DNA of 36,846 nucleotides from a virus: positions 1 through 36,846 of the IMG/VR virus record IMGVR_UViG_3300031787_000390; one strand, 5' to 3'. A model generated the notes under the pieces. That model saw only the letters and a list, made by a program, of their open reading frames with translations, ran no database searches and was not told the DNA's origin. The position numbers and the translations under genes are program-made. Shown here piece by piece: positions 1-36,846 of the stretch. Position 1 is the stretch's first letter. Each line of letters starts with the position of its first letter.

Positions 1-50
1 AAGAGCAACAATGCTTGATAAATAATTTGAATGAAAACTGTAATTGTTAA
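1..50 (+). CDS. 3' end of an upstream gene (partial)
   Basis: In frame 3 the window opens in a reading frame that ends with NCNC and TAA at 48-50, four bases before the next ATG at 54. The very short gap fits the tight gene packing of this module. The Cys-rich tail resembles the Cys-rich start of the next protein. Only about 15 codons are visible, so no function can be given. The other two frames also reach stops early, so the choice rests on spacing alone. Confidence 0.5.
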   Translation, partial: EQQCLINNLNENCNC

Positions 51-53
51 GAT

Positions 54-626
54 ATGAGCTGTACTAACTGTGGAAATTTAGGATCAAATTGTTCATGTTC
101 AGATAACTGTCCTACAAAGACATCTGATATAACTGTATTTGACTGTAATACATTTAATGTATTGGAAGTACCATGTGATGCTACATTATGTGATGTGTTA
201 GGTTTATTAGAAAGCTATACTACTAATATGGTGGCTGAGCTATCTACTATGACTAGCGTTGTAATAGGTGAGAACTGTATAGGATTAGCTGCTGGTACTT
301 ATGGTATTCAGCAAGTGATAGATGCTATCTTAGTTCAGTTGTGCGATATACCATCTTGCCCTTTGCATGTAGGTATTACAAACACAGTAATAAACACATT
401 GACAGCTAATCCAAGTGGAGGTGTAGCCCCTTATACATATCAATGGTTAATTGCAGATAATGATGCAGATATAGCATTTACAAGTGGTACTACAGGTGTA
501 TCAGTAACTATGAACTCTACTCCTGGTACAAACGTATTTGGATTAGTTAAGTGTATAGTTATAGATGCTAACGGATGTTTAGCTTCAGATGTGTTCTTAT
601 GGAAGAATCCAAAAATACCAACATAA
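54..626 (+). CDS. Cys-rich appendage protein with SprB/PKD-like domain
   Basis: 190-aa protein. The first 30 residues are rich in Cys (CTNC, CSCS, DNC) with no signal peptide. Residues about 105-185 look like a beta-sandwich repeat of the SprB/PKD/Ig-like type: a PSGGVAPYTYQW segment and a closing VKCIVIDANGC strand. Such repeats are common in Bacteroidota surface adhesins and in their phages' tail appendages. It begins the visible appendage series and is followed 18 bp later by the next gene. It probably sits on the virion surface and contacts host glycans or adhesins. That role is inferred; the repeat resemblance is from memory of the motif. Confidence 0.6.
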   Translation: MSCTNCGNLGSNCSCSDNCPTKTSDITVFDCNTFNVLEVPCDATLCDVLGLLESYTTNMVAELSTMTSVVIGENCIGLAAGTYGIQQVIDAILVQLCDIPSCPLHVGITNTVINTLTANPSGGVAPYTYQWLIADNDADIAFTSGTTGVSVTMNSTPGTNVFGLVKCIVIDANGCLASDVFLWKNPKIPT

Positions 627-644
627 AAATTAAAATAAATTAAG

Positions 645-1343
645 ATGAGTATAATAGTAAACAATACTGACAATCAGTTAAACATTAATAACAATGGTGT
701 ATTAGATGTATATGCTGTTAAGTCTGTTAAATCTGTAAGCAGAGCTGTAGATGCTTCTGGCAATTATTATATTGCTATAAACTTTATAGCTAATGATAAG
801 AATAATTCTTTAAGAATTTACTTGAATGAGGTATCATCTCCTGTTACATGGACTAATGATTTAACTGGTGCTAATGCTGCTTTAGCTGATATTAGAGATT
901 GGTTAAGTGAGATCATTGAGGTACAGATTAGTGAGGCTAACGATAGTATTCTTGTTTACGGATGGGATGGTACTACAAATAGAAAGATTAAGACTGATGC
1001 TAATGGTGAGTTACAGGTAGATATTTTAAGCTTACCTAATGAGGGCCAACAGACTATGGCTAACTCTATATCTGTTGCTTTAGCTTCTAATCAATCAGGA
1101 GCTGCTAGGACTACTAATATATTAAGACCTACTGGTTCTGGTAACGTTAACTCTGTCGCTGCTACTTTTTATTCTGTATCGGTTGCTAACGTAGGAGCTG
1201 CTAACGGAGATGTATTAGGTGGAACTGACAATATTAAACCAGGTGAGGTATTAAACTTCTCAGCAGATGCTGTAAACAATTACTTTACTTCATTTGCTTA
1301 TGATGCAACTGGAACTGAGTTTATAATTATATATGTATCTTAA
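645..1343 (+). CDS. Putative tail/appendage structural protein
   Basis: 232-aa protein with low charge and many Asn, Ser, Thr, Ala and Val, typical of beta-rich virion proteins. There is no membrane segment. The N-terminal third (IIVNNTDNQLNINN, then alternating beta strands) and the C-terminal half (TTNILRPTGSGNVNSVAATFYSVSVANVG) look like separate beta domains. The C-terminal half resembles repeated appendage modules in phages of this group. Same strand and near-contiguous with its neighbours in the appendage block. Function is inferred from composition and position. Confidence 0.55.
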   Translation: MSIIVNNTDNQLNINNNGVLDVYAVKSVKSVSRAVDASGNYYIAINFIANDKNNSLRIYLNEVSSPVTWTNDLTGANAALADIRDWLSEIIEVQISEANDSILVYGWDGTTNRKIKTDANGELQVDILSLPNEGQQTMANSISVALASNQSGAARTTNILRPTGSGNVNSVAATFYSVSVANVGAANGDVLGGTDNIKPGEVLNFSADAVNNYFTSFAYDATGTEFIIIYVS

Positions 1344-1345
1344 CT

Positions 1346-2152
1346 ATGCCTGTTATCTTAGGTGGAAATACTGGTATTTATTTGGCTTCATTAACGCCAG
1401 CTGTTGACCCCGATGCACAAGCATTCATAACAGCGGCTGCAATAACAGACCCTACTCAACAAAGTGCTATTAATCAGTTAGTAGTTGACTTGAAAGGGTA
1501 TTCTATATGGTCTAAGATGAAGGCGGTTTATCCGTTTGTTGGTGGTACAGCGAGTAGCCATTCTTACAATTTGGTTAACACAGCACAATATCAAATTACT
1601 TGGAATGGAGGTATCACGCATAGTTCAACAGGAGTTTTACCTAATGGAACAAATGGTTATGGGCAAACAGGTTTTTCATTTAATTCAACAACAGCATTAA
1701 GTTCGCATATTTCAACTTATATAAGAACTAACTCAACTGCTTTGGCTTGTGAAATTGGAAGCGGTAACGGCACAACTGGAGATGACGAATGTAGAATTGT
1801 AAGAAATGGAGCAGCTTGGTCTAATAATCAATGTGATGCGGTAGGTGGTAGATTAAGTCCAAGTGCTGCCAATTCAACTGGTTTAATTTTAAATTCTCGT
1901 AGAGCAAACAATGATTGGGAAACTTATCAGAATGGAATATCTTTAGCAACTAAAACAACTACAAATTCTTATACAGGAGGAAGTAATTATACAATAGCTT
2001 TATTTGCCAGAAATTCAGTAGGTATTTATGATATTTATTCTAATAAACAATGCGCTTTTGCCTCAATAGGTGACGGCTTAACTGACACCGATGCGGCTAA
2101 CTTTTACACAGCGGTACAAACATTTCAAACAGCTTTAGGACGTCAAGTATGA
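1346..2152 (+). CDS. LamG-like tail fibre / receptor-binding candidate
   Basis: 268-aa protein. Residues about 25-65 form a recognisable lead segment (FITAAAITDPTQQSAINQLV, then LKGYSIWSKMKAVYPFVGG) that precedes a concanavalin/LamG-type beta-jelly-roll in Flavobacteriia phage fibres. The rest is Gly/Ser/Thr/Asn rich with no membrane segment. It probably binds carbohydrate on the host surface. Its stop codon overlaps an ATG at 2149 (ATGA). The downstream partner it would naturally be coupled to (2790-3014) is separated from it by an inserted HNH endonuclease gene. The family assignment is by remembered sequence pattern. Confidence 0.6.
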   Translation: MPVILGGNTGIYLASLTPAVDPDAQAFITAAAITDPTQQSAINQLVVDLKGYSIWSKMKAVYPFVGGTASSHSYNLVNTAQYQITWNGGITHSSTGVLPNGTNGYGQTGFSFNSTTALSSHISTYIRTNSTALACEIGSGNGTTGDDECRIVRNGAAWSNNQCDAVGGRLSPSAANSTGLILNSRRANNDWETYQNGISLATKTTTNSYTGGSNYTIALFARNSVGIYDIYSNKQCAFASIGDGLTDTDAANFYTAVQTFQTALGRQV

Positions 2153-2162
2153 TAAATATTAC

Positions 2163-2193
2163 TTTGATATTCCAATTATTGTTTGTATCTTTG
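2163..2193 (+). promoter_or_regulatory. Bacteroidota promoter before the HNH gene
   Basis: TTTG (2163-2166), 19 nt, TATCTTTG (2186-2193). This matches the Bacteroidota -33/-7 consensus (TTG or TTTG, about 17-23 nt, TAnnTTTG). The ATG at 2197 lies only 3 nt after the -7 box, so the message would be leaderless or nearly so. It sits in the 44-bp gap after the upstream fibre gene's stop, which means it travels with the HNH gene. Confidence 0.65.
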
Positions 2194-2196
2194 AGT

Positions 2197-2793
2197 ATGA
2201 TTAAAATAACTCAACCCGAAAACAGCAAGTACACTATATTAGGGTACAGCCACACAAATAAATATTATATCAAGTATTTTGATGCGGTATGTATTTGTGG
2301 AAATCAAAGAAAATTAACAAGTCAAGAAGTAAAGAAAAATATTTCTTGTGGATGTGTTTCTAAATATATGAAACATAAAACACACGCAATGTCAAAAAGT
2401 GCTGAATATAAAACTTGGATAGGAATTAAAGAACGTTGTTGTAATGTAAACAGCCCTTCTTATTCTCAATATGGCGGTAGAGGTATTACAGTAAGTGAAA
2501 GTTGGATAAATAGTTTTGAAACATTTTTTAAAAATATGGGGTTAAAGCCTTCAAAAACATATACAATTGAGCGTATTGATGTAAATAAAGGTTACTCAAA
2601 AGAAAATTGTATTTGGGCAACAAAGAAACAACAAGCAAATAATAGACGTTCAAATTATTTTTTAACATATAAAGGGCTTACAAAAACACGAAGTGAATGG
2701 GCTGATTTTATTGGCGTAAATATTAGAACACTTGCAAGTAGATGTAGAGCAAACAAACCAATTAATGAAATTTTAAAAGAATATAAAATATGA
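2197..2793 (+). CDS. HNH homing-type endonuclease with zinc finger and C-terminal HTH
   Basis: 198 aa from the chosen start. Residues 32-53 carry a CxC...CGC zinc-binding pair. Residues about 90-142 hold the HNH-like core of this phage family: YGGRGI, then ERID, then YSKENCIWAT and KKQQANNRR. A C-terminal NUMOD1-like HTH (EWADFIG...LASRCR, about 167-185) probably contacts DNA. The frame stays open upstream to an ATG at 2149, but I prefer 2197 because a consensus promoter lies immediately before it and the extra 16 residues are hydrophobic and unlike the family. It separates a fibre gene from its probable small partner, as a homing endonuclease insertion would. Confidence 0.8.
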   Translation: MIKITQPENSKYTILGYSHTNKYYIKYFDAVCICGNQRKLTSQEVKKNISCGCVSKYMKHKTHAMSKSAEYKTWIGIKERCCNVNSPSYSQYGGRGITVSESWINSFETFFKNMGLKPSKTYTIERIDVNKGYSKENCIWATKKQQANNRRSNYFLTYKGLTKTRSEWADFIGVNIRTLASRCRANKPINEILKEYKI

Positions 2794-3014
2794 GCCAAGT
2801 ATTAGTTGGTCTATTGACCGAACAGCAAAAAGATTTACTTGTTGGACAGCTATATGCTCCAGACAGTTATTTCAACCCACTGCAAGACATAAATTTAAAT
2901 TGGGTAATATCAATAGAAGAAATGGAGCAATGCGTTAATCCTGATTACCTTTGGGTAAAAGACTTAGATTTGATTCCGTACGAACCAAAACCAACACCAC
3001 CACCTTTTGAATGA
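2790..3014 (+). CDS. Small tail-fibre-associated protein (assembly partner candidate)
   Basis: 74-aa acidic protein with a YFNPLQDINLNWVISIEEME segment and a Pro-rich end (PKPTPPPFE). Small proteins with a FNPxQDxNxxWxIS pattern commonly follow LamG-type fibre genes in Flavobacteriia phages. A fibre chaperone or fibre-tip role is plausible but unproven. The start overlaps the HNH stop (ATGA) and its own stop overlaps the next start. Before the HNH insertion it probably followed 1346-2152 directly. The gene at 4476-4712 holds the equivalent place after the second fibre gene. Confidence 0.6.
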   Translation: MSQVLVGLLTEQQKDLLVGQLYAPDSYFNPLQDINLNWVISIEEMEQCVNPDYLWVKDLDLIPYEPKPTPPPFE

Positions 3015-3565
3015 GTACACAGATAAACATACTATCAGCTAATCCTTATACTATAACAGGAGGTTTATTTGCTCAAACAGCAAACAGTACTCCTATTACC
3101 AATACTATAGTAGAGACATCTCTAATTAACGGAGGAGTAGGTAGCTTATCTGTACCTGCTAATTTCTTTAAGGTAGGAGATAGCTTTAGGGTTGTTACAG
3201 CTGGTGTATTAAATGCTGCTAATAATCAAACTATAAGGATAAGGGTTAAGGCTGGTTCTATTGTATTATTAGATAGTCTTGCTCAAAACATTACTAACAT
3301 TACTAATGATGTATTCTCTTTGAATGTAGATTTTACTGTTAGACAATTAGGTGGTCCTGGTGTAGCTTCTATAGTTTCATTAGGTACATTTCATTATGCT
3401 AAGACATCTAATGCTACTGTTCAAGGGTTTGCTTTTAATCAAGTAAATTCTACTACCTTTGATACTACTATAGCTAATACATTGAATATAACGGTAGAGT
3501 GGGGAGCAGCTGATCCAGGTAATAGCATTTATAGTGATATATTTATTTTAAATAAAACATATTAA
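3011..3565 (+). CDS. Virion appendage beta-sandwich protein
   Basis: 184-aa protein made of alternating short beta-type segments rich in Thr, Asn, Val and Ile. It has a GVGSLSVPANFFKVGDSF segment (about 41-58) seen in phage appendage proteins of this group, and no membrane segment or catalytic motif. The start overlaps the previous stop by ATGA, and TAATG joins it to the next gene. Probably part of a baseplate or fibre. The structural assignment is inferred from composition and neighbours. Confidence 0.55.
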   Translation: MSTQINILSANPYTITGGLFAQTANSTPITNTIVETSLINGGVGSLSVPANFFKVGDSFRVVTAGVLNAANNQTIRIRVKAGSIVLLDSLAQNITNITNDVFSLNVDFTVRQLGGPGVASIVSLGTFHYAKTSNATVQGFAFNQVNSTTFDTTIANTLNITVEWGAADPGNSIYSDIFILNKTY

Positions 3566-4476
3566 TGGGAGCTAGTATATATTTAGGTAAGGTATTAAGC
3601 GCAGGAACTAAGGGGTGTAATATAATACTTCCTACAGCTCCTTCATTTGTAGGTTTACTTGATACTTACCCAAATGCAGCAGCTGCTTATTCACTGAGAA
3701 AACTAAGAACAGCATATACAGGTAATTGTATTAGAGTAAGACGTTCAAGTGATAATGCAGAACAAGATTTTGGCTTTGTTAATAATGTTTTAGATACGGC
3801 TTCTTTGCTTACTTTTGTTGGTGCTGGAAGTGGATTTGTAACTACATGGTATGACCAAAGTGGTACGGCAAGAAATGCTACAATATCAACAGCAGTTGAA
3901 CAACCAAGAATAGTAAATGCTGGAGTATTAGACACATTAAACTCAAAACCATCTATAATAAATCCTAATGCAGGAGTAATTAGACGTTTAACAACATCTT
4001 TATCATATACTCAACCTTTACCTGTCGCTGTAATATTTGCAGGTAGAATAAACCAATTACCAACTAATCCATATGACAATGTTACATTTACATTTGGAGG
4101 CTCAACCGTTGGTGTTGGTGGAGGTGGAAGATATGAATTTATTGCTTCTCCAACTTATTTTGGTGCTGGTATTCGAGGGGGTTCATATATTACTATATCA
4201 CCATTTAATACTATTCCATTTATTCAACAAGCTAATTTTAGGTCATCACAATTAGATTTAAGATTTAATGGAGTTGATGCAACACCAGTTGCACATTCAG
4301 GTACTCCATTTGGAACACCTGGAACATTTCAATTATTTGGAGGAGGAGGAATTCCCACTGATGCCCAATTTTATAGCAACATAAATATATCTGAAGTTAT
4401 AATTTATGTATCTGACGAATATACAAATAGAACGGGCATTGAATCAAATATTAACTCATTTTACTCAATATACTAA
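3565..4476 (+). CDS. Second fibre: arabinofuranosidase-B-like/LamG-type binding protein
   Basis: 303-aa protein. Residues about 30-110 carry the pattern YPNAAAAYSLRKLRTAYTG, IRVRRSSDNAEQDFGF and TTWYDQSG, which I recognise from alpha-L-arabinofuranosidase B-like/LamG jelly-roll domains in Bacteroidota and their phages. The C-terminal half is Gly/Phe rich and ends in a beta-strand pattern. It probably binds or trims host surface polysaccharide, but no catalytic pair could be assigned by eye. It is the second large fibre-type gene here, is fused by TAATG to both neighbours, and is followed by its own small partner. Confidence 0.65.
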   Translation: MGASIYLGKVLSAGTKGCNIILPTAPSFVGLLDTYPNAAAAYSLRKLRTAYTGNCIRVRRSSDNAEQDFGFVNNVLDTASLLTFVGAGSGFVTTWYDQSGTARNATISTAVEQPRIVNAGVLDTLNSKPSIINPNAGVIRRLTTSLSYTQPLPVAVIFAGRINQLPTNPYDNVTFTFGGSTVGVGGGGRYEFIASPTYFGAGIRGGSYITISPFNTIPFIQQANFRSSQLDLRFNGVDATPVAHSGTPFGTPGTFQLFGGGGIPTDAQFYSNINISEVIIYVSDEYTNRTGIESNINSFYSIY

Positions 4477-4712
4477 TGGAAGTAACAGGCTATAAATACA
4501 CGAATGAACAGGAGGCTATTGACGCAAGAGAACAATGTGATGCTTACTATGGCATACCCGTTTCACCTGATGATGTAACACAAAATTGGGTTGATTATAA
4601 TACAGCAAATTTGGATAATCCTATATTTTACTACATAACTTTTGATGAAAGTTTAGAAGTAGTTTTAGGACAACCAGAAACATTTGAAGTAACAGCGCCT
4701 AATCCATTCTAA
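4476..4712 (+). CDS. Small fibre-associated protein
   Basis: 78-aa acidic protein (YTNEQEAIDAREQCDAYYGIP, then QNWVDYNTANLDNP). The start overlaps the fibre stop (TAATG). The position and size match 2790-3014 after the first fibre, which suggests a fibre-specific assembly partner. No domain is recognised, so the function is inferred from position. Confidence 0.5.
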   Translation: MEVTGYKYTNEQEAIDAREQCDAYYGIPVSPDDVTQNWVDYNTANLDNPIFYYITFDESLEVVLGQPETFEVTAPNPF

Positions 4713-4713
4713 T

Positions 4714-5166
4714 ATGAAGTATCTATTAATATTATCCTTAATAATAATATCCTGTTCACCTCAAAGAAGATTTGATAGATTAATAAAGAGGCATCCTTGG
4801 TTACTAACTAAGGATACTCTTTTTGTCAAAGACACTATTCGTGATACAATACGAATAACTGTACCAGAAGTTCATGTTGATACAGTAGTAGAATACGAAA
4901 CTTTATACGATACAATTTTTTTAGAGAAAGACCAATTAAAAGTTAAGGTCTGGATGGATCGTGAAAAAAAAGTTTACATTCAAGGAAAGTGTGATACAGT
5001 CTATATTGTAAAGCCATACGAAAAGATTGTAGAAAGAAAGATTCCTATTAGATACTACGAAAAGACTCCATGGTATAAGACACTCTTAAATAACCTTATA
5101 GGAATTTTATTAACTTTGCTTCTAGTATATTTTACGTATAGAATTTTAAGAAAGCACTTAATATGA
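4714..5166 (+). CDS. Predicted unimolecular spanin (lipoprotein with C-terminal TM)
   Basis: 150-aa protein. The N-terminus is a lipoprotein signal, MKYLLILSLIIISC, with lipobox IISC and lipidated Cys at about residue 14. Residues about 126-144 form a C-terminal membrane segment (NLIGILLTLLLVYFTY) followed by basic residues. The middle is a charged, beta-like periplasmic part. A lipidated outer-membrane end plus an inner-membrane end in one chain is the u-spanin architecture (as in T1 gp11), which fuses the two membranes at the last step of lysis. It lies directly before the holin with a 4-bp overlap. Topology is seen in sequence; the role is inferred from the holin and amidase neighbours. 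Confidence 0.75.
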   Translation: MKYLLILSLIIISCSPQRRFDRLIKRHPWLLTKDTLFVKDTIRDTIRITVPEVHVDTVVEYETLYDTIFLEKDQLKVKVWMDREKKVYIQGKCDTVYIVKPYEKIVERKIPIRYYEKTPWYKTLLNNLIGILLTLLLVYFTYRILRKHLI

Positions 5167-5588
5167 AAGCAAAGTTACTTTTAATGATTACATCAATGCT
5201 GGCTGTTATCGCACCAGTTTTTCCAATGATTTACATAGCAATATTAGCAATCCTTATAGACACAGGATTCGGAGTATGGAGAAGTGTTAAGAAGGGAGGA
5301 TGGAAATCAATTAAGAGTAGAAGATTATCTCACGTTATAAGCAAGTCATTACTTTACTCTGGAGCGATTCTTTTTACGTTTCTAATAGAGAAGTATATCG
5401 CAGCTGATTTAATCGCTCAGTTCGTAGCTGTTGACCTTGTAATGACAAAAGTAATAGCGTTCTTCTGCGTAGTAGTAGAAGTTAAATCAATCAATGAATC
5501 TTACGAATCTGTAACAGGAAAGAATATGCTTAAAGCATTGAGAGGATTTGTTACAAGAGCTAAAGAAGAGGCAGATAAATTAAAGTAA
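5163..5588 (+). CDS. Holin
   Basis: 141-aa membrane protein with three or four hydrophobic segments: about 5-35 (possibly two, around a VFPMIY turn), 62-80 and 93-110. A basic loop lies between them and the tail is charged (RAKEEADKLK). Size and topology fit phage holins of the toxin-secretion/phage-lysis type. It would open the inner membrane on schedule so that the amidase reaches the wall. It overlaps the spanin gene by 4 bp and meets the next small ORF by TAATG. Confidence comes from topology and the lysis context, not from a catalytic motif. Confidence 0.75.
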   Translation: MKAKLLLMITSMLAVIAPVFPMIYIAILAILIDTGFGVWRSVKKGGWKSIKSRRLSHVISKSLLYSGAILFTFLIEKYIAADLIAQFVAVDLVMTKVIAFFCVVVEVKSINESYESVTGKNMLKALRGFVTRAKEEADKLK

Positions 5589-5665
5589 TGATTGTTATTT
5601 TATTTGCTACATTTCTATTATCTTTAGCCGCACTTTTAAATCTATTAAAAAATGACAACACTTAA
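5588..5665 (+). CDS. 25-aa single-membrane-segment peptide in lysis cassette
   Basis: The ATG at 5588 overlaps the holin stop (TAATG) and the frame ends at TAA 5663-5665, inside the start of the amidase. The product is MIVILFATFLLSLAALLNLL followed by KNDNT: one membrane helix with a short polar tail. Its exact coupling to both neighbours suggests a real gene, perhaps an antiholin, pinholin or lysis modulator. It is too short for homology, so this role is a guess. Confidence 0.5.
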   Translation: MIVILFATFLLSLAALLNLLKNDNT

Positions 5666-6527
5666 ATTAGGTAGTAAGGGAGAGGCTGTAAAAACATTAC
5701 AAGCGTTTCTAAAGATTACAGCTGATGGGATATTCGGTCCTGGAACTGAGAAAGCTGTTAAAGATTGGCAGAGGTCTCATGGATTAACACCAGATGGCAT
5801 CGTAGGAAAGAACACCTGGGCTGCTATGGGTATATTAAATACTGATAACGCTGAGAATACTGAGATGACTAATGCTTTAGATATTAAGAAGCATTACATG
5901 CCTACTAATACTTATTTCCCTGGCCCTGTGAAGAAACAATGGGTATTCTTACATCATACAGCAGGATGGGAGAATCCTTATCAAGTAATTGATATGTGGG
6001 CTAGAGACAACAGAGGTAACGTAGCTACTGAATTTGTACTAGGGGGACAATCTGTTAAGGATGGTAACACTAAGTTTGATGGTGAGTTGGTTCAAGCATT
6101 TCCAGAGGGAGGATATGGGTGGCATACAGGTACAGGTAACTCTGTTATGCATAGAAACTCTGTAGCTATTGAGGTATGTTGTATGGGTCAGATAGTAAAT
6201 GGAAAGACTTATGTTAACACACCAGCTAAATCAGATCAAGTAATTAAGTTAGCTAAACCATTTAGAGGATTCCAATACTGGCATGATTACTCTGATGCTC
6301 AGCTTGATGCTTTGAAAGGATGGATATTATTTGTTGCTGAGAAATACAACATTGATATTAGAAGGGGATTGATTGAGCATGTACGAGCTAAAGGTGCTGA
6401 TGGATTTGATGTGATAGATGCTAAGGCTGAGTCAACACCTGGTATGTATTCTCACACAAATGTATTAAGAGGTAAGGTAGATATGTACCCTCATCCTTAC
6501 TTAATTGATATGTTATTATCTTTGTAG
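5652..6527 (+). CDS. Endolysin: peptidoglycan-binding domain plus N-acetylmuramoyl-L-alanine amidase
   Basis: 291 aa. Residues 3-60 are a PG_binding_1 repeat (LGSKGEAVKTLQAFL, then DGIFGPGTEKAVKDWQ and DGIVGKNTW). Residues about 95-285 are an amidase_2/PGRP domain that cuts the bond between MurNAc and L-Ala. The first zinc-ligand region is LHHTAG (His101/102), the second His is probably 268 (YSHTNV), and K275-V-D277 matches the catalytic-Lys plus third-ligand KxC/D spacing of T7 lysozyme-type amidases. Placing the binding domain at the N-terminus is a common phage layout. It has no signal peptide, so release depends on the holin. It is the last enzyme of the lysis cassette. Confidence 0.92.
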   Translation: MTTLKLGSKGEAVKTLQAFLKITADGIFGPGTEKAVKDWQRSHGLTPDGIVGKNTWAAMGILNTDNAENTEMTNALDIKKHYMPTNTYFPGPVKKQWVFLHHTAGWENPYQVIDMWARDNRGNVATEFVLGGQSVKDGNTKFDGELVQAFPEGGYGWHTGTGNSVMHRNSVAIEVCCMGQIVNGKTYVNTPAKSDQVIKLAKPFRGFQYWHDYSDAQLDALKGWILFVAEKYNIDIRRGLIEHVRAKGADGFDVIDAKAESTPGMYSHTNVLRGKVDMYPHPYLIDMLLSL

Positions 6528-6528
6528 T

Positions 6529-6810
6529 ATGAGAAATAGTTTAGCAGGTAGTAAAAGAGGAAAGAGTAGAACAGCAAAGTTCTATCAAGAGAATCCAGAT
6601 GCTCGTAAGAAAAGAGACGAGTACAATAAGGAATATCATAGCACGCCTGCTAGAAAGAAGTATAGAGCTATATTACAAGCTATTAACAGAAAGAAAAAAA
6701 CTCATGGTAACGGAGATGGGATGGATGAAAGTCACATCTCCAAAACCAAGACTGTTAAACAAGCACAGTCTAAGAATAGAGGTGATAAGAAACGTCAATT
6801 TTTTAAATAA
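6529..6810 (+). CDS. Small basic protein, unknown function
   Basis: 93 aa from the ATG at 6529, just after the amidase stop. An in-frame ATG at 6505 would overlap the amidase and add a hydrophobic leader, so it is less likely. The protein is very basic: RKKRDEYNKEYHSTPARKKYR, then several Lys/Arg runs. It resembles a conserved small protein of Bacteroidota phages (the pattern ENPDARKKRDEYN...Y). A nucleic-acid-binding or head-associated role is possible. A -7-like TATCTTTG (6517-6524) lies 4 nt before the start but has no matching -33. Confidence 0.6.
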   Translation: MRNSLAGSKRGKSRTAKFYQENPDARKKRDEYNKEYHSTPARKKYRAILQAINRKKKTHGNGDGMDESHISKTKTVKQAQSKNRGDKKRQFFK

Positions 6811-6947
6811 TGGCAAAGCAAACTACAGTAAGTAATTTTTTAAGAAAGCCCAAGGTTAAAAGACCAGGTATTCATTCTAAGTCTAAAACATCTAAGTCTA
6901 AAATCTCTAAGAATTACAAGAAGTCTTACAATAAACAAGGTAGATAA
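6810..6947 (+). CDS. 45-aa Lys/Ser-rich basic protein
   Basis: The start overlaps the previous stop (TAATG), and the frame ends at 6945-6947. The product starts MAKQTTVSNFLRKPKVKRPG and continues as Lys/Ser repeats (KSKTSKSKISKNYKKSY). Small proteins with this start recur in Bacteroidota phages, as far as I recall. The charge suggests nucleic-acid or virion-DNA contact. It is the last rightward gene before the convergent leftward block. Confidence 0.6.
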   Translation: MAKQTTVSNFLRKPKVKRPGIHSKSKTSKSKISKNYKKSYNKQGR

Positions 6948-6979
6948 TCGGATTATTACCGATTATTAGCGATTATTAG
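6945..6979. terminator. Hairpin and tandem repeat between convergent operons
   Basis: TAATCGG (6945-6951) pairs with CCGATTA (6959-6965) around a 7-nt AT loop. It overlaps the stop codon of 6810-6947. It is followed by two tandem copies of CGATTATTAG (6960-6979). The position between two converging transcripts suggests a bidirectional terminator, but neither side has a strong T run. Confidence 0.45.
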
Positions 6980-6982
6980 CAC

Positions 6983-7213
6983 TTAATAACTCACTTCCAA
7001 TCCAACTTTCACAGAAGGAAAAGTCTCTGCTATCTTTTTAAGAAGGAGAAGCCCATGAGGACCTCTCCCTTCTTCAACTTGTATAACGACCTTTGGTTTA
7101 ACACCTATCTTCTCAGCAAATGGATCTACATGCATCCTAAGATGTTGTATTCTTATCATCTGTACTATCTCACCTATATCTTCTGGTGTTGCATCTACTT
7201 GGTACGTTTCCAT
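6983..7213 (-). CDS. Small HTH (XRE/Cro-like) DNA-binding protein
   Basis: 76 aa. Residues about 21-70 fit a Cro/CI-type helix-turn-helix: IRIQHLRMHVDPFAEKIGV, then VVIQVEEGRGPHGLLLLKKI and a VGLEV end. It is the most distal gene of the leftward block, after SSB. It probably represses or switches an early promoter, with target unknown. No operator was found next to it. Confidence 0.6.
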   Translation of the reverse strand: METYQVDATPEDIGEIVQMIRIQHLRMHVDPFAEKIGVKPKVVIQVEEGRGPHGLLLLKKIAETFPSVKVGLEVSY

Positions 7214-7223
7214 ATTTTATAAA

Positions 7224-7649
7224 TTAAAAGGGTAATCCACCATCATCTTCCATAGAATCAAGCACTTGCTTACCAGTTTTAGGTTCTGACTTAGTCTTAG
7301 GAGCTGCTGTTTCAAACTCATCAGACTTTGTATTTTTATTTATCACTCTAATAGTATTGAAGGAAATCTCTTTAGATTCTTTCTTCTCACCATCTTTCTC
7401 CCAGCTTCTTGTAACGATAGAACCTTCAAGGTAAACCATATCGCCTTTATTAATTCTATCTGCTCGTTCTACGACAGCAGGAATACCACAAGAGCATCTA
7501 TGCCACTCTGTTTTATTTATCCACTCCTCTCCTTTTTTGTAGCTTTCTGATGTAGCTACTGAGATATTTACGATTTTACCTCCATTGTCAAATGACTTAA
7601 TGTCAACTGACCCAACATTTCCTAATAGGATTACTTTGTTTACACTCAT
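7224..7649 (-). CDS. ssb: Single-stranded DNA-binding protein
   Basis: 141 aa from the ATG at 7649, which overlaps the upstream stop (ATGA). The frame stays open further upstream but that extension lacks SSB features. The OB-fold core is clear: MSVNKVILLGNVG, ISVATSESYKKGEEWINKTEWH, then VYLEGSIVTRSWEKDGEKK. The disordered tail ends in MEDDGGLPF, the acidic tip that binds partner replication proteins in bacterial SSBs. It protects ssDNA at the phage fork and would work with the DnaB helicase and the Rad52-like annealer in the same transcription unit. Confidence 0.93.
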   Translation of the reverse strand: MSVNKVILLGNVGSVDIKSFDNGGKIVNISVATSESYKKGEEWINKTEWHRCSCGIPAVVERADRINKGDMVYLEGSIVTRSWEKDGEKKESKEISFNTIRVINKNTKSDEFETAAPKTKSEPKTGKQVLDSMEDDGGLPF

Positions 7650-8026
7650 TTTTCTTCTTTTAAATTGTTTAAAAATTGTAGTATAGCTCTTTGTGAGTGA
7701 AGCCATATTACATCTGTCTTTGGGTTATCTTTAAGCTGATAACGTAGCATCTTGTATTTAATCTTCGATACATCTGTAGCAAATCCTTTTATATCAATGT
7801 AGTAGTCTATATCGTTATGTTTGACTACAAAATCCACAGTTAACGTGATAGGTCTTATTGCTTTCTTGTTGTATCTAAAATCTTCTACAAGTATTATTTT
7901 CTTTTGGAACTCAAACTCAAATTCAAATTTTTTAAGTAGGTCATAGCAAACTAATTCAAGCTTAGAGTCAAACTTAACTCCATCAACTTCTAGTTTTTTA
8001 TTTCCGTACTTAGTTCTTCTTATCAT
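7646..8026 (-). CDS. DUF1064-type PD-(D/E)XK nuclease-like protein
   Basis: 126 aa. The N-terminal YGNKKLEVDGVKFDSKLEL is the DUF1064 signature. A nuclease-fold core follows: Glu in SKLELVCYDLL, then VDFVV and YIDIKG (the DxK-type motif). DUF1064 proteins are common in phage replication modules and are thought to be structure-specific or restriction-like nucleases. It is coupled by ATGA overlaps to SSB downstream and the MazG-like gene upstream, suggesting a role in processing replication or recombination intermediates. Confidence 0.75.
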   Translation of the reverse strand: MIRRTKYGNKKLEVDGVKFDSKLELVCYDLLKKFEFEFEFQKKIILVEDFRYNKKAIRPITLTVDFVVKHNDIDYYIDIKGFATDVSKIKYKMLRYQLKDNPKTDVIWLHSQRAILQFLNNLKEEK

Positions 8027-8634
8027 ACTATATAGCTTTCATCGTAAACTTTTACTACGATGTTACCAGCTGATGTAACAGGAAACTTAACTTCAACTTT
8101 CTTTTTAAGATTTCTCTCAATCTTATCGTTAAGCCAGAATAAGAATCTATCGAATATGTTTAGCTTGTTTTTTATCTTAGCTACTATACGATCTTCATTC
8201 TCTTGCTTAGCCATTGATGCTAACTCTTGTAGTATCTCATTCTCTTTATATAGTGAGAAGTCTCTTTCAATTATAGGGCGCAGATTAGGAGTTGAGTAGG
8301 TCTCTGGCTTCATTACTTTACCATCAGCTCTAAACACAGCTTTACCATCTGGCCCTACCTTTGACATATTGGAACGGTGAACTTCATCAAATAGCATAAC
8401 AGCTCTATCTGCTAATCCGTTCTCATGTAGTGTTCCGTAGGTAATATAAAGAATATCAATTAGTGCATCGGACACTTCAATAATGTTTTTAGCTTCTCTA
8501 AGTTCACCTACTTCTTCTTCAAGTAATAGCTGTCTTAAAGCTCTTCTTTTCTTAGATAACATCTTTGGAGATGTTGGGCAAGTAATTCCAAAAGCATTTT
8601 GAAACTCAAGCACTTGCAATAATTGTTTTTCCAT
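8023..8634 (-). CDS. MazG-like NTP pyrophosphohydrolase
   Basis: 203 aa. The all-alpha NTP-PPase pattern is visible: LLLEEEVGELREAKN (about 36-50, metal-binding Glu cluster), then VSDALIDILYITYGT, then VMLFDEVHRSNMSK. Enzymes of this family hydrolyse (d)NTPs to monophosphates, cleaning nucleotide pools or lowering (p)ppGpp signalling. The part after about residue 110 is an extension without a clear match. A consensus leftward promoter lies 21 bp upstream, so this gene may begin a sub-operon with the DUF1064 nuclease, SSB and HTH genes. The central part of 16581-17225 resembles a second enzyme of this kind. Confidence 0.8.
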   Translation of the reverse strand: MEKQLLQVLEFQNAFGITCPTSPKMLSKKRRALRQLLLEEEVGELREAKNIIEVSDALIDILYITYGTLHENGLADRAVMLFDEVHRSNMSKVGPDGKAVFRADGKVMKPETYSTPNLRPIIERDFSLYKENEILQELASMAKQENEDRIVAKIKNKLNIFDRFLFWLNDKIERNLKKKVEVKFPVTSAGNIVVKVYDESYIV

Positions 8635-8654
8635 ATTCTTTATATTTAGATTGA

Positions 8655-8685
8655 CAAAAGTACTAAAAAGTATATTGATAACAAA
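8655..8685 (-). promoter_or_regulatory. Leftward Bacteroidota promoter before the MazG-like gene
   Basis: Read on the minus strand: TTTG (8685-8682), 19 nt, TACTTTTG (8662-8655), an exact TAnnTTTG match with good spacing. The expected start of transcription is about 15 nt before the ATG at 8634. It overlaps the end of the gene at 8663-8947. Confidence 0.6.
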
Positions 8686-8947
8686 TTTTAGATAAAAATT
8701 TAGATTTTTTTATTTCTACAATGCTAAAATTGTATTTACTAAAATCACCTTTATGTATCTTTTCATCGAATGTTTTTTGGTATAACCTATGCTTCTCTCT
8801 CTCTGGTATATCTTTATCTACTGCTAGTACAGGTATATCTTCGTATGTGATGTATCTAATCTCACTAGGCTTGTACTTAGACTTGGATGGAAATACTACA
8901 CGTATAACGATTGTCATACAGTATATATCTGGATTAGTCAAACTCAT
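8663..8947 (-). CDS. Hypothetical protein
   Basis: 94 aa with no recognised domain. It mixes charged residues and beta-prone segments (YITYEDIPVLAVD, then YNFSIVEIKKS). The start at 8947 overlaps the upstream 41-aa gene by 14 nt; an internal Met about 10 codons in could be the true start. It is part of the dense leftward run between the helicase region and the MazG-like gene. Confidence 0.5.
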   Translation of the reverse strand: MSLTNPDIYCMTIVIRVVFPSKSKYKPSEIRYITYEDIPVLAVDKDIPEREKHRLYQKTFDEKIHKGDFSKYNFSIVEIKKSKFLSKICYQYTF

Positions 8948-9059
8948 TATTAATCCAATTTTTTAAAACTTTTCTTTTCCAATATTGAATTATACGATTA
9001 TTCCGAACAGTTAAGCTTGAATGGTGGTATCGTGTTAGGTTTATTCTTCTTCTTCTCAT
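8934..9059 (-). CDS. 41-aa Arg-rich small protein
   Basis: The ATG (9057-9059) overlaps the upstream stop (ATGA) and the frame ends at 8934-8936. The product starts MRRRRINLTRYHHSS and stays basic to YWKRKVLKNW. It has no known domain. The exact coupling to the gene upstream supports it as real; its charge hints at nucleic-acid binding. Confidence 0.5.
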   Translation of the reverse strand: MRRRRINLTRYHHSSLTVRNNRIIQYWKRKVLKNWINNEFD

Positions 9060-9289
9060 AGCTTACCATTTAGTAACTTACCTTTTAGTAAGTTTTTTAC
9101 TTTACTCCAAAATATTATCTCATCTTTAGTATTGTGGCTTTCTAACGTAGTATCAACAGCGAATATAGCCATGTCTAATGCTATTGCTTCCATCATACTT
9201 TTAGATTCTATGTTATAAGATATTATCTTAACCCAGTTGTGATACTCTTTAAATATCAAATCAGCCATTTCTTGAGGTGTCTTCTTCAT
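9056..9289 (-). CDS. Small phage protein of the ADLIFKEY / VDTTLE family
   Basis: 77 aa with the pattern TPQEMADLIFKEYHNW, then MAIFAVDTTLE, then FWSKVKNLL. This helical family (often KAxxLxxKYxxx...AxxAVDExLE...YWxxV) is frequent in Flavobacteriia phages and has no known function. The protein at 27689-27916 has the same pattern, so the window holds two members on opposite arms. It overlaps both neighbours. Confidence 0.6.
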   Translation of the reverse strand: MKKTPQEMADLIFKEYHNWVKIISYNIESKSMMEAIALDMAIFAVDTTLESHNTKDEIIFWSKVKNLLKGKLLNGKL

Positions 9290-9752
9290 CTTTCTTAATC
9301 ATTTTATCACAAATAAATATTAAATCCATAGTTTTTACGAGTGTAAATATATCTAATCTTTGCTTTCTTTGTGTAAGTTTATAAAAATCAGGTATTTCTG
9401 ACCATTCTTTAGCGGCACATTTCTCTTTAATGAAGCCTTGTAATCTAATCTTATCTACCATTATCCAGTAATCTTCTGTTTCAAATGCAAAGTAATGAGC
9501 TTCTCCATATAACCAACCAGGATTACCTAAAACATTTTTCAACTCTACATAGTGGATATTTTCATTTGTCTTATCATCGCTACGATGTTTTTTCTTCATA
9601 GCCTTGACATCTATCTGCATGGTAATAGATACATCCCAATGCTCGTGGATGTCTTGTTCTTTACTAGAAAAGTTTATCTTGCCTAAAGTCTCTATTGATT
9701 TAGCAAACTTTCTTTCTACGCCTTTAAATAGCTCTACATTCTTTTCGTACAT
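9261..9752 (-). CDS. PD-(D/E)XK nuclease-like conserved phage protein
   Basis: 163 aa. The pattern HEHWDVSITMQIDVKAMKK, then IHYVELKNVLGNPGWLYGEA, then YFAFETEDYWIMVDK is one I recall from Bacteroidota phages. It resembles a restriction-endonuclease fold (DVK and ELK strand motifs). It may act as a nuclease or be a catalytically reduced relative. It lies just downstream of the DnaB helicase on the same strand, consistent with a replication or recombination role. The fold assignment is tentative. Confidence 0.55.
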   Translation of the reverse strand: MYEKNVELFKGVERKFAKSIETLGKINFSSKEQDIHEHWDVSITMQIDVKAMKKKHRSDDKTNENIHYVELKNVLGNPGWLYGEAHYFAFETEDYWIMVDKIRLQGFIKEKCAAKEWSEIPDFYKLTQRKQRLDIFTLVKTMDLIFICDKMIKKDEEDTSRNG

Positions 9753-9754
9753 AA

Positions 9755-11137
9755 TTAAAAATCAAAATCGTTATTATTATCAAATCTTTCTATGGAGGTC
9801 TGTACTGTGTTATCATCATAATCACCAGTATCTCCTATGTTTTGCCACGCTGGTATCTCAGAGTCAAACTCTAGCTCTATATCAGCTAACTCACCATCTC
9901 TATGCTTGGCTATGTAAACAAATCCTTGCTTAGCTAGTGGACTAGTGTCTCTCTCGTTTCCTGGCAGGTAGTAAGAGGGTCTAAATAGGAAAGAAACTAT
10001 ATCAGCATCTTGCTCTATATCTCCAGACTCTCTAAGGTCACTTAGTATTGGTCTCTTATCAGTTCTTAGCTCTACTGCTCTAGATAACTGTGCAAGGGCC
10101 ACAATAGGTATTTTAAGCTCATTTGCCATATCTTTTAGCTTTCTTGATACATCGCCTACCTCATTAGTTCTATTCTGCGCCCCAGGGCTTGTAATCTTCT
10201 GAATGTAATCAACTACGACATAGTCCAATCCCTCAGCGTATTTCATTTTGTGAACCATGGTTATTACATCGGTGATAGTGAATGATCCTCCTACGATGCG
10301 AACACCAGATGCGGAGATTCTTCTCTTGGACCTTTCAAACCTACCACGTTCATTAGGCATAAGTCTACCTTTCTTAATTGAGTAGCCTTGAACACCAGAG
10401 TCAACAGCTATGAGTCTCTTCATCACTTGTACCTCATCCATCTCACACGATATGAATAAACCTTTTTTGTTATTACGTATGGATGCTGCCTTCATAATGC
10501 TAAGTCCGAACTGTGTCTTACCAGCACCAGGCCTAGCAGCTACGATGATTAGGTTAGTAGGTTGCATACCAGAGGTTATCTCATCAAACTTATGGAATCC
10601 TGTACGAATACCAGATACACCGTTGCTATCGGCAGCTATCTTCATCTTCTCCTCAAGCTCGTTGAGTAGTGTCTCGTTGTCGTAGCTTTTCTTGTTTAGT
10701 AATGATTTGTATTTGTTATTTACTAAATGGTCTTGTAATAGATTTATTACCACGTTAGGGTCGTAATCATCTCTGTTAGACATGAGTGATAGCTTACCAG
10801 CTAATTCAACATGCTCACTTCGTATTGCTTCTGCTACTAGGCTATCAATACAGCTTTCGTACTCGTTAACAGCGCATGACATAGATATGATTTTACTCAT
10901 CTCTACTATAGCTTCTTTGTTGTAGATGGACTTACTCTTCTTTATCGAATCATTTATCGTTGTGATGTTTATAGGCTCGTGATTAAGATATAGGTCAGTT
11001 ATGGCTTCAAATATTAGTTTTGTCGTTGGATCAATAAACATATTGAAATCTACCCTATCCATGATGTCGTGAACGCCACCTGGGTTACTGAGTACTTCCT
11101 TAATGATTAATTGCTCTGACCTTGTTCTTAAATTCAT
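9755..11137 (-). CDS. dnaB: Replicative DNA helicase, DnaB type
   Basis: 460 aa. The N-terminal helical domain (about 1-150) and the C-terminal RecA-like motor are both present. Walker A is AARPGAGKTQF (about 200-210) and Walker B is YVVVDYIQKI (about 306-315). Later motifs are VALAQLSRAVE and SDLRESGDIEQDADIVSFL, the DnaB arginine-finger region. It unwinds DNA at the phage fork and needs loading at an origin. No primase gene is visible in the window and no primase domain is fused, so priming may use a host enzyme or a gene outside the window. The gene immediately upstream encodes a DnaA domain IV-like protein. Confidence 0.95.
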   Translation of the reverse strand: MNLRTRSEQLIIKEVLSNPGGVHDIMDRVDFNMFIDPTTKLIFEAITDLYLNHEPINITTINDSIKKSKSIYNKEAIVEMSKIISMSCAVNEYESCIDSLVAEAIRSEHVELAGKLSLMSNRDDYDPNVVINLLQDHLVNNKYKSLLNKKSYDNETLLNELEEKMKIAADSNGVSGIRTGFHKFDEITSGMQPTNLIIVAARPGAGKTQFGLSIMKAASIRNNKKGLFISCEMDEVQVMKRLIAVDSGVQGYSIKKGRLMPNERGRFERSKRRISASGVRIVGGSFTITDVITMVHKMKYAEGLDYVVVDYIQKITSPGAQNRTNEVGDVSRKLKDMANELKIPIVALAQLSRAVELRTDKRPILSDLRESGDIEQDADIVSFLFRPSYYLPGNERDTSPLAKQGFVYIAKHRDGELADIELEFDSEIPAWQNIGDTGDYDDNTVQTSIERFDNNNDFDF

Positions 11138-11138
11138 A

Positions 11139-11453
11139 TTAGCTTTCTATAAAGTCTTTAATACATTTTGTTTCTTCTTCGTAGATACGTGATTTCTTTC
11201 TACTTGTGTAGTGGTAGACAACTGTTGCGTGATTGATGTTAAGTAGTGACCCTACCCTGCAAGTTGTTGTATATTTCTTAAATTTCTTTTTGTTCTTTTC
11301 CCACCAGATTAAGGTAAATTGAACCCTATCTTTCTGGGCCATCTTTCTAGTCTTTTTGTCTAGGCTATAACTACTTACTACTAATTCAAGTAATCTATCG
11401 TAGTCTATATCTTTATCTGTTACGTTATTTTTTATCCAATTGTTCCAGCTCAT
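11139..11453 (-). CDS. DnaA domain IV-like DNA-binding protein
   Basis: 104 aa from the ATG at 11453; the longer open frame starts at a TTG (11474), which I did not use. The C-terminal part contains VGSLLNINHATVVYHYTSRKK, which resembles DnaA domain IV, the helix-turn-helix (xxHTTVxHAxxKI) that reads DnaA boxes. The AAA+ part of DnaA is absent. It sits 2 bp upstream of the DnaB helicase, which suggests an initiator or helicase-loading accessory. The similarity is to a short motif, so this is a moderate call. Confidence 0.55.
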   Translation of the reverse strand: MSWNNWIKNNVTDKDIDYDRLLELVVSSYSLDKKTRKMAQKDRVQFTLIWWEKNKKKFKKYTTTCRVGSLLNINHATVVYHYTSRKKSRIYEEETKCIKDFIES

Positions 11454-11519
11454 ATTGAAAAGTTTAGAGGGCAAAATGACCAGCCACTATTAGTAGCTAG
11501 TCAAATTCCTGATTAATAA

Positions 11520-11822
11520 TTAAGCTATTGTCTTTCGTACTGACTTAGGAGAGCATCCCAAGTAGATGTTAAAGTTAAATTGTCTTTCGTAGAAGTATTT
11601 GTTTCTAGAGTATTTGAGTAGTTTAGATCTATGCTTATCTATTATCTCTTCCATCTTATTGTAATCTATCTCGTAGTCCATGAATTTAATCTCTTTGCGG
11701 CCATCTTCATTTATTGGAGCTTCTTCTACTAGTTTATTAAAGTCAGCAGATGGAGTTGAGTTAGCGTACAATTCAACCAGGCAATCCCATATCGCCTGTG
11801 CAAGTTTATCCATTTTTTTCAT
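11520..11822 (-). CDS. Hypothetical protein
   Basis: 100 aa, helical and charged, with no recognised domain. The central part is acidic (EEAPINEDGRKE) and the C-terminus basic (RNKYFYERQF...SPKSVRKTIA). It is coupled to the membrane-protein gene upstream by a TAATG overlap. An in-frame Met four codons in is an alternative start. Confidence 0.5.
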   Translation of the reverse strand: MKKMDKLAQAIWDCLVELYANSTPSADFNKLVEEAPINEDGRKEIKFMDYEIDYNKMEEIIDKHRSKLLKYSRNKYFYERQFNFNIYLGCSPKSVRKTIA

Positions 11823-12016
11823 TAGTCTAAGGTTAAGTTTATTAAAAATCCTAGAAGGAATGATGTTAATATACAGTAGAGTAGAATAAAATTCTTGATT
11901 AAATAGTTGTTATCTCTTTTATCTTGCATATTGTCAAAGGTATAGTACATAACAAATAACATTACTATTCCTAGTGATATACTAATTATCTTTCCGTACT
12001 GCATTGTCTCCTTCAT
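11822..12016 (-). CDS. Small two-TM membrane protein
   Basis: 64 aa with two membrane segments, about 9-25 (IISISLGIVMLFVMYY) and about 43-61 (ILLYCILTSFLLGFLIN), and a charged loop between (NMQDKRDNN). The start at 12016 overlaps the upstream gene by 35 nt; Met at 12004 is an alternative. Its place amid recombination and replication genes is unusual. Candidate roles are membrane anchoring or superinfection exclusion, both guesses. Confidence 0.55.
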   Translation of the reverse strand: MKETMQYGKIISISLGIVMLFVMYYTFDNMQDKRDNNYLIKNFILLYCILTSFLLGFLINLTLD

Positions 12017-12527
12017 TTTCTAGGTAAGCTATAGATTCTCCAAAGTTATCTAAAAAATCTATAAGTTTAAAAACATGATTACCATTTTTATCCACTATTG
12101 ATAGAATTGGTTTATATTGTTTCTCAAGCCAATACACTACTGGCTCTGTCATTATCTTAACGATAATAGGAGCTAACCTTTTCTTACCTTCATCCATTGA
12201 TTCGATGTCATTGAGACAACTTTTAAGCTTCACGTAGAATCTAATAAGAGGTTCTTTCTCTTCTTTATCTAGCTGTACTTTAAGTAGTGACTCTTCAAAT
12301 GATTTGTATAGCTCATCAAGTATCTCTGGATTCTCAGTTGACATACCATCCATCATTGATTTAGTATGAGACTCCATTACTTCTAACCACTTTACTGATT
12401 CTTTCTTGAAGTTGAATTTGAAATACTTTTTCTCATACATTATCGTATCAAGGTCATTAAATGCCGATGATATTTTAAGTACGCACCGTATCATCTTAAC
12501 GGTGTCTAACATTGATGGCTCTTCCAT
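11982..12527 (-). CDS. Hypothetical protein
   Basis: 181 aa, almost entirely helical and rich in Glu, Lys and Leu (for example EELYKSFEESLLKVQLDKEEK), with no recognised domain. It is on the same transcript as the Rad52-like gene, and its start overlaps the stop of 12527-12973 by one base. Probably a partner in the recombination segment, inferred only from position. Confidence 0.5.
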   Translation of the reverse strand: MEEPSMLDTVKMIRCVLKISSAFNDLDTIMYEKKYFKFNFKKESVKWLEVMESHTKSMMDGMSTENPEILDELYKSFEESLLKVQLDKEEKEPLIRFYVKLKSCLNDIESMDEGKKRLAPIIVKIMTEPVVYWLEKQYKPILSIVDKNGNHVFKLIDFLDNFGESIAYLENEGDNAVRKDN

Positions 12528-12973
12528 TATTCTTTCGGTATTGTTACTTGTAATGTTATACTTCCTTCTCTTGAGATGGCCGCAGGGATGATTTTAACGC
12601 CCTCTGAGTCACTTAAACCACCGTACCTATATGATTCTATCATCATGGTCTCAATCTTCTTTCTATCGGCTTCTAATTGCTTAATCGTAAAATTAAGTTC
12701 TACCCATTCTGGATTGTCTGAAAAGTCATAGGTAGGGGCTACTGCCTTTGTACTCATCCAACACCCATTAATCTTTACTTTGTTCTCGTCAGAAGATGTT
12801 AGTATGTCAAGGGCAGATTGTTTAGCTTCTGCCATTATCTCTTTAGATATTTCCTCTAGCTCCTTGCCTTTCATATAAGCATCTATTGGATCTGTATTCT
12901 CTTGTATAAATGCTAGAGCTGATTGTTTAATTGTGTCCTTTGTTATAAAGACTTCTTCAAATATTTTAGTCAT
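12527..12973 (-). CDS. Hypothetical protein next to the Rad52-like gene
   Basis: 148 aa. The N-terminal half is helical (TIKQSALAFIQENTDPIDA, then GKELEEISKEIMAEAKQSAL) and the C-terminal half is beta-prone, with a second helix (FTIKQLEADRKKIETMMIE). It lies 2 bp downstream of the recombinase. Phage single-strand annealing genes are often followed by small helical partners, but none is recognised here. Confidence 0.5.
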   Translation of the reverse strand: MTKIFEEVFITKDTIKQSALAFIQENTDPIDAYMKGKELEEISKEIMAEAKQSALDILTSSDENKVKINGCWMSTKAVAPTYDFSDNPEWVELNFTIKQLEADRKKIETMMIESYRYGGLSDSEGVKIIPAAISREGSITLQVTIPKE

Positions 12974-12975
12974 AA

Positions 12976-13893
12976 TTAATTCTTTAAAGTTAATGCGTGG
13001 TTATTACAATGATTCTTGAATGCTTCAAGGTTATCTGGGTCTGATGTCTTTAACTGTCCTAGTATAGTCATCGCCCATTGTTTAAGCTCATCTTTAGTAG
13101 TGTGCTTCTTTATATCAACAAGTGCTTGTTCATAAAGAGATAGAGATAAAGACTCATTAAGTTCTTTGTCAATAGCTTCTCTCATCATCTCTGCTGTCAT
13201 CTTAGCTGTTGGCTTCTTACCTATAACAGATATATATTCTTGAGTTAATGCTTCTAATTCTATCTCAGCATCTGTCTTTTTCTTTAGTACCCCTTGAGGG
13301 TTAGCATCTGGATCATTAGCAGGATCTACTTTAGGAGCAGGCGTAGGTGTTTCTTCTTTAACGTATGCACCCCATTGGAATCTTAGCTTACCATTAGTAT
13401 CTTTACAAGCTATGTAGCTTATCTTACCATCTGTAAACTGAGAGAACCATGTCCAATCTCTTAGTCGTAATCCCCACTTTTGTTTACCTTTACCAGATAC
13501 AACTTCGTATTCAGAATCTAACACAAGAGGAATAGATATGATTGGATAGTCATAAAGCTCACGACCTATACCCCAGTTGAAACAGGCACGCTTAAATGAA
13601 TCTGATGCCTCACCTTTAGTAGCTTCTGTCATTGACTCTGTACCTACATCAGACTTCCATGTCCATTGACTTGTCTCTGGGTTATATAAACCAACGTGAC
13701 AGAATAGCTTACCATCAATTAGTTCATGTTTACGTTGCCAGTTTAGTGGGCCGACTGCTTGATCTAATCTCTGCATGTCAATACGTGCATCCTTATAAGC
13801 TAGTATTGTAGCGTAGCCTTTAGCATTAATGGACTGTACTCTGAAGTCTATGTCATCAATAGTCAAAGGTCTTGATAGTTCTTTTAGGTTCAT
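12976..13893 (-). CDS. Rad52/Rad22-type single-strand annealing protein
   Basis: 305 aa. The N-terminal 130 residues match the Rad52 annealing fold: DFRVQSINAKGYATILAYKDAR, DQAVGPLNWQRKH, then TEATKGEASDSFKRACFNWGIGRELYDYP. This family anneals complementary ssDNA for phage recombination and break repair. A Pro-rich linker (about 183-200) leads to a helical C-terminal part that is likely for partners such as SSB. It is upstream of the helicase and SSB genes on the same strand, making a replication/recombination module. Confidence 0.9.
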   Translation of the reverse strand: MNLKELSRPLTIDDIDFRVQSINAKGYATILAYKDARIDMQRLDQAVGPLNWQRKHELIDGKLFCHVGLYNPETSQWTWKSDVGTESMTEATKGEASDSFKRACFNWGIGRELYDYPIISIPLVLDSEYEVVSGKGKQKWGLRLRDWTWFSQFTDGKISYIACKDTNGKLRFQWGAYVKEETPTPAPKVDPANDPDANPQGVLKKKTDAEIELEALTQEYISVIGKKPTAKMTAEMMREAIDKELNESLSLSLYEQALVDIKKHTTKDELKQWAMTILGQLKTSDPDNLEAFKNHCNNHALTLKN

Positions 13894-13894
13894 A

Positions 13895-14101
13895 TTACTT
13901 GTTTTTTAATTTATACTGTGATTTAGCAATTTTTAATTGTTCTCTTTCTTCTTTTGTTTTTTTAAACAATTCTCTGTTAATATTTAATCTATTCTTATTT
14001 GATTCAACTTGTAGATTAGTTTTGTTTTGAGATACTGATCCATCTGTGCTTGACTTAGGTACAAGCTTTACCATTACTTTTTGTGCAAAGTGTATTTTCA
14101 T
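13895..14101 (-). CDS. Small basic hypothetical protein
   Basis: 68 aa, rich in Lys and Asn, with a charged helical end (FKKTKEEREQLKIAKSQYKLKNK). No domain is recognised. It ends just before the Rad52-like start on the same strand and may be its small partner or a nucleic-acid-binding protein. Confidence 0.45.
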   Translation of the reverse strand: MKIHFAQKVMVKLVPKSSTDGSVSQNKTNLQVESNKNRLNINRELFKKTKEEREQLKIAKSQYKLKNK

Positions 14102-14102
14102 T

Positions 14103-14321
14103 TTATTTATTATTTATTAATCCTATATCTTTCAAGTACTGCTCATGTTTCTCTGGAGTATCTAATCCTTCTGGCATACAGTAATCATCCTTACCTATCG
14201 CTAATCGAATAGCTCCTCTAATTACAGAGTCAGGATGTATTGAGTCTCCATTATCCAACATTACCTCTATGCTTTCAAGTAGTTGAAGCATTTGTAGATG
14301 GTGTTCTTCAAGTTCTTTCAT
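14103..14321 (-). CDS. Hypothetical protein
   Basis: 72-aa helical protein (EELEEHHLQMLQLLESIEVML-like start, then a DYCMPEGLDTPEKHEQYLKD segment). No recognised family. It is spaced closely between a regulator-like gene and a small basic gene on the same strand. Confidence 0.45.
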   Translation of the reverse strand: MKELEEHHLQMLQLLESIEVMLDNGDSIHPDSVIRGAIRLAIGKDDYCMPEGLDTPEKHEQYLKDIGLINNK

Positions 14322-14332
14322 TTGTTTTTTTT

Positions 14333-14644
14333 TTAAAATAAATCTTCTACTATTTTTTTCTTTTCTATCGGTGTCCTAGACACTACTGTGGAATATACTT
14401 TACGAGATGAGTATCTGTAGATTATTGAGTCCATATCTTCCTCAAAGAAGTCAGCTAGGAACATAAGTACATAAGCATCTTTAGGCATAGCTCCATTGAT
14501 TAGATTATATACATTGTGATAACAGTACCAATTACCAGGAACTCCGTACTTGATTAATTCATCTTGAAGGTTTGACAGTCGCATATTGCGATTATCTAAT
14601 AAGTCCTTAATTCCAATGAATTTATTTTTTGTTTTTAGTGGCAT
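14333..14644 (-). CDS. HTH-like regulator at the head of the replication operon
   Basis: 103 aa. Residues about 11-80 fit a lambda-repressor-like HTH: IGIKDLLDNRNMRLSNLQDEL, a YNLINGAMPKDAYVLMFLADFF recognition-like segment, then MDSIIYRYS. A consensus leftward promoter ends 8 bp before its ATG, and a 7-bp-arm palindrome lies 37 bp beyond that promoter. It probably controls transcription of the 14.6-7 kb operon, perhaps by binding that palindrome. The HTH call is by pattern only. Confidence 0.55.
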   Translation of the reverse strand: MPLKTKNKFIGIKDLLDNRNMRLSNLQDELIKYGVPGNWYCYHNVYNLINGAMPKDAYVLMFLADFFEEDMDSIIYRYSSRKVYSTVVSRTPIEKKKIVEDLF

Positions 14645-14652
14645 TGACGTTT

Positions 14653-14683
14653 CAAATTTACGAGTTATTAATATAATTTACAA
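14653..14683 (-). promoter_or_regulatory. Leftward promoter of the replication/recombination operon
   Basis: On the minus strand: CTTG (14684-14681), 20 nt, TAAATTTG (14660-14653). This fits the Bacteroidota consensus well. The ATG at 14644 is 8 nt past the -7 box, leaving almost no leader. Confidence 0.65.
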
Positions 14684-14707
14684 GGTTATTAACATTATTT
14701 TTATTTT

Positions 14708-14782
14708 TTATATCTTACATGTCAGGATTAACCTGACAATTAAACTATAATTTGCATGAATTTTTCCAGATTCTTTTTCCAT
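14708..14782 (-). CDS. 24-aa ORF after the last FKSE junction (possible remnant)
   Basis: The ATG at 14782 is part of the first repeat junction, exactly as for the real mini-genes upstream. It encodes MEKESGKIHANYSLIVRLIL plus four residues and stops at 14708-14710, just past a palindrome. It lacks the FKSE end and is probably a decayed or truncated terminal cassette. Confidence 0.25.
   Translation of the reverse strand: MEKESGKIHANYSLIVRLILTCKI
14720..14738. promoter_or_regulatory. Palindrome upstream of the HTH-gene promoter (operator or terminator)
   Basis: TGTCAGG (14720-14726), 5-nt centre ATTAA, CCTGACA (14732-14738). The arms are perfectly complementary and GC-rich for this DNA. It lies 37 bp upstream of the promoter at 14653-14683 and downstream of the mini-gene array. 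It may be an operator for the HTH protein at 14333-14644 or a weak terminator of the array; neither flank has a T run. Confidence 0.4.
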
Positions 14783-14783
14783 C

Positions 14784-14960
14784 TTATTCTGATTTAAAGG
14801 TTAATTCTTGTGCTTTTGCAATTTGTTCTGTTAAAAATTCAACTAATATTTCGGTTTCTGTTATTGAAATCCATGAACTCCAACCATCTCTCTCAATTTC
14901 AATTTCATTATCCGAATCAAGTTTATGGAATCTTATTCCTTTTACTAATATACTTTCCAT
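14784..14960 (-). CDS. 58-aa mini-gene with FKSE end
   Basis: Starts at the ATG of one junction repeat (14958-14960) and ends in the next (ELTFKSE, TAA at 14784-14786). The product starts MESILVKGIRFHKLDSDNE and has WSSWISITETEILVEFLTEQ. No known domain; a small alpha/beta protein. It is the last complete member of the junction-repeat array. Confidence 0.65.
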   Translation of the reverse strand: MESILVKGIRFHKLDSDNEIEIERDGWSSWISITETEILVEFLTEQIAKAQELTFKSE

Positions 14961-14961
14961 T

Positions 14962-15171
14962 CTATTCTGATTTAAAGGTTTCTAATCTGTTTACTATTTT
15001 TTCAACAACTTTTTTATCCATTCCAATATATCTAAATGTAATATCTACATCTTGAACATCATTTAAAAAGTCCTTTTGTTGTTGTTCTGTCATTCTAAAA
15101 AACATCCATCCATTTTCTTTGTTTCTAATTACCATCCAAAGCATTTTAATAAATAAAAATTTCTGTTTCAT
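14962..15171 (-). CDS. 69-aa mini-gene with FKSE end
   Basis: The start is the junction ATG at 15171. The open frame extends 19 codons further, but that part reads through the repeat (LNQNR) and is not coding. The protein begins MKQKFLFIKMLWMVIRNK and continues FRMTEQQQKDFLNDVQDVD to RLETFKSE. No recognised family. Confidence 0.65.
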   Translation of the reverse strand: MKQKFLFIKMLWMVIRNKENGWMFFRMTEQQQKDFLNDVQDVDITFRYIGMDKKVVEKIVNRLETFKSE

Positions 15172-15172
15172 T

Positions 15173-15373
15173 CTATTCTGATTTAAAGTAAACATGAAGG
15201 AGACTACCAATGTATTTTCCATCATCAAACTTAACGCGTGTTATTGTATCATTTTCTCTGTTACAATGCTTGAGTAAATTAACATCGGAACAATCATAAT
15301 CAAACCAAGATTCTTGTTTGATTTCTTTTTCAAATGTAACTTGTTCCTTAGTGTTTTTAATTATTTTTATCAT
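15173..15373 (-). CDS. 66-aa mini-gene with FKSE end
   Basis: Starts at the junction ATG at 15373 and ends YFKSE with TAG at 15173-15175. It is beta-rich and charged: MIKIIKNTKEQVTFEKEI, then SWFDYDCSDVNLLKHC, then ITRVKFDDGKYIGSLLHV. No recognised domain; unrelated in sequence to the neighbouring cassettes apart from the end. Confidence 0.65.
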   Translation of the reverse strand: MIKIIKNTKEQVTFEKEIKQESWFDYDCSDVNLLKHCNRENDTITRVKFDDGKYIGSLLHVYFKSE

Positions 15374-15374
15374 T

Positions 15375-15569
15375 CTATTCTGATTTAAAGGGTGAAATTC
15401 CTAATTCTATTTTTCCTTTGTGTTTTGACTTTTCTCCTGTAAAATGTACTAAAGAAACAGTTCCCCATACTTTTTTGCCGTTTCTTATAAAATACATTTT
15501 TGCACCTAAGTCTGGTTGTCCTAACTTGTTGTAAGTTTCGGAGTCAAAATATCTTTTTGCCATTGCCAT
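15375..15569 (-). CDS. 64-aa mini-gene with FKSE end
   Basis: Starts at 15569 (MAMAKRYFDSETYNKLG; a second Met two codons later is possible) and ends ISPFKSE. The middle has FIRNGKKVWGTVSLVHFTGE, a small beta-barrel-like pattern. No known family. The upstream junction is the most divergent copy of the repeat. Confidence 0.65.
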   Translation of the reverse strand: MAMAKRYFDSETYNKLGQPDLGAKMYFIRNGKKVWGTVSLVHFTGEKSKHKGKIELGISPFKSE

Positions 15570-15576
15570 TCCTATT

Positions 15577-15726
15577 CTATTTTGATTTAAAGGTTTTTAA
15601 TTTTCTCTTAGCAACTTCAATCTGTTTACGGAAATAATATCCATTTAGATTGTTGCTCTTTCTTTCACATATCTGCAATTCATAAAGACAGTGCATAATG
15701 TGGTTTTGTATTTTTACCAATTCCAT
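15577..15726 (-). CDS. 49-aa mini-gene with FKSK end
   Basis: Starts at the junction ATG 15724-15726 and stops at TAG 15577-15579. The product is a basic helix: MELVKIQNHIMHCLYELQIC, then NGYYFRKQIEVAKRKLK and TFKSK, with Lys in place of the usual final Glu. Both ends are set by the junction repeat, which supports it as real despite its size. Confidence 0.65.
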   Translation of the reverse strand: MELVKIQNHIMHCLYELQICERKSNNLNGYYFRKQIEVAKRKLKTFKSK

Positions 15727-15727
15727 T

Positions 15728-15931
15728 CTATTCTGATTTAAAGGTTTCGTTATAGTATTGTTTACATCTTTCTTCTGTTAATGGTATATCTTGTCCACCA
15801 TCCCAATAAGCATCCATTATCTGATTCTCAAACATTTTATCTGCTCTTTCAACTATATCTTCAGGAACTCCATAAGGAAAATATCCTTCATTCCATAGTT
15901 GTTGTACCAACCATTCTACTGCTGTTTTCAT
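15728..15931 (-). CDS. 67-aa mini-gene, YYNETFKSE family
   Basis: Starts at the junction ATG (15929-15931). The product begins MKTAVEWLVQQLWNEGYFP, has ERADKMFENQIMDAYWDGGQD, and ends CKQYYNETFKSE. I recall this AVEWLxxxL...QIxDAYxxG...YYNETFK pattern as common in Flavobacteriia phages and of unknown function. It shares its end with 15933-16208 and, more loosely, with the C-terminus of 16581-17225. Confidence 0.7.
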   Translation of the reverse strand: MKTAVEWLVQQLWNEGYFPYGVPEDIVERADKMFENQIMDAYWDGGQDIPLTEERCKQYYNETFKSE

Positions 15932-15932
15932 T

Positions 15933-16208
15933 CTATTCTGATTTAAAGGTTTCGTTGTAATAATCATCATTTTTAATGTCTAATGAAATGTAATAATCTG
16001 TCATTCCTTCAAATGGATATTCACCATTCCATCCTTCCGCTGAATTTTTGAAACCATCAAGTCTTGAATCTAATATCTGCTCTCTCTCCACCTCTAAAAA
16101 CTTACTAAACTCATTGACAAATGTTCTGCCCTTCTCAGTGTGTATGTCAAACAGTGATGGATGTAACTCCTCTAATCTTGCAAATGCTTGCTGTAACGCT
16201 GTTTTCAT
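15933..16208 (-). CDS. 91-aa first gene of the FKSE array
   Basis: Helical protein: MKTALQQAFARLEELHPSLF, then FLEVEREQILDSRLDGFKNS, ending DDYYNETFKSE, as in 15728-15931. It is the first array member to end with the repeat. Its own start lacks the junction sequence and instead follows an AACAAAGTAATATG-type leader, marking the upstream edge of the array. Confidence 0.7.
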   Translation of the reverse strand: MKTALQQAFARLEELHPSLFDIHTEKGRTFVNEFSKFLEVEREQILDSRLDGFKNSAEGWNGEYPFEGMTDYYISLDIKNDDYYNETFKSE

Positions 16209-16209
16209 A

Positions 16210-16584
16210 TTACTTTGTTTTTCTATATTCTATTTCTTTTTTAATTAAATCTATGTGCCAATCTGCACCACCATAATCAACTACTGCTTGAAGGTAATCA
16301 TCATCCATATCGCATATCGCAATCCACGATAACGGTTGTAATCCATCCTTACCTCTACTACCACGTACGGCATATCTCCGTACAATTTCAAAGTCATCAT
16401 CAGCATAGATGTCTATAGCTACTATTCTACTCATGCTCTTAGCACCATACCTTTGATAATCTAATCCACCATCTACCATAGCTTTGTTAGGACAATCACA
16501 GGTCTTATAGTCGTGCCTATGTCTGCTTACTATTGTCTCATTACATTCTAAGCATTTAACTGCATTATAAATTAACTGTCTCAT
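16210..16584 (-). CDS. Conserved phage protein with CxxC/CDC zinc-ribbon-like start
   Basis: 124 aa. The N-terminal half has VKCLECNETIVSRHRHDYKTCDC, a likely four-Cys metal site, followed by ALVDGGLDYQRYG-like sequence that recurs in many phage small proteins (I associate it with a DUF7695-type family, not certain). The C-terminal half is acidic (CDMDDDYLQAVVDYGGADWH). The ATG overlaps the stop of the upstream fusion gene (ATGA). Function unknown. Confidence 0.6.
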   Translation of the reverse strand: MRQLIYNAVKCLECNETIVSRHRHDYKTCDCPNKAMVDGGLDYQRYGAKSMSRIVAIDIYADDDFEIVRRYAVRGSRGKDGLQPLSWIAICDMDDDYLQAVVDYGGADWHIDLIKKEIEYRKTK

Positions 16585-17225
16585 TGTTTAAATGTTTTAT
16601 TGAAATAACCTTCACCATTACCATACTCGTGACTCATAAATCTACCATAGAAGAAAGCATCTATAATCTGTTGCTTAAACATTTCTTTTGCTTTTTCTTT
16701 AGCTAGGTATCTATCAAACTCATTAGATAAATCTTTATCCTCATACTGCTCAATGATATAATCAATAGATGTATTTTCTTTTGTTTCCATCTTGAATGAT
16801 TGTTTAATGTAGTGAGATAAAGTATCTACAAAATTTTCTTCTTCATCTTCTATTCTATTATCTTTTAGTTTCTGGAGGTACAATACAGCATCCATAAGTT
16901 CTTCTTGAAGATGTTTAAAGAAGTTATCTATATTATTTTCTTGAAGGGTAGTACCGTACTTTCTCATTCCTGTTTGGCTACGTTCATCAAATAATTCTTT
17001 TACTTGTTCAACGATAGGATCTGTTGTGGATAGTGAACGAGGTTCTCCTTCCACGAAATAAGTTGAAGAGTAGTATGAATAAGCTCCTAAGTCATCAAGG
17101 ATATAATAGGTTATTGGCCCGCCATTACCATAGGAATAAGTATAGTCAGCAGGATAATATCTACCGATAGTTAATCTATTCTCCAATCCTTTGTTGTCAA
17201 TACATTTTAAAACTTTCTTTTCCAT
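16581..17225 (-). CDS. Three-part protein: N-terminal beta domain, MazG-like core, TFK-type tail
   Basis: 214 aa. Residues 1-70 are beta-rich (KCIDNKGLENRLTIGRYY, with many Tyr). Residues about 71-125 (ELFDERSQTGMRKYGTTLQ, then FKHLQEELMDAVLYLQKL) resemble phage NTP-pyrophosphohydrolase-like proteins (MazG superfamily). The last 50 residues (AKEMFKQQIIDAFFYGRF...GYFNKTFKQ) resemble the YYNETFKSE-family protein at 15728-15931. It looks like a fusion of modules that occur separately elsewhere in the window. Enzyme activity is uncertain because the metal-binding Glu set is incomplete by eye. Confidence 0.6.
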   Translation of the reverse strand: MEKKVLKCIDNKGLENRLTIGRYYPADYTYSYGNGGPITYYILDDLGAYSYYSSTYFVEGEPRSLSTTDPIVEQVKELFDERSQTGMRKYGTTLQENNIDNFFKHLQEELMDAVLYLQKLKDNRIEDEEENFVDTLSHYIKQSFKMETKENTSIDYIIEQYEDKDLSNEFDRYLAKEKAKEMFKQQIIDAFFYGRFMSHEYGNGEGYFNKTFKQ

Positions 17226-17236
17226 TTGTTTAATTA

Positions 17237-17320
17237 TTAATCGTTATTATACTCATTTACTAATCTAAAGGCTATCACTAGTATTGCTACTGCGAATGTT
17301 ATCATTGCTAATTCTTTCAT
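17237..17320 (-). CDS. 27-aa single-TM peptide
   Basis: The ATG at 17320 overlaps the upstream stop (ATGA); the frame stops at 17237-17239. The product MKELAMITFAVAILVIAFRL plus VNEYNND is one membrane helix with a polar end. The exact coupling argues for a real gene. Role unknown. Confidence 0.5.
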   Translation of the reverse strand: MKELAMITFAVAILVIAFRLVNEYNND

Positions 17321-17568
17321 AATTCTTCTAATTCTTTAAGTTTATTATCTAATAAATCAGCTATTGATTTGAGTTCCTTTTTAAGGACATCATTTATTAA
17401 TAGCATATCATGCAAATATACTTCTTGTTTAAATCCTTCTTTATGTTTATATTCTATGCGACAATCTTTTATACTAGAAGTAATTGCTTGTTCTATATTT
17501 TCTTTTTTATAAGTCAATTCATTTATTGAAATAACTAAGTCTTTTGCTTTTTTAAATTTAGGTGTCAT
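17317..17568 (-). CDS. Coiled-coil hypothetical protein
   Basis: 83 aa with long charged helices (FKKAKDLVISINELTYKKEN, and LKKELKSIADLLDNKLKELEEL at the end). No known family. Coupled downstream to a tiny membrane peptide by ATGA. Confidence 0.5.
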   Translation of the reverse strand: MTPKFKKAKDLVISINELTYKKENIEQAITSSIKDCRIEYKHKEGFKQEVYLHDMLLINDVLKKELKSIADLLDNKLKELEEL

Positions 17569-17583
17569 ATTCTTTTTTTTTTT

Positions 17584-17823
17584 TTAATCTTTCCAAAATT
17601 CATCATAAAAAACTTCATCAAAGTAATCCGCATCTTCCATTTGAGCTACATGATCTTGAGCTATCTCTCCACGTAATTCAAACTTAGGTTTAGCTTTTTC
17701 TTTTTGTTCTAATGCTTCGACTCTTCTTAGAATCATCTTTAGCGTATTCCTAAGATGTTGAAGATCCATCTCGTCAACATTAATCTTTTGACCATTCTTC
17801 ATAGTCCAGTAGTATTCTCTCAT
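17584..17823 (-). CDS. Conserved small phage protein (YWTMKNGQKI family)
   Basis: 79 aa. The pattern REYYWTMKNGQKINVDEMD, then LQHLRNTLKMILRR, recurs in many Bacteroidota phage genomes as I recall, usually annotated hypothetical. The C-terminus is acidic and aromatic (DADYFDEVFYDEFWKD). It overlaps the replisome-organiser-like gene upstream (ATGA), so the two are probably translated together. Confidence 0.6.
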   Translation of the reverse strand: MREYYWTMKNGQKINVDEMDLQHLRNTLKMILRRVEALEQKEKAKPKFELRGEIAQDHVAQMEDADYFDEVFYDEFWKD

Positions 17824-18392
17824 ATTAAATTTTTACATTTGTCCAACATCTCTGATATATTATTTCTATTTTCTTCCGAATAATGGAAGAACTCAAACTG
17901 TAAATAGTAAGCGACAGATTCAAAAGCTTTTTCTCTATTTAGATTTCTTTCTTCTATTGCTTTTTCTATTTTATTTATAAATTCTTCTTTACTTATTAAT
18001 ACTTTATTATTTATATTATTTATTATTTCTTTATTATTTATATTTTCTATTTTATTATTTATTATTTGGTTGGAGGGATGCTTCAAGGGTAGTTCAACCA
18101 CCCCTTCAAGGGACCCTTCAAGGGTTTGATTGTTATTTAATTGATTTTCAATACGTTTCAAACCACCTTTTTCACCAAGTTGTTTTGAATTGATAACAAA
18201 GTCCATTGTCTTTTTATAATTATTGAAATATTTTTTTACGATTTTAGTTTTTATTGGAACTAAATTGCCCTGATAATATTCAGAAACTGCAAAAAGCCAT
18301 TGGATATAATGCTTTTCATTTTCAAAAAATTGTTTTGCTAATTGCATATCTTCAAAGGTAATCTTGAAGAAATCTTTTTTTTCCTTTTTCAT
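17820..18392 (-). CDS. Replisome-organiser / replication initiator-like protein
   Basis: 190 aa from the ATG at 18392; the open frame reaches a TTG at 18431 that I did not use. The N-terminal 85 residues (DFFKITFEDMQLAKQFFEN, then QGNLVPIKTKIVKKYFNNYK) look like the winged-helix part of phage initiators. The middle has repeated LEG motifs (TLEGSLEGVVELPL) and an Asn/Ile-rich linker (NNKIENINNKEIINN). The C-terminal helix bundle could bind the helicase. The DNA encoding the linker holds spaced iterons and a pure AT tract, as in lambda O, where the origin lies inside the initiator gene. Initiator role inferred. Confidence 0.6.
   Translation of the reverse strand: MKKEKKDFFKITFEDMQLAKQFFENEKHYIQWLFAVSEYYQGNLVPIKTKIVKKYFNNYKKTMDFVINSKQLGEKGGLKRIENQLNNNQTLEGSLEGVVELPLKHPSNQIINNKIENINNKEIINNINNKVLISKEEFINKIEKAIEERNLNREKAFESVAYYLQFEFFHYSEENRNNISEMLDKCKNLI
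17993..18126. other. Candidate replication origin: iterons plus AT-rich tract inside the initiator gene
   Basis: Four TTCAA cores stand at 18082, 18093, 18105 and 18117, spaced 11, 12 and 12 bp. Three of them lie in CTTCAAGGG (18081-18089, 18104-18112, 18116-18124), a near-palindrome when preceded by CC. Directly to the left, 17993-18067 holds about 75 bp with no G and only three C. Helically phased iterons beside an AT-rich unwinding tract is the lambda-O-type origin layout. Confidence 0.5.
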
Positions 18393-18535
18393 GTGGTCGT
18401 TATTTATAAACTCCCTGTATGATAGCCACAACCACGAGGCGTTTCAATACAAGGAGTCTTTGTTATACAAAAAAAATGTATTTTTAATTTTAGATATGGT
18501 TGTTACTTAACCACAAATATACGAAATAAATTTAA
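18393..18535 (-). promoter_or_regulatory. Intergenic leader with hairpin and -7-like box
   Basis: About 140 bp without a gene before the initiator-like gene. It contains an ATACA/TGTAT hairpin with an A7 loop (18465-18481), a TGGTT...AACCA inverted repeat (18498-18514) and, on the minus strand, TATATTTG (18521-18514), which fits the -7 box but has no TTG at the right distance. It probably holds the control region of the initiator gene. Confidence 0.4.
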
Positions 18536-18958
18536 TTAATTAACAGATGAATAATATTTCTCAGCTACTTCGGGGAAAGAATCTCTAGCCATAATACTAC
18601 TATACTCTAATTTAATATCTATACCTACACCTGATACATTGAATATTCTTATGTGTCCATCGGTGAATATGGTAGTTCCTGGTGCGTAGTCTATGTAGAA
18701 AGCTTTCTTACTATTGTATCTTATACTCTTAAAGTCTGGTAAGGGATCACCCATTAGTACGGAGTTAAGGACCTCACTCCAGAACTCAAAGCCTTCTGGC
18801 GATTCATCCCAATCGAATAGAGATAGTAACTCAACTTCTAAAGACTCAGCATCTTCATTAAGTTCTGCCTTATCTCTAACGTTTTTAATTACTGCATCTA
18901 CATATTTCTTTGGTAGGTTTTGCTTCAGTAGGTCTATTACTTTCATATCGTAAATCAT
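18536..18958 (-). CDS. Hypothetical protein
   Basis: 140 aa, mixed alpha/beta, acidic. A recognisable stretch is LLSLFDWDESPEGFEFWSEVL, seen in small phage proteins, with YIDYAPGTTIFTDGHIRIF after it. No domain is assigned. Met at 18946 is an alternative start. It is separated from the initiator-like gene by the only sizeable gap in this part of the block. Confidence 0.55.
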   Translation of the reverse strand: MIYDMKVIDLLKQNLPKKYVDAVIKNVRDKAELNEDAESLEVELLSLFDWDESPEGFEFWSEVLNSVLMGDPLPDFKSIRYNSKKAFYIDYAPGTTIFTDGHIRIFNVSGVGIDIKLEYSSIMARDSFPEVAEKYYSSVN

Positions 18959-18988
18959 ATATGCTAATTTAGTTAAAATATTAATTGT

Positions 18989-19114
18989 CTAGAATAAAAA
19001 TGATAAAGAGTCTAGCGCTATGTCTAGGAATGTCATTGCAAATACTATGAAGTAAACAATACCAAATAAACAATATATTATTAGACTAATTGTTGTTGCT
19101 AAATCTTTCATCAT
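18989..19114 (-). CDS. 41-aa two-segment membrane peptide (twin 1)
   Basis: Starts at an ATGATG overlapping the upstream stop and ends at TAG 18989-18991. The product MMKDLATTISLIIYCLFGIV then YFIVFAMTFLDIALDSLSFLF is mostly membrane helix. It matches the next gene upstream in length (41 aa), topology and end pattern, so the two look like tandem paralogues. Confidence 0.55.
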   Translation of the reverse strand: MMKDLATTISLIIYCLFGIVYFIVFAMTFLDIALDSLSFLF

Positions 19115-19236
19115 TTAAACATTAAGGTTATTGAATCTATTGCTGAGTAAAACATCATAAAGAATATTGTACCCACATAGAATAGATTGAATATCCAAGA
19201 TACAAGTATTACAAACCATACGCCTTTTTCTACCAT
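19111..19236 (-). CDS. 41-aa membrane peptide (twin 2)
   Basis: Product MVEKGVWFVILVSWIFNLFY then VGTIFFMMFYSAIDSITLMFK. The stop TGA (19111-19113) overlaps the next start (AAATGATG). The aligned ends (AxxFLDIALDSLSFLF against FMMFYSAIDSITLMF) suggest duplication with twin 1. Possibly a hetero-oligomeric membrane complex; function unknown. Confidence 0.55.
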   Translation of the reverse strand: MVEKGVWFVILVSWIFNLFYVGTIFFMMFYSAIDSITLMFK

Positions 19237-19237
19237 A

Positions 19238-19393
19238 TTATTTAATTGTATTTAGTTTCATTACATACAGTAAGTCTTTGTTACCGTAAGTATTGGTAAA
19301 CTTCTGCATAGCACCTAAGTAAGATGCTGATTTAATGTTAACGCCTGTGCATAGTTCCTCGCCTATGACATAGCAAAAGTGATATGTATTCAT
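19238..19393 (-). CDS. 51-aa hypothetical protein
   Basis: Starts at the ATG 19391-19393 and stops at 19238-19240. The product is MNTYHFCYVIGEELCTGVN, then IKSASYLGAMQKFTNTYGN, then LLYVMKLNTIK. It resembles the 51-aa protein at 22889-23044 in length and layout (aromatic start, Cys, central helix). It follows an AAATAATATG-type leader. Confidence 0.5.
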   Translation of the reverse strand: MNTYHFCYVIGEELCTGVNIKSASYLGAMQKFTNTYGNKDLLYVMKLNTIK

Positions 19394-19408
19394 ATTATTT
19401 ATTATTTA

Positions 19409-19729
19409 TTAATCAAAATCTAAGTATTTATCTTCGTGGTAATTATCTAATCCTAGATACCCAGAACTTTCATTGACATCCATCTCTATTCTTTCTGATA
19501 GAATCTCTTGTACATGTGTGGATGGACAGCTATAAAAGTTACCAGTATCTTTATCGTAGGTGTATATAGCATCGAAGCTAACAGTAATCTTGAACCATTC
19601 ATCAATGCATGACTCAACATACCAGGTGAAGTCTAGGGTTATCATTGAATCCTCTGTTTCTTCTTCGATGAAGCCTGTCTTATCTGCTTGTAGATGTATA
19701 TCTACTTTCTCCCAATCTATGTCATTCAT
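19409..19729 (-). CDS. Hypothetical acidic protein
   Basis: 106 aa, strongly acidic and beta-prone (EETEDSMITLDFTWYVESC, then EWFKITVSFDAIYTYDKDTG). No known family. Acidic small phage proteins are often inhibitors or DNA mimics, which is only a possibility here. The start overlaps the upstream stop by ATGA. Confidence 0.5.
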   Translation of the reverse strand: MNDIDWEKVDIHLQADKTGFIEEETEDSMITLDFTWYVESCIDEWFKITVSFDAIYTYDKDTGNFYSCPSTHVQEILSERIEMDVNESSGYLGLDNYHEDKYLDFD

Positions 19730-19881
19730 GATGCGTGGTATTCGTTAACGTAATATTCTAGTATATCCCCTACTCTATCTAGGAGTTGTTCTTCTGATTC
19801 TTTAGCCATCTCAATGATGTCGCTTGCCTCAAATCCATCTTGAGTATAAGACAAGATTAAGTTAATTAGTTTCTCTCTCAT
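19726..19881 (-). CDS. 51-aa helical hypothetical protein
   Basis: Starts at 19879-19881 (ATG after an AAATTAAATAAC leader) and stops at 19726-19728. The product is MREKLINLILSYTQDGFEAS, then DIIEMAKESEEQLLDRVGDI, then LEYYVNEYHAS. An HTH-like bend is possible (DGFEASDIIEMAKES) but unproven. Coupled by ATGA to the next gene. Confidence 0.5.
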   Translation of the reverse strand: MREKLINLILSYTQDGFEASDIIEMAKESEEQLLDRVGDILEYYVNEYHAS

Positions 19882-19891
19882 GTTATTTAAT

Positions 19892-20122
19892 TTAATTGTT
19901 TATATGTTCCCATCCTTCTAACTCTTCTAGCTTTACGCTAATAGGTCTTAACCCATACGGATCAGCATCTAGGTAATAGTCGAATGTATATCCTATATTC
20001 TCTAACTCATTTACTAACCTATCTAATTCTAGGTACGTGTTAGGCTTATCTTCATCAAATGTTTCAAGTATTTCTTGTACTTCTGATGGTATTAATTCTG
20101 GTGTTTCAAATAAATCTTTCAT
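19892..20122 (-). CDS. Hypothetical acidic protein
   Basis: 76-aa acidic helical protein (FETPELIPSEVQEILETFDED, then YLELDRLVNELENIGYTFDYYL). Many phage small proteins carry a similar LExLxxxGYTFDYxLDxxPY pattern. No function known. It follows an AAATTAAATAATATG leader like several neighbours. Confidence 0.5.
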   Translation of the reverse strand: MKDLFETPELIPSEVQEILETFDEDKPNTYLELDRLVNELENIGYTFDYYLDADPYGLRPISVKLEELEGWEHINN

Positions 20123-20132
20123 ATTATTTAAT

Positions 20133-20276
20133 TTAAAATTCTACTTCAAAGTTTAACTTTCTACATCTACTTTCAATAGCTTTCTTGCTAGTGTTCTTTA
20201 TACCTAACCATTCTGCTAATTGTTTTTGATTGTCAAACCATCTGTTTGTACTTAATCCAATTTTTATTCTTATCAT
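20133..20276 (-). CDS. 47-aa HTH/NUMOD-like small protein
   Basis: Product MIRIKIGLSTNRWFDNQKQL, then AEWLGIKNTSKKAIESRCRK, then LNFEVEF. The middle resembles the C-terminal DNA-binding repeat of the HNH protein at 2197-2793 (EWADFIGVNIRTLASRCR): both show EW, a Gly turn and SRCR. It may be a free-standing HTH. Start at 20274-20276 after an AAATTAAGTAATATG leader. Confidence 0.5.
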   Translation of the reverse strand: MIRIKIGLSTNRWFDNQKQLAEWLGIKNTSKKAIESRCRKLNFEVEF

Positions 20277-20286
20277 ATTACTTAAT

Positions 20287-20439
20287 TTAATACTCTAACT
20301 CTAGTAATTTCATTGCCTCTAATAGGTCAATTATCTCTTCTCTACGGTACTTTGATAAGTTCTTTAATAGATTATCTACCTTATGTTGTTTTCCTTGCTC
20401 TATGAAGCTAATAATAGCATCAAATATTTTATCATTCAT
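20287..20439 (-). CDS. 50-aa helical hypothetical protein
   Basis: Product MNDKIFDAIISFIEQGKQHK, then VDNLLKNLSKYRREEIIDLL, then EAMKLLELEY. It overlaps the upstream gene by 8 nt. A short two-helix protein with no known family. Confidence 0.5.
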   Translation of the reverse strand: MNDKIFDAIISFIEQGKQHKVDNLLKNLSKYRREEIIDLLEAMKLLELEY

Positions 20440-20659
20440 GGCTTATGTTTTTATATTCTTTGTACATTAATAATTCATCGTATATAGATTCGTTTATGGT
20501 TTCGTATATATAATCTTTATGGATAGAGTTATGTAGTATCTCTAACTTTGCTTCATCGCTTAAGTCATCATCATCTACGTCATCAATATGCCAAAGAAAG
20601 GTGACATAATAACCTGCATCACGTAATGTTTGTAATGCTTCATCTACTTTTTTACTCAT
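20432..20659 (-). CDS. Conserved small phage protein (ALQTLRDAGYYV family)
   Basis: 75 aa. The pattern KVDEALQTLRDAGYYVTFLW, then HIDDVDDD, then a helical part ending in YKEYKNISHE is frequent in Bacteroidota phages and bacteria by my recollection, always uncharacterised. Acidic. It sits in a run of similar small early-type genes. Confidence 0.6.
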   Translation of the reverse strand: MSKKVDEALQTLRDAGYYVTFLWHIDDVDDDDLSDEAKLEILHNSIHKDYIYETINESIYDELLMYKEYKNISHE

Positions 20660-20669
20660 AACTTTATTT

Positions 20670-20873
20670 TTAAATTGAACATTTATTTATTTCTCCTAGA
20701 TAGTAGTCATACCAATCATTGAATCTATCTTGTATCTCTTCTGTATAGAAGTATCCTTCTTCTGTTATTTGGAACATATCATCTTCATTATTGATAATAT
20801 CTCCTGATTCTTGAAAGGTTCTTGTATGAGCCAACTCACAAGCTAACTCAATCACGTTAATTGTTTTTTCCAT
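20670..20873 (-). CDS. Conserved small phage protein
   Basis: 67 aa. The pattern INVIELACELAHTRTFQES, then MFQITEEGYFYTEEIQDRFN, then WYDYYLGEI is a common uncharacterised phage family. Acidic and helical. Confidence 0.55.
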   Translation of the reverse strand: MEKTINVIELACELAHTRTFQESGDIINNEDDMFQITEEGYFYTEEIQDRFNDWYDYYLGEINKCSI

Positions 20874-20913
20874 AATTTAATTTGTTGATATTGAACAATT
20901 TACATTTGCTTAC

Positions 20914-20973
20914 CTAAACTAATACGTTAGATAAAACGTAGCCTACAATACATATTATCGTAGGCGTTACCAT
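20914..20973 (-). CDS. 19-aa hydrophobic ORF (doubtful)
   Basis: An ATG at 20973 opens 19 codons (MVTPTIICIVGYVLSNVLV) ending at 20914-20916, a possible membrane peptide. It overlaps a strong hairpin, so the sequence may be selected for RNA structure instead. Listed because similar tiny membrane peptides recur in this block. Confidence 0.3.
   Translation of the reverse strand: MVTPTIICIVGYVLSNVLV
20935..20968 (-). terminator. Strong hairpin downstream of the GP88-like gene
   Basis: GCCTAC (20941-20946) pairs with GTAGGC (20960-20965). Inside, ATA pairs with TAT after one mismatch. Outside, AAC (20935-20937) pairs with GTT (20966-20968) across a 3-nt bulge. It lies 16 bp past the GP88-like stop, as an attenuator or processing site would. 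No T run follows, so it is not a textbook intrinsic terminator. Confidence 0.45.
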
Positions 20974-20983
20974 TATTATTATA

Positions 20984-21703
20984 TTACTCTTCTTCATCTT
21001 CACTTATTTTTACTACGAATCCAGAATTATCTTTCCTAGCTTTCCCTTTAGCCTTGAGACCTATGATGACATTGTCATGATCCATATATCTAAGATCATT
21101 CTCGTCACCATTCATTACTTTGTAGCCTAGGTATTCATCAGGCATATTGTCGAACACTATTGCTACATTGCCTCCCATCTCTAGATATGTTAAGCATTCT
21201 AATGTATTGTCTTCTGACCTTGAGAATGTAAGATAATAATTACTGTCCATATACTTAATAGCTTTTTTAATATTCTTCGTATAATCATAGAACTTTAGAT
21301 TGCTTAATTGTAATATGTCATGACCTAACTTTTGTCTAATCAATTCGACAAAATCTAAATCAGATGTACCATTAAGTCTTATTGCTACGGCTCTATTCTC
21401 TAGCATTGCCTCTGCATTGACAAGATATAGTTCTTTGTATAGCTGACTTAAGAATCCATTCATATCACTAAACAACCAGTCTGTTTTACGTTGCCTAGCT
21501 GATTGAACATTAGAGAATGCACCTCTACCTGCCGTAAATAGACAAGCTTCGATGCATCCTTTACTAGCATTGGCACATACATTTTTACCAAAACTATTTT
21601 GTTTCCATGGACTGAGATACAGAATGTATGACTCTGTAATGTGTTGATTCTTGGCAGTCTTATAGTTAGTGCTACCATGACTCAATAACTTTAAACTCTT
21701 CAT
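20984..21703 (-). CDS. GP88-like conserved phage protein
   Basis: 239 aa. The N-terminal half carries a Cys-bearing core, LSPWKQNSFGKNVCANASKG, then CIEACLFTAGRGAF and VQSARQRKTDWLF, that I associate with the phage GP88 family (DUF7227). The C-terminal half is alpha/beta (RLNGTSDLDFVELIRQ, then YYLTFSRSEDN, then VAIVFDN). The Cys residues (C43, C50, C54 approximately) could bind metal. The family is of unknown function and found in unrelated phages, often with early genes. The leader AAAACAAAGTAATATG precedes it. Confidence 0.65.
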   Translation of the reverse strand: MKSLKLLSHGSTNYKTAKNQHITESYILYLSPWKQNSFGKNVCANASKGCIEACLFTAGRGAFSNVQSARQRKTDWLFSDMNGFLSQLYKELYLVNAEAMLENRAVAIRLNGTSDLDFVELIRQKLGHDILQLSNLKFYDYTKNIKKAIKYMDSNYYLTFSRSEDNTLECLTYLEMGGNVAIVFDNMPDEYLGYKVMNGDENDLRYMDHDNVIIGLKAKGKARKDNSGFVVKISEDEEE

Positions 21704-21725
21704 ATTACTTTGTTTTGTTTATTAT

Positions 21726-22253
21726 TTATTCATTATTTAATTTATACAATGATTGAAGTCTATCTCTGAATTTATCATAATTAACAAACTCTTCTATCGT
21801 ATCGAACTTAGGGTTAAAAGAATAATCATCTTCATTATTAAGTATAACTTTTGGACTGTGGTAAATAGTATGATGACTTTTATCGTGTTCATTTATTAAC
21901 TGATAATTTCTTTTAAGCTTATAGTTTATGTTTATATAGTTCCAATCTTTATTAACTCCTTCTTTTGTTGGTGTTATATGAATTGTTGACCAGCGAATCT
22001 GAATATCTAGACCTAGTTGTTGTATCTCTGGGGCTATCTTTTTAAAATCTTCTTCTAACTGAATCTTTAATGCATCATCATAAGACTTTTTGATTAGATC
22101 AATCTCTATCTGTCTATTCTTTCTCTTCGTTTCCTTATCAATAATCTCTGCTATGTTTAGTAAACCTCCGCTAGTATTGGAGGTATTGTTAATTTTTAAG
22201 AATGATTGCGTTAATAAGTCAATCGTTTCTTGTTGTTCTGCTGTTAAGTTCAT
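21726..22253 (-). CDS. Hypothetical protein
   Basis: 175 aa, basic, helical in the first half (ETIDLLTQSFLKINN, then KETKRKNRQIEIDLIKKSYDD) and beta-prone in the second (IQIRWSTIHITPTKEG, then NYININYKLKRNY). No family recognised. It follows an AAAAACAGTAATG-type leader shared with four other genes nearby. Confidence 0.5.
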   Translation of the reverse strand: MNLTAEQQETIDLLTQSFLKINNTSNTSGGLLNIAEIIDKETKRKNRQIEIDLIKKSYDDALKIQLEEDFKKIAPEIQQLGLDIQIRWSTIHITPTKEGVNKDWNYININYKLKRNYQLINEHDKSHHTIYHSPKVILNNEDDYSFNPKFDTIEEFVNYDKFRDRLQSLYKLNNE

Positions 22254-22268
22254 TACTGTTTTTTTTAA

Positions 22269-22889
22269 TTAATAAATATTTCCATCTTCTGTATAGTCAT
22301 AGTCTTGACCGTATAGTGTCTCAACTATCTGTCTTTCCTCTGTTAGATAATCATATGATTCTTCTAATGATCTGTATAAGTCCTGGCATATACTATTATA
22401 TTTCTCTCTGAGAAACCATTCAAAATCATCTGCGAATGATACTAACCATTTATAAAAGGTAGCTGAATAGTGTAGATCTCCGTTGTTTACCTCCCAATAG
22501 ATTGAATGACTACAACATCCCTCGTGGTTATAAGGTCCTCTATGTTTACCCCAGGCACTAACTGATACATTGTTTAATATCCATTGTTTACGCATAGGAG
22601 ATAAAGGTTCATTGCCTATTAGTATTGTATCTACAAACTCATTAAGTAATTCATATGCAATACCATCATACTCAAACATTGCCCCATCCCCTTGACTCCA
22701 GAAGCCTGAGTAGTATATGTTTGTTGCCTCGAATCCTTTACTAGGTATCTCCTTCTTAATCCAATCCTCAAGAATAAACTCGTGCCAATCATCGTACACA
22801 TTTATATCTCTATTCTTTTCTATTACTTTTTCTTGTACATCCTTACTAAGTTCATCGAACTTGTATAGTTTTAATTCTACTGTCTTCAT
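22269..22889 (-). CDS. Conserved phage protein (YKFDELS / SGFWSQGDGA family)
   Basis: 206 aa. The pattern LKLYKFDELSKDVQEKVIE, then GFEATNIYYSGFWSQGDGA, then HEGCCSHSIYWEV is widespread in phages of very different hosts as I recall, with no proven function. It is acidic with several conserved Trp/Tyr residues, suggesting a ligand- or protein-binding fold. The start joins the upstream stop by TAATG. Confidence 0.6.
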   Translation of the reverse strand: MKTVELKLYKFDELSKDVQEKVIEKNRDINVYDDWHEFILEDWIKKEIPSKGFEATNIYYSGFWSQGDGAMFEYDGIAYELLNEFVDTILIGNEPLSPMRKQWILNNVSVSAWGKHRGPYNHEGCCSHSIYWEVNNGDLHYSATFYKWLVSFADDFEWFLREKYNSICQDLYRSLEESYDYLTEERQIVETLYGQDYDYTEDGNIY

Positions 22890-23044
22890 TACTTTATTAA
22901 TTTAAGTGAATAATATTTTACTATTGAAAATCTAATTAAGAATCTAGCATGTTGTAACGCCTCCTTGTAATTGAAGGCGTTAATTGTTGCGTGATCTATT
23001 ACACATTTATCATGTGTGTATCCTGTAAACATATATTGTTTCAT
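22889..23044 (-). CDS. 51-aa hypothetical protein
   Basis: Starts at ATG 23042-23044, overlapping the lipoprotein stop (ATGA), and ends in a TAATG with the next gene. The product is MKQYMFTGYTHDKCVIDHAT, then INAFNYKEALQHARFLIRFS, then IVKYYSLKLIK. The coding DNA also forms an 8-bp hairpin (TAACGCCT 22955-22962 with AGGCGTTA 22975-22982). Layout resembles 19238-19393. Confidence 0.55.
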   Translation of the reverse strand: MKQYMFTGYTHDKCVIDHATINAFNYKEALQHARFLIRFSIVKYYSLKLIK

Positions 23045-23169
23045 CTTCTTGTTATGTGTTTAGTTGTTGATGTTATCTTTACTCTTCCGTATGCATCACA
23101 AGATGACTTACTTGTCTTACAAGATGCTAATAAAACTGTTGCTGCTGCAACTACGATTAATTTTTTCAT
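23041..23169 (-). CDS. 42-aa lipoprotein
   Basis: Product MKKLIVVAAATVLLASCKTS, then KSSCDAYGRVKITSTTKHIT and RR. The signal peptide and lipobox (LLASC, Cys17) are classical, so the mature chain is only 26 residues, held at a membrane surface. A phage lipoprotein outside the lysis cassette is a candidate for superinfection exclusion, as with other small phage lipoproteins that block receptors or injection. Start at 23167-23169 after an AAAAACAGTAATG leader. Too short for the usual gene-length cut-offs. Confidence 0.7.
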   Translation of the reverse strand: MKKLIVVAAATVLLASCKTSKSSCDAYGRVKITSTTKHITRR

Positions 23170-23190
23170 TACTGTTTTTTTTATTTATTA

Positions 23191-24018
23191 TTATACTAAT
23201 TGTTTACCTACTTTGTGAACGGAGTCCATGTCAATGTTATGACAACCAATCTTTAGTGTACCATTGATTGAATTAACTATGTAGTTACTTATTCTATGAC
23301 CTTTGATGTCTATACCTTTACAGATTAGTTGATACAATGTCCTAGCTTCGTCAATAGATACCTTGACATGTTGAGATGTTTCTATGTTACTACCATCTTG
23401 ACTGATGCGTAGATAATCTTTCTCACCTATTCTGAATGTATGCACCTCGTAGTTGTACCACTTAGATAATGTGTCCTTGATTTTTTTAGCTTCGCTACGC
23501 TTACGCATTAACTCTTCTTTCTTCTTTGCCTCTGCTAATTTCTGTTGAAACTCTTCGGGTTGAGATTGTATAACCTTGATGATACGTTTAATGTTTTTAT
23601 ATCTATCATCTTTGATTGTATTCTTGTTCTTTGTGTACTTGATGAACTCATTAAGCGAATTCCATAGAGATAGCATCTCGTTAATGTATTTCTCTGGTTT
23701 CTTTGCCTTTGCTAGTCTATCTTTCAATGCTAGTATCTGAAGATTTACAAGATGTAAGTCGCATGACCTAGTAAAGAACTGTTTGTATTGTCTTGTCGCA
23801 CCTGTAACCCAATGAATATGTTTATTTGTGGTACTTGAATAACCTCTGTTATCTATTACAATTGTCTTATCATCAATGAACTCACCTAATAAGTAGTGAT
23901 AACCATACGAATAGATTTTATCCCCATAAAAGAATACATTACTAGATTTACCATGTGATTGGTTTCTTTGTGCGAATACATGAATTACGTCATGTGCGTT
24001 ACTGAATACTGTTTTCAT
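23191..24018 (-). CDS. Conserved phage protein (DUF8033-like)
   Basis: 275 aa. The pattern VFSNAHDVIHVFAQRNQSHG, then NVFFYGDKIYSYGYHYLLGE, then DNRGYSSTTNKHIHWVTGAT and ARKPEKYINE-like KAKKPEKYINEML is one I recall from many phages (DUF8033). A charged coiled coil (about 165-190) separates it from a C-terminal beta part. Function unknown. It follows an AAAAACAGTATG leader and is one of the largest genes in the small-gene block. Confidence 0.6.
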   Translation of the reverse strand: MKTVFSNAHDVIHVFAQRNQSHGKSSNVFFYGDKIYSYGYHYLLGEFIDDKTIVIDNRGYSSTTNKHIHWVTGATRQYKQFFTRSCDLHLVNLQILALKDRLAKAKKPEKYINEMLSLWNSLNEFIKYTKNKNTIKDDRYKNIKRIIKVIQSQPEEFQQKLAEAKKKEELMRKRSEAKKIKDTLSKWYNYEVHTFRIGEKDYLRISQDGSNIETSQHVKVSIDEARTLYQLICKGIDIKGHRISNYIVNSINGTLKIGCHNIDMDSVHKVGKQLV

Positions 24019-24039
24019 ACTGTTTTTTTTTATTTGATT

Positions 24040-24306
24040 TTATATTAATTCTATTAAGAAAGGGTTAATTGATTCTGACTCACTGAATAGGCGGAGGAAC
24101 TCATCTTTATCGCATAGTATTCCGCCAGTTTCTTCGGCACATTTTTCCCCTTGTTCTATGCAATTCGAGTGTATTGGATCAAGATATACATGTCCGTATG
24201 AACCTAGCCACATACAAACATGGTCACACTTTGCTTCCATTGCATTTTTAATTTGTTCCTCTGTTAGCATATCTAATACGCTAGTCAAATTATCTCTTGT
24301 TATCAT
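24040..24306 (-). CDS. Hypothetical protein with Cys/His cluster
   Basis: 88 aa. The N-terminal helix (DNLTSVLDMLTEEQIKNAM) precedes CDHVCMWLGSYGHVYLD, HSNCIEQGEKCAEETGG and ILCDKD, a possible metal site. No named family. It follows an AACAAAGTAAGATG leader. Confidence 0.5.
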   Translation of the reverse strand: MITRDNLTSVLDMLTEEQIKNAMEAKCDHVCMWLGSYGHVYLDPIHSNCIEQGEKCAEETGGILCDKDEFLRLFSESESINPFLIELI

Positions 24307-24307
24307 C

Positions 24308-24496
24308 TTACTTTGTTTTATATAAATTATGTTCCATCATTTTAATATCGAATAATACTACTGATAAGGCATTCAATGTGCCTTTACAGAAGCCTTCTTC
24401 ACGTGTGCCTTCATTACACATACTTAATCTTTGTTTAGCTCCCTCAATATCTCGATTGATAAGCTCTACTATTTTTTCCATTAATTCTTTTTCCAT
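24308..24496 (-). CDS. 62-aa hypothetical protein
   Basis: Helical: MEKELMEKIVELINRDIEGA, then KQRLSMCNEGTREEGFCKGT, then LNALSVVLFDIKMMEHN. Similar short proteins with IxxxxxRLxxxxx...FxxGxLxALxxVL occur in phages. Unknown function. Confidence 0.5.
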   Translation of the reverse strand: MEKELMEKIVELINRDIEGAKQRLSMCNEGTREEGFCKGTLNALSVVLFDIKMMEHNLYKTK

Positions 24497-24507
24497 GACT
24501 GTTTACT

Positions 24508-24690
24508 TTATGCTTGTTCTACTTTAATTAATTCCCATTGCCACTTAATACCATTACTTGATACTACTGTGACATTACCTATTTCTTTCTTCATCTTTTC
24601 AAATGTTACTTTACTTCGACTACAATACTTTACCTCTGTTGCACCTGAGAATGCATCTTCAAATGTCAACTTAACATGTACTAGATCCAT
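24508..24690 (-). CDS. 60-aa beta-type hypothetical protein
   Basis: Product MDLVHVKLTFEDAFSGATEV, then KYCSRSKVTFEKMKKEIGNV, then TVVSSNGIKWQWELIKVEQA. A small beta-sheet protein. No family. Preceded by AATAAAGTAATATG. Confidence 0.5.
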   Translation of the reverse strand: MDLVHVKLTFEDAFSGATEVKYCSRSKVTFEKMKKEIGNVTVVSSNGIKWQWELIKVEQA

Positions 24691-24696
24691 ATTACT

Positions 24697-24864
24697 TTAT
24701 TTACTTTCTTTAATTATATAATATTTATTTCTGTCTCCTACTTCAGTGCAAAATGCTGTATATACCTTATCAATAGCATGGTATTTACTATGAGCAAATA
24801 ATCTGAATATTCGCTCTCTGTTGTGCATATCTAATACACCAACTTTGTAATATTTTGTTTCCAT
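24697..24864 (-). CDS. 55-aa hypothetical protein
   Basis: The start chosen is ATG 24864, joined to the upstream stop by TAATG; the open frame runs 36 codons further but that part is antisense-like and overlaps the membrane gene. The product is METKYYKVGVLDMHNRERIF, then RLFAHSKYHAIDKVYTAFC, then a YYIIKESK end. Unknown function. Confidence 0.5.
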   Translation of the reverse strand: METKYYKVGVLDMHNRERIFRLFAHSKYHAIDKVYTAFCTEVGDRNKYYIIKESK

Positions 24865-25046
24865 TACAATAGATTTTCTTTGATAAATTCCCCGATTAAT
24901 GCACCCAGGACTAATACTTCTAATGTGAGGATCATTGCCCATATTACGAGCCATCCTTTCCACAATTCCCAACTATTATAAGTTAGGATAATTCCAATTA
25001 CCATGATAACCATCATGATAATTGAGTAAATGTTTTTTCTTTCCAT
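24864..25046 (-). CDS. Small two-TM membrane protein
   Basis: 60 aa with two membrane helices: SIIMMVIMVIGIILTY (about 8-23) and GWLVIWAMILTLEVLVLGAL (about 31-50). Same size class as 25051-25218 next to it. Possibly an early membrane-modifying pair; role unknown. Confidence 0.55.
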   Translation of the reverse strand: MERKNIYSIIMMVIMVIGIILTYNSWELWKGWLVIWAMILTLEVLVLGALIGEFIKENLL

Positions 25047-25050
25047 AATT

Positions 25051-25218
25051 TTACTTTGTTATTTTTAATAAATAAGTGGCTGACATAAACAATATTGATG
25101 CGATGCCTAGTACCACCATTGGCGCACCTACTCCGCTATTAACGAATATTAAACTGTAAGAGGACCATACCATTATAATTAGCGAATAAGCTACAATTAA
25201 TCTGATTAAATTCTTCAT
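25051..25218 (-). CDS. 55-aa two-TM membrane protein
   Basis: Starts at 25216-25218 and stops at 25051-25053. The product is MKNLIRLIVAYSLIIMVWSS, then YSLIFVNSGVGAPMVVLGIA, then SILFMSATYLLKITK. It has two membrane helices with a Gly/Asn turn. It is the first gene after the non-coding region and adjoins another two-helix membrane gene. Confidence 0.55.
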   Translation of the reverse strand: MKNLIRLIVAYSLIIMVWSSYSLIFVNSGVGAPMVVLGIASILFMSATYLLKITK

Positions 25219-25298
25219 AATTTATTTATTTGATTTAAAAATTTGCGTTGCCTAAAATTGGCTTGATAGTGAACTATGTTACCAAAGTTCTAATTAGC

Positions 25299-25328
25299 GG
25301 CTACCACTCAACTCAATGAATGGTAGTC
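25299..25328. other. Hairpin GGCTACCA...TGGTAGTC
   Basis: An 8-bp outer stem (one G-U) plus a 3-bp inner stem (TCA/TGA) after a mismatch; loop ACTCAA. A possible RNA element in the leader of the small-gene block. Confidence 0.4.
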
Positions 25329-25399
25329 TTATTGCATTGTGTTGGATCTCATGTCTTTCCATCCCCGCACAATAACGGACAACATTAATTAATTAGTGT

Positions 25400-25419
25400 A
25401 TATTCTAAAAATAGAATAT
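25400..25419. other. Perfect hairpin ATATTCTA-AAAA-TAGAATAT
   Basis: 8-bp arms, 4-nt loop. Could be an operator or a transcript hairpin 182 bp upstream of the first leftward small gene. Confidence 0.4.
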
Positions 25420-25555
25420 GAGATGAATATATTTCAATCCATCCAGATTTTAATTGGTAATTTGTTTCAATCATCTTTTTATAATTGCTTCGCCTTTGGT
25501 TATTGCATCCCACAATTACACGTTAACTCAATCACTAGTTAACATCGCATCCTCG

Positions 25556-25573
25556 CATATACACGTGTATATG
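25556..25573. promoter_or_regulatory. 18-bp perfect palindrome
   Basis: CATATACACGTGTATATG reads the same on both strands with no spacer. Perfect dyads of this length are typical of binding sites for dimeric proteins (operators) or site-specific DNA enzymes. It sits 12 bp past the GTTAACT/AGTTAAC inverted repeat. Confidence 0.5.
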
Positions 25574-25675
25574 GTACGTACAGTTTTTTCTCTTGTAACT
25601 ATTACTCCTTTGTATTCACTATAGAATAATAACAAGTTGACTAACTGTAAAATGATTTTTAATATTTCAAAGAAT

Positions 25676-25800
25676 AGTTAACTACTAGTTAAGAACTATT
25701 TTTGTAGTTAACAAACAAACTAACTGTATAAAATAACCGCTTGTTATTTTTTTTTATCTACTAGTTAAGAACTATTTTAATGTAAATAATACAAGTTAAT
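25676..25800. repeat. Cluster of AGTTAAC/G/T boxes with a 21-bp direct repeat
   Basis: AGTTAAC or close variants at 25676-25682, 25687-25693, 25706-25712, 25763-25769 and 25794-25800, plus the inverted pair at 25522-25543. A 21-bp direct repeat (CTACTAGTTAAGAAC then TATTTT) occurs at 25682-25702 and 25758-25778, 76 bp apart, and contains AGTT-AAG-AACT. CTAACTGTA also occurs twice. Iterated boxes suggest an operator array or iterons. Confidence 0.55.
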
Positions 25801-25814
25801 TGTTATAATTTGCA

Positions 25815-25842
25815 CCCCGAAATTAATCCAATAAAATCGGGG
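25815..25842 (-). terminator. Hairpin after the basic-protein gene
   Basis: CCCCGA (25815-25820) pairs with TCGGGG (25837-25842), 13 bp past the stop of the leftward gene 25856-26419. Unusually GC-rich for this DNA. There is no T run on the minus strand, so termination may be partial or factor-assisted. Confidence 0.5.
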
Positions 25843-25855
25843 TTAATTAGTTTAA

Positions 25856-26419
25856 TTAATTCCAATTTTGTAACTCAACCAACTTTTGTAAGTCTATTAA
25901 ATTTGTGTTAATTGTTCGTATCAAAAAGAAAATAGAGTAATTTCCCGCTTTTGTTTTTATCCCTTTAAGGTCTTGAATTGCTTTGTAAAGGTCTGAATTC
26001 TTACGAGCTAATTTAATGATATTAAAAACATTTGTTAACCTTATTTCGTCAAATTGATTAAACTCTAAATTTTTCTTTTGTTCCTCAAAAATTTGTTGTT
26101 CCTCATTACTAACTATTTTCAATAAATAACCTAGTGAAATAAAATTTTGCTTGAAAATATTATTTGTTGCAATTACTACTCGTTTATAATTTCCTCTCTC
26201 AATTGTTTGTTGCTTTATCCTTGCAAGTCTATCTTGTTTCTTTTGTTCTTTTGATATTTCTCTATCTTTTGATAATTGTTTCAATAAATTGTTCTTTTGT
26301 TCCTTTGCATCTTGTTTAATTACCTCGTTGAGTAAATTAATACCTTTTGTTTGTGCTAATTTAGTACTGTTTTTCACTTTGTTAGCTTGTCTAGTTCTTT
26401 TTACTGTTTTTGTTTCCAT
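25856..26419 (-). CDS. Basic coiled-coil protein in the regulatory region
   Basis: 187 aa, strongly basic, with a long charged N-terminal region (KTVKRTRQANKVKN, then KDREISKEQKKQDRLARIKQ) and a helical C-terminal half (IIKLARKNSDLYKAIQDL). No domain recognised. It stands alone between two non-coding regions and has its own consensus promoter 210 bp upstream, giving it an unusually long leader of about 200 nt. Charge and position suggest a DNA- or RNA-binding regulator, possibly acting on the flanking repeats; this is inference. Confidence 0.6.
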   Translation of the reverse strand: METKTVKRTRQANKVKNSTKLAQTKGINLLNEVIKQDAKEQKNNLLKQLSKDREISKEQKKQDRLARIKQQTIERGNYKRVVIATNNIFKQNFISLGYLLKIVSNEEQQIFEEQKKNLEFNQFDEIRLTNVFNIIKLARKNSDLYKAIQDLKGIKTKAGNYSIFFLIRTINTNLIDLQKLVELQNWN

Positions 26420-26628
26420 AACTGTTTTTTTAAATAAATGATTAATTAATTATCTTGATGTAAAATTACAATTTAATTCTGAATTAAAACTATCTTTTTA
26501 CTTTAAAATGTTAAGAAAAGTTAACAAATTTCAAGTTTTTTTTAAGTATTGAATATGTTTAAAATCTAGTTCTTTTTGTGGTTAAAATCTAAGCAGGTTT
26601 TTTTATGGTGGATTGAATGAGAATAACA

Positions 26629-26659
26629 CAAAACTATAAATATTATTTATGCATTCCAA
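26629..26659 (-). promoter_or_regulatory. Leftward promoter with long leader
   Basis: On the minus strand: TTG (26659-26657), 20 nt, TAGTTTTG (26636-26629). A full consensus match. Transcription would begin near 26624, about 205 nt before the ATG of the basic protein. Confidence 0.6.
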
Positions 26660-26722
26660 TTATATATAAATTTTCTTTATGATAACAGTTAATGCAACAG
26701 TATTGCAATAAAATAAAATAGA

Positions 26723-26796
26723 TATAGTACAAAGTACAATAACTAAATGAGATGGTCCGCAATGATCTACTTATAGTACAAAGTACAATAACTAAA
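26723..26796. repeat. 25-bp exact direct repeat, 49 bp apart
   Basis: The unit TATAGTACAAAGTACAATA then ACTAAA occurs at 26723-26747 and 26772-26796. Each holds the inverted pair GTAC-AAA-GTAC. The start-to-start distance of 49 bp is near a whole number of helical turns. AGTACAAAGT recurs at 27383-27392. Confidence 0.75.
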
Positions 26797-27251
26797 GATA
26801 GTTAGACTAGCTAGGAGGAGGGATTTTGATTTGCACTTTTCCCTTTTGAGAACGGGAGGGGATAGGTATGCGTGTATAAGTCCCCTGAGTATACGTATTC
26901 TTTTTTCACAACTAGCCATACAAAGGACAATACAATAGCAATACGTGACTTATAAGACACTTTATGCTACCGAATAGATAGATTATATCACTAAGCATAT
27001 AAAAGTCTCTGAGGGGGGCTAATTATACGCAATAAGATATAGTGTCCAGTTTTTTGCTTAATAAACTTGACATTAATGGGCCGCCAGCACCAATATGCAT
27101 AATACATTTAGCATAGTCACCTTACACAAATAAGCTTATGGGCTGATGAATCATTTACTCTTATAAGCCTATAGACTAATTTTAAAAGAGGGGAGGGATA
27201 GTAGTACTGTCTAGTACCTGTATCTCACATAAACAACTTATGATGCAAGGG

Positions 27252-27272
27252 CAGTCAGCTGGATGCTGATTG
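27252..27272. other. Hairpin CAGTCAGC-TGGAT-GCTGATTG
   Basis: 8-bp stem with one G-U and a 5-nt loop, in the non-coding region 190 bp before the rightward promoter. Possible structured RNA or protein site. Confidence 0.4.
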
Positions 27273-27463
27273 GCACGTATCATTATACATAGAAATAAAC
27301 AATAAAATAAGCGTTTTGTAACTATCTGATTATCAGGAAGAAAATGTTACACTTTTTAAGTACAAGTTGTGGTTTATAAGCAAGTACAAAGTGGGGGTCT
27401 ATTTAACATAATATTATAGTGTTTTCATCAAGCATTGTGCCATAGTTAATAATTCTTAAATAA

Positions 27464-27495
27464 TTTGTTTATTTAATTTATTGTCTTTAGCTTTG
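27464..27495 (+). promoter_or_regulatory. Rightward promoter of the packaging-side operon
   Basis: TTTG (27464-27467), 20 nt, TAGCTTTG (27488-27495), then ATG at 27501, only 5 nt on. Full consensus; the first gene would be leaderless or nearly so. Confidence 0.7.
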
Positions 27496-27500
27496 TTATT

Positions 27501-27692
27501 ATGGATAGAATAATTGATTATAGAATGTTAGCTTCTTTGAGTGATGATATGAAGAAGGTACTAGTAGATATAGCTTTAGAAGCGTATCTTGATGGGTTAA
27601 GTGATGGGGTGAATATAGAGGCAGGGTTAGCCTCAGAGAATAGTGGTAAGTTCATATCAGAATTAGCTGGTGAAATAGGATTTAAGTTATGA
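27501..27692 (+). CDS. Hypothetical protein, first gene of the right operon
   Basis: 63 aa, helical and acidic: MDRIIDYRMLASLSDDMKKV, then LVDIALEAYLDGLSDGVN. No known family. It directly follows a consensus promoter and is coupled to the next gene by a 4-bp overlap. Confidence 0.6.
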   Translation: MDRIIDYRMLASLSDDMKKVLVDIALEAYLDGLSDGVNIEAGLASENSGKFISELAGEIGFKL

Positions 27693-27916
27693 GTCCAGAA
27701 CAAGAAGCCGCAGATCTAGTAAATAAGTATTACAATCTATTTAGCATAGATTTAGAGAATAGCATTAGTATATATGAGGCAGCCCAATGTGCTTTAGAAG
27801 CTGTTGATGTAATCTTAAATGCAGATATTCCTATGTTAGAAGAGGATGCTGATGCCTTCTATGACTATTGGACTCAAGTGTATAACGAATTAGAAAAATA
27901 TGAGGGGATTTACTAA
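27689..27916 (+). CDS. Small phage protein, same family as 9056-9289
   Basis: 75 aa: MSPEQEAADLVNKYYNLFS, then YEAAQCALEAVDVILNAD, then FYDYWTQVYNELEKYEGIY. It has the KYxxx...AxxCALxAVDxIL...YWxxVxxEL pattern of a common small Flavobacteriia-phage family. The next gene starts 17 bp inside it. Confidence 0.6.
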   Translation: MSPEQEAADLVNKYYNLFSIDLENSISIYEAAQCALEAVDVILNADIPMLEEDADAFYDYWTQVYNELEKYEGIY

Positions 27917-28208
27917 AGATGGTGTTAACCTAGATGTATGTGCTTACTGTAAATGTTCGATAGATGAGTATAGTGCTACGGTTGATCACCTGTATGCGAA
28001 AAGTAGGGGAGGGATATTAAGTAACAAGAATAAAGTACCTGCGTGTGGAGAATGTAATAAGCTTAAAGGTAGTATGAATATAGATGAGTTTCATAGGGCC
28101 TTAAATGGATTGATATACTATGAGCATGTAAAACATAAGGAGAGTATATCGTATCTCAAGAAGGTTAAGTTAAATGTAGAATCACTAATAAATGATAAGA
28201 AGAAATGA
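27900..28208 (+). CDS. HNH endonuclease
   Basis: 102 aa. A compact HNH motif: CAYC (Cys14, Cys17), TVDHLYAKSRGG (catalytic Asp-His at about 29-30), NKVPACGECNKLKGS (Asn and second Cys pair, about 44-58). Small HNH proteins near the terminase are often needed for DNA packaging in phages, so a packaging role is possible, and homing is the alternative. It sits in the operon that leads to the terminase large subunit, which weakly favours packaging. Confidence 0.85.
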   Translation: MRGFTKDGVNLDVCAYCKCSIDEYSATVDHLYAKSRGGILSNKNKVPACGECNKLKGSMNIDEFHRALNGLIYYEHVKHKESISYLKKVKLNVESLINDKKK

Positions 28209-28480
28209 GTAAGAAGAAACAAGAAAAAGCTTTAGAAGAAATGATGAGGCTAGATGAGAAGTATGAATTATATGACAATCTAGATGAGGTGTATCAAATA
28301 ACTTTAAAAGGGCTTATTTGGAGTGTTATTGAAGATGATAAGTTATCAAAGGAGATAGTAGATAAGATAGAGCTTTATTTAAGAAGGCATCACGCTAAGG
28401 GCGGCCACCCTGCTATAGTGTTTAACATGGATGATAATAGATTTGATTTTGTAACAATAAGACATTCAGAAGATGAGTAG
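28205..28480 (+). CDS. Hypothetical protein
   Basis: 91 aa, helical and charged (KKKQEKALEEMMRLDEKYEL, then LSKEIVDKIELYLRRHHAKG, then FNMDDNRFDFVTIRHSEDE). No family. Coupled by short overlaps to the HNH gene and the winged-helix gene. Confidence 0.5.
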   Translation: MSKKKQEKALEEMMRLDEKYELYDNLDEVYQITLKGLIWSVIEDDKLSKEIVDKIELYLRRHHAKGGHPAIVFNMDDNRFDFVTIRHSEDE

Positions 28481-29003
28481 TTTACTTTATGATATGATAC
28501 TTATGGAGGCTGATAAGATAGCTTACCATAGACAGAAAGACCTAGAACTATACTACAAAGATAAGAATGGAGAGATAGTTCCTTTGGCAGAAGCATACAG
28601 TCCAGAAGTAGAAGATATAATCAAGCAGCTATCTAAAAGAAAGCGTATGCGTTATTTCATTACTTTTGCTGATGGATTGAAAAAACAGAATGAGCTAACA
28701 CAATCCGCTAATAGGATTATTAGATTATTAGTAGGAGATATGGGCTATGACAACAGGGCTTATGGTTGGTCACTAAGGGATATTCAATCTGCACTTACTA
28801 TGAACATGACTCTCGTATTAAAGAACATGAAGGTGCTATGTGGTGAAGATATTGTTCGCTACTATAGCGTAAAAAACAAGAGAACGTATATGGTTAATCC
28901 AGCTTACTTTTATAGAGGCACATTCAAAGGTTTATTCATGGCTGTTAAGAAATATGAGAATGACTTTCCAAAAAGAGACTTCAAACTAAATATCATTAAA
29001 TGA
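28473..29003 (+). CDS. RepL-like winged-helix protein
   Basis: 176 aa. Residues about 85-150 fit a winged helix of the RepL/MarR-like type: NRIIRLLVGDMGYDNRAYG, then SLRDIQSALTMNMTLVLKN, GEDIVRYYSVKNKRTYMVNP and AYFYRGTFKGLFMAVKKYE (the NPxYFYRG end is typical of RepL-type proteins). It may be a replication initiator, a regulator, or a small-terminase-like DNA-recognition protein, given its place upstream of the large terminase. No other candidate small terminase is visible. Confidence 0.6.
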   Translation: MSSLLYDMILMEADKIAYHRQKDLELYYKDKNGEIVPLAEAYSPEVEDIIKQLSKRKRMRYFITFADGLKKQNELTQSANRIIRLLVGDMGYDNRAYGWSLRDIQSALTMNMTLVLKNMKVLCGEDIVRYYSVKNKRTYMVNPAYFYRGTFKGLFMAVKKYENDFPKRDFKLNIIK

Positions 29004-29878
29004 ATGTAATTAAACATGCTAAGAATATCCATGAGATAAAATTAGAAGGAACAAAAGCTAGTATAGCTATGCTATCAGATATACATTGGGATAACCCTAA
29101 ATGCGATTGGAATTTACTAAAGAAACATCTAGACTATTGCGTATCGGAGAACATCCCTGTTATGATTAATGGGGATATGTTTTGTCTTATGCAAGGTAGA
29201 GGGGATAAAAGAGGAAACAAGTCTGATATACGCCCAGAGCATAACAACGCTAAATACCTGGATAGTATTGTAGAGACAGCTGTTGAGTGGTTTAGTCCTT
29301 ATGCGCACCTAATGACTGTTGTTGGATATGGTAATCATGAGGGAGGTATAATAAAATATCAAGAGACTGATATACTACAACGCTTTGTTGACCTATTAAA
29401 CTATAAGAATAAAAGTAATGTTTACTCAGGAGGATATGGTGGATGGTTTATTGTGAATATGAAAGTTCATGGTAACGCAAACTACTGTACTAAGGTTAAA
29501 TATTTTCATGGATCTGGTGGTGGAGGTATAGTAACGAAAGGTGCATTGAACCTTACTAGGGCGTTAGAGATGTATGAGGGATTCGATGTATTTACTATGG
29601 GCCACATACATGAGAACAGTTGTCGTAATGACGTAAGAGATACTGTTGATTATAGTGCTAGAGGAGGGTATAAAAACTCATTGAAAGATATTCACCTTAT
29701 GCTTACTGGTACGTACAAAGAGGAGTATGAAGATGGTAGCAAGGGATGGCATGTGGAAAGAGGTGCGCCACCTAAACCTATTGGGGGTAGGATTCTTACC
29801 ATAGAGCATAAAAGAGTTAGGAGCAAAGAAGAAGATGCGGTAATAAGACAAATAGATAGTCATAAATTTCCACTATGA
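29000..29878 (+). CDS. Calcineurin-like metallophosphatase
   Basis: 292 aa with all phosphoesterase motifs in order: SDIHWD (Asp27, His29), INGDM (Asp59), GYGNHEGG (Asn112, His113), KYFHGSG (His170) and MGHIHEN (His202, His204). These bind the two metal ions of the active site. The substrate is unknown; phage members may act on nucleic acids, cyclic nucleotides or protein phosphates. Coupled to the winged-helix gene (ATGA) and the next small gene. Confidence 0.88.
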   Translation: MNVIKHAKNIHEIKLEGTKASIAMLSDIHWDNPKCDWNLLKKHLDYCVSENIPVMINGDMFCLMQGRGDKRGNKSDIRPEHNNAKYLDSIVETAVEWFSPYAHLMTVVGYGNHEGGIIKYQETDILQRFVDLLNYKNKSNVYSGGYGGWFIVNMKVHGNANYCTKVKYFHGSGGGGIVTKGALNLTRALEMYEGFDVFTMGHIHENSCRNDVRDTVDYSARGGYKNSLKDIHLMLTGTYKEEYEDGSKGWHVERGAPPKPIGGRILTIEHKRVRSKEEDAVIRQIDSHKFPL

Positions 29879-30051
29879 GAATAAATGCCCAGATAGAAGA
29901 GATGTGTGGTGTAGTAGAGATGTTTCTATTCGTAAAGAAGCAGGTTACTGTTAGAATTGTGTTTGACGATAAGGACAAGGAGGAACATCATATACAGTTA
30001 CTTCATAAGGCATACGATGTAGCTGTAAATTTCTTTACCTTTGGTAGATAA
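29875..30051 (+). CDS. 58-aa hypothetical protein
   Basis: Starts at ATG 29875, overlapping the phosphatase stop (ATGA), and ends at 30049-30051. The product is MRINAQIEEMCGVVEMFLFV, then KKQVTVRIVFDDKDKEEHHI, then QLLHKAYDVAVNFFTFGR. Alpha/beta pattern, no family. Confidence 0.55.
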   Translation: MRINAQIEEMCGVVEMFLFVKKQVTVRIVFDDKDKEEHHIQLLHKAYDVAVNFFTFGR

Positions 30052-30071
30052 TTTAGTTTAAAATATTTTTA

Positions 30072-30079
30072 TATCTTTG
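30072..30079 (+). promoter_or_regulatory. Possible -7 box before the small basic genes
   Basis: TATCTTTG, an exact TAnnTTTG match, 11 nt before the ATG at 30091 in the only gap of this operon. No TTG or TTTG lies at 17-23 nt upstream (nearest is 28 nt), so the promoter is weak or incomplete. Confidence 0.35.
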
Positions 30080-30090
30080 ACAAAAAAAAT

Positions 30091-30267
30091 ATGAAGACAG
30101 ATAAATATTGGGCTTCTAATCCAGATAAGAATGGAAGCTACGTAGACAAAGGAAGAGTGGAGGGGAGACCTGTTGCTGCTGCCACTTTAAAGGATGAAGC
30201 TCCTACATCAAAGGTAGCTTTCAAATTAATGTACAAGAATACTAAAGATAAAAAATACTGCGACTAA
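30091..30267 (+). CDS. 58-aa hypothetical protein
   Basis: Product MKTDKYWASNPDKNGSYVDK, then GRVEGRPVAAATLKDEAPTS, then KVAFKLMYKNTKDKKYCD. Basic, no family. Ends in a TAATG shared with the next gene. Confidence 0.55.
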   Translation: MKTDKYWASNPDKNGSYVDKGRVEGRPVAAATLKDEAPTSKVAFKLMYKNTKDKKYCD

Positions 30268-30434
30268 TGAAAAAAGGAAATGCACTTAAAAAAGCTATGA
30301 TGTCAGAATACATGGGATCTGAAGCTGAAGAAAAATACTCTTCTAAAAAAGATAAGATGAAACACGAAAAAGGTGAATCTAAGAAAGAAGAAAAGAAAGA
30401 AAAGTTTATGTCTAAATTTAAAAAGAAAGGATAA
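30267..30434 (+). CDS. 55-aa Lys/Glu-rich protein
   Basis: Product MKKGNALKKAMMSEYMGSEA, then EEKYSSKKDKMKHEKGESKK, then EEKKEKFMSKFKKKG. Highly charged and probably disordered. Possible virion-DNA or packaging-linked protein by its place before the terminase. TAATG joins it to both neighbours. Confidence 0.55.
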   Translation: MKKGNALKKAMMSEYMGSEAEEKYSSKKDKMKHEKGESKKEEKKEKFMSKFKKKG

Positions 30435-30925
30435 TGGCAAATTTAAAAAATCTAATCGGTAAAGCTTTAAACAAAGCTAAAAGCTCTAAACCATCTGATG
30501 AAGGAAACGGAACTAAAACAAGAGTAATTAAAAAAGGTATGACTCCTAAGCAAGGAATGGAGTATAAGTCTAAAGAAACAAATGAATCAATTAGAAAAGG
30601 ACTTGGTAAGTTAGATGATATGCTTTTTGAGATGAAACGACCAGGATTTAATCCTAATGTTCCTGCTTCTGCTAAAACAACTAAACCCGCTCCTATACAA
30701 GCTGCTAAAGAAAAAAGAGATAAAATACAAGCTACATTTGGAGGTCCTAAACAAATTTCATCTAGAGGTGGAACTGGAATGAAAACAGAGCTTAGTCCTG
30801 CTTATAAAGAAAGCAAAGCGGAAGATGTAAAAAGACTTACTAAACCAGGTGGGCTTAAAAGTGAATTAACTCAATATGAAAGAAGTTTAGGCAGACGTAG
30901 AAAAGATAAATTTAGAAACGATTAA
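30434..30925 (+). CDS. Basic low-complexity protein
   Basis: 163 aa, rich in Lys, Pro, Thr, Ser and Gly (KALNKAKSSKPSDEGNG, then TRVIKKGMTPKQGMEYKS, then LTKPGGLKSELTQYERSLG). It is likely disordered, with no membrane segment or catalytic motif. Together with its neighbours it forms a set of four short basic proteins just upstream of the terminase; they may be capsid-internal or scaffold-like. This is inferred from composition. Confidence 0.5.
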   Translation: MANLKNLIGKALNKAKSSKPSDEGNGTKTRVIKKGMTPKQGMEYKSKETNESIRKGLGKLDDMLFEMKRPGFNPNVPASAKTTKPAPIQAAKEKRDKIQATFGGPKQISSRGGTGMKTELSPAYKESKAEDVKRLTKPGGLKSELTQYERSLGRRRKDKFRND

Positions 30926-30927
30926 TT

Positions 30928-31092
30928 ATGCTAAACAACAACTCTGGCATAGATCCTAAACTTATTCAGAAAGCGTATGCTAAATACGATAAGATTAAGA
31001 AGAATAAGAAGAAGTCTGAGAAAGGCTATTACAAATCTGATAAGATAGCTAATAGTCAATCAGAAGCTACAACCAGAGATAAAGGATATTAA
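30928..31092 (+). CDS. 54-aa basic protein
   Basis: Product MLNNNSGIDPKLIQKAYAKY, then DKIKKNKKKSEKGYYKSDK, ending TTRDKGY. Starts 3 bp after the previous stop. The final gene before a strong intrinsic terminator. Confidence 0.55.
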   Translation: MLNNNSGIDPKLIQKAYAKYDKIKKNKKKSEKGYYKSDKIANSQSEATTRDKGY

Positions 31093-31114
31093 TTCTCCAA
31101 TCAACTATAAACGA

Positions 31115-31138
31115 GCCACCAAACGAGGTGGCTTTTTT
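31115..31138 (+). terminator. Rho-independent terminator before the terminase gene
   Basis: GCCACC (31115-31120), loop AAACGA, GGTGGC (31127-31132), then TTTTTT (31133-31138). A textbook rightward terminator that closes the 27501-31092 operon, so the terminase gene needs its own promoter or read-through. Confidence 0.85.
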
Positions 31139-31157
31139 ATTTGTCACTAATATTTAC

Positions 31158-31165
31158 TAAATTTG
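31158..31165 (+). promoter_or_regulatory. -7 box directly before the terminase gene
   Basis: TAAATTTG, then TGAC and the ATG at 31170. The nearest TTTG (31140-31143) is only 14 nt upstream, shorter than usual. Because a strong terminator lies just before, this is the best candidate for the terminase promoter. Confidence 0.4.
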
Positions 31166-31169
31166 TGAC

Positions 31170-33224
31170 ATGAGTAGAAAAAATAAAGAGGTACTCGAAA
31201 TCTTTACTACGGAATGGAAACCATCCCACAAAGAATTTGAATATCCAACATCATTCGTTAAATGGATAGACTCCATAAATAGCGGATGGCAGAACAAAAT
31301 ACATTACGAACCATTTGAAACATACTGTCGTCAAGCAGAACTATGGGTTCAAGATGATTCAGAAATACTTGATTACGACACAGAGGATGAACAAGTAGAG
31401 TGGTTAATGAGAGAGATACAGAGATGTAAGGATAACACCCTTTACTTCTGTAATAAATACGGATATATCAAGGAAGATAGATCTGAGAATGGTATGCTAG
31501 CGTATCAAGCCTGGGATGCTCAGAAAGTACTTCTCTTCCTATTCGACTGTGGATATTCACTTATGATTGGTAAGGCCCGACAGATTGGTTTTACCACTAC
31601 CATGTGTCTAGCAGGTATGAAGCGAGTAAACTTCAATAAGTCCTACTTCATTAAGTTTGTTACTCACTCTAAAGACAAGGGTATAGAGATATTTAGGGAT
31701 AAGGTTAAGTGGACATACACTAAGCTACCAGATGTAATAGCTCAAGAGGTTAAGAACTGGACTGACCAAGTAATGTCATTCGATAAGAAAGGAGATAAAA
31801 AAGGTAGGGAGGATGGTGGTGCATCACGTTTCCAGGTAGATACTCCAGCTGTAGATGCTATCAATGGTGGTTCTCCATCAGCTGTGTTCATTGATGAGAT
31901 TGGTTTATTTGAGATATTTGGTGAGATGATGCGTGAGGGTAGGCCTGCTTTATTTAAGTATAACCCAGACTCAGGTAAGATGACTATGCAGCAACAGTTC
32001 CTTGCATGGGGTACAGGTGGAGAGATGGATAAGGGAGGTTCTGTATTCGAGTCTGAATTTAAGATGTGTCTAAAACAATGGAAAGAAAAGAATTATGAAT
32101 ATGGTATTATACCTCTATTCTTTAATGCTTACGCAAGGCGAGGCGTTAATGATGCTCACATTAATAATGAGAGAAAGGCTTATTTGGCACTAGAAGGAAC
32201 TAAGAAAGGGGAGATTGCTAAGGTTCAATTCCATCAGCATTATCCTATCACTATAGATGACATGTTCTTACGTAAGTCACGTACTTTAGTGCCTATTCAC
32301 ACCTGTAATCAGCGTTTAAATGACATTTATGGAAACGATAAGCCACTAGATTATGGTTATTTCGAGCCTATAATGGATATGTCACGCCCTACACCAGATT
32401 TGATTACTGAATATAAGATTGTAGGAGCTAAATGGGTGTCTACAGGGTCTAGAGAAGATGTATCTACCTCAGCTGTAGTGATTCATCATCCAGAACCAGG
32501 GGAGAAGTGGAAGAATAGGTGGTATCAAGGTACTGACCCCATCAACTCAGAGACAGGACACTCCATGATGTGTAGTGCTATATGGGATTCATTGACTAAT
32601 TCTGTATCATCTGTGGTATTCCATAGAGATAGAAAGTTTAAACAGACGTATCTACAGGTGTTGCTACAGAGTTTATACTACGATCAGATAGCAAGAGGTG
32701 GTGTCAAGGAGCTTGTGGAGAATAACATCGGGGATATGCACGTGGATTTCCAGGAGATACATGGGTTTAAGAGTAAGTTTACTGCTAACGCACAGCTACC
32801 AGAGTATTTTCAGATGCATGGAGGTAAATGGTTTGGTATATCGAATAAGGCTAACACAGCGCCACGTATTATAGCTAAGTTAGAGGAACTTTTAGAGGCG
32901 TATATGTACAATATAGATATACCATGGTTCTGGGAGCAGCTAAAGACGTTTGTAGAGAAGGATTTAAAGAGTCAGAATAGTCATAGACAGACAAGGTATC
33001 AGGCAGCTGACCCTAGATATGATTATGATGACAGCATCTTTGCTATAACCTTCGCTTATATTAATAGTATAGCTCACGCTAGGTATGAGCCAGAGAATAT
33101 AAAGACAGATGGTGGAGTAGCTAATGTAGAGATACGGTATATTCAATCGAAGGAGACGAATTATAGGATGAAGAAGGCTAGGATAGATAAAACAACAGGA
33201 AAGGTTTTAAAGATTCTAGACTAA
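31170..33224 (+). CDS. terL: Terminase large subunit
   Basis: 684 aa. The ATPase half has a deviant Walker A (IGKARQIGFTTTM, about 133-145) and Walker B plus catalytic Glu (SAVFIDEIGLFE, about 237-248). The C-terminal half is the RNase H-like nuclease, with candidate metal-binding Asp in RWYQGTDPINSETG and near the end in DPRYDYDDSIFAIT. It is the motor that pumps DNA into the prohead and cuts the concatemer. Large for its family, mainly through the N-terminal 110 residues. It ends facing the leftward gene 33221-33571, with a 4-bp overlap of stops. Confidence 0.93.
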   Translation: MSRKNKEVLEIFTTEWKPSHKEFEYPTSFVKWIDSINSGWQNKIHYEPFETYCRQAELWVQDDSEILDYDTEDEQVEWLMREIQRCKDNTLYFCNKYGYIKEDRSENGMLAYQAWDAQKVLLFLFDCGYSLMIGKARQIGFTTTMCLAGMKRVNFNKSYFIKFVTHSKDKGIEIFRDKVKWTYTKLPDVIAQEVKNWTDQVMSFDKKGDKKGREDGGASRFQVDTPAVDAINGGSPSAVFIDEIGLFEIFGEMMREGRPALFKYNPDSGKMTMQQQFLAWGTGGEMDKGGSVFESEFKMCLKQWKEKNYEYGIIPLFFNAYARRGVNDAHINNERKAYLALEGTKKGEIAKVQFHQHYPITIDDMFLRKSRTLVPIHTCNQRLNDIYGNDKPLDYGYFEPIMDMSRPTPDLITEYKIVGAKWVSTGSREDVSTSAVVIHHPEPGEKWKNRWYQGTDPINSETGHSMMCSAIWDSLTNSVSSVVFHRDRKFKQTYLQVLLQSLYYDQIARGGVKELVENNIGDMHVDFQEIHGFKSKFTANAQLPEYFQMHGGKWFGISNKANTAPRIIAKLEELLEAYMYNIDIPWFWEQLKTFVEKDLKSQNSHRQTRYQAADPRYDYDDSIFAITFAYINSIAHARYEPENIKTDGGVANVEIRYIQSKETNYRMKKARIDKTTGKVLKILD

Positions 33225-33571
33225 ACATTCAATCTTATTTGATTATTCTTAACTAGGGTTTTATCGAATCCTAGTTTTTTATTCTCCCAAACTATGCCAT
33301 ACTTATTATTGGTTACTTGAGTATATTCATTTATTATGTCCTCAAAGTATTTAAGCTCTTTCTTATTCATTATTTTATATGATAAGAATTTGTATCTAGG
33401 GCTATCTTTAAATATAGGATTCTTTAAGTTGTACCAATATATATGGTATTCTACTTTATATCTATCGTAGTCAAATTTAGCCTTGACATGTGACTTAGTA
33501 ATAAAGTGTGGTGTTTCGTTTTTTATTACCTGACTAAGTTTATTACTCGAATAAGCTGAAGTTGTACTCAT
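33221..33571 (-). CDS. Hypothetical protein, convergent with terminase
   Basis: 116 aa, basic, beta/alpha, rich in Tyr (KAKFDYDRYKVEYHIYWYN, then PRYKFLSYKIMNKKELKYFE). No domain recognised. Its start lies 28 bp inside the RecB-like nuclease gene, so the two are probably translated together and may function together. Confidence 0.5.
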   Translation of the reverse strand: MSTTSAYSSNKLSQVIKNETPHFITKSHVKAKFDYDRYKVEYHIYWYNLKNPIFKDSPRYKFLSYKIMNKKELKYFEDIINEYTQVTNNKYGIVWENKKLGFDKTLVKNNQIRLNV

Positions 33572-34292
33572 CTACTCTACTATTTAAAATAAGAGAAGAT
33601 TCAGCATCTAAAAACTTAGTTTCTATTATCTCATAAGAATCGTTCTCTTCGTTAATCCAGCAAAGATATGATTTTCCAATTTTTAAATTGGTATTTTTCT
33701 CAATTATTTTTTTGTAGATACTCAATTGTAGTGAGTAAGTGTTAAATTCACACTCTTGAAGATGATTCAATCCATTAATCATTTTATACTTACTTGTGGT
33801 CTTAATCTCTTTATTTGTCTTGTAATCCCATATCTGAAGTTCATCCTCAATAGTATTATAGAATAGTTTATCAAGCATACCACATACGCCCCAGGTGTCA
33901 TCTCCTACAACAAGCTCTGCTCTTACCAAAGCTAGTATATCCTTGTACTGAGCATGAAACTGCTGTAACATTTTGTATAGCTTATTTGTTACGATAGGAT
34001 CTGGTTTATATCCTTTGCTTTGAAACATTAGCTCAGCGCATTTATGAAGCTCTGTTCCTCTCACTTGAGATGTTATTCTTTTCTCATCCCACTCAGCTAT
34101 TACATCATCTTTAGTTCTACCATCACGTTTAGCTACTAGGCTAGACATTATATCCGTTTCAAACTTCTTCTTATATCGGCCTATAAGTTCTGTTGTAGAT
34201 ATACATCTCTTGAAGTTAAGGTAATACGAATGGTCCTCTTCATTAAAAACCACGTTGTTGAACTTGTTAAGCTCAGTTACTAATTGATACAT
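33543..34292 (-). CDS. RecB-like PD-(D/E)XK nuclease
   Basis: 249 aa. The RecB-family order is visible: VRGTELHKCAELMF (His83, about 77-90), GMLDKLFYN (Asp141), LQIWDYKTNKEI (Asp156 and Lys158 of the DxK motif) and YSLQLSIYKKII (the Q/Y motif, about 186-197). The family cuts ssDNA or processes ends (RecB, Cas4, AddB relatives). No helicase is fused. It may serve recombination with the Rad52-like protein or degrade host DNA. It lies in a leftward island between two late rightward operons, downstream of the tRNA genes. Confidence 0.8.
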   Translation of the reverse strand: MYQLVTELNKFNNVVFNEEDHSYYLNFKRCISTTELIGRYKKKFETDIMSSLVAKRDGRTKDDVIAEWDEKRITSQVRGTELHKCAELMFQSKGYKPDPIVTNKLYKMLQQFHAQYKDILALVRAELVVGDDTWGVCGMLDKLFYNTIEDELQIWDYKTNKEIKTTSKYKMINGLNHLQECEFNTYSLQLSIYKKIIEKNTNLKIGKSYLCWINEENDSYEIIETKFLDAESSLILNSRVDEYNFSLFE

Positions 34293-34304
34293 ATAAAATT
34301 TTTT

Positions 34305-34377
34305 GCTCCAAGACAGAGAATCGAACTCTGTGTTCTCCGACTTAAAAGGTCGGGCTTTACCACTAAGCTACTTGGCC
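34305..34377 (-). tRNA. tRNA-Lys (anticodon UUU)
   Basis: 73-nt minus-strand tRNA. D arm GCTT...AAGC with GGTA, anticodon stem CCGAC/GTCGG around CTTTTAA (anticodon TTT) and T arm CAGAG-TTCGATT-CTCTG are all present. The acceptor stem pairs over CCAAG/CTTGG but the first two pairs (GG against AG) do not match, and CCA is not encoded. It reads AAA/AAG, the most used Lys codons in this AT-rich phage. Function may be reduced by the acceptor mismatches. Confidence 0.65.
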
Positions 34378-34770
34378 ATCAGGACACGCTTAACCTGCTG
34401 AGCTGCTAGCATTACACTCTTCAATGTTTCCATCAGCGTTTTTAGTAGTAAGGACAGGACTCGAACCTGTTGCTGATTATAGTGCGTTTACCCTTCCGCC
34501 ACCTTACTATTTAAAAGCACGCTCCTAAGCATTCTACTCCCAGCTACGAGGAATTGTATATAACTTAGCCCGATACTCAACGCTGTACAGGTACTTAGGT
34601 TTACGTGCTTTATGCAACTTTTCTCTTGACCTGTAAGAGTTGCCAACTTCACCTGACATACGATCCAGGAGCGAGTGGTGCGGCCTGCAAGAAACCCTAC
34701 ACGTTATAACCGTTCGCTGAGCTACGATCCCTTGTACTTCGGGAACAATATTTAAAATCAAAGAACTCTA
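34378..34770 (-). other. tRNA-like remnant block
   Basis: Outside the two entries listed separately I see no complete gene, but tRNA-like pieces occur on the minus strand: a D-arm-like AGCTCAGCAGGTTAAGCG (34392-34409), GGGATCGTAGCTCAG (34719-34733) and a related GGATCGTATGTCAG further on (about 34658-34671). A 5-bp stem with 7-nt loop (CTCTT/AAGAG, 34621-34637) resembles an anticodon arm. It looks like a decayed tRNA cluster. None could be folded into a whole cloverleaf by eye. Confidence 0.35.
34446..34508 (-). tRNA. Degenerate tRNA-like sequence (anticodon arm shortened)
   Basis: 63 nt. Perfect 7-bp acceptor AGTAAGG/CCTTACT, D-like arm GCG...CGC with GGTAAA, and a perfect T arm ACAGG-TTCGAGT-CCTGT. 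Only 13 nt (ACTATAATCAGCA) remain where anticodon arm and variable loop need about 22, so the 5' anticodon strand is missing and no anticodon can be named. Either a decayed tRNA or a structured mimic. Confidence 0.5.
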
Positions 34771-34772
34771 GT

Positions 34773-34806
34773 AAAAAAAAGAGAGCTACTAATCTTCACT
34801 CTCTTT
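34773..34806 (-). terminator. Leftward intrinsic terminator
   Basis: On the minus strand AAAGAGAG (34806-34799), 13-nt loop, CTCTCTTT (34785-34778), then five more T (34777-34773). A good intrinsic terminator. No leftward gene lies upstream of it within the next 440 bp, so it would end only a short RNA or antisense leakage from the right. Confidence 0.65.
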
Positions 34807-35246
34807 CTCAATCATCATCCACTTTACGGAAACAGTTAAAAACCGCAATCAGACGAGACAAAGTTATTTAAGTTTTTTTAATCTAAAAATATTTTAACAT
34901 TTTTTTAGAATTAAAGTTTTAAAAGAGAAAAAAGAAAAACAAAGAAAAAAAGTTTAATAAGAAAAAAAGAACCAAAAAAAGAATTAATCAAAAAAAGAAA
35001 AACGATTATATATATTCGTATATATATTATATATATATACTCTATACATAATCTAAAAAGAAAAAAGAGAAAAGAAAAATAAACAAAAAATAAAATTAAA
35101 TCATAATAAATTATAATTTAATCTTAATCTTTGTTTCCAAAAAATCAACTTTAAAATTTTTTTATATCTTTGTCAGGATTTAACACAGTGTTAAGTTTTA
35201 TTATTAACTACACAGATAGAAATATCGGTGACTAAATTTTTTAAAA
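34807..35246. promoter_or_regulatory. 440-bp A-rich leader region before the virion protein
   Basis: No gene. 34861-35100 is a long, strongly A/G-biased (plus-strand) tract of AAAAAGAAAA type with almost no C. It includes an 8-bp TATATATA hairpin closed by TTCG (35007-35026) and more AT dinucleotide repeats to 35039. A leftward -7-like TAACTTTG lies at 34866-34859 and a rightward TATCTTTG at 35165-35172, 75 bp before the next ATG; neither has a -33 at normal distance. Probably the promoter and long leader of the structural operon. Confidence 0.5.
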
Positions 35247-36071
35247 ATGGCTTTTAATTACAAATTACCAAGAGTTCAAGAACTAGATGGTTTGTCTATC
35301 TTGAACGCACCAACAGCTGCAACAGATGTTGTACTAGACAATGGTTCATTAACAATCAAAGATGCAACTGGTGCTTCTGCAATCGTGCTTAAAGCATCTG
35401 ATTTGTTAGGTTTCCGTTACAACGCTTACACAGCTGGAACAGCTAATGTAATAGATGTAGAATTGTCTGCTGCTACTCTAGTAGCTCAAAACATCTACAG
35501 CTTGACTGTATCTGCTCCTTACGTACAAAACTTCTTCGGAGGAGGTCAAGAAACTAAAGCGGTTTACATTCCAAGAACTTACACAGTTTCTAGTAATGGA
35601 ACTGTAGTTCCTCCTGTAGCTCCTACTATTGCTGATCTTCAAACTAAATTTATCAATGAGATAAATTCTGATCCATCTGCATACTTTACTGCTGCTGCTG
35701 TAGGTACTAAAATTCGTATTACATCTATTTCTCCTTTAACTGGTCAGTTATTTGTAGAAACTAGCGTTCCGCTTGCTGTTGTTTCGACTGCTACTGCATG
35801 GGTTGCTCCAGTTGGAACTACTACTGAGATTTTACGTTATGTTCCTAACTCAACTTTAGTTAGTGGTACTTACAATCGTTACATCATTCAACACAGACAA
35901 GTGATTCGTCACAATGCTGTATCTGGATTAGGTGTAATCAGAAATTCTACTTCTTTAGTTTATTTGAATACTGCTGGTGCTGGTACTGCTGCAACAGTTA
36001 CTAAGTTAACATCTGTATTGGATGGTTCTTATACTCCTGTAGCGGATTATTTAGGTTGTCCAGCTGTATAA
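35247..36071 (+). CDS. Abundant-type virion protein (tail tube or capsid candidate)
   Basis: 274 aa, rich in Ala, Thr, Val and Ser, low in charge, with no membrane segment. Its codons favour C-ending and frequent forms more than the neighbours (AAC, TAC, TTC), as in highly expressed genes. The middle has LQTKFINEINSDPSAYFTAAA, then TKIRITSISPLTGQLFVETS, a pattern I connect with phage tube-type proteins. It is alone between a long leader and a strong terminator, which also suggests high, separate expression. Tail tube is my first guess and major capsid the alternative. Confidence 0.55.
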   Translation: MAFNYKLPRVQELDGLSILNAPTAATDVVLDNGSLTIKDATGASAIVLKASDLLGFRYNAYTAGTANVIDVELSAATLVAQNIYSLTVSAPYVQNFFGGGQETKAVYIPRTYTVSSNGTVVPPVAPTIADLQTKFINEINSDPSAYFTAAAVGTKIRITSISPLTGQLFVETSVPLAVVSTATAWVAPVGTTTEILRYVPNSTLVSGTYNRYIIQHRQVIRHNAVSGLGVIRNSTSLVYLNTAGAGTAATVTKLTSVLDGSYTPVADYLGCPAV

Positions 36072-36093
36072 TTGAAAAATTATTATCTTTGTG

Positions 36094-36123
36094 GGGTAGG
36101 GATTAATTTCTCTACCCTTTTTT
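36094..36123 (+). terminator. Intrinsic terminator after the virion protein
   Basis: GGGTAGGGA (36094-36102) pairs with TTCTCTACCC over 9 bp (to 36117; one G-U), loop TTAATT, then six T (36118-36123). Strong. A TATCTTTG box (36084-36091) lies just before the stem and might restart transcription into the next gene. Confidence 0.85.
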
Positions 36124-36132
36124 ATTAAATGT

Positions 36133-36699
36133 ATGGCACAAAAAGAAGCTGAAATTATACTTTTTGGTTTAGAGTCTGGAGATGATTTAAGAATAGAATA
36201 TCCAGAACTAGCTCAGATAGATGAGTTTAAAAACCTTAAAGCAAAAGAAGTAAGACTCTGCTGGTTATTAGGAAACAGAACAAGTCCTTTATACAAGTTG
36301 AGCGATAAGAGAGAGAGATTGAATAGAGCATTAGAGATTGTTTATGGAAAGAGTTATATCCAACAGAAACAATTAAAGGCTTTAGTTGATGGAGATATAC
36401 CTGTAGAGATTAAAGAAGCCATCAAGAAGATGGAGGAGTTTAATCCAGAGTATAGACTTAGAGCAAAACTGTTAAGTGAGTATATGTTTGAAACGCTTAA
36501 TGAAATGGTTGTAGTAGGTTCTAATGAATTAGCTACAATGGAAGTAGATGAGAAAAAGAAATATACTGACTTACTAGTTAAGATACATGAAGAACTACCA
36601 GATATGGTTAAACGATTAGAAACTTCTTATGGAGTTAAAGTGAAAGATAGAAAGACTAAGAAAGAGATCCTTGTTAAAATAAATGATGTACTACGATGA
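36133..36699 (+). CDS. Helical hypothetical protein of the structural module
   Basis: 188 aa, mostly long charged helices (ELAQIDEFKNLKAKEVRLCW, then AIKKMEEFNPEYRLRAKLLS, then LVKIHEELPDMVKRLETSYG). No membrane segment or catalytic motif. An ATG three bases upstream (36130) is out of frame. Position after an abundant virion protein would suit a tail-assembly or head-completion protein; this is inference. The stop overlaps the next start (ATGA). Confidence 0.5.
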   Translation: MAQKEAEIILFGLESGDDLRIEYPELAQIDEFKNLKAKEVRLCWLLGNRTSPLYKLSDKRERLNRALEIVYGKSYIQQKQLKALVDGDIPVEIKEAIKKMEEFNPEYRLRAKLLSEYMFETLNEMVVVGSNELATMEVDEKKKYTDLLVKIHEELPDMVKRLETSYGVKVKDRKTKKEILVKINDVLR

Positions 36700-36846
36700 G
36701 TTACATGTTCAGCCAAAACAGAGTAAGACCAAATAAGCTTACTAGAATAAAAGATAAAACTTACCATAGAGATTATGCTAAGTATGTATTATCTTCAATG
36801 AGTAATTTCCTTTATAGACAATTCATAAACAAATGTATTGTTAACT
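36696..36846 (+). CDS. Start of a structural-module gene (partial)
   Basis: The ATG at 36696 overlaps the previous stop, and the frame is open to the end of the window (50 codons): MSYMFSQNRVRPNKLTRIKD, then KTYHRDYAKYVLSSMSNFLY and RQFINKCIVN. Basic N-terminus followed by a helix. No motif is enough for a name; a portal protein is possible since none is seen elsewhere, but that is a guess. Confidence 0.6.
   Translation, partial: MSYMFSQNRVRPNKLTRIKDKTYHRDYAKYVLSSMSNFLYRQFINKCIVN

Follow-up and report, generated by a model that had tools for sequence, protein, structure and literature searches.

A segment inside a leftward gene of the window (the whole stretch analysed here, 36,846 nucleotides of IMG/VR virus record IMGVR_UViG_3300031787_000390) appears to be a phage replication origin located within its own initiator gene and acting in the manner of ori-lambda or SPP1 oriL. 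We give this reading, which derives from sequence analysis, a probability of roughly 85%. The gene encodes a folded N-terminal domain, a linker that coincides with a group of phased iterons and with most of an AT tract, and a folded C-terminal domain. The features are as follows.

18514–18521, minus strand: TATATTTG, a Bacteroidota-type −7 promoter element, ~130 bp upstream of the initiator
17820–18392, minus strand: putative replication initiator gene (P0001, 190 aa)
18135–18362, minus strand: N-terminal folded domain (codons 11–86), presumed to bind the iterons
18009–18134, minus strand: linker (residues 87–128), predicted by AlphaFold to be disordered
18081–18125, minus strand: iteron array ACCCTTGAAGGGTCCCTTGAAGGGGTGGTTGAACTACCCTTGAAG, 45 bp within the linker, four units with centre spacing 12, 12 and 11
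18116–18122, minus strand: iteron unit 1, CTTGAAG, frame L-E
18104–18110, minus strand: iteron unit 2, CTTGAAG, frame L-E
18092–18098, minus strand: iteron unit 3, GTTGAAC, divergent yet pseudo-palindromic
18081–18087, minus strand: iteron unit 4, CTTGAAG, in another reading frame (P-L-K)
17993–18067, minus strand: AT tract, the proposed DNA unwinding element
17823–18008, minus strand: C-terminal folded domain (codons 129–190), presumed contact for a helicase or loader
9755–11137, minus strand: DnaB-type replicative helicase, in the same leftward gene block as the initiator

The initiator gene starts with the ATG at 18392; the TTG at 18431 merely begins the longest open reading frame. The AlphaFold model (7 sequences, mean pLDDT 62) divides the protein into two folded parts and a disordered segment at residues 87–128. 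The entire array lies in the disordered linker, as do 59 bp of the 75-bp AT tract; the final 16 bp of the tract code for the beginning of the C-terminal domain. The N-terminal domain, in which KYFNNYKKTMDF is the most conserved segment, reaches a pLDDT of 85 when modelled alone, and the best matches to this model in a structural search were viral DUF6291 proteins and a replisome organiser (TM ~0.5–0.7, E ≥ 0.18). Searches of Pfam and PHROG returned no family for the protein at E 0.1, NCBIfam returned nothing relevant, the DUF6291 profile gave no match above the cut-off (hhalign probability 0.2%), and profile search found no DUF1376 domain. PDB searches by sequence and by structure matched neither the protein nor the N-domain model, named phages yielded neither a sequence match to the window protein nor a relative of its N-terminal domain, and no relative was found among 84,980 bacterial and archaeal genomes (one per species). 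The protein has no sequence match to any known phage initiator family and is not of the lambda O family, and what stands of the original prediction of a lambda-O-like origin is its layout. The label replisome-organiser-like finds no support in annotation of the gene itself and draws instead on the weak structural match and on the adjacent helicase genes and known-initiator C-terminal domains of its relatives. Viewed as a two-domain initiator, the window protein has two domains and a linker in the model, a C-terminal domain without assignment, and a DnaB gene that is not adjacent to the initiator, lying 6.7 kb away.

The four TTCAA cores that had been noticed at spacings of 11, 12 and 12 bp are located at 18082, 18093, 18105 and 18117. 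Three of them lie in copies of CTTCAAGGG (at 18081, 18104 and 18116), as originally described, and the fourth reads GTTCAAC. All four units are pseudo-palindromic, with the form CCCTT-G-AAGGG in the best copies. The array, to which a repetitive LEG stretch had been attributed, encodes TLEG-SLEG-VVEL-PLK, with the last unit in a different frame. In 20,000 synonymous recodings of the linker, which left the protein unchanged and drew codons according to their usage in the phage, the observed repeat counts were never reached. The linker contains three CTTGAAG cores compared to a recoded mean of 0.2, five 9-mer repeats compared to 0.15, and three 11-bp pseudo-palindromes compared to 0.03. The array uses the codons ACC, GGG, TCC and CCC, each at 5–8% usage in the phage. 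Single-strand hairpins of the array were not notable (z about −1.5).

The adjoining stretch of about 75 bp, devoid of G and with three C, was likewise found as described, at 17993–18067 (T52 A20 C3 G0). It is the most AT-rich 75-mer in the window and, although coding, also the least stable one by nearest-neighbour energies. Its stability is lower than the amino acids require (p ~1 × 10−4 by synonymous recoding; p ~5 × 10−4 for the C count). Elsewhere in the gene, a slight excess of instability is present in the C-domain part (p = 0.005–0.01), and no clear excess in the N-domain part. Recoding yielded the repeats in no case and the low stability of the tract almost never, which supports the earlier suggestion that the codons are constrained by the DNA. 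Two marks of an intragenic phage origin of the ori-lambda or SPP1 oriL type, at least three iterons within the initiator gene and an adjoining easily melted AT tract, are present in the window.

Scans of IMG/VR located the N-terminal domain on nine other contigs, with 41–97% identity over that domain. In all nine relatives a CTTSAAG-like array begins at the end of the N-terminal domain, followed by a low-stability tract in the eight that were measured (all but L006, which is near-identical to L005). In the long relatives G001 (65 kb) and G002 (66 kb) the same place holds the least stable 75-mer, and in the six further relatives the tract downstream of the iterons falls in the 99.7–99.99th percentile of helix instability of its contig. 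The array is single-copy in G001, L005, L006, L047 and L048. Between the window and its nearest relative, G001, the invariance of the block is only modestly significant (P = 0.004), other invariant runs of 140–190 bp being present as well. Two scans of viral contigs with DNA patterns returned mostly unrelated genes, and the short iteron pattern is therefore not diagnostic alone; the repeats of L120 and L102 do not count as independent evidence, since both were found via the DNA pattern.

DNA-binding proteins commonly have binding sites in or near their own genes, and the repeats could form an operator through which the protein limits its own expression, the AT tract being a mere reflection of an Asn/Lys/Ile linker. 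Repeats in an initiator gene could also do both jobs. We consider a purely regulatory role unlikely, as the amino acids alone do not account for the instability of the AT tract, and as an unstable tract, superfluous for an operator, comes after the repeats in each relative where stability was measured. The promoter-like element at 18514–18521 also lies ~390 bp upstream of the repeats.

It is less likely still that the true origin lies elsewhere, in the noncoding stretch at 25.0–27.5 kb or the AT-rich gap at 34.9–35.2 kb, and that the linker site is secondary. There are direct repeats at 25.6–26.8 kb, near the minimum of the cumulative GC skew, and the region at 35.0 kb is the second least stable of the window; however, a 16-mer search did not find the repeats in G001 or G002, the change in skew coincides with a change in gene direction, and DnaA boxes do not exceed chance (two were found, below the chance expectation). 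The cumulative GC skew that had been proposed as a check on the linker site is uninformative, as it tracks gene direction, and the third-position skew is unchanged across the site (p = 0.38). An origin at either place would also be compatible with an origin in the linker, because SPP1 shows that two origins can coexist.

The noncoding DNA near the change in gene direction contains the direct repeats TACTAGTTAAGAACTATTTT and TATAGTACAAAGTACAATAACTAAA (25630–25803 and 26712–26796). The window further carries a tRNA-Lys gene (anticodon ttt; 34305–34376, minus strand) and, at 14770–15747 in the block of leftward genes, a 34-bp element around TTCTATTCTGATTTAAAGGTTT in four copies, short pieces of which are also present at several sites in G001 and G002.

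The spacing of the units is kept among the relatives while the encoded peptide changes. The units are 12, 12 and 11 bp apart in the window, 12 and 11 in G002, 12 and 12 in L005, 12, 11 and 12 in L047, 12 and 12 with a weaker fourth unit at 12 in L120, and 12, 12 and 12 in L128, and L130 has steps of 11–12 bp or double that. The peptides at the units include LEG, PLK, PLY, FKEPLQ and LQG. Steps of 11 bases shift the reading frame, and the same DNA core consequently codes for LEG or for PLK, PLQ or FKE; units in shifting frames occur in the window, L047, L048 and L130, the last of which uses all three frames. In L128 all four units have C at the centre (TTCAA) and encode Leu/Val-Gln-Gly, with Gln for Glu throughout and the pseudo-palindrome kept. 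Since the units span reading frames and L128 has its central C in all four, these comparisons indicate that what is conserved is the DNA and not the peptide. G002 is the weakest case, with degenerate units not above synonymous chance (p = 0.31). With that exception, the original expectation, that iterons and AT tract would be retained in relatives whose linker residues had diverged, is borne out down to 41% identity, with the iterons 11–12 bp apart. A TLEG/LEG protein motif spread by slippage, with the DNA repeat as a by-product, would fit the presence of TLEG at the first unit in 8 of 10 N-domain sequences and a unit of mostly 12 bp, or four codons, but is very improbable given the 11-bp-spaced units that keep the DNA core in other frames, the CTTSAAG pattern kept in L128 despite its substitution, and the use of those rare codons that preserve the DNA pattern.

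In most relatives the C-terminal domain is replaced by unrelated domains. There are at least four unrelated types among the relatives, several of them from known phage initiators: the window type is shared by the window, G001 and G002, phrog_19415 is found in L005 and L006, the phrog_270 initiation-protein type in L047 and Phg_2220_C in L048, and L120, L128 and L130 have other types. L047 and L048 are 93% identical in the N-terminal domain, whereas their C-terminal domains are unrelated. The phrog_19415 C-terminus also occurs in Bacteroidota phages, where helicase or loader genes lie next to it. A helicase-like gene lies directly downstream of the initiator in L005 and L048, and a reading of the translations places a helicase gene there in L047, L120 and L128 as well; none was identified directly after the initiator in L130. 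Just upstream of the initiator, L005 and L048 have a gene encoding a helix-turn-helix that resembles the DnaA C-terminus, a match below the cut-off (L074 6632–7066; L048 5210–5623), and a DnaA-annotated gene occupies a matching neighbourhood in phages phi13:2 and phi19:3.

A TAnnTTTG element is also located at −115 to −138 in seven relatives. We take this element to be of the Bacteroidota promoter type. Its presence upstream of the initiator in the window and these relatives, together with a C-terminal domain that a relative shares with Bacteroidota phages, points to Bacteroidota as the probable host phylum. Between the promoter-like element and the initiator start, the leader has a strong hairpin (window 18400–18460, minus strand). 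A hairpin recurs in G001 and G002 with differing sequences (z of −3.3, −2.5 and −2.3; L003 2925–2985, L004 2895–2965), and the leader is 52–62% identical to that of G001, with flanks 90–100% identical.

The layout has precedents in ori-lambda, which lies inside gene O (PMC7466680, PMC6022878), and in SPP1 oriL, which lies in gene 38 and combines direct repeats with an AT-rich unwinding element in a phage that encodes a DnaB-family helicase (PMC6316719). Ori-lambda and the window have the same parts within one initiator gene: the N-domain part, iterons of inverted symmetry, an adjoining AT tract and the C-domain part. They differ in that the lambda iterons are 18-bp hyphenated inverted repeats (PMC6022878) whereas the window has a 7-bp CTTSAAG core every 11–12 bp, and in that the window has no O-family match and no identified helicase loader. 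SPP1 oriL resembles the window in having repeats and an AT-rich element within the gene of the origin-binding protein and a phage DnaB-family helicase, but in the window neither a second origin nor a loader gene was identified.

On the anatomy and conservation observed here, and by analogy with lambda and SPP1 (PMC7466680, PMC6022878, PMC6316719), we infer the biochemical steps of initiation. The N-terminal domain would bind the four CTTSAAG pseudo-palindromes, which are spaced by about one turn of the helix and face the same side of the DNA. The resulting nucleoprotein complex could strain and then melt the adjoining AT tract, and the C-terminal domain, on its flexible linker, may bring the helicase or its loader (here the DnaB encoded at 9755–11137) to the open strands, where theta replication would then begin. 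An origin encoded in the linker would keep the binding domain with its cognate sites through inheritance and leave the helicase-contact domain open to exchange. A linker constrained by its DNA also predicts the result obtained in lambda, where O proteins with in-frame deletions of the AT region retain complementation in trans (PMC6022878).

Arrays of comparable period occur in other phages. The DUF6291/phrog_19415 proteins of Cellulophaga phages phi13:2 and phi19:3 and Flavobacterium phage 11b resemble the N-domain model (TM ~0.5–0.7) and have the C-terminal domain found in L005, but their N-terminal domains have no similarity to that of the window at the sequence level (hhalign probability 0.2%) and their repeat sequence differs. 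In phi13:2, phi19:3 and Riemerella phage CRP5 the corresponding linker contains arrays with a ~12 bp period (TVTD, DTVSD). Such arrays of ~12 bp period, in phi13:2 and phi19:3 and in the Riemerella phages CRP5 and CRP6 (loci L052 2087–2749, L059 2081–2749, L053 812–1495 and L060 2192–2722), lie in the linker of a gene preceding that of a helicase or DNA replication protein, and are candidate origins; CRP5 and CRP6, though closely related, have different numbers of copies. A DUF1376 protein of a different N-domain family (L102 2646–3431) has ACCCTTGAAGGGTTGCTTGAAGGG within its linker and an iteron nearly the same as that of the window, with CTTGAAGGG units 12 bp apart. Replication-protein-like reading frames in L008, L112 and L113, assigned by eye and outside the initiator family of the window, have LEG linkers of CTTGAA units 12 bp or multiples thereof apart. 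That unrelated initiators (the window family, the DUF1376 protein of L102 and, by inspection, those of L008, L112 and L113) share an almost identical CTTGAAGGG iteron at the same linker position is a doubtful proposition; if true, an iteron module moves between initiators, or a shared host factor also reads CTTGAAGGG.

The literature searched contained no origin of a Bacteroidota phage, the precedents being lambda, Stx-phage and SPP1. The kind of origin is known already, and the initiator family, the short 11–12 bp iteron and the setting are new with respect to that literature. The analysis gives a probable origin and initiator to phages that had no annotation for either, and provides a searchable signature in the form of a linker between two domains that contains a repeat of ~11–12 bp followed by AATAATAAA-type codons. 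The repetitive linkers of other phage initiators, such as TVTD and DTVSD, may likewise be origins. These observations suggest a principle by which an origin placed between the two domains would tie the binding domain to its sites and leave the C-terminal domain free to change.
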